A DNA stretch of 41,908 nt from Acidimicrobiia bacterium (lineage in GTDB: Bacteria > Actinomycetota > Acidimicrobiia > IMCC26256 > JAMXLJ01), in assembly GCA_024281095.1 (NCBI GenBank), contig JAMXLJ010000169.1, forward strand, positions 1 through 41,908, written 5' to 3'. The translations under genes and the position numbers were made by a program. Below are positions 1 to 41,908 of the stretch, piece by piece (position 1 is the stretch's first letter; every line of letters starts with the position of its first letter). Under the pieces are notes generated by a model. It saw only the letters and a program-made list of their open reading frames with translations. It made no database searches and was not told the DNA's origin.

Positions 1-2756
1 CTCTGGCCGGAGCTGATCGTCGGCGGGTTGAACGACGCGGTGGCGCCGGAAGGCAGGCCGGTGGCGCCGAGCGTGATCGACTGCGCGGCACCGCTCGTGA
101 GCGTGGTGCTGATGGTGCTGGTGCCGCTCTGGCCCGCGGTCACGGTGACCGTCGTCGGGTTCGCGCTGATCGAGAAGTCGTCGGTGGGCGGAGGCGGTGG
201 GGGAGGCGGCGCAGTCGCCGCTTTGAACGTCGCGATCCCGGCAGCCCAGTACATCGACGAGCCGAAGCTCGCGGTGAACGTCTGCCCAGCCGACGACGTG
301 AGCGCCCGGTAGCCCGCGACCACGGTGGCGGTGTTGGACCCGCTCGTCGTCTGCTGTGCGAGGGCGGTGAAGCCCGCCGCGGTAACCGTCATCGCCTGCG
401 TGCTCGCGTGCCCCGCCGCGAAGCCGACCGCGAGGTCGTTGGCCGCGGTCGGTGTGACGGGGCCCGCGCTCGCAGTCGTGCCCTTGTTCGCGGCTCCGCC
501 GGCCACGTCGAGCACGTTCGTGGCGGCGACGCCCGAGAACTCCTGGGCCGACAACGCGACGGCCGCCGCGCCCGTTGTCACCGTCACGCTGGTAACCGGT
601 GCCGCGTTCGCGGCGTACCACATCTCACCGTCGGAGTTCGCGCCCGACACCGCGAAGGCTCCCACCTTCGTCCAGGTGTTCTTCCCGTCGGAGACGGCGG
701 TGATGGGCTTCGTGACGCCGGTGTAGACCGAGGCCGACAGGACGAGCAGGTCGCCTGCGGTGGTCGGCGCGGGGAACGCGACGGTCGTCGTCGACGAGCC
801 GGCCGACTGCACCAGCGCGGGTGTGACGGCGATCTGGGCCGGCGTCGTGACACTCGCGGGGCCGCCCGGAGGCGACAGGTTTCCCGCGCCGTCGCGGGCG
901 ACAACGGCGTACTGGTACGTCGTCGAGGGCGACGCGGTCGTGTCCGAGAACGTCGTGGTGCCGGCGCCCACGGATCCCACGGGTGAGCCGTTACGCGCGA
1001 TGTCGTAACCCGTGACGCCCGTGTCGTCGGACGACGCCGTCCACGAGACGTTCACCTGGGTGCCCGAGACGGCCGTCGCGGTGACGGGCGACGGCGTGGA
1101 CGGCGGGCTCGTGTCGATGGTCCACGTCGACGACACCGGAGCCGGGTTGGGCCCACTCGAGGCACTCGTCGTCACCGTGAACGTATGCGAGCCGGCGGTC
1201 AGACCGGTGTAGGCCACGCCGCTCGCGCAGGGGGAAGCGGAACTGGCGTCGAGCTTGCACGTGAACGATGCGCCGGGGGCGGTGCTGTGGAATGTGAAGG
1301 TGGCGGTGGTTGCGTTCGTGAGCGAGGCGGGTCCGCTGTCGATCGTCGTGACGTTCGCCGCGCTTGTCGTGTAGGTCTGCACGTCGAAGGTGCGGCCGGT
1401 CGAGTCGGTGGGTGTCACGGTGACGGTGTTGCCGCTCACCGTCACGAGCAGGAAGTGGAACACCTGGGCACTCGACGTGGGTGTGGGCGCTCGGCACGAG
1501 CGACCACTTGCGATCGCGTACGCGTCGAATGAGCTGCATCCGATCGATCCGAGCGCGTCACCACCGCCGCCGGTGATGTAGCTCACCATCGGCGACCCGG
1601 CGATCTGCGGGTAGTTGCGCTCGTAGTGGTGCGCGTGCCCGTTGAACACGATGTTCACGTTGTTCTGCGCGAGCAGGCCTTCGAGTCCGTTGGCGCCCTG
1701 CAGGTACGTGTCGGACGACTGCGTGGGGCTGTCGCTGTAGAGCGGGTAGTGGAAGAACGCGAACTTGAACGGTGTGTTCGCGTGCGCGGCAAGGTCGGTC
1801 TTGAGCCATTGCAGCTCGGTGCCGCATGCGGGGCAGCCGGGGACGGGGCCGTTCCAGTGCGCGTAGAAGTCGCCGGCGTACGCGCCCTGGCTGTCGGCCC
1901 ACGCCGCCTCGAGCACGTAGTAGCGCGCCGGGCCCCAGTCGAACGCGTACCAGGCGCTACCGTACGTGTGGTTGCTCGCCATCGGCGGGATGCAGCAGTA
2001 GGTGTCCTGCTGCAACCGGCCACCCGACGCGGCGGTGACGCCGGTCTCGGGGAAGTTCTGCAGATACGGCAGGTTCGTGGTGAAGCCGTGGTTGCCCTGG
2101 GCCGGGTAGACCGGCCGGGTGGCGCCGACGCTCGGCCAGTAACTCGGGCCGAAGACGTTGCCGCCGAGCAGGTCGCCGTAGTCGGTCTGCGTCCCCGAGT
2201 TGTACGCGTTGTCGCCGACCGTCACGACGAACTTCGCGGGGCTCTTCGCGATCTGCGAGAGAACATTGGCCTCGTCGGTGGTGCCCGCGCCCCAGTCGCC
2301 GACCACCGCGAACGAGTACGGCGTGGCGTCGCTCGGTGCGGCGGCGGTGCTGAACGACGGCGACGGGTCGGTACCCAACAGGTCGATGCCGTTCTGCACG
2401 ATGCGATAGCAGTAGCTCGTGCTGGCGCTGAGGCCCGTGAGCTGTGCGCGGAACTGCTGATCGCTGTGCGTGCCGACCGTGACGGCGAAGCCGGTGGCGG
2501 TCACCGACGACGTGGCACACGTCCCGCCCGCGGCCCCGAACGTGACCACCGGCGCCGGCGACGCGGTGCCGGTCGCGAAGTTCACGACCGCGCTGCTCGC
2601 CGTCGCGTCCGTCAGATACGGGTACCGCAGGAGGTGCGCGCTCGGCGCGGCGAGCGCCGACGGCGCGATCCCGCCCAGCAGCAATGTCACGACTGATACC
2701 GCCGAGAACCACGCCATGGCGGCTCGGCGGCGATGCGGGAACCTGCCTGTCCTCAC
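1..2756 (-). CDS. Secreted purple-acid-phosphatase-like metallophosphoesterase with Ig/FN3 tail (C-terminus cut by window edge)
   Basis: The frame is open from a GTG at 2756 to the window edge, so the C-terminus is missing. A GAGGGG Shine-Dalgarno lies 8 bases upstream. Residues 1-36 are a signal peptide (basic RTGRFPHRRR, hydrophobic core, ALA cleavage site), so the protein is exported. An FN3-like phosphatase N-domain spans about 40-140. The dinuclear-metal domain follows with GDWG (153), GDNAY (181), GNHG (221), FFHYP and GHAHHYER (about 350), which is the purple acid phosphatase motif order. After it come an Ig-like domain, an FN3 domain, a further beta-rich module, a poly-Pro linker (about 180-215 in the DNA) and the start of another Ig-like repeat. 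The likely role is extracellular phosphate-ester hydrolysis; the substrate is unknown. ATG 2717 is an alternative start, but it would lose the basic n-region. It is divergent from the penicillin-acylase gene. Confidence 0.85.
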   Translation of the reverse strand, partial: MRTGRFPHRRRAAMAWFSAVSVVTLLLGGIAPSALAAPSAHLLRYPYLTDATASSAVVNFATGTASPAPVVTFGAAGGTCATSSVTATGFAVTVGTHSDQQFRAQLTGLSASTSYCYRIVQNGIDLLGTDPSPSFSTAAAPSDATPYSFAVVGDWGAGTTDEANVLSQIAKSPAKFVVTVGDNAYNSGTQTDYGDLLGGNVFGPSYWPSVGATRPVYPAQGNHGFTTNLPYLQNFPETGVTAASGGRLQQDTYCCIPPMASNHTYGSAWYAFDWGPARYYVLEAAWADSQGAYAGDFYAHWNGPVPGCPACGTELQWLKTDLAAHANTPFKFAFFHYPLYSDSPTQSSDTYLQGANGLEGLLAQNNVNIVFNGHAHHYERNYPQIAGSPMVSYITGGGGDALGSIGCSSFDAYAIASGRSCRAPTPTSSAQVFHFLLVTVSGNTVTVTPTDSTGRTFDVQTYTTSAANVTTIDSGPASLTNATTATFTFHSTAPGASFTCKLDASSASPCASGVAYTGLTAGSHTFTVTTSASSGPNPAPVSSTWTIDTSPPSTPSPVTATAVSGTQVNVSWTASSDDTGVTGYDIARNGSPVGSVGAGTTTFSDTTASPSTTYQYAVVARDGAGNLSPPGGPASVTTPAQIAVTPALVQSAGSSTTTVAFPAPTTAGDLLVLSASVYTGVTKPITAVSDGKNTWTKVGAFAVSGANSDGEMWYAANAAPVTSVTVTTGAAAVALSAQEFSGVAATNVLDVAGGAANKGTTASAGPVTPTAANDLAVGFAAGHASTQAMTVTAAGFTALAQQTTSGSNTATVVAGYRALTSSAGQTFTASFGSSMYWAAGIATFKAATAPPPPPPPPTDDFSISANPTTVTVTAGQSGTSTISTTLTSGAAQSITLGATGLPSGATASFNPPTISSGQ

Positions 2757-2780
2757 TGCCCCAACCCCTCGAGCTTCCCG

Positions 2781-2810
2781 ATTTGCCTTAATGGAACAAC
2801 CCCGGCAAAT
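2781..2810. promoter_or_regulatory. Inverted repeat in the AT-rich divergent spacer
   Basis: ATTTGCC (2781-2787) and GGCAAAT (2804-2810) form a perfect 7-base inverted repeat with a 16-base spacer. It sits in the only AT-rich part of the 180-base region between the two divergent secreted-hydrolase genes. A second, perfect 10-base palindrome TGACGCGTCA lies at 2864-2873. Either could be an operator for the divergent promoters. I see no convincing -35/-10 pair, so this is only a candidate. Confidence 0.35.
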
Positions 2811-2936
2811 ACGAAATAGACCATCTCATCCGGCGTGGGCCCTTGGCAACGGACGGGCGCGTTTGACGCGTCAGCGGTTCGGGTGTCGGCTTCGTCGCGC
2901 GGGGGTACGGCTCCGCCGATCCGAGGGGAGGGCGTG

Positions 2937-5417
2937 ATGATGCGTCGGCGTGGAACGGTGATCCTTCTGCTGGCGCTCGTCGGCGCGCTGGCCACTCCGG
3001 CTGCGGGTGGCGCGTGGTCGGGCGATCGGGACCATGGCACCTTCGACGGCGCGCAACAGGCGTTCAACATCCTGCCGTCCGGACAGTACGGCGCAGTTCC
3101 GCCCCCGGCGCCGGCAGCCGACCAGGCGAAGCTCTACGACGGGCTGACCCCGCTGTCGGGCAACGTGACCCCGAACGACTTGCCGCGCTACTTCAAGTCG
3201 GAGGCGCTCGGCGTCGGCACCGATGGGCCGGTCCAGGCCGAGGCGGTGACGCCGCCGGGGGTGCGCATCCTTCGCGACCGGTTCAACGTGCCGCACGTCT
3301 ACGCCGACTCGGGAGACGCACTGACCGTTGCCGCGGGTTGGATCACCGCGGAGGACCGGGGCTTGTTGCTCGAGCAGGCTCGTTACAACTCCCGGGTCGC
3401 CGCGGTCGACGCCCCGGGCGTGCAGGCGTTGTCGTTGATCGCGGGCCTGAAGCAGTTCACCCCGAGCGCACAGACCGAGGCCGAACTGTCGAAGCAGACC
3501 GACGTGCTGATGGCGGCCGGGGCGAAAGGCCGCGCCGTGCTGCACGACATCGATCAGTTCGTCGCCGGCATCAATGCGTACTACGTCCACACCCACAATG
3601 GCGCGAAGCCGTGGACACGGAACGACGTGTACGCGCTCGACGCGCTGAAGGGTCAGTTCGTCGGTGAGGGCGGCGGCGACGAGGCCCGCCGCTCGATGTT
3701 CCTCGACGGCTTGCAGCACGCGCTCGGACCCGAGAAGGGGCTCGCGGTCTTCAACGATCTGCGCGAAGTGAACGATCCCGAGACGCCGGTCAGCGTGCCG
3801 GGCAGCGTCTCGTTCCAGCCCCCGCCCCGCAGCATGGCCGGGAACGTCGTGCTCGACAACGGCAGCTTCGTGCCCGTCGACACGAGCGCAGCCCCGGCCG
3901 CGCCGGCTCCGGAGCCCGTGCACGCCAGCAACGCGCTCCTCGTGTCGGGCAGCCGTTCCGCGAACGGCCATCCACTCATGGTGGCGGGCCCGCAGATCGG
4001 CTACTACTACCCGGGCCTGCTGCTCGAGATGGATCTGCACGCACCCGGCATCGCGGCGCGGGGCTCCACCTCGGCGCCGTTCCCCGGCTACATCCTCATC
4101 GGGCGGGCCTCCGACTACGCGTGGTCACTCACGTCGGCCGGGCTCGACATCGTCGACACCTATGTCGAGACGCTGTGCGGCGGCAGCGACACGAAATACG
4201 TCTTCGACGGTCGCTGTCAGGACATGACGCTCTTCGACGCGGGGACGCTCAACGGCGCGCCGAGCCGGCCGCTGCGCTTCTACCGAACCGTTCACGGGCC
4301 GGTGACCGGGTACGCGACCGTGCACGGGCGGCGGGTCGCGGTCACCCGGAAGCGCTCCAGCTACGGGCGTGACGCGCTCGACTTGTTGCTGTACCGCGAC
4401 CTCACGACCGGTGCGGTCCACAACGTGCACGAGTTCTTCCGTGCCGCGAATCAGTCGCCTCAGACCTTCAACTCGTTCTACGTCGACAGCCGTGACATCG
4501 GCGTGTTCACGAGCGGGCTGGTGCCCATCCGGCCTTCCGACGTCGACGCCGGCCTCCCGATCGACGGACGCGGTGGTCACGAGTGGCGGGGCTTCATCGG
4601 CTTTTCGCGCCATCCCCGCGGGGTGAACCCGCCCGACGGCCAGATCGTCAACTGGAACAACCGCACGATCGCGGGCTACCGGGCCGCCGACGACAACTGG
4701 TCGCTCGGTGCGGAGCAGCGCGTGCAGTTGCTCACCGACAACCTCGGTCGTGGTGGCGGGCAGACGCTCGCGACGCTCACTGCGGCGATGAACAAGGCGG
4801 CGACCCAGGACGTGCGCGTGATGGAGTTCGAGCCCGTCCTCGCCGACCTCCTCCGGACCGGCCCGGCGCCGAACGCGCGCTCCGCGAAGATGCTGCAACT
4901 CCTCGACGCATGGCGCGCCCACGGCGGGAGCCGCCTCGACCGCGACCTCAACGGGACGATCGACGACCCCGGCGCCGCGATCATGGACGCGTTGTGGCCG
5001 AAGCTCGCCGCGGCATGGGCTCAGCCGGTGCTCGGGCCGCTCGCCGCGCAACTCGCGGCCATCGAGTCCCCGTTCAACGCGCCTCCCGGCGGTCAGTACA
5101 GCGGTTGGCACATCTACATGGACAAGGACCTCCGCAGCATCCTCGGCCGCCCGGTGAAGGGCCCGTTCGCGGTGCGGTATTGCGGCAACGGCGAGCTCGC
5201 CGCGTGCCGCGCCTCGTTGTGGGCCGCGTTCGACAGCGCCGGTGCGCAACTCGCCGCCGCGCAAGGATCCGACCCGTCGGCGTGGCGCGCCGACGCGACG
5301 CGCGAGCGGATCACGTTCGTGCCGGGGCTCCTGTCGTACACCATGCGCTACACGAACCGGCCGAGCGGCATCCAGCAGCTCATCACGTTCGACCGGCACC
5401 GCCGGCCCGACGAATAA
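2937..5417 (+). CDS. Secreted penicillin-acylase-family (S45) N-terminal nucleophile amidase
   Basis: The protein is 826 aa from ATG 2937, which follows a strong GAGGGGAGGG site. The open frame extends up to 2835 but only this start gives a clean signal peptide (MMRRR, hydrophobic core, ATPAAGGA). S45 enzymes are made as one chain and self-cleaved; the new N-terminal Ser of the beta chain is both nucleophile and base. The best candidate is Ser331 in HASNALLVSG, preceded by a Pro/Ala-rich linker as expected at the processing site. The following stretch (PGYILIGRASDYAWSLT, then DIVDTYVE) matches the beta-chain core. Family members hydrolyse amides: beta-lactam side chains, acyl-homoserine lactones or lipid amides. 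The natural substrate here cannot be told from sequence. The length fits the family. A hairpin at 5433-5479 follows. Confidence 0.85.
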   Translation: MMRRRGTVILLLALVGALATPAAGGAWSGDRDHGTFDGAQQAFNILPSGQYGAVPPPAPAADQAKLYDGLTPLSGNVTPNDLPRYFKSEALGVGTDGPVQAEAVTPPGVRILRDRFNVPHVYADSGDALTVAAGWITAEDRGLLLEQARYNSRVAAVDAPGVQALSLIAGLKQFTPSAQTEAELSKQTDVLMAAGAKGRAVLHDIDQFVAGINAYYVHTHNGAKPWTRNDVYALDALKGQFVGEGGGDEARRSMFLDGLQHALGPEKGLAVFNDLREVNDPETPVSVPGSVSFQPPPRSMAGNVVLDNGSFVPVDTSAAPAAPAPEPVHASNALLVSGSRSANGHPLMVAGPQIGYYYPGLLLEMDLHAPGIAARGSTSAPFPGYILIGRASDYAWSLTSAGLDIVDTYVETLCGGSDTKYVFDGRCQDMTLFDAGTLNGAPSRPLRFYRTVHGPVTGYATVHGRRVAVTRKRSSYGRDALDLLLYRDLTTGAVHNVHEFFRAANQSPQTFNSFYVDSRDIGVFTSGLVPIRPSDVDAGLPIDGRGGHEWRGFIGFSRHPRGVNPPDGQIVNWNNRTIAGYRAADDNWSLGAEQRVQLLTDNLGRGGGQTLATLTAAMNKAATQDVRVMEFEPVLADLLRTGPAPNARSAKMLQLLDAWRAHGGSRLDRDLNGTIDDPGAAIMDALWPKLAAAWAQPVLGPLAAQLAAIESPFNAPPGGQYSGWHIYMDKDLRSILGRPVKGPFAVRYCGNGELAACRASLWAAFDSAGAQLAAAQGSDPSAWRADATRERITFVPGLLSYTMRYTNRPSGIQQLITFDRHRRPDE

Positions 5418-5432
5418 CCCCGCGGCGACGCA

Positions 5433-5479
5433 CAGTTGGGACGATTTCGTGGCCATATCCTTGAAAATCGTCCCAACTG
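5433..5479. terminator. 15-bp perfect stem hairpin between convergent genes; copy 1 of a repeat family
   Basis: CAGTTGGGACGATTT (5433-5447) pairs perfectly with AAATCGTCCCAACTG (5465-5479) around a 17-base loop. It lies in the 96-base gap between the ends of the acylase and MDR genes, so it probably acts as a bidirectional terminator. The CAGTTGGGAC arm recurs in the hairpin at 13520-13569, which suggests a dispersed element rather than a chance terminator. There is no U-tract. Confidence 0.6.
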
Positions 5480-5513
5480 ATGCGAGGCGCGGTGCGCAGC
5501 GCGGTCAGGGGAC

Positions 5514-6476
5514 TCAGGGGATGAGGACGACCCGACCGACCGCGCGGCGGCTCTCGACGTACGCGTGGGCGTCCGCGGCCTCGGCGAGCGGGAAGGTGCG
5601 ATCGACGAGGACACGCAGCGCGCCGGACGCGACGTCGTCGATGAGGCGGGCGATCATCGCCTGTGCCCGCGGCGTCGCGATCTCCGCGCCGAGAAAGACG
5701 CCCGTGAGCGACTGGTTGCCCATCGCCAGCAGCGAGACGTCGAGCGGCTGACGGTCGCGCCCGGCGTTTCCCACGCTGATCGCCCGGCCGCGATACGCAA
5801 GGCTGCGCACACTTCCTGCAAGCACAGGACCGCCCACCGAGTCGACGGCGAGATCGACGCCGCGCCCGCCCGTGACGTCGCGCACCGCGTCGACCCAGTC
5901 GGGCTGCGAGTAGTTGATGCCGTGATCGAGGCCGAACTCGCGCAGTCGCTCGAGGCGGCCATCACTCGATGCGGTGGCGATCACCGTGGCTCCGGCGCGC
6001 GACGCCAGCTGGATCGCAGCGACGCCCACGCCGCTCGCGCCGGCCTGGATCAACACGGTCTCGCCTGCTTGCAGATGGCCGAACTCGAACAGGCAGTCGT
6101 CGGCGGTGCCGAACGCGACCGGCACGCACGCCAGCGCGATCACGTCCGCGCCCTGGGGCAGGGGCCACGTCAGCATCGCGGGTACGGCCACGAGTTCCGC
6201 GTGGGATCCCCAGAACATCGTCGCAACGACACGCTGGCCCACCGCGCGGTCGGACACGTCGCGACCCACCTCGACGACCTCACCTGCGCACTGGTACCCG
6301 ACCACGTGCGGCACCGCCGGCATCTCGCCGCCGGCACGGTTCAGCGTGTCGCCACCTTCGATGCTGATCGCCTCGACCCGCACCAAGACGTCGCCCGGGC
6401 CGCAGACGGGGTCGGGTACGTCCTCGTACCGCAGTACGTCCGGCTCGCCCGTCTCGTAGTACACCGCCGCCTTCAT
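5514..6476 (-). CDS. Zinc-independent MDR oxidoreductase, NADPH:quinone reductase type
   Basis: This 320-aa protein has the medium-chain dehydrogenase/reductase layout. A GroES-like N-domain (MKAAVYYETGEPDVLRYEDVP, with GHE-equivalent VVGYQCAGEV about 58-67) precedes a Rossmann domain with the quinone-reductase signature VLIQAGASGVGVAAIQLA (about 140-157). The structural-zinc Cys cluster and zinc ligands of alcohol dehydrogenases are absent, pointing to the quinone reductase/crotonase-like enoyl reductase branch. It probably reduces quinones or alpha,beta-unsaturated carbonyls with NADPH in the cytosol. A TAGTCT -10 element ends 6 bases before the ATG, so the mRNA is probably leaderless. It is divergent from the PhyH dioxygenase; a link to that pathway is possible but unproven. 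Confidence 0.85.
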   Translation of the reverse strand: MKAAVYYETGEPDVLRYEDVPDPVCGPGDVLVRVEAISIEGGDTLNRAGGEMPAVPHVVGYQCAGEVVEVGRDVSDRAVGQRVVATMFWGSHAELVAVPAMLTWPLPQGADVIALACVPVAFGTADDCLFEFGHLQAGETVLIQAGASGVGVAAIQLASRAGATVIATASSDGRLERLREFGLDHGINYSQPDWVDAVRDVTGGRGVDLAVDSVGGPVLAGSVRSLAYRGRAISVGNAGRDRQPLDVSLLAMGNQSLTGVFLGAEIATPRAQAMIARLIDDVASGALRVLVDRTFPLAEAADAHAYVESRRAVGRVVLIP

Positions 6477-6482
6477 GGCCGC

Positions 6483-6492
6483 AGACTACGGT
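6483..6492. promoter_or_regulatory. Overlapping divergent -10 elements
   Basis: On the minus strand TAGTCT (6488-6483) lies 6 bases before the MDR start codon, the leaderless spacing. On the plus strand TACGGT (6487-6492) overlaps it by two base pairs and could start a short leader (about 35 bases) for the dioxygenase gene at 6532. RNA polymerase could not occupy both at once, so expression of the two genes may be mutually exclusive. Confidence 0.45.
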
Positions 6493-6531
6493 TCGCGCGC
6501 AGGACGTGCACCGGCCCCGAGGCAGACACGC

Positions 6532-7335
6532 ATGGCGCACCACGCGACGCCGACCACCCGAACGGCGTCCATGTTCCACACGGCTGACGACGCCGCGGTC
6601 GCGTTCTACCGCGAGCGAGGCTGGGTCTTGGTGGACACGCTGAACCGCCCCCAGACGGAGGAGCTCCGGCGCTGGGTCGACGAGATCGCCCGGTGGCCTG
6701 ACGGTGAAGGCGAGTGGCTGCATTACCGGGAGATGACCGAGGCGGGCCCGAAGCTCTGCCGCACCGAGAACTTCGTGCCGTTCCACTCCGGTATGCGCGC
6801 GCTGCTGACTGGCGGCGTGATGGCGGACGTGGCAGGGCGGCTGCTCGGCGAGCCGGCGGTGCTCTACAAGGAGAAGGTCAACTACAAGCTCGCGGGCGGC
6901 GCGGGCTATGCAGCACACCAGGACGCGCCGGCCTACCCGTCGGTGCAGGTCCACGCGTCGTGCATGCTCGCGGTCGACGACGTGACGCCCGCGAACGGCT
7001 GTCTCGAAGTGGTCTCGTGCATGCACCATGCGCTGCTGCCGCTCGACGGGCGCGGTTGCATCCCCGCGGACGTCGTCGAGTCGATGTCATGGGAGGCCGT
7101 CGCGGTGCCGGCCGGGGCGACGCTGTGGTTCCACTCCCGCACGCCGCACCGCAGCGGCCCGAACCTGTCATCCCACGACCGTCGCGCGGTCTACCCGACG
7201 TACAACGCGCGCTCGGAAGGTGATCTGCGAGCCGCGTACTACCACCGCAAGCTTGACGAGTTCGCCGGCACCGACGCGCCACACGATCGTGTGCGCGTGT
7301 CGTTGATCGGCGATTTCGAGGGCCGGCCCGTCTGA
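6532..7335 (+). CDS. PhyH-family Fe(II)/2-oxoglutarate dioxygenase, PhnY/TmpA-like
   Basis: The predicted protein is 267 aa from ATG 6532; 6475 is open but overlaps the divergent gene, and ATG 6571 is the other option. It is a double-stranded beta-helix dioxygenase: the iron triad is His129-x-Asp131 (AAHQDAPAY) and distal His206 (TPHRSGPN), with Arg residues just after for 2-oxoglutarate. The stretches LCRTENFVPFH, YKEKVNYKL and the HQDAPAY box resemble the PhnY/TmpA subgroup, which hydroxylates the alpha carbon of 2-aminoethylphosphonate or its N-trimethyl form. That assignment is from remembered family motifs. Its partner would be the convergent HD protein, whose stop codon is one base away. 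Other PhyH proteins act on phytanoyl-CoA or secondary metabolites, so substrate is inferred from context. Confidence 0.8.
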   Translation: MAHHATPTTRTASMFHTADDAAVAFYRERGWVLVDTLNRPQTEELRRWVDEIARWPDGEGEWLHYREMTEAGPKLCRTENFVPFHSGMRALLTGGVMADVAGRLLGEPAVLYKEKVNYKLAGGAGYAAHQDAPAYPSVQVHASCMLAVDDVTPANGCLEVVSCMHHALLPLDGRGCIPADVVESMSWEAVAVPAGATLWFHSRTPHRSGPNLSSHDRRAVYPTYNARSEGDLRAAYYHRKLDEFAGTDAPHDRVRVSLIGDFEGRPV

Positions 7336-7336
7336 C

Positions 7337-7879
7337 CTACTTGCGCGCGCGCAGCGCGTGCAGCGCGCGCAGCCCGGGGATCCACGCGTCGATGCCGGGC
7401 ACGTCCCGGCCAGGTGTCTTCGCGCGGTCGTCGGCGCGACGCAGCTCGACCGCGTCGCGCCAGTGTGGCGACCGGGTCCATGCTGCCATCTCGTGGTCGG
7501 TGAAGGGGCCCCCTTGGAGACCGAGCGTCCGGATGCTGTCGCCCGACAGCTGGGCGCGGTATTCGGGATCCGTCGTGACGAGATACCGCTTCGCCGGCAC
7601 GTGACCTTCCACGAGCGCGCCAACGCGTGAGCCGAGCAACGGCTCGAGCAGTCGCGCACCGACGACGCCGTGCACGTCATCGGCCCCGAAGCGGTGCCCA
7701 ATGTCGTGGACCAGCCCGGCGAGTTGCAGCTGCTCGTCGTGCGGCACCGCGAGACGCAGCTCGAACGCGCACTGGAGGCCGTGGTCGAGGTGGCTGAAGG
7801 CGAGCCCTTCCTCGGACGGCACGTCCGCCGTGGCGACGAGGAAGTCGACGAGGTCGTCGACACTCGCGAGCTCGGTCAT
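7337..7879 (-). CDS. HD-domain mixed-valent diiron oxygenase, PhnZ/TmpB-like
   Basis: The protein is 180 aa; its ATG at 7879 overlaps the upstream gene's TGA (ATGA), so translation is probably coupled. Candidate metal ligands are His33 (LDHGLQ), His58-Asp59 (LVHDIGH), His62 or His70, His93 (EGHVPAKRYL) and Asp150/151 (RADDRAK). Lys97, four residues after His93, matches the spacing of the phosphonate-binding Lys in PhnZ. The motif LQGGPF (121-126) is typical of the phosphonate-operon HDIG group, where the enzyme oxidatively cleaves the C-P bond of an alpha-hydroxyphosphonate to give a carboxylate and phosphate. The PhnZ Tyr-x-x-Glu gate appears to be Glu23/Leu26 here, so the substrate may differ. 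A plain HD phosphohydrolase is the alternative. Confidence 0.75.
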   Translation of the reverse strand: MTELASVDDLVDFLVATADVPSEEGLAFSHLDHGLQCAFELRLAVPHDEQLQLAGLVHDIGHRFGADDVHGVVGARLLEPLLGSRVGALVEGHVPAKRYLVTTDPEYRAQLSGDSIRTLGLQGGPFTDHEMAAWTRSPHWRDAVELRRADDRAKTPGRDVPGIDAWIPGLRALHALRARK

Positions 7880-9324
7880 GAATGTGCCCCGACCCCCGGC
7901 GGACGGCGGCCGATGCCGCCGCATTCCAGCAGCATGCCCGACATCGTGCGGTCCGCGTGCTGCGAACGCCATGTGAGCATCTCCTGCGCGAGCGCGAGCA
8001 CCCGTGCCGCATCCGTGACCTCGGTGCGACCGGTCGGGTCGGCGCCGAAGTCGAAGCAGCGCCACGAGCCGTCGGCGAACTGCACGTACTGGTAGCCGTC
8101 GTTGCGCAGCACGGTGAGATGCTGCCGTTCGGGACGCCGGTCCCACGGCCACGGGTACTCCGCGTGACGCAGGAGCACCTCGCGCCAGTCGTACTCCCAG
8201 TGAGCTGCCGTGCGCCACCACGGCGGCTCGACGCCGTCGAGGAACGGAGTGAGCGGCAGACCGTCGCACTGGGCCGGAACGTCGATGCCGAGCGCGTCGC
8301 ACAACGTCGGGAAGATGTCGACGTTCTCGGTGAACTCGTTCACGACGGTTCCGTGCGCGTGCGGCCGGCTCGGGTCGCGCACGATGCCGAGCACGTGATA
8401 GCTCTGCTCGAACCAGCCGAGCTTCTCGACGAGGCCGTGGTCGCCGAGTTGCTCGCCGTGGTCGGACGTGACGACGACGAACGTGTCGTCCCACTGGCCG
8501 AGCCGGCGCAGCTCGTCGCACACCCGGCCGAGATGGAAGTCGACCTCACTGACCATCCCGTAGTACTGCGCCCGCATCGCGCGCACCTCCGCTTCGGATC
8601 TCGGAGCCGCTGCGGCCGGTACCGAGAGTGCGCCGTCGTGCAGTGGGTGGCGCTGCTGCGCAGGTTCGATCGGGAGCGGAACGTCGTCGGGTGCGTAGCG
8701 CTTGGACCATTCACCCGCCGCCGCGTACGGAGGATGGGGCCGGAGATAGCTCGTGTGCGCGAACCAGCCGGCGTCCTGCCGGCCGACCCAGTCGATGAAA
8801 CGGTCGGTGAGGAAAGCCGAGATGCTCAACTCGACCGGCCGCTCGGGTTCCGTGGCGAGGGCGTGCTCACGGCTCCCGAACGGGCCGTGGCCCAACTCGG
8901 TCAGCCACGCGTGCCAGGCGCGCTCGTGCGCGAGGTCCAGTTCCAGTGCGAACCCTGGGAGGACACCCTCGTAGTCGGAGAGGCGCGGGTCGTCGGGCCC
9001 GTCGGCGTGACGCGGATCGATGCCCTGGTCGGTGTAGCCGAGCAGCGTGGGATCCATGCCGGCGCGACGGGCCGCCCGCGCGACATTGTCGAAACGGGCG
9101 TCGAGCGGCGTGCCGTTCGCGACGACGCGGTTGTTCATCTGGTACGTGCCGGTGTAGAGGCACGCGCGTCCTGGGCTGCACGGAGCGGCTTGGCTGTAGT
9201 GGCGCGCGAGGCGCACGCCGTCGGCCGCGAGCGCGTCGAGATTCGGTGTCTGCACGACGGAGTGTCCGGCCGCGGACAGACAGTCACCACGGAACTGGTC
9301 CAGCGTGACGAGGAGGATGTTCAC
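7876..9324 (-). CDS. Sulfatase-fold hydrolase resembling phosphonate monoester hydrolase (PMH)
   Basis: The protein is 482 aa from GTG 9324, which overlaps the cyclase stop as GTGA; an in-frame GTG at 9342 is possible but lacks a better ribosome site. It belongs to the alkaline phosphatase superfamily: metal-binding Asp9 (TLDQFRGD), the formylglycine sequence Cys49-Ser-Pro-Gly-Arg53, and TSDHGEQLGDH for the other metal ligands. The CxPxR needs a formylglycine-generating enzyme elsewhere in the genome. Blocks such as QMNNRVVANGTPLDARF, LLGYTDQGIDPR, DGLPLTPFL and LTWRSQHADRT recall rhizobial/Burkholderia phosphonate monoester hydrolases, which also cleave phosphodiesters and sulfates. In this operon it could free an aminoalkylphosphonate from a conjugate for the two oxygenases. 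Arylsulfatase or choline-sulfatase-like activity is the alternative. No signal peptide, so cytosolic. Confidence 0.8.
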   Translation of the reverse strand: MNILLVTLDQFRGDCLSAAGHSVVQTPNLDALAADGVRLARHYSQAAPCSPGRACLYTGTYQMNNRVVANGTPLDARFDNVARAARRAGMDPTLLGYTDQGIDPRHADGPDDPRLSDYEGVLPGFALELDLAHERAWHAWLTELGHGPFGSREHALATEPERPVELSISAFLTDRFIDWVGRQDAGWFAHTSYLRPHPPYAAAGEWSKRYAPDDVPLPIEPAQQRHPLHDGALSVPAAAAPRSEAEVRAMRAQYYGMVSEVDFHLGRVCDELRRLGQWDDTFVVVTSDHGEQLGDHGLVEKLGWFEQSYHVLGIVRDPSRPHAHGTVVNEFTENVDIFPTLCDALGIDVPAQCDGLPLTPFLDGVEPPWWRTAAHWEYDWREVLLRHAEYPWPWDRRPERQHLTVLRNDGYQYVQFADGSWRCFDFGADPTGRTEVTDAARVLALAQEMLTWRSQHADRTMSGMLLECGGIGRRPPGVGAHS

Positions 9325-10145
9325 GACCGCGACACCGTGCACACAGCGACGCGCTCGTCGACGCCGCGCAGCGCGCGGAGTCGCGGCCGCCCTATGGACA
9401 GCTGGGGCACGTCGTCAGTGGGGAGCGCGTCGCGCAGCTCGCGGCTGATCAGTACCTCACCGCCCTTGGCCGATTCGGTGACGCGCGCCGCGACGTTGAC
9501 GACGTGCCCCACCACGTCCGCTCCGTCGACGAGCACGTCGCCGACGTGCAGCCCGGCCCGCAGCCGCAGCGGTGGCGGCCCGTCTTCGACCAGCTCGACC
9601 GCGGCCAACACCGCGCCGGCCGGTTCGGGGAAGGTCATGAGCATGCCGTCCCCGAGGTGCTTCAGGACCCGCCCGCCGCGGCCGCGCACCACCCGCCCGG
9701 CGCGCCGGTAGTGGTCACCGAGCAGCGCCGCCGCGGCAAGGTCGCCCTGCCGTGCGGTGTAACGCGTGAAGCCCTCGAGGTCGGTGAACGCGACCGTGAC
9801 GGTGCTGCGCACCTCCGACGGCTCGGAAGCGGTCGTCGCCGCCGACAACAGCTCGACCGCGGAGAGCCCGACCGACGACAGGAACGAGGGGCGGCGATCC
9901 ACGAGCCCTTCGAGCGTGCGCTCGAGCGCCTGGAGCGGCGTCGCGTCGGTGATGGGACCCGCGCCCGGATGGTCCAGCCATTCCTGGCGCATGACCCCCC
10001 GGTCGATCAGGTCCTGCAACATCTCCGGTTCGCGTCGCTTGAGGGCCCCGGCGACCTTCTCCGCCGCGAGCTGACGCATCGCCGCCATGGCGTGCCGACC
10101 GACCTCGCGTGGACGTTCGCTACGAGCCGCCGGCACGCGCGTCAC
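9321..10145 (-). CDS. Class III adenylate/guanylate cyclase
   Basis: The protein is 274 aa from GTG 10145. Residues about 115-270 form a class III cyclase domain with all key residues visible: metal Asp122 (FTDLEGFT), purine-specifying Lys162 and metal Asp166 (LKHLGDG), Asp210 (adenine-type specificity) and the transition-state pair Asn217/Arg221 (VNVAAR). The Lys/Asp pair favours ATP as substrate, giving cAMP. The N-terminal 110 residues are mostly helical and resemble no sensor domain I recognise; there is no membrane segment. It starts 24 bases after the ABC-2 permease stop and overlaps the PMH-like gene by 4 bases (GTGA), so it seems co-translated with phosphonate-type genes, which is unusual. 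Upstream alternative starts are not evident. Confidence 0.88.
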   Translation of the reverse strand: MTRVPAARSERPREVGRHAMAAMRQLAAEKVAGALKRREPEMLQDLIDRGVMRQEWLDHPGAGPITDATPLQALERTLEGLVDRRPSFLSSVGLSAVELLSAATTASEPSEVRSTVTVAFTDLEGFTRYTARQGDLAAAALLGDHYRRAGRVVRGRGGRVLKHLGDGMLMTFPEPAGAVLAAVELVEDGPPPLRLRAGLHVGDVLVDGADVVGHVVNVAARVTESAKGGEVLISRELRDALPTDDVPQLSIGRPRLRALRGVDERVAVCTVSRS

Positions 10146-10169
10146 CGTATCCCGAAGCGGCCCGACGGA

Positions 10170-11345
10170 TCATGCCTGCATGACGTCTCGCCGCAACGCA
10201 ACCGTTGCGAGCGTGAGGAACCCGGCCGCGAACACCACGAGCACCGCGACCGGCGCGGCGATGCCGGCGAGACCGTCGCCGTTGAAGACGAGTCGCTGCC
10301 ACGCCGTGACCGCCCAGTACTGCGGCACCGCATGGGCGATGGCGCGCATCGTGGGGGGGAAGAACTCCAACGGGATCATGCATCCCCCGAGCGCGCCGAG
10401 CACGATGCCGACGACGGGTGCGATGGCGCCGACTCGATCGGGGTCGCGTGCCAGCGCACCGGTCAGCAGGCCCACGCCCGCGCCCACGAATGCGTAGACC
10501 GCGACGAGCACGGCCGCGCCGAGGGGATCGCCCCAGTCGACACCGAACACCAATGCACCCACGCCGATGATGATCAGCGACTGGGCCACCGCGATCGCGA
10601 ACCAGCCCGCCGCGACTCCGAGCGTCAGCATGCCCGCGCTCACCGGGCTCGCGAGTGAGCGGCGCAGAAGGCCGGCGCGTCGCATGCGAACGATCGCGGC
10701 CGATGACGCCGCCGCGCTGATGAAGACGAACAACACGAGGTTCTGTGGGGCAGTAAGTGAGAAGCGGCTCAGCGTCGTGGTCCGTCCCGATCCGACGTCG
10801 CGCGTCGCGACGGCGACACCCGGGCTTCGGCGGGCGACCGTGCCCGCCGCTCCGAGCGCATCCGGAAACGAAACACCGGTTGCGGTGACGGCGAGGCGGG
10901 CGGCGGCGATGCGGGCACCGACGCGACCCAAAGCGTCGTCGACGATGTTGCGGGCCGGGAACGAGCCCGAGGTCGCCCGGTTGGTGACGAACGGCAGCTG
11001 GATGACGCCTGACCCGGCCGTCTGCAGGTCGAGACCCGGCGGCAGGTCGATCCCCGCCGCGATCGCGTTGCGGCGGACGGCGCGGCGCATCGACTCGAGG
11101 TTCGCGTAGGTGTGGACGCGGACACCCTTCGCGGAGCGCAGCGTGTCGACGAGCGCAGTGGCGACCACGCCGCGGTCGTGCGTCACGACACCGACGTCGA
11201 GGCGCTGCACCCCTCCGAAGGTCGCGCCGATGATGACGATGATCGCGACCGGCAGCGCGACCATGAAGAACAGCGCGGTGCGGTCGCGCACGACACCGCG
11301 CAACACGACCGACACGAAAGCGACGACGATGCGGAGCCGTCTCAC
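10170..11345 (-). CDS. ABC-2 family exporter permease (second subunit)
   Basis: The protein is 391 aa. The start GTG at 11345 overlaps the stop of the preceding permease (GTGA). One N-terminal membrane segment (about 20-40, FFMVALPVAIIVIIGATFGG) is followed by a roughly 150-residue extracytoplasmic domain and then five hydrophobic segments, the topology of ABC2_membrane_3/YhgE-like permeases. WGDPLGAAVLVAVYAFVG and GGCMIPLEFFPPTMRAI are the usual conserved stretches near the last helices. It should pair with the other permease and the ATPase to form an exporter; substrates of such systems include drugs, lipids and polysaccharide precursors and cannot be predicted here. Confidence 0.85.
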   Translation of the reverse strand: MRRLRIVVAFVSVVLRGVVRDRTALFFMVALPVAIIVIIGATFGGVQRLDVGVVTHDRGVVATALVDTLRSAKGVRVHTYANLESMRRAVRRNAIAAGIDLPPGLDLQTAGSGVIQLPFVTNRATSGSFPARNIVDDALGRVGARIAAARLAVTATGVSFPDALGAAGTVARRSPGVAVATRDVGSGRTTTLSRFSLTAPQNLVLFVFISAAASSAAIVRMRRAGLLRRSLASPVSAGMLTLGVAAGWFAIAVAQSLIIIGVGALVFGVDWGDPLGAAVLVAVYAFVGAGVGLLTGALARDPDRVGAIAPVVGIVLGALGGCMIPLEFFPPTMRAIAHAVPQYWAVTAWQRLVFNGDGLAGIAAPVAVLVVFAAGFLTLATVALRRDVMQA

Positions 11346-12514
11346 TGCTCCACTCCCTCCCGCACCCGCATGATCCCGACGGCGCCGAACACGACCGCGA
11401 AGGCGAGCAGCACGAGGACGGGCCGGCCGATCTGCGACACGCCCGCCGCGTCGGCCGACACGTCGGTGAACGCACGCAGGGCCCAGCCGTTGGGCGTGAA
11501 CATCGCGACGCGCCGCAGGACGTCCGGCGCCTGGCCGGGCCCGATGAAGTTCCCCCCGAGCAGCGCGAGGACGAACGTGACGGCGCCCGTGTAGCCGTCG
11601 GCCTGTTGCTCGGTGCGGGCGAGGCTGCTGACGAAGGTGCTCACCCCGCCCAGCGCCGCAACCGTCGCGACCATGAGGACGACGACCGCCGCCGGGTCGC
11701 CCCAGTCGGCGCCGAACACCACACTCGTCACGAGCCACACGGTGGCGAAGCCGGCGACCGAGAGCGCGCACACGGCGAGCACCTTCCCCGCGACGATGTC
11801 GCCCGCTGCGGTCGGTGTCGCCAGCATGCGGTCGAGGATCTTCTGCTGGCGGTCGGCCATCAGGCTGCGCGGTGCGAACGACACGGTGAAGAACAGGAAC
11901 AACATTGCCATCGACGCGCCGTAGAAGGCCGTCGGGCTCACTTCGCGCGCGCCCATGGCGACGTCGCGGGTCGCGAGCGGGGCGCGCAGCTGCTGCGCGG
12001 CCTCGACCAGCTGCTGCGAGAGCGCCTGCGGCCGTATGGAGCTCACGGTCGCGAGGGCAAGGTCGACCTGATTCACGCGGTTGCCGAAGCCGCCGGCGAC
12101 GGACTGCGCGACCTGACCGCTCACGGGCCGTGCCGGTTTGCGCAACACGACGAGTTGCGTGCGCCCTCTTTCCATCACCGCGGTCGCGAAGCCCGCGGGT
12201 ATCACGATCGCGGCGTCGACGTCTCCGTTGTCGACTGCGTGCCGCGCCGCCGGTTGCGACGCGAGCTCGCGGAAGTGCACGGGATCGTTGCCGCTCGGCG
12301 ACCGATGGACGACCGCGTCCACGAACGAGCGCGCCACGGGTGAATGGTCGCCGTCGACGACGCCGATGGTGAACTTCAGATGGCCCGCGCCCCCGATCAG
12401 CACCCCGAACACCACCCCTATTGCAAGCGGCGCGACGAATGCGGTCACGAGGGCGGAGCGGTTCCTGATCCGCCGCACGAGCTCGAGGCGTGTGATGACC
12501 GCGACGCGTGACAT
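11342..12514 (-). CDS. ABC-2 family exporter permease (first subunit)
   Basis: This 390-aa protein starts 6 bases after the ATPase stop. It has the same topology as its neighbour: membrane helix near 20-40 (LVTAFVAPLAIGVVFGVLIG), a large outer domain, then helices including FYGASMAMLFLFFTVSF and a C-terminal helix before VREGVEQ. WGDPAAVVVLMVATVAALGG aligns with the equivalent stretch of the second permease, so the pair arose by duplication. The segment DRQQKILDRMLATP is the typical cytoplasmic coupling region of ABC-2 permeases. Together with the ATPase this makes a heterodimeric exporter. Confidence 0.87.
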   Translation of the reverse strand: MSRVAVITRLELVRRIRNRSALVTAFVAPLAIGVVFGVLIGGAGHLKFTIGVVDGDHSPVARSFVDAVVHRSPSGNDPVHFRELASQPAARHAVDNGDVDAAIVIPAGFATAVMERGRTQLVVLRKPARPVSGQVAQSVAGGFGNRVNQVDLALATVSSIRPQALSQQLVEAAQQLRAPLATRDVAMGAREVSPTAFYGASMAMLFLFFTVSFAPRSLMADRQQKILDRMLATPTAAGDIVAGKVLAVCALSVAGFATVWLVTSVVFGADWGDPAAVVVLMVATVAALGGVSTFVSSLARTEQQADGYTGAVTFVLALLGGNFIGPGQAPDVLRRVAMFTPNGWALRAFTDVSADAAGVSQIGRPVLVLLAFAVVFGAVGIMRVREGVEQ

Positions 12515-12520
12515 CGGCGC

Positions 12521-13462
12521 TCAGTCGCGCAGCGCTTTGCCGGTGAGATGCAGGAACACGGCTTCCAGGTCCGGCTCGCGCACGTCGACCCCGGTGACCG
12601 CCACGCCTTCGACGTCAGCCGCCTCGACGACCGGCGCGAGCACACGGCCCGCGTCGTCACTCACGATCTCGAGCCGACTGTCGGTCTGGTGCACCTCGAT
12701 GACGCCGGCGATCGTTCGGCAGCGGGCCGCGAGCGCGGCCGCATCACCACTGACGCTGACGTGGACGCGGTCGTGCGCGCCCACGAGCGCGACCAGCTCG
12801 CGCCGTGTCCCTTCTGCGACGATCTTTCCGGCGTCGATGATCCCGACTCGGTCACAGAGGCGTTCGGCCTCTTCCATGTAATGCGTCGTGTAGAGAACGG
12901 AGAGCCCTTCGCCGCCCAGCGTCTCGATGCTCTCGAGAATCTGGTTCCGGCTCTGGGGGTCGACCCCGACGGTGGGCTCGTCGAGGATCAGCAGATGGGG
13001 CTGGTGCAACAACCCGACTGCGATGTTGGCCCGGCGCTTCATGCCCCCCGAGTAGTCGTCGATGCGGTCGTGGGCTCGATCGGCGAGGCCGACGACCTCG
13101 AGCACCGCGTCGATGCGCTGCTGCAACCGGCTGCCGTCGAGGTTCTGGAGCCGTCCGAAGAACTGCAGGTTCTCGACCGCGGAGAGGTCCGGATACAGCG
13201 CGATGTCCTGCGGGACGAGGCCGATCAGTTGTTTCGCGGGCCCGGCGCCTGTGGTGACCGGGAGCCCTTCGACGAGGATGCTGCCCGCATCCGGGCGAAG
13301 GATGCCGGCGACCATCGAGATGGTGGTCGTCTTGCCCGCGCCGTTCGGGCCGAGCAGCCCATAGACCTCGCCGCGTGCGATGTCGAACCCCACGCCTGCG
13401 ACCGCTACCCGGTCGCGGTAGCGACGGACCAGGTTCTCGCAGCGCAAGAGCGGGTCGTCCAT
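12521..13462 (-). CDS. ABC transporter ATP-binding protein of the ABC-2 (DrrA/CcmA-like) exporter
   Basis: This 313-aa protein carries Walker A at 38-45 (GPNGAGKT), Q-loop Gln85 (LVPQD), signature YSGGMKRR (137-144), Walker B LLILDEP (157-163) and the switch His in YTTHYMEE (about 193). The C-terminal 90 residues match the regulatory domain of DrrA-type exporter ATPases (LEAVFLHLTGKALRD). It energises the two permeases that follow. It is the first gene of a six-gene minus-strand run (to 7337); the upstream gap of 122 bases holds a hairpin, so a promoter probably lies there. A TAGACA lies 9 bases before the ATG, a poor match to the leaderless spacing. Confidence 0.92.
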   Translation of the reverse strand: MDDPLLRCENLVRRYRDRVAVAGVGFDIARGEVYGLLGPNGAGKTTTISMVAGILRPDAGSILVEGLPVTTGAGPAKQLIGLVPQDIALYPDLSAVENLQFFGRLQNLDGSRLQQRIDAVLEVVGLADRAHDRIDDYSGGMKRRANIAVGLLHQPHLLILDEPTVGVDPQSRNQILESIETLGGEGLSVLYTTHYMEEAERLCDRVGIIDAGKIVAEGTRRELVALVGAHDRVHVSVSGDAAALAARCRTIAGVIEVHQTDSRLEIVSDDAGRVLAPVVEAADVEGVAVTGVDVREPDLEAVFLHLTGKALRD

Positions 13463-13519
13463 CCGTGGCGGTGTCTACGTGATGCCGCGCGCATCGTCAA
13501 CCGCGCGCAATCCGACGTT

Positions 13520-13569
13520 CAGTTGGGACACAAACTTGACGCTGATGACGCCATGGTGTGTCCCCACTG
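13520..13569. terminator. Hairpin terminator; copy 2 of the CAGTTGGGAC repeat family
   Basis: CAGTTGGGACACA (13520-13532) pairs with TGTGTCCCCACTG (13557-13569), one mismatch in 13, around a 24-base loop. It lies after the binding-protein gene (stop 13585) and before the ABC ATPase start, so it could end the binding-protein transcript. The outer arm and the flanking CGACG are shared with the hairpin at 5433-5479, while inner stem and loop differ. Confidence 0.55.
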
Positions 13570-13584
13570 ATCGGTGCGGTGACG

Positions 13585-15213
13585 CTATTTCGACAGCCAG
13601 ATGCCTACGACGGGGTGGACGCTGGCGACAAGGGCCTGGCGGCCGCCGTCCGGCAGAGCCGGCCCGGTGATGCCGTGCACGTTCGGTGCGGTGGCGAACG
13701 TCCACAACGCGTAGAAGCCCCACAGGTTGTACAGCTGGCGCGCGAAGACGCGCTGCAGGTCCTCGTAGTCGGCGCGGCGCGCGTTCACGTCCGTGTTCGT
13801 ACGCCCGTCGTCGAGGTCCTTGTCGATCTGCGCGTCCTTGATGTTGTTGAAGTTCACGGGTGAACCGCTGTGCCACCACACGTACTGACCGTCGGGATCG
13901 CCGCCCGGATGGTTCCGCCACGTCACGGCCTGGAACTGGCCGCCGAGCGCCTGGTTGATCAGCGTCGCCTGATCGGCGGTCTTGATCGACACGTCCATGC
14001 CCGCCTTCTGCCATTGCGACTGCACGAGCTGCGCCGCCTTGATCACGGTCGGATCGTTCGTCGCGCTGATCGTCAGCTTGAACTGGCCGCCGTGGGCTGC
14101 CTTGTACTGGTCGACGAGCTGCTTGGCCCGGTTCAGATCGTGGCTGATCGGGGGCGTGATCGGGTCCTTGATGTACCCGAAGACGTCGGGTGCGAACGGC
14201 GTGTTGGTCGGCGTGTTCACACCGTGATAGATGATGTCGTTGACCTCGTTCTTGTCGCCCGCGTACGCGACGGCCTGGCGCGCGATCGGATCGTCGAACG
14301 GCGGCTTGTCGACCCGGAGCATGGTGTACGCCACTTCGGCACCGTGCTGGTTCTCCACGCTCGCGAGAGTTCCCTGATTCACGGCCTGACGGACCTGGTA
14401 GATCACGTCGCCGTTGTCGGTGAGCATCGCCTGGATCTGGCCGGTCTTCAGCGCGTTCAGCCGTTGGTACGGATCGATGATCGGCCGGAACTCGATGTCG
14501 TCGAGATAGGGAAGCTGCCGGCCGCCGTTGTCCTTGCGCCAGTAGTGCGGGTTCTTCACCACGGTCATGTGGTCGTTGGGCACGTACTCCCTGACCATGA
14601 ACGGCCCCGTACCGACGGGATGCAACGCGCAATCGGACGCGTTGAGGTGGTTGGGCGCGATCATGCCGAGGCGGCCGGTGCCCCAGAGGTAACCCTCGAA
14701 CGCGATCCACGGCTTCTTCATGTGGATCGCGATCGTCATCGGATCGACCACCTGCTCGTCGACGACGTTCGAGAACACGAAGCTGAACAGCGCGCCCTTG
14801 CGGTAGGCGTCGAAGTTGGCTTTCACCGCGTTCGCGTCGAAGGGCTCGCCGTCCTGGAACTGGATGCCGGCGCGCAGGCGCACCGTCCAGGTGAGGTAGT
14901 CGGCGCTGTGAGCGACGGACTGTGCGAGATACGGCGCGTAGCCGCCGTTCTCCGCCGGTACGACCAACGTGTCGTAGATCGCGCCGTTGACGATGATGCC
15001 CGATGCCGCGAGCTGCGCCGTGGTGTCGCAATACCCGCCCTGTGTCTCCGCGTCGAGCCCGTACACGAGGCGGCCGCCCTCGACGGGCGTCCCTCCGCTG
15101 CCTTGACTCTTGGTGGTCGTTCCCTTGCCTCCGCCACCGCCGCAGGCCGCCGCCAGCACGGCGACGACCGCGACGGTCGCGACCAATCGAGACCCTTGAC
15201 GCGATGCAGGCAC
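13585..15213 (-). CDS. Solute-binding lipoprotein, oligopeptide/nickel type (SBP family 5)
   Basis: This 542-aa protein starts at GTG 15213 behind AGGGGGAA. A lipoprotein signal ends in the lipobox LAAAC with Cys24, followed by a Gly-rich linker, so it is anchored on the outer face of the membrane. The body matches family 5 binding proteins: GGRLVYGLDAET at the start, LTWTVRLRAGIQFQDGEPFDANAVKANFD (about 107-135) as the family signature, and HPVGTGPFMVREY. Such proteins capture peptides, nickel complexes or opines for an Opp/Dpp-type importer. No permease or ATPase of that type is nearby; the adjacent ABC-2 genes are an exporter. It is therefore an orphan binding protein whose partner lies elsewhere. 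Ligand unknown. Confidence 0.88.
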   Translation of the reverse strand: MPASRQGSRLVATVAVVAVLAAACGGGGGKGTTTKSQGSGGTPVEGGRLVYGLDAETQGGYCDTTAQLAASGIIVNGAIYDTLVVPAENGGYAPYLAQSVAHSADYLTWTVRLRAGIQFQDGEPFDANAVKANFDAYRKGALFSFVFSNVVDEQVVDPMTIAIHMKKPWIAFEGYLWGTGRLGMIAPNHLNASDCALHPVGTGPFMVREYVPNDHMTVVKNPHYWRKDNGGRQLPYLDDIEFRPIIDPYQRLNALKTGQIQAMLTDNGDVIYQVRQAVNQGTLASVENQHGAEVAYTMLRVDKPPFDDPIARQAVAYAGDKNEVNDIIYHGVNTPTNTPFAPDVFGYIKDPITPPISHDLNRAKQLVDQYKAAHGGQFKLTISATNDPTVIKAAQLVQSQWQKAGMDVSIKTADQATLINQALGGQFQAVTWRNHPGGDPDGQYVWWHSGSPVNFNNIKDAQIDKDLDDGRTNTDVNARRADYEDLQRVFARQLYNLWGFYALWTFATAPNVHGITGPALPDGGRQALVASVHPVVGIWLSK

Positions 15214-15398
15214 GGCGTTCCCCCTGATCGCCGCGTTCCCGCACGGAGCGGCTGCGAAACCTCCGAGCGGCTGATCGCGCCGCGGCGGCGGGGTGCCGGG
15301 CGACCGGTTCGGGCTAGCGTGGCCGGTCCACGTCGCCCGGAACAGGCCTGCACGGCCGGTCGCGCCGGCTTTTCGGATGCCGGACGGAGGAGAACGGT

Positions 15399-15863
15399 GT
15401 GAGGCGTTGGTTGATCACCGGAGCCGTCGTGCTCCTGGCGGCGTGCGGTGGCGGGGGAGGCTCCAAGACCAGTGCCACCCGCGCGACCACGACGACGACG
15501 GTTCCGCCCACGACGGCGAAGCCCGCGGCGACGCTGTCCGTCGAACCGACGGCGGGAAAGGTCGGCACGACGTTCACGCTCACGATGGCCGGCGCGGTCG
15601 GCGGCGAGACCGTGACGTTCCACATTCGCTTTCCCGACAATCGGGTGCGTGACGGCCAAGGCCACACCGTGGCGCCCGACGGGACGCTGAACGCGACGTA
15701 CGTCGCCACCGCGGGCAACCCCAACGGCGAGTACCAGGTGAGCGCCACAGGGACGCAGGGCACGCAGGCGGCGGCGACCTTCACCCTCGGTCCGACCACC
15801 GGCGTGCCCAGCACGGCGACGACGAAGGGCCGCGTCACCACGACCACCACACGTCACGCCTGA
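15399..15863 (+). CDS. Small lipoprotein with an Ig-like domain
   Basis: The protein is 154 aa from GTG 15399, placed after a GGAGGAG ribosome site. The signal MRRWLITGAVVLLAAC has a lipobox with Cys16, followed by a Gly/Ser/Thr linker rich in Thr-Thr. Residues about 43-130 form a beta-rich Ig-like module (ATLSVEPTAGKVGTTFTLTM to AAATFTLG). The tail is Thr-rich. The fold suggests a surface-anchored binding or spacer protein; no enzyme motif is visible. The divergent neighbour is the binding-protein gene, 185 bases away. The first nine residues closely resemble those of the lipoprotein at 29164. Confidence 0.75.
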   Translation: MRRWLITGAVVLLAACGGGGGSKTSATRATTTTTVPPTTAKPAATLSVEPTAGKVGTTFTLTMAGAVGGETVTFHIRFPDNRVRDGQGHTVAPDGTLNATYVATAGNPNGEYQVSATGTQGTQAAATFTLGPTTGVPSTATTKGRVTTTTTRHA

Positions 15864-15943
15864 CGCGCCGTCACCAGACCACGTCGACCGGTTCGGGATA
15901 CCCGTGTGCCCCCGTCACGCGGCAACGGACCGCCTCGCGGGGA

Positions 15944-16153
15944 TCAGACCTCGCCGACCTCGATCCGTACCGGGGTCTCGCGCCCGACCGGCACACCCGG
16001 GTCGGGGAACTGCACGACGACGAGCCCGACTGCCGAGGAATGTCCGTGGTCGTACGCGATCACGAACGTGAGGCCGCTCATGCGCAGCACGCGCAGCGCT
16101 TCGTCGACCGGGCGGCCGACCAGGTTCGGGACCGCGACGGTGCCGGTGACCAC
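15944..16153 (-). CDS. Single-PASTA-domain mini-protein
   Basis: The whole 69-aa product is one PASTA domain: VAVPNLVGRPVDEALRVLRMSGL (about 7-29) with the conserved VPNLVG start, then VVVQFPDPGVPVGRETPVRIEV, the conserved closing strand. PASTA repeats normally sit outside the cell on Ser/Thr kinases (PknB) or penicillin-binding proteins and bind muropeptides. Here there is no signal peptide, membrane segment or partner domain. A TAGCGT -10 ends 6 bases before the GTG start, so the transcript is probably leaderless and the short product intended. It could be a cytosolic relic or a decoy domain; function unknown. Confidence 0.7.
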   Translation of the reverse strand: MVTGTVAVPNLVGRPVDEALRVLRMSGLTFVIAYDHGHSSAVGLVVVQFPDPGVPVGRETPVRIEVGEV

Positions 16154-16159
16154 GCATCG

Positions 16160-16165
16160 ACGCTA
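16160..16165 (-). promoter_or_regulatory. Leaderless -10 element of the PASTA gene
   Basis: TAGCGT on the minus strand ends 6 bases before the GTG start at 16153, matching the TANNNT consensus and spacing of leaderless actinobacterial transcripts. The rest of the 255-base gap to 16408 holds a tandem repeat and no credible gene. Confidence 0.5.
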
Positions 16166-16339
16166 CCCCGAAATTGTGCATCCACGCGGGCGCCGATTCG
16201 GCGGCGTGGCGGCCCGCTCACGTTGCGTCACTCATGATCCACGGCGCGCTCTCGCGCATCCGAATCGCCGATCGTCGCGACGCCATGCCGGTCAGGCGAA
16301 CCCGTTCGTTGCGACCAACGTCGACATCGACCATGCTGC

Positions 16340-16373
16340 GCGATCCGGTTGAGCAGGCGATCCGGTTGAGCAG
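16340..16373. repeat. Two perfect tandem copies of a 17-bp unit
   Basis: The unit GCGATCCGGTTGAGCAG occurs at 16340-16356 and again at 16357-16373 without a mismatch. It lies 36 bases before the start of the small gene at 16409. It could be a paired binding site for a regulator or simple slippage; I see no third copy. Confidence 0.7.
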
Positions 16374-16408
16374 CCGGCCGGTCATGTCGGTGGGCCGGGA
16401 GGACGTCG

Positions 16409-16630
16409 GTGGGTGACGAGTGGATGGCGGTGCGGCCGAAGGAGCAACGGGCTCGCGCCCGACAATCTCGTGGCGGTGAGATCGTGCAGACACCGATCGG
16501 GCGGGTGATCACCGACCCGGGAATGTGGGTGATCGTGCTCGCCAACGGCGACCGGTGGATCGCCCCGCCGGACGGCTTCAGGGCGTTCTGGGTCCTCGAC
16601 CCCGAGGGCTCCGAGATCGACACGGCCTGA
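16409..16630 (+). CDS. Small conserved-looking protein of unknown function
   Basis: This 73-aa protein starts at GTG 16409, 6-7 bases after a GGGAGG ribosome site, which supports it as real. The N-terminal 20 residues are basic (RPKEQRARARQSRGG). The rest looks like a small beta-barrel: EIVQTPIGRVITDPGMWVIVLANGDRWIAPPDGFRAFWVLDPEG. I do not recognise a family. It is followed 58 bases later by another unknown gene on the same strand. Confidence 0.55.
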   Translation: MGDEWMAVRPKEQRARARQSRGGEIVQTPIGRVITDPGMWVIVLANGDRWIAPPDGFRAFWVLDPEGSEIDTA

Positions 16631-16675
16631 GCGGTTTCGCGGCCCCGGTGACCGCTCCGGGACGGCCCCCGGCGG

Positions 16676-16681
16676 TACCTT
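16676..16681 (+). promoter_or_regulatory. Leaderless -10 element
   Basis: TACCTT ends 7 bases before the ATG at 16689. No Shine-Dalgarno precedes that ATG, consistent with a leaderless mRNA. Confidence 0.5.
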
Positions 16682-16688
16682 CGGCGCC

Positions 16689-17066
16689 ATGTTCGACGTG
16701 GTGGAGCAGTGGCTCGGCGAGGTGCCCGAGGTCCGGGACGTCGTGCCCGTCCTCCAGGACGTTCCGCTGGTGCAGGGTGGCCGGATCATCGTCGTTGCCG
16801 TGGAGCTCTGGACCGGATCGCTCGTGGTGCGCTGGGCGCAGTCGCCGCCGCCGGGCCGCGACGCCGCGCACTGGTCGTGGGTGGTCACCGACGACGCCGG
16901 GACCGAATACCGGCTGTGCTCGGGCAACTCCGGCGGGAGCGATCGGTTCTGGCAGGCGCTGGCCGAGTTCCGTCCGGCCCCACCGCCCGGGGCTGTGCGG
17001 TTGCAGTTGTGGAGCCCGGTGACGCATCCCGCCGCGGTCGTGGACGTGGCACTCCCGCTCCGCTGA
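16689..17066 (+). CDS. Protein of unknown function
   Basis: This 125-aa protein starts at ATG 16689. It has no signal peptide or membrane segment. It appears to be mostly beta strands: GGRIIVVAVELWTGSLVVRWAQ, SWVVTDDAGTEYRL, and AVRLQLWSPVTHPAAVVDVALPL at the end. Codon usage follows the genome pattern (G/C third positions), and the complementary frames give low-complexity Arg-rich products, so this frame is the coding one. I do not recognise the family. It converges on the LLM gene with a 9-base gap. Confidence 0.65.
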   Translation: MFDVVEQWLGEVPEVRDVVPVLQDVPLVQGGRIIVVAVELWTGSLVVRWAQSPPPGRDAAHWSWVVTDDAGTEYRLCSGNSGGSDRFWQALAEFRPAPPPGAVRLQLWSPVTHPAAVVDVALPLR

Positions 17067-17075
17067 GGAACGGAC

Positions 17076-17948
17076 TCAGGCGGGCACGAGCTCCAAGGCG
17101 GCGGCGACCGACGCGAGCACCGCAAGGTGTCGTTCCACCTCGCCGAGGCCGGAGCCCATCGTGTTGATCGACAGATGACTGGCGCCGGCGGCCCTCCACC
17201 GGTCGACGTGCGTGAGCAGCTGCTCGACGCCGCCGTCGCCCCAGGTCACGCGACCCTCCATCCCGATCCGGGCCGGATCTCGGCCGGCGTCCCTCGCGGC
17301 GGCTTCGACGACGGCCCGGGCCTCATCGAGCTTGGGGCCCGGCGGCACCTGGGGGAACCACCCGTCGGCGAGCCGGCCGACCCGGCGGTACGCGGCTTCC
17401 GACTGCGCGCCGAACCAGATCGGGATCGGTCGCTGGACGGGGAGCGGCGCAAGGCCCGCGCCCGTGATCCGCTCGCTCGGGCCGTCATGGGTGACGCTCT
17501 GCTCGGTCCACAGCCGGCGCAACAGCTGCACCTGCTCCTCGATGCGGCGGCCGCGGTCGTGGAAGTCGCGACCGAGCGCTTCGTACTCGACCCGGTTCCA
17601 GCCGAGCCCGACGCCGAACCGGAAGCGCCCACGTGTGAGCAGGTCCACCTCGGCCGCCTGTTTGGCAACGAGCACGGTCTGTCGCTGGGGCAGGATGATG
17701 ATTCCGGTCACGAGCTCGAGCGCGGTGAGCGCAGCAAGGAAGCCGAACAGCACGAAGGGCTCGTGGAAGGTCGTGTTCACGTCGTACGGCCCGCGCCATC
17801 CCTGGTGCACGTCGGGATCGGCTCCCACGACGTGGTCGTAGGCGAGCACGTGTGTGAATCCGAGGTCTTCGACCCGCATGCCGTACCGGCGGACCATGTC
17901 CGCGTCCGATCCGATCTCGGTCTGTGGGAACACGACGCCGATTCGCAT
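17076..17948 (-). CDS. LLM-class, probably F420-dependent, oxidoreductase
   Basis: This 290-aa protein has the luciferase-like TIM-barrel pattern: MRIGVVFPQTEIG at the N-terminus, GFTHVLAYDHV (about 30-40), LVTGIIILPQRQTVLVAKQAAEVDLLTRGRFRFGVGLGW (about 79-117) and PIPIWFGAQSEAAYRRVGRLADGWFP (about 173-199). These are the hallmarks of F420-dependent members of the family common in Actinobacteria. The substrate cannot be deduced. A TAGAGA sits 6 bases before the ATG, a near match to the leaderless -10. It is divergent from the LapA-like gene. Confidence 0.9.
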   Translation of the reverse strand: MRIGVVFPQTEIGSDADMVRRYGMRVEDLGFTHVLAYDHVVGADPDVHQGWRGPYDVNTTFHEPFVLFGFLAALTALELVTGIIILPQRQTVLVAKQAAEVDLLTRGRFRFGVGLGWNRVEYEALGRDFHDRGRRIEEQVQLLRRLWTEQSVTHDGPSERITGAGLAPLPVQRPIPIWFGAQSEAAYRRVGRLADGWFPQVPPGPKLDEARAVVEAAARDAGRDPARIGMEGRVTWGDGGVEQLLTHVDRWRAAGASHLSINTMGSGLGEVERHLAVLASVAAALELVPA

Positions 17949-18063
17949 GCCCGCTCTCTACCCCGTTCCGTCGGCGACGCGCCGCATGGCGCCTCGATCG
18001 CTGCGCTCACGCGGTGGCGCGCGACGGTTGCCGGGAGCGCCTCCATGGGGAAGGCTCGCACCC

Positions 18064-18345
18064 GTGACGGCACACTACGAGCCCGAGCCGCTGCACGAGG
18101 CGACGTCAGAGGTCGAACGCCCGAGCGTCGTCACCCCGAAGCGGGTGCTCGCAGCGGTGCTCGTCGCCCTCGTGCTCACGTTCCTCGTCCAGAACGGCGC
18201 CTCGGCGCGCATGCACTTCCTCACGCTGTCGTTCCACCTGCCCATCGGCGTCGCTCTCCTCGTGTCAGCGGTCGCCGGCGCGGTCCTGGCGTTGCTCGCG
18301 ACCGCGGCCCGGCGACGCCGCGTCCGCCGGGCGCGCCGCAACTGA
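18064..18345 (+). CDS. LapA-domain (DUF1049-like) small membrane protein
   Basis: This 93-aa protein starts at GTG 18064 after GGGGAAGG; the longer open frame from 17854 is antisense to the LLM gene and unlikely. Two membrane helices are visible: RVLAAVLVALVLTFLVQNG (about 28-46) and LPIGVALLVSAVAGAVLALLATA (about 60-82), followed by a basic tail RRRRVRRARRN. The FLVQN.....F..L...LP motif is typical of LapA domains. In Gram-negatives LapA helps lipopolysaccharide assembly; in Actinobacteria the role is unknown. Confidence 0.8.
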   Translation: MTAHYEPEPLHEATSEVERPSVVTPKRVLAAVLVALVLTFLVQNGASARMHFLTLSFHLPIGVALLVSAVAGAVLALLATAARRRRVRRARRN

Positions 18346-18408
18346 ACACACGAACGCAAGTTCCGGAGCGACGTGCGCGCCGCGGCGCCGGCTCGCGAGA
18401 ATCGAGAC

Positions 18409-19572
18409 ATGTCTGATCTGCCGATCGCGGGCTTCGTCGATCCCAACTTCGGAGCCGTCACGGAAACGCTGCGCCGCATCGTCGCCCACAAGCGCGGTGG
18501 CGGCGCGGCCGTCGCCGTCTATCACCGCGGTCGGCTCGTCGTCGATGCGTGGGCCGGAACCCGCGACCCGAGCGGCGCGCCGTGGGACCGCGACACGGTC
18601 GCGATGAGCTTCTCGACGACGAAGGGCGTGGTGGCCACGGCGCTGCACCGCCTCGTCGACCAGGGCCTGCTCGACTACGACGACCCGGTTGCGAAGTACT
18701 GGCCCGAGTTCGCGGCCAACGGCAAGGAACACATCACGGTCCGCCAGTTGCTCTCGCACTCGGCCGGCCTGCACCGGTTGCGCGGCGTGATCGACGACGC
18801 GCACCTGATGCTCGACTGGAAGCACATCACCGACGCGCTGGCGGCCGAGGCGCCGCGCTGGGAGCCCGGGACCCGCCACGGCTACCACGGCGTCACATAC
18901 GGCTTCCTCGTGGGCGAGGTGATCCGTCGCGTCACGGGCACCACCGTGCACGACGTGATCCAGCGCGAGATCGTCGAGCCGCTCGACCTCGACGGCATGT
19001 TCATCGCCACGCCTCCGGATGCGCGACACCGACTCGCAACGCTGATCATGTCGTTCGGCGATTCGCAGCGCACCGAACGGATCGCGCGGCGCCTCGAACG
19101 CGTCGCGTGGCTGCGGCCCGCCGTCGAGACCTTCATGGTCGCCGGCTTCGACATGCTGTTGCTCGGCGAACGGGTGCACGAGTCGGAGTTGCCTGCCCTG
19201 AACGGCTGCTTCACGGCCCGCTCGCTGGCCCGGATGTACGCCGCGCTGGCCGGTGGGGGCGAGCTCGACGGCAAGCGGTTCCTGTCGGCCGAGACGTTGC
19301 GCCGTGCCACAGAAGTGCAGTCGACCGCGCGCGACGTCGTCGTCGGCTTTCCGATGCGGTGGCGTCTCGGCTACCACATGGCCGCGACCACTCGGGGCGT
19401 GTTGCCCACGGGTTTCGGCCACTTCGGGTTCGGCGGCTCGGGCGCCTGGGCCGACCCGGAGCGGGACCTCGCCGTCGCCATGGTCTGCAATCGGGTCGCC
19501 GGCTCCCCGTTCGCCGACACGCGCCTGCTGCGCATCGGCGCCGCGGCCGTGCGCGGAGCGTCCCGACGCTGA
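18409..19572 (+). CDS. EstB-type serine hydrolase of the beta-lactamase/DD-peptidase fold (paralog 1)
   Basis: The protein is 387 aa from ATG 18409 (a GTG at 18373 is also in frame). It has the family VIII esterase/class C beta-lactamase-like motifs: catalytic Ser69-x-x-Lys72 (FSTTKG) and the tyrosine box HGYHGVTYG (Tyr159 or nearby), plus HFGFGGSGAWADPE near the C-terminus in place of KTG. No signal peptide, so it acts in the cytosol, probably as an esterase on lipid or short acyl esters rather than as a beta-lactamase. GAGAAT ends 6 bases before the ATG, a partial leaderless -10. It is followed 42 bases later by WS/DGAT. A paralog lies at 27918-29078. Confidence 0.88.
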   Translation: MSDLPIAGFVDPNFGAVTETLRRIVAHKRGGGAAVAVYHRGRLVVDAWAGTRDPSGAPWDRDTVAMSFSTTKGVVATALHRLVDQGLLDYDDPVAKYWPEFAANGKEHITVRQLLSHSAGLHRLRGVIDDAHLMLDWKHITDALAAEAPRWEPGTRHGYHGVTYGFLVGEVIRRVTGTTVHDVIQREIVEPLDLDGMFIATPPDARHRLATLIMSFGDSQRTERIARRLERVAWLRPAVETFMVAGFDMLLLGERVHESELPALNGCFTARSLARMYAALAGGGELDGKRFLSAETLRRATEVQSTARDVVVGFPMRWRLGYHMAATTRGVLPTGFGHFGFGGSGAWADPERDLAVAMVCNRVAGSPFADTRLLRIGAAAVRGASRR

Positions 19573-19614
19573 ACAATGTGGCGTCGACATGGTGGCTCGT
19601 CGGGGGGTATCGCC

Positions 19615-21012
19615 ATGGCCCGAGACATTCAGTTCGAGCGGCGGATGAGCCCGGCCGACGCGTTGATGTGGTCGATCGAGAAAGACCCGCTCCTGCGCTC
19701 GACCATCATCGGTGTCGCGGTGCTCGACGCGGCACCTGAACGTGCCCGCTTCGAGGAACAGCTCGAGCGCGCGACGCGGCTGGTTCCGCGGCTTCGCCAG
19801 CGGGTCGTGTCACCACCGTTCAACGTCGCGCCGCCGGAGTTCGTCGTCGACCCGAACTTCGACCTTCGCTACCACGTGCGCTTCGCCAAAGCACCCGGCC
19901 GCGGGACGCTACGCGAGCTGCTCGACATGACCGCGCCGATCGCGATGCAGGGGTTCGACCGCGCCCGGCCGCTGTGGGAGTTCGTGGTCGTCGACGGTCT
20001 GGAAGACGGGCGCGGCGCGCTGATCCAGAAGATGCACCACTCGCTCACCGACGGTGTCGGGGCGATGAAGATCTCGATGGCGTTCCTCGACACCGAGCGC
20101 AATCCGTCGCGCGACGTCGGTCCGATGCCGCCCGTGCCGCAGGCCGAGCACAGGCACGCACTGCCGGCGCTCGTCGAAGGGGTCCGCCACCGCTCTCGCG
20201 AACGCGCCGCTGCACTCGCGCGCGTGCCGCGCTCCGTCGCAGCCATGGCGGGCCGGCCCGTGCGCACGGCCCGCGCAGTGGCGGAGGGCGCTGCCTCGGC
20301 GGCGCGCATGTTGCGCCCGGTCACGCAGCCGCTGAGCCCGATCATGACCGGTCGCTCGTTGAGCGTGCGCCTCGACACGCTGACGGCATCGTTACCCGCG
20401 CTCAAGGCCGCGTCGAAGCGCGTCGACGGCCGGCTCAACGACGCGTTCGTCGCTGCGGTCGCCGGGGGCCTCGACCGCTACCACCGCGCGCACGGCGTAC
20501 CTGTCGATCGTCTCCGAATGACGATGCCGATCAACATCCGCCCGACCGACGCCACACTCGTCGCCGGCAACCAGTTCGTGCCGGCCCGCTTCCCGTTCCC
20601 GGTCGCCATCACCGACCCGGTCGAGCGCATGCGAGCGCTCAAGGAACTGCTGGCGCAACAGCGGGGCGAGCCCGCACTCACGCTCGTGTCACCCATCAGC
20701 GGCGCGCTGAACCGCATGCCCGTGAGTGTCAGCACCGCGGTGTTCGGCAGCATGCTCAAGGCCATCGACGTGGTCACGAGCAACGTGCCCGGCGCGCCGA
20801 TACCGATCTACGTCTCCGGTGCGAGGCTCGAGGCGAATTTCGGGTTCGGGCCGATCTGCGGTGCCGCGTGCAACATCACCTTGCTGAGCTATATCGACGA
20901 CCTGCACATCGGCATCTCCAGCGACCCTGCGGCCGTGCCCGACCCGGAGGTCTTCGTGAGCTGCCTCCAGGAGGGCTTCGACGAGGTGCAGAAGCTCGCC
21001 GAGACGGAGTGA
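19615..21012 (+). CDS. Wax ester synthase/diacylglycerol acyltransferase (WS/DGAT), paralog 1
   Basis: This 465-aa protein starts at ATG 19615 behind a G-rich ribosome site. The active-site motif is His141-His142-x-x-x-Asp146-Gly147 (MHHSLTDGVG), the base for acyl transfer from acyl-CoA to an alcohol or diacylglycerol. The N-terminal MSPADALMWSIEKDP and the late motif NVPGAPIPIYVSGARL (about 390) are family hallmarks, and the length is standard. It makes storage triacylglycerol or wax esters at the inner membrane or lipid-droplet surface. The adjacent EstB-type esterase could act on the same lipids. A shorter relative is at 33407-34708. Confidence 0.93.
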   Translation: MARDIQFERRMSPADALMWSIEKDPLLRSTIIGVAVLDAAPERARFEEQLERATRLVPRLRQRVVSPPFNVAPPEFVVDPNFDLRYHVRFAKAPGRGTLRELLDMTAPIAMQGFDRARPLWEFVVVDGLEDGRGALIQKMHHSLTDGVGAMKISMAFLDTERNPSRDVGPMPPVPQAEHRHALPALVEGVRHRSRERAAALARVPRSVAAMAGRPVRTARAVAEGAASAARMLRPVTQPLSPIMTGRSLSVRLDTLTASLPALKAASKRVDGRLNDAFVAAVAGGLDRYHRAHGVPVDRLRMTMPINIRPTDATLVAGNQFVPARFPFPVAITDPVERMRALKELLAQQRGEPALTLVSPISGALNRMPVSVSTAVFGSMLKAIDVVTSNVPGAPIPIYVSGARLEANFGFGPICGAACNITLLSYIDDLHIGISSDPAAVPDPEVFVSCLQEGFDEVQKLAETE

Positions 21013-21104
21013 CCGCTCCCGCGACGTCGCCTGAACCCGGCTGAACGGCGCCATTCGCGGTGACCCGCCCATGGGTCCCCCACGCGCGACGCTGGACCGC
21101 GCCC

Positions 21105-21938
21105 ATGGAACCGCACCCCGTCCGCGCCCTGTCACAGCATGTGACCCTCGCCCGCCTCGTGGCGGTGATCGCGGTCCTCGCGTTGCTGGTCGCGGGCATC
21201 GTCGTGTTCACCCGTCCCGACAACCAACGGGTCGCGCCGTCGTGCAAGGTGAAGGGCTCACAGCAGCCGGTGATCCTCGACCTCGCGCAGGCCGTGAACG
21301 CCACCACCATCGCCGCGGTGGGCAAGCGGCTCGGGATGCCCGACCATGCCGTCACGGTCGCGCTCGCGGCCGCGCTCCAGGAGTCGGGCCTGCGCAACCT
21401 TCCCGGCGGCGATCGCGACTCGGTCGGCTTGTTCCAGCAACGTCCGTCGCAAGGCTGGGGGAGCGCGTCGGAGTTGCTCCGGCCAGCGTTCGCAGCCGCC
21501 GCGTTCTACCGCGCGCTCGCGAAGGTCCCCGACTGGAGCGCCTTGAGCGTGACCGATGCCGCGCAGCGTGTGCAGCGCAGCGGCGCGCCAAATGCGTACG
21601 CGCGCTGGGAGCCGGACGCGCGCGCGCTCGCGGTCGTGTTGACGGGTCAAGTCCCAGCCGGGTTCGCCTGTACGTTCGACGCGCCGACCGGCACGGCGAG
21701 CGCGGCGGCACTCGCCGACACGCTCGCCACCGAGCTCGGCTCGCCCGGGCCCGGGCAAGGCGTCGCCTCGTCGCGCGGATGGACGATCGCGGGGTGGCTC
21801 GTCGGCCACGCGTCCACCTTCGGCATCGCGTCGGTCACCTTCGCCGGTCTGACCTGGACGCCCGGCTCGGGAAGGTGGAAACCCGCAACACCGGCCGACC
21901 AGCGGGTGACCTACCGCGTCGCCGGCGTGGGTGCGTAA
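21105..21938 (+). CDS. Membrane-anchored lysozyme/transglycosylase-like protein
   Basis: The protein is 277 aa from ATG 21105; GTG 21060 is an alternative. A single membrane helix (about 13-35, LARLVAVIAVLALLVAGIVVF) puts the rest outside. Residues about 65-190 carry the pattern ALAAALQESGLRNLPGGDRDSVGLFQQRPSQGWGS, where Glu in LQESGL is the likely catalytic acid and DSVGLFQQRP matches the lysozyme-fold transglycosylases of Actinobacteria; members are often misnamed heavy-metal transporter. It would cut or remodel peptidoglycan. The stop codon TAA is part of the -10 element of the next gene. Confidence 0.75.
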   Translation: MEPHPVRALSQHVTLARLVAVIAVLALLVAGIVVFTRPDNQRVAPSCKVKGSQQPVILDLAQAVNATTIAAVGKRLGMPDHAVTVALAAALQESGLRNLPGGDRDSVGLFQQRPSQGWGSASELLRPAFAAAAFYRALAKVPDWSALSVTDAAQRVQRSGAPNAYARWEPDARALAVVLTGQVPAGFACTFDAPTGTASAAALADTLATELGSPGPGQGVASSRGWTIAGWLVGHASTFGIASVTFAGLTWTPGSGRWKPATPADQRVTYRVAGVGA

Positions 21939-21941
21939 CCT
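21936..21941 (+). promoter_or_regulatory. Leaderless -10 element that includes the upstream stop codon
   Basis: TAACCT ends 7 bases before the ATG at 21949. Its first three bases are the TAA stop of the preceding gene, so promoter and stop codon share sequence. Confidence 0.5.
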
Positions 21942-21948
21942 CGCCGTC

Positions 21949-23883
21949 ATGCCCGTGACGGAGCCCGTCGAGCCCCTCGCCGCCGACGTCGACGACGCCA
22001 CGATCAGCGCCGCCGTCGAAGAGGCGTACCTGCCCGGGCTGCTGGCGGCCCTCGCTCACACCACCGGCGACCTCTCGCTCCTTCGAGAGGAGCTGCGCCC
22101 CGACCCGGCCCGGATGCGCGAGCCACAGGGCGGGCTCGCGCCCGAGCGCATTGCCGAGGCCCGAGCGCTCGCGCTCGATGCCCTGATCCGGTTCCGCGAC
22201 GGTGGGTGCGCGCTCGCGCCTCCTCCCGACACGAACGCGTTGCGAACGATGATCGCGTTCGCCGCCGGCCAGGCGGTCAGCGACGACTATCTCCCCTTCC
22301 TCCGGGAGGAGCTCGCGGCCGGCAACGAGGATCTGCGCGCGGCCACGTGGCGCGCGGACGAGGTCGATCCGGACCGCCGGTTCCTTGTCGCGATCATCGG
22401 CGCAGGCATGTCGGGGTTGCTCGCCGGGCACCGGCTCGCACAGGCCGGGGTGCCGTTCGTGATCATCGAGAAGAACGCCGACGTCGCCGGCACCTGGCTC
22501 GAGAACACGTACCCCGGGTGCCGGGTCGACGTGCCCAACCACCTCTACAGCTACTCGTTCGCGCAGAAGGAGGACTGGCCGCAGCGGTACACGCCCCAGG
22601 ACGGCTTGTTGCAGTACTTCCGCGACTGCGCCGACGATCTCGACCTGCGCCGGCACATCCGCTTCGGGACCGAGGTGACGTGCGGCGAGTTCGACGAGGA
22701 TCGTGGCACGTGGACGTTGCACCTGCGAGCCGCCGACGGCGCAAACGACACCCTCGTCGCGAACGCCGTCATCAGCGCGGTCGGACAACTCAACCGGCCG
22801 AAGCTCCCGGACATCCCCGGTATCGAGACGTTTCGGGGGCAATGGTTCCATTCGGCCCGTTGGGATCACGACGTGGATCTCACGGACAAGCGCGTCGCGG
22901 TCGTCGGTTCCGCCGCCAGCGCCATCCAGCTGCTGCCGATCGTCGCCGAACAGGCCCGCGAGCTGTCCGTCTTCCAACGGACGGCGAACTGGTTCTTGCC
23001 GGTGCCGGAATACCACGACGACGTCACCGACGGCTTGCGGTGGCTGCTCAGGCACGTGCCCTACTACAGCGAGTGGTACCGCTTCTGCCTGTTCTGGGTG
23101 ATGGTCGAGGGACTGCTCCCCGCCGCACGTGTGGACCCGGCGTGGCCGCCGTCGGAACGTTCGGTCGGTGAGCTCAACGAGTTGTTGCGCGTCCTGCTCA
23201 CGGGATATCTGGAGTCGGAGTTCGCGGACGACCCCGCACTCCTCGAGAAGGTCGTGCCGAACTATCCACCGCTTGCCAAACGGCCGCTGCTCGACAACGG
23301 ATCATGGGCCAAGACGCTCAAGCGCGACAACGTCGATCTCGTCACCGACCCGATCGAGGCGGTGACGGAACGGGGCATTCGCACGCGTTCCGGTCGTGAG
23401 TACGAAGCCGACGTCATCGTCTACGCGACGGGCTTCGAGGCATCACGCTTCCTCATGCCCATGCGAATGATCGGTCGGGCCGGTCACGATCTGCACGAGC
23501 AGTGGTCCGGCAACCCGGGGGCGTATCTCGGGATCACCGTCCCGAACTTTCCGAACTTGTTCTGCCTGTACGGGCCGAACACCAACATCGTGGCGAACGG
23601 CAGCATCATCTTCTTTTCGGAGTGCGGTGTTCGCTACATCCTCGGATGCATCCGGATGCTGCTCCAGGGCCGGCACCGTGCCCTCGATCTCAGGCCCGAG
23701 GTGTACGACGCGTTCGAGGACTACGTCGACGCCGGCAACAAGCAGATGGCGTGGGGTGTGTCCACCGTGAACAGCTGGTACAAGAACGAAGCCGGCCGCA
23801 TCACGCAGAACTGGCCGTTCTCGCTGTTGGAGTACTGGCAGCGCACGCTCGAGCCCGATCCTGCGGAGTACGAGCTGCTGTAG
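21949..23883 (+). CDS. Baeyer-Villiger monooxygenase, HAPMO-like with N-terminal extension
   Basis: This 644-aa flavoprotein has FAD-binding GAGMSG at 151-156, the Baeyer-Villiger fingerprint F295-x-G297-xxx-H301-xxx-W305-D306 (FRGQWFHSARWD) and an NADPH-binding site starting VAVVGSAASA (about 322). Type I enzymes convert ketones to esters with NADPH and O2. The 150-residue N-terminal extension before the first Rossmann motif and the total length fit 4-hydroxyacetophenone monooxygenase (HAPMO) relatives. It leads a three-gene plus-strand set with an oxidoreductase and an alpha/beta hydrolase that could process the ester product. Start ATG 21949 is supported by the -10 at leaderless spacing. 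Substrate unknown. Confidence 0.9.
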   Translation: MPVTEPVEPLAADVDDATISAAVEEAYLPGLLAALAHTTGDLSLLREELRPDPARMREPQGGLAPERIAEARALALDALIRFRDGGCALAPPPDTNALRTMIAFAAGQAVSDDYLPFLREELAAGNEDLRAATWRADEVDPDRRFLVAIIGAGMSGLLAGHRLAQAGVPFVIIEKNADVAGTWLENTYPGCRVDVPNHLYSYSFAQKEDWPQRYTPQDGLLQYFRDCADDLDLRRHIRFGTEVTCGEFDEDRGTWTLHLRAADGANDTLVANAVISAVGQLNRPKLPDIPGIETFRGQWFHSARWDHDVDLTDKRVAVVGSAASAIQLLPIVAEQARELSVFQRTANWFLPVPEYHDDVTDGLRWLLRHVPYYSEWYRFCLFWVMVEGLLPAARVDPAWPPSERSVGELNELLRVLLTGYLESEFADDPALLEKVVPNYPPLAKRPLLDNGSWAKTLKRDNVDLVTDPIEAVTERGIRTRSGREYEADVIVYATGFEASRFLMPMRMIGRAGHDLHEQWSGNPGAYLGITVPNFPNLFCLYGPNTNIVANGSIIFFSECGVRYILGCIRMLLQGRHRALDLRPEVYDAFEDYVDAGNKQMAWGVSTVNSWYKNEAGRITQNWPFSLLEYWQRTLEPDPAEYELL

Positions 23884-23957
23884 CGACACCGCGACCGACC
23901 TCAGGAGCGCTTCGCCGTCGGCTGCGCGAGGATTCGCTCCGGCGTACGGGAGGGCAC

Positions 23958-25061
23958 ATGGCGGAGGCTCACGCGGTCGGGATCGGCCTCGTCGGCTGCG
24001 GGATGATCGGCCAGATCCATGCCGACGGCTTGGCCAAGCTGGTCGACGACGGCTCGGTGCGCGCCGTCGCGGCCGCCGACCCCTCGCCGGGTGCTCGCGA
24101 CGCGGTGAACCGCAACTGCGAGTTCGAACGCCTTGACGGCGATCCCGACGCCGTCATCGACGACCCCGAGGTCGAGGCGGTGTTCATCACGGCACCTACG
24201 GCCGCACATCGGGACCTCGTGCTGCGCACCCTGGCCACGGGCAAGCCCGTGTTCTGCGAGAAGCCGCTCGCGCCGACCTTCGCCGCCGTCGGCGAGATCT
24301 GCGACGCCGTCGCCGCGTCCGGTGTTGTCGCACAGGTCGGCTTCCATTCGCGCTTCCATCCCCTCGTGCGCCGCCTGCGGGCCCTCGTGGAATCGGGCGA
24401 GCTCGGCGCGCCGATGGGCTACGCCGTACGCGACGACCAGTACTGGCCCACCGGCGGTGTGGTCGCGGGGCACAGTTCCTGGCGCTCCGACCGCACGCAG
24501 GCGGGCGGCGGCGCGCTCCTCGAGCACTCCATCCACGCCGCCGACATCGTCTCGTGGCTCTTCGGCCCGGCGGTCGACGTGTACGCATCCATGCGCAACG
24601 TCTTCGGCTACGACGTCGAAGACGCGGCCGCGCTCACCATCACACATGCGAACGGCGTCGTCGGCAATCTGGTCACGATCTTCAACGGCGTGCGCGGGCG
24701 TGAGGAGCGCCGCTTCGAGGTCTTCTTCGAGTACGGCACCATCGAGCTCACGACGAACTTCATCGTCGGTGCCGACGAGGACTCGATGCTCGTGCAAGTT
24801 GCCGATCAGCCCGCCCAGCGCGTCGATTGTGCGTCGGAGCGGGAGGTCTGCTTCGTACAGCTCGGCGTCGAACGCCGGGACTTTCTGTTCTATCAGTACG
24901 TATCGGACCGAGCGTTCGTCACGGCTGTGCGCGATCGCGCCGCGGCTGCGCCCGGCTTCGGGGACGCGCTCGTCGCGCACGCACTCGTCGATGCGGCATA
25001 CCGGTCCGCGACCACGGGCATGCCCGCGAGCGTCGCAGTGCAGCCGGTGGACGCGTCGTGA
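23958..25061 (+). CDS. Gfo/Idh/MocA-family NAD(P)-dependent oxidoreductase
   Basis: This 367-aa protein starts at ATG 23958 after GGGAGGG. The N-terminal Rossmann motif GIGLVGCGMIGQIH (8-21) binds NAD(P), and CEKPLAPT (about residue 98-105) supplies the family lysine. GGALLEHSIHAADIVSWLFG (about 186-205) holds the catalytic-region histidines of the C-terminal domain. Family members oxidise sugars, inositols or reduce related carbonyls; the exact substrate is not evident. Spacing (74 bases after the monooxygenase, 37 before the hydrolase) suggests one transcription unit with its own ribosome sites. Confidence 0.9.
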   Translation: MAEAHAVGIGLVGCGMIGQIHADGLAKLVDDGSVRAVAAADPSPGARDAVNRNCEFERLDGDPDAVIDDPEVEAVFITAPTAAHRDLVLRTLATGKPVFCEKPLAPTFAAVGEICDAVAASGVVAQVGFHSRFHPLVRRLRALVESGELGAPMGYAVRDDQYWPTGGVVAGHSSWRSDRTQAGGGALLEHSIHAADIVSWLFGPAVDVYASMRNVFGYDVEDAAALTITHANGVVGNLVTIFNGVRGREERRFEVFFEYGTIELTTNFIVGADEDSMLVQVADQPAQRVDCASEREVCFVQLGVERRDFLFYQYVSDRAFVTAVRDRAAAAPGFGDALVAHALVDAAYRSATTGMPASVAVQPVDAS

Positions 25062-25098
25062 GTCCCCTGACATGTGAGTCGGCGAAAAGGAGGCCTGT

Positions 25099-25848
25099 AT
25101 GACGGTCGTCTTCGTCCACGGTGTGCCCGAGACGCCTGCACTGTGGGAGGCGCTCCGGCGCGAGCTCCGGCGCCTCGACGTCGTCACGCCGCAGCTCCCC
25201 GGCTTCGGCTGCGCTCGGCCGAGCGGCTTCGGGGCCACCAAGGAGGAATACGTCGACTTCCTCGTCGACGAGCTCGAGCGCATCGCGGACGAACCCGTCG
25301 ATCTCGTCGGTCACGACTGGGGCGGCGGTCTGGTGGTGCGCCTCGTCAGCATCCGACCCGATCTCGTGCGCTCCTGGGTCACCGACGCGGCCGGCATCGG
25401 CAGCCCGAAGTTCGAGTGGCACGACTTCGCGAAGATCTGGCAGACGCCAGGTGAAGGCGAGCAGTTCTTCGAGCAACAGCTCGCGCTCGCGCCCGTAGAA
25501 CGGGCGACGGTGTTCGAGATGTGGAACGTGCCGCACGACGAAGCCGTCATGATGGCGGGCTGGGCCGATGCGACGATGGTCGAGTGCATCCTGGCGCTGT
25601 ACCGCTCGGCCGTCGACGTCGGACGCCAGTGGGGCCCCGACTTCCGCGACATTCCGCGGCCCGGCCTCGTGCTCGTGCCCACCGAGGACCCGTTCCTGTC
25701 GGCGGACGCGGCGCGCGACGGAGCCGCCAGCGCGGGCGCGGAGACCATGGAGATGCCGGGGCTGGGCCACTGGTGGATGCTGCAGGACCCGAAGGCCGGC
25801 GCGCAGGTGTTGCGTGACTTCTGGGCCAAGGTGGACGCTGCCGATTAG
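25099..25848 (+). CDS. Alpha/beta hydrolase of the epoxide hydrolase/haloalkane dehalogenase type
   Basis: This 249-aa protein starts at ATG 25099 behind a near-perfect AAGGAGG. HGVP (7-10) forms the oxyanion hole. The nucleophile elbow is GHDWGG with Asp73, not Ser, which places it with epoxide hydrolases, haloalkane dehalogenases and fluoroacetate dehalogenases that act through an alkyl-enzyme ester. The acid is probably Asp197 (PTEDPFL) and the base His224 (GLGHWW). It follows the BVMO and MocA genes; an Asp nucleophile makes it less likely to be the simple ester hydrolase of that pathway. Its last four bases overlap the convergent SRPBCC gene (stops TAG and TAA share bases). Confidence 0.88.
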   Translation: MTVVFVHGVPETPALWEALRRELRRLDVVTPQLPGFGCARPSGFGATKEEYVDFLVDELERIADEPVDLVGHDWGGGLVVRLVSIRPDLVRSWVTDAAGIGSPKFEWHDFAKIWQTPGEGEQFFEQQLALAPVERATVFEMWNVPHDEAVMMAGWADATMVECILALYRSAVDVGRQWGPDFRDIPRPGLVLVPTEDPFLSADAARDGAASAGAETMEMPGLGHWWMLQDPKAGAQVLRDFWAKVDAAD

Positions 25849-26369
25849 GACGCAGGTGTGGAGCCGCGCGCTGCACGAGCGCGAGCGGCGGCGAGCGCGC
25901 CTTCGATGCCGGCCTTCACGAGCCGGTCGTTGTCCTTGGAGAGAAAGCGGTGCACTCGGCGCTCGAGTAGGAACCGCATGACCGGGTTGAACACGTGGTA
26001 CGTCTCCCGGAAATGCACGCGCGTGCGACCGTCACCGAGGTCCTCGAAGCGGTGGAAGCCCTGAGCCTTGGACCACAATGGCTTGCCGACGGCGTCGTAG
26101 CGCGAGGACTCGTTCGGCTTCACGTCGGTGACCCATTCCCACGACTGTCCGACGCCACGCGACAACAGGTAGCGAGGCACGCGGAAGTAGCAGTGGCGGA
26201 CGAGACCGTCTCCGTGCTCGTCACCGGGGTGCAGGATCTCGATGCGCACCGGACCGTGCTCGATCACCTGGATCTCACCGGGCGGCAAAGGCCTCCGGGG
26301 CGGGTGCATCGCGCTCCAGATCTCGGACGGTGTGGCGTCGATCACGAACGAGTACTCGTGCACCTGCAT
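25845..26369 (-). CDS. SRPBCC (START-like) family protein
   Basis: This 174-aa protein starts at ATG 26369 with GAGG 8 bases upstream; the open frame upstream to 26798 is low-complexity. The sequence shows the helix-grip fold pattern: MQVHEYSFVIDATPSEIWSAMHPP at the N-terminus, WEWVTDVKPNESSRYDAVG in the middle strands, TRVHFRETYHVFNPVMRFLLERRVHRFLSKDNDRLVKAGIEGALAAA as the long C-terminal helix. Such proteins bind hydrophobic ligands or act as polyketide cyclase/aromatase-like enzymes. Function here unknown; it converges on the alpha/beta hydrolase gene. Confidence 0.8.
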   Translation of the reverse strand: MQVHEYSFVIDATPSEIWSAMHPPRRPLPPGEIQVIEHGPVRIEILHPGDEHGDGLVRHCYFRVPRYLLSRGVGQSWEWVTDVKPNESSRYDAVGKPLWSKAQGFHRFEDLGDGRTRVHFRETYHVFNPVMRFLLERRVHRFLSKDNDRLVKAGIEGALAAARARAARGSTPAS

Positions 26370-26745
26370 CGTGGGGTCCTCGGGGCCACAGCTGTCTGCG
26401 GGCACCGTGTTAGCACGCGCGGGGCGCACCAATGGTCCCGAATCGGGCGGCCCGCGTAGGCGGGCGGCTCGATGTCGGCCGGACGAATTTTCGGGAAAGA
26501 TGACGGGATCGGCAGGGATGCGGGTACAGTTTCCGCCGGGTATCCGTCTTGTACCCAGGCACGACTGGCGGCACGAGCTGGTCGGAGCACCGATCACACA
26601 TACCGTGCACGCCGGTCGATGACCCGTTTCCCCCTCTTTTTCGCTGCCCCGTGTTCTCGTCTCGTGACGTGACGCGCGCGGCCCCACTCCGCTGAGCCGA
26701 TCTCCGGCCAACGGTTCACAACAACAGGCACAAGGAGCAACACCA
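26370..26745 (+). promoter_or_regulatory. Divergent spacer with probable cold-shock promoter and long 5' leader
   Basis: This 376-base region holds no credible gene. A candidate promoter for the cold-shock gene is ATGACG (26500-26505), 19 bases, TACAGT (26525-26530), giving a leader of about 210 bases, typical in length for csp mRNAs. A second TANNNT (TACCGT, 26601-26606) would give a shorter leader. GGGTACA (26522-26528) and TGTACCC (26550-26556) form an inverted repeat across the likely start site. A pyrimidine-rich run lies at about 26623-26647 and the ribosome site AAGGAG at about 26731-26736. Confidence 0.4.
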
Positions 26746-26946
26746 ATGGCAACAGGCACCGTGAAGTGGTTCAACGCCGAGAAGGGCTTCGGCTTCATCT
26801 CGCGCGAGGGGGCCGACGACGTCTTCGTGCACTTCTCCGCGATCCAGGGAAGTGGCTACCGGACGCTCGAAGAGGGTCAGCGGGTCGAGTTCGACGTCGC
26901 GCCCGGCCGCAAGGGCGAAGAGGCCCAGAACGTGCGCGCCGTCTGA
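26746..26946 (+). CDS. CspA-family cold-shock protein
   Basis: This 66-aa single-domain protein begins [18 protein letters not shown] and carries both RNA-binding motifs: RNP1 KGFGFI (about 13-18) and RNP2 VFVHFSAI (about 26-33). Cold-shock proteins are small OB-fold RNA chaperones that melt mRNA structure. Length and sequence are standard. An AAGGAG ribosome site lies about nine bases upstream, a long leader precedes it, and two hairpins follow before the next, convergent gene. Confidence 0.96.
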
Positions 26947-26981
26947 ACGACCGAACGGCCGCGACCACAGCGAGCGCGGCC

Positions 26982-27004
26982 GGCCCGGTGCACAACGCCG
27001 GGCC
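26982..27004 (+). terminator. GC-rich hairpin after the cold-shock gene
   Basis: GGCCCGG (26982-26988) pairs with CCGGGCC (26998-27004) around a 9-base loop, 36 bases after the stop. No U-tract; it may act together with the stronger hairpin at 27019-27053. Confidence 0.45.
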
Positions 27005-27018
27005 TCGTGAAGCGTTGA

Positions 27019-27053
27019 CGACACGGCCGGTCCGCAAGGGCCGGCCGTTGTCG
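27019..27053. terminator. Strong bidirectional hairpin terminator
   Basis: The arms CGACACGGCCGGTCC (27019-27033) and GGGCCGGCCGTTGTCG (27038-27053) pair with one G-U or mismatch and one bulge around the loop GCAA, a stable tetraloop type. It lies between the convergent cold-shock gene (ends 26946) and the mycothiol-type gene (ends 27077), so it can end both transcripts. Confidence 0.65.
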
Positions 27054-27076
27054 CGTCCGGTGCACTGCCGCGACGT

Positions 27077-27862
27077 TCAGGGCATGAACCCGAGCGCGTC
27101 GACGATCGCGTGTCCGAGCCGTTGATCGCCGACGATGCGCACGTCGTCGGGGGCGTCGGTCCGGCCGCCGACGAGCGCCGCGAACGTCGTGACAGGCACG
27201 CCGATCGTCACGGTGGGCGACGGAGGCGTCGTCTCGGCCGCGCGGGCCCGGCCGTGCTTCACCTCGATCGGCAGCCGGTGCGCGTCACCGATCTCGAACA
27301 CGATCGTGGCGCCGTCCGGTGCCCCCGCTCGCTTGCCGACGACGTACGGCAGGAATCGCGCGAAGTAGGCGATCGCCTCGTCGGCGACCGGTCCGTCGGT
27401 GGCCCCGGGCCGGCCCAGCGCACGGCGCATGTCCTGTTCGTGACTCCACGTGTCCATCACCCGCAGGGTGAGCATGTCGGCGACGGTTCCCGGGCCGGCC
27501 GGCGTCATGATCTCCTGCGCGAGCACGTCGTCGCTCCACGCGCGCATCTGCCCGAGACGGGCCGCGGTCACCTCGCGGAACTCGTCGAGCACCTCCCCGC
27601 CGCGCCGGGTCCTCCGGTAGTCGACGCCGACCTCGTTGCTGCGTCCCATGTCGTTCTTCGTGTGCGACACGTCGTCCGGCACGTGGTCGGGCGCAGGGCG
27701 CCCGAGCGCCCGCGACTCGTAGTCGACGAGATGTGCGAGGGCGTCCTGCACGGTCCAGCCCGGACACCCGGTCGGCTGACGCCAATCGTCCTCCGTGAAC
27801 GTCGAGCACAGCCCTTCGAGGGAGCGCCACGCGGCCGACAGATTTTCGATGGACGTGTTCAC
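27077..27862 (-). CDS. Maleylpyruvate-isomerase-family, mycothiol-dependent (DinB-like) protein
   Basis: This 261-aa protein starts at GTG 27862; ATG 27889 adds nine residues but would lie upstream of the probable transcript start. The metal/thiol site pattern of the MDMPI family is visible: TGCPGWTVQDALAHLVDYE (about 32-50) and MDTWSHEQDMRRALGRP (about 137-153), with His residues for a divalent metal. The C-terminal part (about 175-261) matches the sterol-carrier-like MDMPI_C domain. Enzymes of this group use mycothiol, the actinobacterial glutathione substitute, in isomerase or S-transferase reactions. It follows the EstB-type gene on the same strand, 55 bases apart. Confidence 0.85.
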   Translation of the reverse strand: MNTSIENLSAAWRSLEGLCSTFTEDDWRQPTGCPGWTVQDALAHLVDYESRALGRPAPDHVPDDVSHTKNDMGRSNEVGVDYRRTRRGGEVLDEFREVTAARLGQMRAWSDDVLAQEIMTPAGPGTVADMLTLRVMDTWSHEQDMRRALGRPGATDGPVADEAIAYFARFLPYVVGKRAGAPDGATIVFEIGDAHRLPIEVKHGRARAAETTPPSPTVTIGVPVTTFAALVGGRTDAPDDVRIVGDQRLGHAIVDALGFMP

Positions 27863-27869
27863 GGCGCGG

Positions 27870-27875
27870 ACACTA
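27870..27875 (-). promoter_or_regulatory. Leaderless -10 element deciding the start of the mycothiol-type gene
   Basis: TAGTGT on the minus strand ends 7 bases before GTG 27862. A TCGAGA lies 17 bases further upstream as a weak -35. The placement favours GTG 27862 over ATG 27889 as the start. Confidence 0.5.
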
Positions 27876-27917
27876 TGCCGATTCTCCACGCATCTCGATG
27901 CTGACGCGCGCCGTGAA

Positions 27918-29078
27918 TCAGCGCAGCGCGTCGTAGCAGGCGTTGATCAGCGAATAGGAGCGCCGGTCGCCGGCGAGACCGATGTCCATGCGGTTCATCA
28001 CGTAGCCGAACGCGAGCTGCGCGTCGGGGTCGGCCCATCCCGTCGAGCCGCCGGCGCCGAAATGGCCGAAGGAGTGCCGGCCTCCCAGCTTCACGATGCT
28101 CGACGGAACGATGAAGCCGAGACCGAACTGCAGATCGAGATTCATCAGCACGAGATTCGGACCCTGTGTGCGCTGCGTCGCCGCGTCGCGTACCCGTGCC
28201 GCGTCGAGCAGGCGAATGCCGTCGACCTCGCCGATGCAGGCGGCATACATCCGCGCGATGGAGCGCGCGTCGCCGATACCGCCGGCTGCGGGGATCTCGG
28301 CGGCGTGCACGGCGCGGGAGTTGAAGATGTCGTTTCCCCTGAATGCTCCGCCGGCGGTGAGCGCCTTGACGAGCATCGAGTCGCGTCCGAACACCCCGGC
28401 CATCGACGCGGAGGTTTCGTCGGTGGCACCGGACCCGCGGAACAGACCCCCGACGAGCGGTGCGACCCGACGTTCCTGCGCGTCCGGCAGCCCGATCCAG
28501 AAGTCGAGCCCGAGCGGCTCGGCGACCTCGTCATGGAAGTACGTGCCGACGCTGCGCCCGGTCACCCGCCGGATCACCTCGCCCACGAGGTAGCCGTACG
28601 TGATGGCGTGGTAGCCGTGGGCGGTGCCGGGCTCCCATGCCGGTCGCTGCTGTTCGAGTGCGTGGATCATGGGTTTCCATGCGAGGGCGTCGTCGAGGGT
28701 GAGCGGTTCGTCGACCCATGCCAATCCTGCGCGGTGCGACAGCAGGTGGTCGACGGTGATCGCTTCTTTGCCGGCTCGGCCGAACTCGGGCCAGTACTCG
28801 ACGACGGGCGCGTCGATATCGAGCACGCCCTCGGCTGCGAGCATGTGCGCGCAGACCGCGGTCGCGCCCTTGGTGGTGGAGAACACCACGACCGTCGTGG
28901 CTCGCTCCCACGGCCGGCGCGTGGCCGCGTTCGCGTCACCGCCCCAGATGTCGACCACCATCGTGCCCCGGTGATACGCGGTGAATGCCGCGCCCACCTC
29001 GAGGCCTTCGGCGAAGTTCTGCTCGAACACCGAGCGCACGCCCTCGAACCCCGGCGCGGTCCATCCGTGGGTCGCCAC
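27918..29078 (-). CDS. EstB-type serine hydrolase (paralog 2)
   Basis: The protein is 386 aa from GTG 29078, 6 bases after AGGAA; GTG 29084 is two codons earlier. Catalytic Ser67-x-x-Lys70 (FSTTKG), tyrosine box HGYHAITYG, the LLSHRAGL stretch and C-terminal HFGAGGSTGWADPD define the same family as the protein at 18409, with which it shares GEVIRRVTG and the overall length. Cytosolic esterase or lactonase-type activity is likely; true beta-lactamase activity is unlikely without a signal peptide. It is divergent from a lipoprotein gene. Confidence 0.88.
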   Translation of the reverse strand: MATHGWTAPGFEGVRSVFEQNFAEGLEVGAAFTAYHRGTMVVDIWGGDANAATRRPWERATTVVVFSTTKGATAVCAHMLAAEGVLDIDAPVVEYWPEFGRAGKEAITVDHLLSHRAGLAWVDEPLTLDDALAWKPMIHALEQQRPAWEPGTAHGYHAITYGYLVGEVIRRVTGRSVGTYFHDEVAEPLGLDFWIGLPDAQERRVAPLVGGLFRGSGATDETSASMAGVFGRDSMLVKALTAGGAFRGNDIFNSRAVHAAEIPAAGGIGDARSIARMYAACIGEVDGIRLLDAARVRDAATQRTQGPNLVLMNLDLQFGLGFIVPSSIVKLGGRHSFGHFGAGGSTGWADPDAQLAFGYVMNRMDIGLAGDRRSYSLINACYDALR

Positions 29079-29150
29079 CGGCACTTCCTAGCAAAGGTCG
29101 ATGCTTCCGCCGGAAAGGGAGCCCGCGGCCGTGCCCGGGGCCTCGACCGG

Positions 29151-29156
29151 TAACCT
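29151..29156 (+). promoter_or_regulatory. Leaderless -10 element of the lipoprotein gene
   Basis: TAACCT ends 7 bases before ATG 29164, the same hexamer and spacing as the element at 21936. It selects ATG 29164 over ATG 29101. Confidence 0.5.
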
Positions 29157-29163
29157 GCGCCTC

Positions 29164-29739
29164 ATGGTTCGCTGGCTGATCACCGGCATCGTCGCTGCTG
29201 CGCTTCTCCTTGCCGGGTGCGGCGGATCCTCCTCGTCGTCGGGGTCGCGGTCGGGTTCGTCGAAGACCCAGACGTCGACCAACGGCCCGTCGCCGACTGC
29301 GAAGCCGGCCGGTGTGAGCCCGTCGGAGTCGTCCGTGATGGTCTGCTCCACGGAGGCGCAGCGCGAGATCGCGGCGACACTCGGCGTGGCAACGACGCAA
29401 GTGAGCCCACCGACGTGGGTCGACCACGTCTACTCGTGCACCTACCAGTACCCGAACGGCTCGTTCGTCATCTCCGTCAAGGAGCTCGACAATCTGCAGC
29501 AGACCGTCGCGTATTACGACGCGCTGCACGCGCAGCTCGGTGAACGGCCGGGCCCGCTCGCGCTGGGGAACGGCGCGTTCATGGCGACCGACGGCTCGGT
29601 CGTGGTGCGCAAGGACTTCAAGGTGATGCGCGTCGACATCACCCAGTTGCCCCAGCAGTTCGGTCAGCCTCCGCAGGATCGTTCCGACGCCGCGCTCAGT
29701 GTCGCGGCGACGGTGATGAGCTGCTGGACAGGCGCCTGA
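29164..29739 (+). CDS. Lipoprotein of unknown function
   Basis: The protein is 191 aa from ATG 29164. The signal MVRWLITGIVAAALLLAGC has a lipobox (LAGC, Cys19) followed by a Ser-rich linker. The mature domain has two conserved-looking cysteines (VMVCSTEAQREIAATLG and HVYSCTYQYPNG), likely a disulfide, and a late one (VMSCWTGA); the pattern recalls small actinobacterial lipoproteins of the DUF3558 kind, which I cannot confirm. It is anchored outside the membrane. It ends at a perfect hairpin shared with the convergent gene. Confidence 0.7.
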   Translation: MVRWLITGIVAAALLLAGCGGSSSSSGSRSGSSKTQTSTNGPSPTAKPAGVSPSESSVMVCSTEAQREIAATLGVATTQVSPPTWVDHVYSCTYQYPNGSFVISVKELDNLQQTVAYYDALHAQLGERPGPLALGNGAFMATDGSVVVRKDFKVMRVDITQLPQQFGQPPQDRSDAALSVAATVMSCWTGA

Positions 29740-29745
29740 TACCGA

Positions 29746-29765
29746 AGCCGGCGCGGGCGCCGGCT
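29746..29765. terminator. Perfect 9-bp stem bidirectional terminator
   Basis: AGCCGGCGC (29746-29754) and GCGCCGGCT (29757-29765) are perfect complements with only GG between them, so the closing pairs must open to form the loop. It fills the 27-base gap between the convergent lipoprotein gene (ends 29739) and the gene ending at 29767. Confidence 0.65.
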
Positions 29766-29766
29766 A

Positions 29767-30069
29767 TCAGAGCGTCTCGTCGGAGATGACCTCGACGTTG
29801 AGGAACTTCGGCGGCCCGTCGCACAGCGCCGCCATTCGCTGCGAGAAGTCGGTGGTGTCAGGTCGGTTCGAGTTCTCCATCGCCACCTCGTATGAGGGGA
29901 ACTCCACGATCTGCACATAGCCGTTTTCGCGATCGCGGTCGCGTCCGATCATGACGCGCGACGGCTTGGGGCCACCTTCCTTGAGACGGTGGTCGCGGAA
30001 CTCGTTGCCGATCTTTTGCACCTCGTCGATCTTCTGGGTCGAGAACTCGATGATCTGGATGAAGCTCAC
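29767..30069 (-). CDS. Small ferredoxin-like (dimeric alpha/beta barrel) protein
   Basis: This 100-aa protein starts at GTG 30069, 6 bases after AAGGGGG; the frame is open to 30129 but that start is poor. The sequence reads as two similar halves: VSFIQIIEFSTQKIDEVQKIGNEF and NGYVQIVEFPSYEVAMENS, each a beta strand plus helix, typical of the antibiotic-biosynthesis-monooxygenase-like or stress-responsive dimeric barrel fold. No catalytic residues are obvious. It lies 67 bases downstream of the SDR gene on the same strand, so the two may be co-transcribed. Confidence 0.65.
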   Translation of the reverse strand: MSFIQIIEFSTQKIDEVQKIGNEFRDHRLKEGGPKPSRVMIGRDRDRENGYVQIVEFPSYEVAMENSNRPDTTDFSQRMAALCDGPPKFLNVEVISDETL

Positions 30070-30136
30070 GCGTACCCCCTTGGTTGAATCCCCGTTGGGA
30101 ATGGTCGCGTGTCGTTCGACCGCGGACAACCGCCGC

Positions 30137-30916
30137 TCAGATCAGCGTCAGCCCGCCGTCCACCGCGAGCACCTGACCGGTGACGTAGCTCGCGCCGTCC
30201 GACAGCAGAAACGTGGTGACCGTGGCGACCTCCCACGCGGTCCCCTGCCGCCCGAGGGGCACAGGCGTACGCTCGCGCGAGGGTCGGCCGTGCGACGCCC
30301 GACGACCCAGGGGTGTGTCGATGAGGCCGGGCGCGACCACGTTGGCGCGCACGCCGCGGCGCGCGCCCTCGAGCGCGACGTGGCGGCACAAGCCGGCGAG
30401 GCCCGCCTTCGACGAGTCGTACGCCGGCAGACCGCTGCCGGGCCGCAGGCCGGCGACCGACCCGATGAAGACGATCGCGCCGCCAGGGGCGAGCAACGGA
30501 AGTGCCTCGCGCGCCACGAGGAAGTGGCTGCGCAGGTTCACCGCGAACGTCGCGTCCCAGTCCTCGGCCGTGGTGCCCGACAGGCGCGCCCCGCGGCCGA
30601 TCCCGACGTTGCACACGACGCCGTGCAACTCGCCCGTCGCCGCGTGTGCTTCCTCGACGATGCGGACGCACGCCCGCTCGTCGGTCACGTCGCCCACGAG
30701 CGTGCTCGCCGTGCCGCCTTCCGCGGTGATGCGGGCCGCAGTCTCTTCGGCCGATTCGGCGTCGAGATCCGCGGCGACGACCGCTGCGCCCTCGCGGGCG
30801 GCCTGGATCGCGATCGCGCGGCCGTTGCCGATGGGGGAGTCCGCGTCTCCGGTGCGGCGTGTGCCGGCACCGACGACGAGGACGGACCTTCGGGCCAGCG
30901 GCTCGCGCGGCGACAT
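30137..30916 (-). CDS. Short-chain dehydrogenase/reductase with long glycine-rich loop
   Basis: This 259-aa SDR has catalytic Ser in FIGSVAGLR (about 155), Tyr-x-x-x-Lys in AYDSSKAG (about 168-172), NVG for the structural site (VVCNVGIGRG) and a VDGG ending (TGQVLAVDGGLTLI). The cofactor loop is not the usual TGxxxGIG but GAGTRRTGDADSPIGNG, an insertion of about seven residues known in one SDR subgroup. AADLD after beta-2 suggests NAD(H). It may be a 3-oxoacyl or hydroxy-acyl dehydrogenase working with the divergent acyl-CoA synthetase. A TAGCGT -10 lies 7 bases before the ATG. Confidence 0.88.
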   Translation of the reverse strand: MSPREPLARRSVLVVGAGTRRTGDADSPIGNGRAIAIQAAREGAAVVAADLDAESAEETAARITAEGGTASTLVGDVTDERACVRIVEEAHAATGELHGVVCNVGIGRGARLSGTTAEDWDATFAVNLRSHFLVAREALPLLAPGGAIVFIGSVAGLRPGSGLPAYDSSKAGLAGLCRHVALEGARRGVRANVVAPGLIDTPLGRRASHGRPSRERTPVPLGRQGTAWEVATVTTFLLSDGASYVTGQVLAVDGGLTLI

Positions 30917-30923
30917 GCCCGTG

Positions 30924-30964
30924 ACGCTACTGGCGGGCCCCCCTCGACGTCGGCCGGGTACGGT
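30924..30964. promoter_or_regulatory. Back-to-back leaderless promoters
   Basis: On the minus strand TAGCGT (30929-30924) ends 7 bases before the SDR ATG at 30916. On the plus strand TACGGT (30959-30964) ends 7 bases before the synthetase GTG at 30972. Both have the leaderless layout; the two -10s are 29 bases apart, so their -35 regions overlap. Confidence 0.5.
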
Positions 30965-30971
30965 CGTCGCC

Positions 30972-32528
30972 GTGAAGGAGCTGGTGTACCACCGTGAGCT
31001 GCTGCCGGCGGTCGAGCGCTACGCCGACCGCGTGGGCTTCCACGACGGTGAATACCACGCAACGTTCGCGGACCATCTCGATCGCGTGCTGCGGCTGGCG
31101 TCGGCGATGCGAACGGAGCTCGGCGTAGAGCGTGGCGACCGCTTCGCGGTGATGGCGGCGAACGGCCATCAATTCCTCGAGCTGTATCACGCAGGCTTCC
31201 TCGGTGCCGGCGTCGTCAATCCGTTGAACCTCCGGTTGAGCCCGCGCGAGCTCGGCTTCATCCTCGCCGACTCCGGCACGAAGGTCGTGTTCACCGATGC
31301 GCTGTTCGCCGGCGTCGTCGACCAGGCGCGCGCCGACACGGTGATCGAGCACGTCGTGTTGATCGGCGAAGGCGACGTGCCGCACGACCTCGGCTACGAA
31401 CAGCTGCTCGACTCGGGACGCGCGGTGCTGCCCCCCGAGCCGGAGGAGTCCGATCCCGTCGTGCTCATGTACACAGGCGGCACCACCGGCACACCGAAGG
31501 GCGTGCTGCTCGACCAACGTGCCGAGATACTGAACCTGTACCACGTGGGGATCGTGGTCGGTTTCGACGACGACCGCGTGTATCTGCACCAGACGCCGAT
31601 GTTCCACGCCGCGTCGATGGGCGGTGTGCTCGGCATTCCGGCGAGCGGTGGGATCTCCGCCTTCGTCCCGTTCTTCGAGCCGGGAGCGGTGCTCGAGGTC
31701 ATCGAGCGGTACCGCGTCAACCAGACGGTGATGGTTCCCGTGATGGTCGGCATGCTGTTCGACCATCCCGACTTCCGGCCCGAGAAGCTGTCGTCGCTCG
31801 AATCACTGGTGTACGGCGCGGCACCGATGCCCGCGGCGGTGCTCGAGCGCTTGTTGGCGACGTTCCCCGACCTCGAGATCCTGCAGGGGTACGGGATGAC
31901 GGAGGCCTCCGCGGTGCTGACGATGCTCGGGCCGAAGGACCACCGGCGCGGGGGCGACTTGCTGCGCTCCGCGGGCCGGCCGGTGCCGGGCGTCCTCCTG
32001 ACGATCCGCGACGACGATGGCAACGCGTTGCCGGTGGGACGCCGCGGCGAAGTGTGCGCGCAGGCCGGCAATCTGATGCGGGAGTACTGGAACCGCCCCG
32101 AGGAGACGACCATCGCGTTTCGCGGCGGCTGGTATCACACCGGCGACGCGGGATACCTGGACCCGCAGGGCTACCTCTTCCTGGTGGACCGCGTGAAGGA
32201 CATGATCGTCACCGGGGGGGAGAACGTGTACTCCATCGAGGTCGAGAACGCGATCTCGACCCATCCCGGCGTCGCACAGGTCGCGGTCATCGGGATCCCA
32301 GACGAGACGTGGGGCGAAGCGGTGCACGCGATCGTGGTGCCGAAGCCGGGATGCACCTTGACCGCGGAGGACGTCCGGGACCACGCGCGCCAATCGATCG
32401 CGGGCTACAAGGTCCCGAAGTCGGTCGAGTTCCGCACTGAGCCGCTTCCGCTGTCGGGTGCGATGAAGCCGTTGAAGCGCGATCTGCGGGCGCCGTACTG
32501 GGAAGGCCGCGAGCGCGAGGTGAACTGA
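30972..32528 (+). CDS. Acyl-CoA synthetase (AMP-forming, ANL superfamily)
   Basis: The protein is 518 aa from GTG 30972; the longer frame upstream is antisense to the SDR. The P-loop-like motif is MYTGGTTGTPKGV (about 165-177), A5 is QGYGMTEASAVLT (about 306-318), the hinge/A7-A8 region YHTGDAGYLDPQGYLFLVDRVKDMIVTGGENVYSIEVE (about 388-425) and A10 PLSGAMKPLKRDLR near the C-terminus with the adenylate-forming Lys. It activates a fatty or aromatic acid to its CoA thioester. Length is typical of medium/long-chain synthetases. It is followed 76 bases later by a second SDR, suggesting a small degradation or lipid pathway. Confidence 0.92.
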   Translation: MKELVYHRELLPAVERYADRVGFHDGEYHATFADHLDRVLRLASAMRTELGVERGDRFAVMAANGHQFLELYHAGFLGAGVVNPLNLRLSPRELGFILADSGTKVVFTDALFAGVVDQARADTVIEHVVLIGEGDVPHDLGYEQLLDSGRAVLPPEPEESDPVVLMYTGGTTGTPKGVLLDQRAEILNLYHVGIVVGFDDDRVYLHQTPMFHAASMGGVLGIPASGGISAFVPFFEPGAVLEVIERYRVNQTVMVPVMVGMLFDHPDFRPEKLSSLESLVYGAAPMPAAVLERLLATFPDLEILQGYGMTEASAVLTMLGPKDHRRGGDLLRSAGRPVPGVLLTIRDDDGNALPVGRRGEVCAQAGNLMREYWNRPEETTIAFRGGWYHTGDAGYLDPQGYLFLVDRVKDMIVTGGENVYSIEVENAISTHPGVAQVAVIGIPDETWGEAVHAIVVPKPGCTLTAEDVRDHARQSIAGYKVPKSVEFRTEPLPLSGAMKPLKRDLRAPYWEGREREVN

Positions 32529-32604
32529 GTGGCGCGTGCTTGACGGCGGGGGGCTCGGGCTGCCACGGTCTCCGTTCTGACGGTGCGTCACATAGGAGGA
32601 TCCC

Positions 32605-33393
32605 GTGGACGATCTCGCGGGCAAGACGGTCATCATCGCCGGTGTCGGTCCCGGCCTCGGACGGGAGACGGCACTCGTGGCCTTCCGCGAGGGTGCGAAC
32701 GTCGTCCTCGGCGCGCGCACCGAGGCGACCCTCAAGTCGGTTGCCGACGAAGTCGACGCCACCGGAACCCGGGTCGCCTTTGCCGTCACCGACGTGACGA
32801 GCCAGTCCGACTGCGACGGGCTCGTCGCGACCGCCGTGGATCGCTTCGGCCGGGTCGACGCCGTCGTGAGCTGCGCCGCGCTCGACACGCTCTTCGGTGG
32901 GCTCGAGGCCGCGCACGATTTCTCGACGTGGCAGGCGACGTTCGACGTGAACCTCTTCGGCAGTCTGCGCATGGTGCGGGCCGCGCTCCCGGAGCTGCGC
33001 AGGAACCACGGGTCCGTGGTGTTCGTGAGCTCGCAGACGCAGCACTATCCCCCGCCCGAGGTGCAGCAAATGGGTTACGCATCGTCGAAGAGCGCGCTCA
33101 CCGGGGCGATGCGCCATCTCGCAGGCGAGGTGGGGCCCGACGGTGTGCGGGTCAACGAGGTCGCGCCGGGCTGGATGTGGGGCCCGCCCGTCGAGGGATA
33201 CGTGAAGTTCACCGCGCAGCATCGTGGCGTGGCCGAGGAGGTCGTGCTCGGGGAGCTCACGGCGCGCATGCCCTTGCGCCGGATGGCGACCGACGGCGAG
33301 GTCGCGGAGGCCATCGTGTTCTTCGCGTCCGACCGCGCCGCCGGCATCACCGGCCAGACGCTGCTCGTCAACGCGGGCGAGATCGTCAAGTAA
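32605..33393 (+). CDS. Short-chain dehydrogenase/reductase
   Basis: The protein is 262 aa from GTG 32605, which follows AGGAGG by 6 bases. NAD(P) motif IAGVGPGLGRETA (about 11-23), active-site Ser in VFVSSQTQHY (about 139-140), Tyr-x-x-x-Lys in GYASSKSAL (about 156-160) and C-terminal GITGQTLLVNAGEIV. The charge after beta-2 (GARTEATL) favours NADP(H). It resembles SDRs of steroid or fatty-acid pathways; substrate unknown. It is co-directional with the synthetase and ends 13 bases from the convergent WS/DGAT. Confidence 0.9.
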   Translation: MDDLAGKTVIIAGVGPGLGRETALVAFREGANVVLGARTEATLKSVADEVDATGTRVAFAVTDVTSQSDCDGLVATAVDRFGRVDAVVSCAALDTLFGGLEAAHDFSTWQATFDVNLFGSLRMVRAALPELRRNHGSVVFVSSQTQHYPPPEVQQMGYASSKSALTGAMRHLAGEVGPDGVRVNEVAPGWMWGPPVEGYVKFTAQHRGVAEEVVLGELTARMPLRRMATDGEVAEAIVFFASDRAAGITGQTLLVNAGEIVK

Positions 33394-33406
33394 CCACTGG
33401 TCGCGG

Positions 33407-34708
33407 TTACGCGCGTGCTGCCGCGGCGAGCTCGGCCATCGATGCCTCGATGCCGGACGCCAGCGCGTCGACGTCGGGCACCGCGTCGGGATCGACGTTG
33501 AGACCGACGAACATGGAGCCCGCGAGGGAGACGGCCGCGACCCGCAGCGCGTGGTGCGGCGCGATCTCGGCGAGCGAGTAGAGCTCGTGCACACGTCCAC
33601 CGTGCAACGCGCGCGGATCACGCGGACCCGGCACGTTCGACACGTTGACCGCGAACACGTGTGGGCTCATCGAAAGGCGTGTGACCGCATGACCGAGCGG
33701 TGCGACGTGGCCGAGCGCGTCGAGCACCGAGTAGAGCGTCTGCGCGTCGTGTCGCTGCTTGCGCGCGGCGGTTTCCCGATGCACCGCACGCAGCCGCGCG
33801 GCGGCGTCGGGATCGGCGAGCGGAACGTCGACGAACAGGAACGAGTCGCGGTTGGCGAGATCGGCGCCCGGAGCAGCGTGCATGCTCACGGGCACCTTCA
33901 GGCGGATGGCGTGGAGTGGCGCGCCCTGCGCCACGAGCCAGCTGCGTATCCCGCCGGCCACCACCGTGAGCAGGACGTCGTTGATGGTCGCGCCGCCGAG
34001 CGAGTTTGCGGCCGCGTGCATCTCGTCGAGTGGGGCGCGGGCGAACGCCACGGCCCGGCGACGCCCGACGGGCGCGGCGAACGGCGCCGCCTTCTCGCCC
34101 GGGCGCAGCTCGCGTGTGAACGCCCCCGGACTGTGCTCGAGCACCTCGACCGCGTGCCGCAGACGGCCGGACGCCTCCCGCGTGCCGGCGGCTGCCGGCG
34201 GGGCGCCCGCGCCCGGTTCCGGCGCGCAGTCGTCCCAGAGGAGGTCGGAAGCCCAGTGCATCGCGGTCATGCCGTCGGCCATGCAGTGGTGGATCCTCCA
34301 GACGAGCGCGCACCGGCCGCCGTCGAGGGCGTCCACCACGTCGATGGTCCACAACGGCCGGTCACGATCGAGGCGACCGGCCATGCGGTCGGCGACGAAC
34401 GCTCGGAACTCGGCCCGTGTCATCGCTCGGGCCGGGTCGCCCGCCGCGCGCACGTGGCGCTCCACGGAGAACGCGTCGTCGTCACGCCAGCACAGCCCGC
34501 CGTGAGGTCCGGGAGCGGGTACCACGCACTGACGAACGCGCGGGACGCGCACCGAGCGCTCCGTGATCCGCGAACGAACCACGTCCGTGAGATCGGTGCC
34601 CGGCACGCGCTCGAGGATCGCAACCTTGCAGGTATGGCCCGCGATCGTCTCCGACTCGAGCCGAAGGATGCGCTCGTCCTCCGCGGACAGCGGTTCGACC
34701 GGCGTCAC
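33407..34708 (-). CDS. WS/DGAT-family O-acyltransferase, paralog 2
   Basis: The protein is 433 aa from GTG 34708. The active-site motif is HHCMADG (about 139-145, RIHHCMADGM), with VNVSNVPGPRDP (about 357-368) as the second hallmark. It is about 30 residues shorter than the paralog at 19615, the N-terminal PLSAEDERILRLES being the equivalent of the usual PLSPxDxxFL. It should transfer fatty acyl groups from acyl-CoA to an alcohol or diacylglycerol. GATGAT lies 6 bases before the GTG, a poor -10. It shares a 78-base divergent region with the Clp-domain gene. Confidence 0.88.
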   Translation of the reverse strand: MTPVEPLSAEDERILRLESETIAGHTCKVAILERVPGTDLTDVVRSRITERSVRVPRVRQCVVPAPGPHGGLCWRDDDAFSVERHVRAAGDPARAMTRAEFRAFVADRMAGRLDRDRPLWTIDVVDALDGGRCALVWRIHHCMADGMTAMHWASDLLWDDCAPEPGAGAPPAAAGTREASGRLRHAVEVLEHSPGAFTRELRPGEKAAPFAAPVGRRRAVAFARAPLDEMHAAANSLGGATINDVLLTVVAGGIRSWLVAQGAPLHAIRLKVPVSMHAAPGADLANRDSFLFVDVPLADPDAAARLRAVHRETAARKQRHDAQTLYSVLDALGHVAPLGHAVTRLSMSPHVFAVNVSNVPGPRDPRALHGGRVHELYSLAEIAPHHALRVAAVSLAGSMFVGLNVDPDAVPDVDALASGIEASMAELAAAARA

Positions 34709-34741
34709 GGTGGCATCATCGCATGCGCCCGTCGTCTGGTT

Positions 34742-34761
34742 GCGCCTGCCGGGGCAGGCGC
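34742..34761. promoter_or_regulatory. Perfect 20-bp palindrome, candidate operator
   Basis: GCGCCTGCC (34742-34750) and GGCAGGCGC (34753-34761) are perfect complements separated by GG. The site ends 13 bases before the -10 of the Clp-domain gene, covering its -35 region, and lies in the middle of the divergent spacer, where a terminator would not be expected. It is probably a dimeric repressor or activator site. Confidence 0.5.
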
Positions 34762-34774
34762 TTCACATGGCGCG

Positions 34775-34780
34775 TACGCT
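34775..34780 (+). promoter_or_regulatory. Leaderless -10 element of the Clp-domain gene
   Basis: TACGCT ends 6 bases before GTG 34787. No Shine-Dalgarno is present. Confidence 0.5.
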
Positions 34781-34786
34781 GGCACC

Positions 34787-35554
34787 GTGTTCGAGCGGTT
34801 CAGCGAGCCGGCGCGTCAGGCCTTCGTCGTCGCGCACGAAGAGGCCCGGGCGCTCGGATCGGCTCGGCTCGGCACCGAACATGTCCTGCTCGGGGTGCTG
34901 CACGACGACGGGTGCATTGCCGCGCAGGCGTTCGGCTCGCTCGGCATCACGAGCCGCGAGATGCGGCGGAGGATCGTGCTGGCGAGCCCGTCCGCAGCGG
35001 CGTCGCCGGTCACGCTCGAGTTCTCAGGCGCCGCCAAACGCGTGTTGGAGTTGTCGGTGCGTGAGGCGCTGAGGCGCGCCGGTGCGCGCATCGGCACCGG
35101 CGACGTCGCGCTCGGCCTCATCGGTGTGCGCGACGGCCTGGCCGCCCGCCTGCTGGAGGAGCTCGGCGTCGACCGCGACACCGGGCGAGCCCGGGTGCGC
35201 GAGGCGATGGCGGCCGGGCCCGAACCGGCGCCCGCGCGGTCGCGTTCGTCGGCGGCGCGTCCCACACCGCAGCTCACACCGGAGGCGCGTCAGATGTTGC
35301 GTACGGTGGCGCGGCTCGGCTCGTCGTTCGCGGTCGGACGGTTCGTCCCTCCGAACGTCATGCGCGCCGCGTCGGTGACGAGCCGTATTGCGCGACAGCT
35401 GGGTCCCTTGACCCCCGACGGTCGCCTCGCTCCGGCAGTGTGCAGCCTGTGTGGCGTCGCGTCGCCGGCGTGCGGCGCGTTGTACGCGAGCCCGCTCGGT
35501 GCACTCGTGTGCGAGAACTGTGCGGGCGACTCAGGAGCGGACGGCGGGCCGTAG
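34787..35554 (+). CDS. Clp N-domain protein with C-terminal ClpX-like zinc finger and no ATPase
   Basis: The protein is 255 aa from GTG 34787. Residues 1-68 and about 75-143 are the two Clp_N repeats (FERFSEPARQAFVVAHEEARALGSARLGTEHVLLGVL, then EFSGAAKRVLELSVREALRRAGARIGTGDVALGLI), the substrate- and adaptor-binding domain of ClpA/ClpC. A Pro/Ser/Arg linker follows (about 144-165) and an amphipathic helical stretch. The end holds Cys219-x2-Cys222 and Cys242-x2-Cys245 with LYASPLGALVCENC, spacing and sequence like the ClpX zinc-binding domain. No Walker motif exists. It could be an adaptor or anti-adaptor for the Clp protease. It is not a truncated clpC, since both ends are complete domains. 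Confidence 0.82.
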   Translation: MFERFSEPARQAFVVAHEEARALGSARLGTEHVLLGVLHDDGCIAAQAFGSLGITSREMRRRIVLASPSAAASPVTLEFSGAAKRVLELSVREALRRAGARIGTGDVALGLIGVRDGLAARLLEELGVDRDTGRARVREAMAAGPEPAPARSRSSAARPTPQLTPEARQMLRTVARLGSSFAVGRFVPPNVMRAASVTSRIARQLGPLTPDGRLAPAVCSLCGVASPACGALYASPLGALVCENCAGDSGADGGP

Positions 35555-35911
35555 ACGCCGCACGGCGATTGCAAGTGCCCGCCACCCGAAGACGGCCAAG
35601 CCGACGAACACGTACACGACGATCGCGAAGGTGCTGAGCGATCCGCGGTGCGTGATCCCGGCACGCAGCGCCAGGCCGACGGCGATCCCTGCGATCCACG
35701 TGAACGTGAGGCGCAACCATGGCCGCGCCGGCGCGTTGTAGAGCCCGACGATCACCGCGACCACGAACCATCCGACCGCGAACGGCCAGAGGACCTCGAC
35801 GAACCAGCCCGGGCCCCGGCCGATCCCGTGACTCTCGCGACCGAGCGCGACGAACAGCGCGAGGCAGATCGCATCGAGCAGTGGCGCAAGCAGCGACCGT
35901 CGCGAGGGCAT
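35531..35911 (-). CDS. DUF3054-like four-helix membrane protein
   Basis: This 126-aa protein starts at ATG 35911. Four hydrophobic segments are visible: LLDAICLALFVALG (about 11-24), VLWPFAVGWFVVAVIVGLY (about 40-58), FTWIAGIAVGLALRAGI (about 69-86) and FAIVVYVFVGLAVFGWRAL (about 94-112). The WPF..GW and RLTF..GIAVGLALR..T pattern fits DUF3054, common in Actinobacteria, function unknown. Its 3' end overlaps the 3' end of the Clp-domain gene by 24 bases on the opposite strand. Confidence 0.75.
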   Translation of the reverse strand: MPSRRSLLAPLLDAICLALFVALGRESHGIGRGPGWFVEVLWPFAVGWFVVAVIVGLYNAPARPWLRLTFTWIAGIAVGLALRAGITHRGSLSTFAIVVYVFVGLAVFGWRALAIAVRRLRPAVRS

Positions 35912-35970
35912 TCCATGTCAGTCTGGCGCTCCCGGTCTCGTCGCCTCGCATCGATCGACTGCGAGGCGCG

Positions 35971-36201
35971 CTACGCGAGCAGGTCCAGCGCCTCTTCGAC
36001 GAGGACGCGGGCCTCGGCGAGGCGGGCGGCCTCGCCGGCCGGAACGTCACCACGGACGTGCTCGACATACGGAGCGATGTAACGCACGATGGCCTCGCAC
36101 GCCAACCGGATCGCACGTGCGTCGTCGGAGGCGTTGGGCTCCTCGTCGAGGTCGATGACCTCCGCCTCGACCGGCTCGTCGTACCGCATGATGGTCTTCA
36201 C
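35971..36201 (-). CDS. Small acidic protein of unknown function
   Basis: This 76-aa protein begins with GTG at 36201 (MKTIMRYDEP; ATG four codons later is possible). It is acidic and helical: EAEVIDLDEEPNASDD then RAIRLACEAIVRYIAPYVEHVRG and EAARLAEARVLVEEALDLLA. No motif or family recognised. It lies 37 bases after the AddA-like gene on the same strand and may be the last gene of that transcript. Confidence 0.55.
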   Translation of the reverse strand: MKTIMRYDEPVEAEVIDLDEEPNASDDARAIRLACEAIVRYIAPYVEHVRGDVPAGEAARLAEARVLVEEALDLLA

Positions 36202-36238
36202 GGTACGCGTCGAGCCGGCTCGCAGCGGGGATGCCCTG

Positions 36239-39200
36239 TCAATCCGTGACGATCTCCGCCCCCGCGGTCACGAGTGAGGTCGCTTCTTCGATCGCGGCCG
36301 CGAGACCGGGCAGCTCGAGCTCGACCGCTCCGTCGGGCGTGAGGAAGACGAACACGACCCGGCTCACGGGCTCACCCGTGGCCGCGGCGACCGTGAAGGC
36401 GTACGAGGCTCCCTGCAGGCGGTATCCCGCGACGCGCTGCGCCAATTCCTGGGGGTCGGACGTGCTCGCGGTCTTGTAGTCGACGACGACGAGGGCACCG
36501 TCGTCGCGATAGAGCAGGTCGATGTAGCCCTCGAGCAGGCGATCACCGTCGACCGGCGTGCATGCGTACACCTCGCGCCAGTGCGGGCGCGCCGCGGCCG
36601 CTTGCACGGACGGCGCCTCGAGCGCGCGCGACACCAGCGCCCGTACGTCGCCCGCGCGGTCGGGCACCGCTTCGGCCTCGCACTGCGACGCGACGGCCGC
36701 GTCGAGGCCCGCACCCGTCGCGAGGTCGATTGATTGGAGCACGCCGTGCACGGCCCGACCGACGGCACTGCCGTAACGGCCCTTGAGCCACGGCGGCAGA
36801 TCGAGGTCGCGTGGGCGCTTCTGCAGCCCCGGGTCGGGTTCCGCCGCGGCATCCGGCGTTCCTTCCTCGGTCAGCGCGGTCGCGGCAACCGTGGTCGGAC
36901 GAGAGCCCAGCGCGATCGCGCGCTCGCGCTCGGCCCGCCACTCGTCGAACGGGGGCGGCGCTTCGGGGCGGATGGCAGCAGGTTGGGCGCGTGGCTCCTC
37001 GACCGCGCCGCCCATGTCGGGAAGCTCGTCGAGCCAGGCCGGGCCCATGCCGAGCACGAGCAACTCGGCATTCGTCAACCGGCCCGGCGCGGCCTCGGAA
37101 CGTCGCGCCTTGCGGTGCAGCGAGAGGATCAGATGGTCTCGCGCGCGGGTGCACGCCACATAGAGGAGGCGCACCCGCTCCTCGAACGCCATCTGTTCGT
37201 CGATCGGCTTCCACGCCTCGAACTCCGGGGTGGCGAACTGCCGCCCGAACTTGTACGCGACCTCGCCGTTCGGAGTGAAGGCGACCTCCACTGCGGTGCG
37301 CGGTTTCTGCGGAACGGTGGACATTCCCGAAAGGATGGTGATCGGGAACTCGAGACCTTTCGCTGCGTGGATCGTCATGATGCGGACCGCGTCGTCGTCG
37401 GTCTCGGGGAGGACCGATTCGGCGACGTGCGCACCTTCGGCCGTCTGCTGCTCGACCCAGTGCAGGTACTCGCGCAGGCTTCCGCCGGTCGCCTCGCTCC
37501 ACGCGCGCGCCTGATCGATGACGAAGCGGATCCGCCGCCACACGTCGCGCGGTCGTCCCTCGGCGAAGCCGAGCTCGAGCACGCGACGTTCGCGGGTGAT
37601 GCGCTCCAACAATTCCGAGGGTGCGAGCCAGCGCTGCTCGCGGTGCAGCGCACGGAGGAATTCGAGCCCGCGACGCACCGGGTCGTCCGACGGCACGGTA
37701 TCGGGCTGGTCACGTGAGTAGTCCCAGCGGCCGCCGCGCTCGACCTTGAAGCGGAAGAGGTCGTCGTCGCCGCAGCCCAGGAGTGGGGTGCGCAGCGCCG
37801 CTGCGATCCGAAGGGTGTTCGTCGGGTCGTCGATCGCGCGTACGATCATCAACAGGTCGCGCACCGCTCGCGTCGCGTACACGAGCGAGCTCGACTCGGT
37901 GCGGTACGCGATTCCGGCCGCGTCGAGAGCGTCCTCGAGGAACGGCAGCGACGTGCGCGCGGGAACGAGGATCGTGATGTCGCCGAAGCACGCGGGCCGC
38001 CACCCGCCTGCGCGGTCGTCGACCGTCCAGCCTTCGTCGAGCACGCGGCCGATCGCTCCCGCGACGTCGGTCGCCTCGGCGGCACGCAGATCGTCGGCCC
38101 CTGTTCTCAGAGGGTGCTCCTCGACGCCGAACACCGACACCGCGGGGCCTTCGCTCGGACCGTCACGGGTGGCGCTGAGCGCCACGTAGTCGGCCTGCGA
38201 CTGGAGCGCCGTGCCGGGCTCGGGTGGCAACGACATCAGCACCGCGAACGTGTCGTTCACCCAGCCGATCACACCCGGTGCGGTGCGGAAGTTCGCGGTC
38301 AGCGCGACAAGCCCGCCGGGTTCGGGGATGCTGCTGCGTGCGGCAAGGAACGTGGCGATGTCGGCCCGACGGAAGCGGTAGATCGACTGCTTGGGGTCGC
38401 CCACCACGAACAGATGCCCCGGAGCGAGCGGGACCGCGTCCCACGGCGCATTGCCGGCCGAATCCGGCTCCGCGGCCGCGATACGAACCGCGAGGTCGAT
38501 CTGGATCGGATCGGTGTCCTGGAACTCGTCGAGCAGCACCCGCTGGTAACGGTCGTGGAGCCAACGCCGTATGCGCGCGCCCTCGTCGGGATCACGCAAC
38601 AACGCGCGCGCGAGGACGAGAAGATCGTGGAACTCGAGGCGCCCTGCCGCCTTGCGTTCCTGCGCGGCGTCGATCGTGAAGCGCCGGATGGCAGATCCGA
38701 TCCGCTTCGCGCACGCGCGGGCGACGACATTCAGCACGCCGTCGAGCGCCGCGCCGGCGTCGCCGACCCGGGCCCGGACGACGTCGATGTCGACACCTCG
38801 CCAGTTGGTCCTGCGGCCGATGCGGTTGACGTTGCATTTCGGCCTTCTGGGGGTGCCCGCGTCGGTCAGCGCCTCCAACGCGTCGACCTCCGCAAGTTGT
38901 CTCAGGTCGGCCGCGTACTGGGCGAGCTCGTCGAGCTTGCGCACGAGGAAGTCGTCGCCGGCGATGCAGTGCGCCCGCAGCTCGCACGCTTCGTCTACCG
39001 CACGGAGCGCTTCGTCGATCAACGGACACACGTCGGGCGGTTCGGGCGCCGCCGCGTCGACCCGTTCCTCCACGAGGTCCCAGTTCGCATCGAACGCCAG
39101 CGCGAGGGTCCGCAGCCCTTCGGGCTTCACGCCCGCCGCCATGAGCAGCAGGATGGTGCGCTCCAAGTCGGGGTCGGCGAGGATCTCGTCGCGGAACGCG

Positions 39201-39634
39201 ATCCACCGCCGGTCGAACTCGACGCCCGAGCTGACCTCGTCGAGCACTTCGACGCGCGGTGGAAGGCCGGCCTCGACGGGGTTCTCCGACAGCAGCCGCT
39301 GCGCGAACGAGTGGAGCGTCCCGATGGCGGCGCCGTCGAGCTCCTCGAGGGCTCGGGTGCAAGCCGTATGGACCTCGAGGGTGGGCGTGTGCTCCAGGCG
39401 CTGTTCCAACGCCTCGCGGATGCGGTCGCGCAGCTCGGCGGCCGCCTTCTCGGTGAACGTGATCGCCGCGATGTTCTCGAGCCGCACGCCCGACACGACG
39501 AGCTCGACGACTCGGGTCACCAGTTGCGTCGTCTTGCCGGAACCGGCGCCGGCCTCGACGAACAGGGTGCGATCGAGTTCGGACGCGATCCGATGGCGCG
39601 CCTGCTGGTCCGGCGCGGCGGGGTGATCAGTCAC
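36239..39634 (-). CDS. AddA/RecB-like UvrD helicase-nuclease
   Basis: The protein is 1131 aa from GTG 39634, overlapping the AddB-like stop by 8 bases; an open frame upstream to 39976 is antisense-like junk. Superfamily 1 helicase motifs: Walker A EAGAGSGKTT (27-36), motif II LLDEFQDTDPIQ (about 364-375), motif III VGDPKQSIYRFRRAD, and motif VI VACTRARDH (about 825). The C-terminal PD-(D/E)xK nuclease has EGYIDLLY then VVVDYKTAS (about 1050), as in AddA. It unwinds and degrades broken DNA ends to start recombination repair. Actinobacteria often use the related AdnAB; gene order AddB-AddA fits AddAB. Confidence 0.9.
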   Translation of the reverse strand: MTDHPAAPDQQARHRIASELDRTLFVEAGAGSGKTTQLVTRVVELVVSGVRLENIAAITFTEKAAAELRDRIREALEQRLEHTPTLEVHTACTRALEELDGAAIGTLHSFAQRLLSENPVEAGLPPRVEVLDEVSSGVEFDRRWIAFRDEILADPDLERTILLLMAAGVKPEGLRTLALAFDANWDLVEERVDAAAPEPPDVCPLIDEALRAVDEACELRAHCIAGDDFLVRKLDELAQYAADLRQLAEVDALEALTDAGTPRRPKCNVNRIGRRTNWRGVDIDVVRARVGDAGAALDGVLNVVARACAKRIGSAIRRFTIDAAQERKAAGRLEFHDLLVLARALLRDPDEGARIRRWLHDRYQRVLLDEFQDTDPIQIDLAVRIAAAEPDSAGNAPWDAVPLAPGHLFVVGDPKQSIYRFRRADIATFLAARSSIPEPGGLVALTANFRTAPGVIGWVNDTFAVLMSLPPEPGTALQSQADYVALSATRDGPSEGPAVSVFGVEEHPLRTGADDLRAAEATDVAGAIGRVLDEGWTVDDRAGGWRPACFGDITILVPARTSLPFLEDALDAAGIAYRTESSSLVYATRAVRDLLMIVRAIDDPTNTLRIAAALRTPLLGCGDDDLFRFKVERGGRWDYSRDQPDTVPSDDPVRRGLEFLRALHREQRWLAPSELLERITRERRVLELGFAEGRPRDVWRRIRFVIDQARAWSEATGGSLREYLHWVEQQTAEGAHVAESVLPETDDDAVRIMTIHAAKGLEFPITILSGMSTVPQKPRTAVEVAFTPNGEVAYKFGRQFATPEFEAWKPIDEQMAFEERVRLLYVACTRARDHLILSLHRKARRSEAAPGRLTNAELLVLGMGPAWLDELPDMGGAVEEPRAQPAAIRPEAPPPFDEWRAERERAIALGSRPTTVAATALTEEGTPDAAAEPDPGLQKRPRDLDLPPWLKGRYGSAVGRAVHGVLQSIDLATGAGLDAAVASQCEAEAVPDRAGDVRALVSRALEAPSVQAAAARPHWREVYACTPVDGDRLLEGYIDLLYRDDGALVVVDYKTASTSDPQELAQRVAGYRLQGASYAFTVAAATGEPVSRVVFVFLTPDGAVELELPGLAAAIEEATSLVTAGAEIVTD

Positions 39635-41908
39635 CGTTGGCCTCGTCGTCGGAAGCTGGGTCCTCGTCGCGGGGCTCGGCGAGATCGGCGTAACCCGTGA
39701 GTGCTTCGTCGTGGCGCTTGTGCTCCCACCGCGCGCGCAGCTCCGTGATGCCCAACCCGTCGGGATCGCACGAGTCGCAATCAACCCACGGCTTCGAGCT
39801 GACAGTGTTGGGATGGTTGGGGAACACGCCCGCTTCGATGCCGGACACGATCGTGCCGAGGGTCGCGCACACCCGACGGAGCACCTCGTCGGTGACGGGA
39901 TAGCCGATGGACGCGAACTCCCCGCGGCGCGACACGAACCAGTACTCGGCGTGGACCGGCGCTTCGAGATCGCCACGGTGGTGACGGGCCGCCAGGCCGT
40001 AGACGACCAGCTGCAGCCGCGTTCCTCGCTGATCGGGATCAGCCTCGGACAGACCCGTGAAGTCGCGCCGGGAGCCGGTCTTGTAGTCGACGATGCGGAT
40101 CGTGCCGTCGTCGCTCAGGTCGACGCGATCCGCCTTGCCTCGAAAGTGCAATGTGCGGCGATCGGGGAGCGTGACGGGGACCGTGGCCGCGCCGTCGAAG
40201 CCGAAGGCGAGCTCGGCCGCGATCGGCCGGGTCCGCTCGGTGCGCCGCCGCTTGTCGTCGACGGTCAGGAACGTGTCGACGTCGGCGTGGATGGCGGCCC
40301 GATCGCGACGCCAGAAGATCGGCCGGCCGGCGAGCCCCGCGGCCTCGTATTCGTCGCAGAGCTCGTCGGCGATCGCCCGCATCCGTTCGTGATCGGCCGG
40401 CGACCAGGGCGTGTCGGGTGCCGGCCGATCCGGCGCCGGTCGGGCGAGCACCTCGAGGATGAATTGCTCGAGGATGCGATGGACGAGCTCTCCGCGAACC
40501 AGCGGGGTCATCTGGAGCTCTTCCTCGGGGTTCTCGACCGGTTCGACGTGCAGGACGTCGTGCATGAAGTAGTCGAACGGGCACTTGGCCCAGCGTTCGA
40601 GGCGTGTGGCCGACGTGGCGTGGTCGACGGGTGACGGGATGGCGAGGCCCCCGAGGTTGCCGTCGAACGCGGTGAACTCGTCGCTCCGGCGGGCGTCGAC
40701 GACACGCGTCGCCTGGGTGAGCACCGCGTCGGTGAAGCGCTCGCCGGCATGCGCGAGCAGTGCTCGCAGCCGGAACTCCTGGCCGGTCGCGGGCGCACAC
40801 ATCGTGCGCAGCCCGTCAGCGAACGAGGAGATGTGCGACGCCCACGCGCTGTCGGGCTGCAGGAGCTGCTGCGAAGCGACCCGCTCACTGCTGAGACGCG
40901 ACGCGATCGCGACGACCCAGCGCGACGGCACGAGCTCGCGGCTGCGCCGGAGGTCGCCGCGCGGCACACCGAGGACGTGACGGGCCGACGTCGCCAATGT
41001 CGCGAGAAGCTCCCGGTGTTGGCGCTCGACCCGTTGGGTCGCAAGGACCAGCTCGCCGCGAGCCCCCTCGCGTTCGCGGTCGGGGAGCAGCGAGTCGTCG
41101 CGCACGGGCGACGGGAACGAACCTTCGGCGAGCCCGAGCACCACGACGAGGTCGAGGTCGAGGCCGACGCCCATGCCGATGGAGCCGACGAGCACCCCGG
41201 TGCCGAGACGCCCGATGCGCCCGAGGTCGGACTCGAGCTCGAGCTCGAGCGTGCGGGTGAAGACGTCGAGGCCGACCGGGCCCTCCACCGCGTCGAGCGC
41301 AGCGAGGCGGTGCAGGGCGAGCTCGACCCGCTCCGCGGCCTTCCGCTCGACGTCGGGCCATCGACCGCGACGCCTCGGGCCGCCGAGGACGCGTTCCAAC
41401 ACGCCGAGCCCCCAACGTGCGTGGTCGCTCCACCGCCGCGGCCGGGCCGCCGCGGCGTCGAGGTCCGCGATGAGCTCGAGCGCGAACGCGCGCAGCTCCC
41501 GCGCCCGGGCTGCGTCGCGCATGTGGCGTTGCGCGATCCAATCGTCGACGTCGGGATCGGCGGCTTCGGCCTTGGCCCGCGTCTCGAGATCGCGCGCCAG
41601 TGTGTCGAGGCGCGTGTCCCAATCGGTACGCGCGACGACCGCGGCTTCACGCGAGAGCCGTTCCCACGCGGCAATCGGCGCCGGTCGCCCGGCGTGGAGG
41701 ACGCTGGTGCCCGCCAGCCATGCGAGCACGTCTTGACGGCGGAACCCTCCGTCGGGCAGCGCGAGGAGTCGCAACAGCGCGCGCCCGGCCATGCGGGCGG
41801 CCACGGGCACGACGGCGGCGCCGTTGGTGCGGATGCCGGCCGCGTCCAACTGCTCGTGAACGATCCGCGCGTACGGCTCGGCCGAGGCGTACAGCACCGC
41901 GATGCGAT
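39627..41908 (-). CDS. AddB-like nuclease subunit (N-terminus beyond window)
   Basis: The frame is open to the window edge (RIAVLYASAEPYARIV), so the N-terminus is missing; about 760 residues are visible. The middle region resembles the inactive helicase-like part of AddB (GFRRQDVLAWLAG; LVVVLGLAEGSFPSPVRDDSLLPD). The C-terminal nuclease shows RWAKCPFDYFMHDVL, GKADRVDLSDDGTIRIVDYKTGS (catalytic Asp and DYK) and the cysteine box WVDCDSCDPDGLG. Classical AddB has four Fe-S cysteines; I see three. It forms the partner of the AddA-like protein, with overlapping genes (8 bases) for stoichiometric expression. Confidence 0.85.
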   Translation of the reverse strand, partial: RIAVLYASAEPYARIVHEQLDAAGIRTNGAAVVPVAARMAGRALLRLLALPDGGFRRQDVLAWLAGTSVLHAGRPAPIAAWERLSREAAVVARTDWDTRLDTLARDLETRAKAEAADPDVDDWIAQRHMRDAARARELRAFALELIADLDAAAARPRRWSDHARWGLGVLERVLGGPRRRGRWPDVERKAAERVELALHRLAALDAVEGPVGLDVFTRTLELELESDLGRIGRLGTGVLVGSIGMGVGLDLDLVVVLGLAEGSFPSPVRDDSLLPDREREGARGELVLATQRVERQHRELLATLATSARHVLGVPRGDLRRSRELVPSRWVVAIASRLSSERVASQQLLQPDSAWASHISSFADGLRTMCAPATGQEFRLRALLAHAGERFTDAVLTQATRVVDARRSDEFTAFDGNLGGLAIPSPVDHATSATRLERWAKCPFDYFMHDVLHVEPVENPEEELQMTPLVRGELVHRILEQFILEVLARPAPDRPAPDTPWSPADHERMRAIADELCDEYEAAGLAGRPIFWRRDRAAIHADVDTFLTVDDKRRRTERTRPIAAELAFGFDGAATVPVTLPDRRTLHFRGKADRVDLSDDGTIRIVDYKTGSRRDFTGLSEADPDQRGTRLQLVVYGLAARHHRGDLEAPVHAEYWFVSRRGEFASIGYPVTDEVLRRVCATLGTIVSGIEAGVFPNHPNTVSSKPWVDCDSCDPDGLGITELRARWEHKRHDEALTGYADLAEPRDEDPASDDEANGD
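41232..41250. repeat. Short CTCGAG microrepeat inside the AddB-like gene
   Basis: CTCGAG is repeated three times in a row, giving an alternating Leu-Glu run (LELELES) in the protein. It is in frame and coding, so it is a low-complexity stretch and possible slippage site, not a mobile element. Confidence 0.6.

Follow-up and report, generated by a model that had tools for sequence, protein, structure and literature searches.

Three adjacent genes of an Acidimicrobiia bacterium probably encode an oxidative phosphonate-scavenging pathway of three steps, which is fed by an ester hydrolase. They lie in a window of 41,908 nucleotides (contig JAMXLJ010000169.1 of assembly GCA_024281095.1) and code for a protein resembling phosphonate monoester hydrolases (PMHs), an oxygenase of the PhyH family and an HD-domain protein with the fold of PhnZ and TmpB. 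A first-pass annotation had proposed a module of PMH, PhnY-type and PhnZ-type enzymes and had named recurrence in other genomes as a check beforehand; the same neighbourhood was indeed seen in many Acidimicrobiia, in differing gene orders. The features concerned are:

6532–7335, plus strand: PhyH-family Fe(II)/2-oxoglutarate oxygenase of the PhnY type; candidate enzyme for alpha-hydroxylation of the freed phosphonate
7337–7879, minus strand: HD-domain protein of 180 aa with the PhnZ/TmpB fold, from the lidless clade; candidate diiron oxygenase for C-P bond cleavage
7876–9324, minus strand: Asp-type PMH-like enzyme of 482 aa, sulfatase fold, GTG start; proposed ester hydrolase
9166–9180, minus strand: CSPGR formylglycine motif of the PMH-like protein; C49 is the equivalent of RlPMH C57
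9321–10145, minus strand: class III adenylate/guanylate cyclase gene (PF00211, 38 bits)

The three genes are genuine and correctly placed, with 6475 and 6571 as other possible starts of the PhyH gene. As already described in the first-pass annotation, the HD and PMH genes overlap by ATGA, and the PhyH gene converges with the HD gene across a gap of 1 base. The cyclase gene had been missed there. Its stop overlaps the PMH start by GTGA, so the PMH and HD genes end a three-gene run; the cyclase gene is possibly co-transcribed with them, any role in the module being putative. An Rfam scan of the window gave no matches, and a scan for promoters and terminators yielded hits at chance level only.

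The sulfatase-fold protein contains a full Asp-type PMH active site, in which the PMH residues D12, Q13, C57, R61, N78, Y105, an Asp at 107, H218, D324, H325 and K337 are kept (residue set from PMC5488252). At the positions used to recognise PMHs (sulfatase family S1_0), which have Tyr at 105 and, at 107, Asp or Thr instead of His (PMC5488252), the window protein carries Tyr and Asp, the latter as in most PMHs. The formylglycine cysteine of the CSPGR motif, noticed before, sits at C57 of RlPMH, and the catalytic set, this Cys and Tyr105 are shared with RlPMH (2VQR), BcPMH (2W8S) and 4UPH. The protein matched 4UPH with 426 bits and the PehA equivalog family NF045661 with 395.7 bits (E 3e-118), below the NCBIfam cut-off of 900 bits; unlike the genes of RlPMH, BcPMH and 4UPH, its gene is coupled to genes for oxidative C-P cleavage. 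PMHs need a formylglycine-generating enzyme, and one is encoded elsewhere in the same genome (G000:C172, 236 bits). No signal peptide is present in the PMH-like protein, so it is probably an intracellular enzyme with a small ester as its substrate, which weakens the earlier suggestion of a lipid or polysaccharide conjugate as substrate. In vitro, PMHs are noted for their catalytic promiscuity, and their physiological substrates are regarded as unsettled.

The PhyH protein matched PF05721 with 76 bits (cut-off 22, E 6e-21) and contains the iron triad H129, D131 and H206 as well as the motifs YKEKVNYKL and HQDAPAY, all as previously annotated. The triad and R217 are invariant across the 40 rows of an alignment of PhyH homologues, and the domain signature of HxD...H plus an Arg for 2-oxoglutarate is thus complete. 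The only strong match to a named family was to methylphosphonate hydroxylase (NF052437; 257.6 bits, E 1.2e-76), under the NCBIfam cut-off of 500 bits. In the tree, the protein falls inside a clade of 36 rows (support 100/100) consisting of PhyH hydroxylases whose genes adjoin canonical, lidded PhnZ genes across Acidimicrobiia. The TmpA label once given to this protein found no support, its only strong named match being methylphosphonate hydroxylase; TmpA belongs to the gamma-butyrobetaine-hydroxylase type rather than to PhyH. Nor is an aminoalkylphosphonate indicated as the substrate of the PhyH protein.

The HD protein contains the motifs HDIGH, AKRY and LQGGPF, as had been reported, and matched the family of phosphonate degradation HD-domain oxygenases (TIGR03276) with 126.5 bits (E 8e-37), below the NCBIfam cut-off of 214.6 bits; a PHROGs search with it gave no matches. 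The impression that all three proteins look like phosphonate enzymes is therefore backed by matches far above chance. Comparing the fold of the HD structure model (pLDDT 92) resulted in Z scores of 24.2 for TmpB, 24.0 for PhnZ, 11.6 for MIOX and less than 10 for all others. The iron ligand set H...HD...H...H...D is complete, with all six residues (H33, H58, D59, H70, H93 and D150) aligning with H34, H58, D59, H80, H104 and D161 of PhnZ, and the equivalents of K108, S126 and R158, which we take to be likely phosphonate-contacting residues, are kept as well. The model thus places the protein in the structural class of PhnZ and TmpB rather than among ordinary phosphohydrolases. The YxxE lid (Y24/E27 in PhnZ) is not matched, the corresponding loop (PSEEGLAFSHLDH) being devoid of Tyr; the lid-Tyr column is occupied by Ser in all ten members of the lidless clade, and a Glu is probably kept. 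In the HD tree, the protein splits from the PhnZ/TmpB clade at 100/99. The designation as PhnZ/TmpB-like consequently stands for fold class and iron ligands, but not for clade membership or for the YxxE tyrosine, which is held to mark PhnZ and TmpB (PMC8177086).

From these features, we infer three activities, their order and a type of substrate. In step 1, the formylglycine-dependent Asp-type PMH, apparently a cytosolic enzyme, would hydrolyse a small phosphonate monoester to a free alkylphosphonate, whose carbon adjacent to phosphorus would be hydroxylated in step 2 by the PhyH Fe(II)/2-oxoglutarate oxygenase. In step 3, the HD protein, presumed to be a diiron enzyme, would oxidatively cleave the C-P bond, producing phosphate and a carboxylate, which would be formate if the phosphonate is methylphosphonate. 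Given this pathway, the chances of an amine-free, methylphosphonate-like substrate fall somewhat short of even, and such a substrate is likelier than aminoethylphosphonate. The first-pass interpretation holds up largely for the module, but not for the TmpA label or the substrate. Esterified phosphonates could become phosphate without methane by this route. In agreement with the first-pass remark that the cluster contains no C-P lyase, a search for PhnJ (PF06007) gave no match in the genome of the window, while the E. coli control matched. Phosphonate biosynthesis was considered but rejected: matches to the PEP_mutase family occurred, but an EDKxxxxxN-type motif was not found in the best of them.

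Of 395 genomes of the class, 11, representing 7 genera, have PMH and PhyH no more than 0.6 kb apart, and the two genes co-occur in 29 genomes versus 6.6 expected and in 16 genera versus 3.3 expected (p 2e-11, a value that ignores deeper phylogeny). A single co-directional run comprises PMH, HD and PhyH in loci L003 and L165/G243 and PMH, PhyH and a lidded HD in L105 and L163, and 4-base gene overlaps occur in L003, L098, L105, L160, L163 and L167. PhyH adjoins the lidless HD in the window, L003, L165, L098 and L167, and is fused to a lidded HD in two Acidimicrobiia genomes. Exactly one TIGR03276-type HD gene, either lidded or lidless, is present in each of the 13 genomes checked, and this alternation beside PhyH is expected of interchangeable step-3 enzymes. 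In the L004 genome, a PMH-HD pair is present and PhyH was not found, and the L005 genome and G057 contain HD without PhyH. A plasmid search for PMH-PhnYZ linkage revealed PhyH-HD pairs on Rhodococcus and Dietzia plasmids with no PMH nearby, and a Rhizobium relative of the PMH has no phosphonate genes nearby. No conserved transporter was present beside the trio among the neighbour genes read; these included SDRs, alpha/beta hydrolases and an aldo-keto reductase, which recur solely among near relatives.

Several points speak against the proposed pathway: the HD protein is devoid of the marker Tyr, all three proteins score below the NCBIfam equivalog cut-offs, no PhyH was found in the L004, L005 and G057 genomes, 23 of 52 PMH genomes lack this PhyH, the window PhyH gene is convergent with the other two, and no phosphonate transporter was recognised adjoining the genes. 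Because the substrates of PMHs include phosphodiesters in addition to phosphonate monoesters (PMC5488252), the PMH could be regulated together with its neighbours without contributing a step to the pathway. The genes would then be clustered via the phosphate starvation response without sharing a substrate, PMH acting on ordinary phosphodiesters and PhyH and HD on free phosphonates. The absence of PhyH from nearly half of the PMH genomes and the location of a related HD clade next to polyphosphate and phosphate-signalling genes fit such co-regulated phosphorus scavenging, but membership of a regulon would not call for linkage as tight as the 4-base overlaps and the co-directional PMH-HD-PhyH runs, and the neighbours read included no further gene recognised as a phosphatase or phosphodiesterase; we consider this explanation unlikely. 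Mere chance adjacency of three unrelated genes in one MAG, to which the convergent and hence not co-transcribed PhyH gene might point, is contradicted by the recurrence in 7 genera with different gene orders and was rejected as practically negligible.

Other doubts concern the HD protein itself. It might act on an already alpha-hydroxylated phosphonate freed by the PMH, such as the hydroxymethylphosphonate present in marine dissolved organic matter (PMC6581173), with PhyH being optional. The genomes with HD but no detected PhyH would agree with this, yet they are MAGs that may be incomplete, and the repeated placement of PhyH beside the lidless HD makes it very unlikely. Even a phosphohydrolase or another non-oxygenase on the PhnZ fold is conceivable from the missing tyrosine, as dinuclear HD hydrolases have a similar ligand set (PMC8177086). 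This appears highly improbable in view of the Z score of 24 to PhnZ/TmpB versus less than 10 for hydrolases, the retained residues likely to contact the phosphonate and the replacement of PhnZ by the lidless HD beside PhyH; moreover, MIOX is also an oxygenase without the YxxE loop (PMC8177086). A further-reaching reading, tentative and less likely than not, is that the lidless HD clade represents a distinct kind of diiron C-P oxygenase controlling O2 access without the tyrosine, while its PMH partner releases the phosphonate from an ester; delivering substrate to oxidative C-P cleavage would then be the native role of this PMH branch. The clade bears on whether C-P oxygenation needs the YxxE tyrosine at all.

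More generally, the fact that PMH genes are repeatedly found physically linked to a gene pair for oxidative C-P cleavage suggests a concrete native role for these little-understood enzymes. In the open-licence literature, we found no paper naming both PMH and PhnZ, or both PhnZ and Acidimicrobia. The cluster resembles the methylphosphonate-oxidizing GmPhnY/GmPhnZ system (Gimesia maris; Prochlorococcus MIT9301) in combining a PhyH-type hydroxylase with an HD diiron oxygenase, but its PhyH protein reaches half of the NF052437 cut-off, its HD protein belongs to a different, Tyr-lidless clade, and a PMH gene is added. With PhnY*/PhnZ (2-aminoethylphosphonate) and TmpB, it has in common the HD fold, six ligands and the likely phosphonate-contacting Lys, Ser and Arg, whereas the clade and the missing YxxE tyrosine set it apart from PhnZ and TmpB. 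A phosphonate monoester hydrolase was proposed to act upstream of C-P lyase in Sulfitobacter, based on genome co-occurrence (PMC5649143); there, too, an esterified phosphonate would be released ahead of C-P cleavage, but the linkage in the window is at the gene level and to an oxidative pathway without PhnJ. Finally, the fungal PhnY-PhnZ fusion PhoF (PMC10574752) follows the same two-enzyme logic, and while the window proteins are encoded by separate genes and the HD is lidless, the PhyH-HD fusions of the two Acidimicrobiia genomes are comparable to it.

The window, a single contig from a 4.39 Mb genome that is 98% complete, carries the following genes:

6532-7335, plus strand, PhyH gene (start uncertain: 6475, 6532 or 6571)
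7337-7879, minus strand, HD gene
7876-9324, minus strand, sulfatase-fold hydrolase gene
9321-10145, minus strand, class III nucleotide-cyclase gene (GTGA overlap with the start of the hydrolase gene)

The first-pass annotation had placed the first three genes at these coordinates and had described their protein motifs, the ATGA overlap between the HD and hydrolase genes and the 1-base convergent gap between the PhyH and HD genes, all of which we confirmed. No cyclase gene was recognised next to phosphonate monoester hydrolase (PMH) genes among the neighbours read in other loci. Profile searches matched the PhyH protein to PF05721 and, with 257.6 bits (cut-off 500), to the methylphosphonate hydroxylase model NF052437. 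The HD protein matched TIGR03276 with 126.5 bits (cut-off 214.6), hydroxymethylphosphonate dioxygenase with 100.6 and TmpB with 88.7, and the hydrolase matched PehA with 395.7 bits (cut-off 900). Because none of the three proteins reaches an equivalog cut-off, these names are leads rather than assignments. By sequence, the PDB entries matched were PhnZ (E 8e-20) and TmpB (E 1e-15) for the HD protein, and 4UPH (426 bits), RlPMH and BcPMH for the hydrolase.

The hydrolase was aligned with RlPMH and 38 further rows (37 of the window's class, one from Rhizobium). Residues D12, C57, R61, N78, Y105, H218, D324, H325 and K337 (RlPMH numbering) are kept in the window protein and all 38 rows, with the formylglycine cysteine C57 corresponding to its C49; Gln13 is replaced by Glu in two rows. 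Position 107 is Asp throughout. Since related arylsulfatases carry Lys and His at positions 105 and 107, and PMHs Tyr and mostly Asp (PMC5488252), the protein is a D-PMH as judged by its active-site residues. It begins right at the catalytic strand (VNILLVTLDQ) and lacks a signal peptide, and is therefore probably cytosolic. The genome contains one gene for a formylglycine-generating enzyme.

An AlphaFold model of the HD protein, built with four sequences (pLDDT 92), was compared by VIA-align with TmpB (Z 24.2, rmsd 2.1, 174 aligned) and PhnZ (Z 24.0, rmsd 2.0, 171 aligned); MIOX was next best (Z 11.6), and all others stayed below 10. All six metal ligands are kept, as are the equivalents of PhnZ H62, K108, S126 and R158. 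In PhnZ and TmpB, the Tyr of a YxxE loop caps Fe2 until substrate binds (PMC8177086), whereas the window protein has PSEEGLAFSHLDH at that place and no Tyr. A tree of 60 HD proteins places most of those encoded beside PhyH genes with PhnZ and TmpB (100/99), and the window protein in the other half, within a group of ten (97/78) whose members all carry Ser in the Tyr column. Members of this lidless group came only from the window's class and one Caulobacteraceae MAG. The closest named relatives of the window protein are from Acidimicrobiales MAGs, on which basis we assign the window to the class Acidimicrobiia. The proposed likeness to PhnZ and TmpB thus held for fold and metal ligands, but not for clade or lid Tyr, and the protein should not be filed as either enzyme.

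A sister HD clade occurs in many genomes of the order (L010-L031, e.g., L046:7104-7631, minus strand, and L045:7784-8311, plus strand) beside SixA-like phosphatase, NUDIX, CYTH-CHAD and response-regulator genes; its proteins retain the diiron ligands and the equivalents of PhnZ K108 and R158 but have lost that of H62. In genome G045, a member of this clade is the only TIGR03276-type HD gene, despite a PhyH gene in the genome. A second HD protein of the window's genome (L002, G000:C72:20096-20218; LTHSLQ...HDIGK...YYAHFGGD) matches TIGR03276 weakly and is unlike PhnZ beyond the first ligands.

The window PhyH protein groups with those encoded next to lidded PhnZ genes (36-row clade, 100/100), and the PhyH genes of locus L003 and genome G243 form a separate clade. 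Across 40 rows there is no variation at the iron ligands, the putative 2-oxoglutarate Arg or the K113/K115/N117/K119 block. A single TIGR03276-type HD gene (E up to 1e-12) is present in each of the 13 genomes checked, and in five genomes whose PhyH gene lacks a lidded HD neighbour (G018, G019, G045, G046 and G047) this gene belongs to the lidless half of the tree; therefore, PhyH proteins of one family seem to work with HD enzymes of both types. Of the indirect evidence, this partner exchange argues most strongly that the PhnZ step is performed by the lidless enzyme. PhyH is naturally fused to a lidded PhnZ-type HD domain in two genomes, G079 (L104, minus strand, 553-aa frame) and G124 (L154, plus strand, 640-aa frame), an architecture shared with fungal PhoF (PMC10574752).

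A search for the same neighbourhood elsewhere recovered PMH-HD-PhyH runs on one strand in L003 and G243 (L165, its PhyH placed by a separate search), PMH-HD pairs in L004 and G046 (L042), and PMH genes beside PhyH and lidded HD genes in L099, L105 and L160-L164. In L098 and L167, a lidless HD gene adjoins PhyH with no PMH adjacent. Neighbouring genes overlap by 4 bases in L003, L098, L105, L160, L163 and L167. Among 395 genomes of the class, PMH occurs in 52, PhyH in 50 and both in 29, versus 6.6 expected (Fisher p 8e-17); by genus, with kinship handled by this collapse only, co-occurrence was 16 versus 3.3 expected (p 2e-11). The two genes are directly adjacent in 11 of these genomes from 7 genera. 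Some genomes do not match the proposed module: the possibly incomplete MAG containing L004 has the PMH-HD pair with no PhyH found, and two others (that of L005 and G057, also possibly incomplete) have HD with no PhyH found. This PhyH is also absent from nearly half of the PMH genomes, and the PMH may therefore have a wider role, e.g., in phosphodiester scavenging.

The most economical reading of gene linkage, residues and fold is that the PMH would hydrolyse a phosphonate ester, the PhyH protein would hydroxylate the product at the alpha position, and the HD protein would cleave the C-P bond oxidatively. Phosphonate oxidation by the module probably proceeds as in PhnY/PhnZ systems, with a hydrolase added at the front and an HD enzyme of the lidless clade. 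The hydroxylase match favours a methylphosphonate-like substrate only weakly, as NCBIfam may contain no PhyH-type phosphonate hydroxylase model other than NF052437. C-P lyase is absent from the window's genome. The idea that a PMH feeds C-P cleavage has a precedent in Sulfitobacter, where the enzyme has been suggested to supply C-P lyase by freeing esterified phosphonates (PMC5649143). We found no report in the open-licence literature of gene-level PMH linkage to an oxidative PhyH-HD pair, and the consulted parts of a 2023 review describe four oxidative versions of phosphonate degradation, none with a PMH (PMC10574752).

On Nostoc plasmid pNsp_b (L143:4989-5549), a phosphonate HD-oxygenase gene lies within a C-P lyase operon directly ahead of phnJ, with a FosA-like gene nearby. 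Rhodococcus and Dietzia plasmids (L139 and L140) share a conserved cassette containing a PhyH-HD pair, a YaaH-type transporter, a cobalamin-independent methionine synthase II-like protein, a second 2OG oxygenase and an RpiR regulator.
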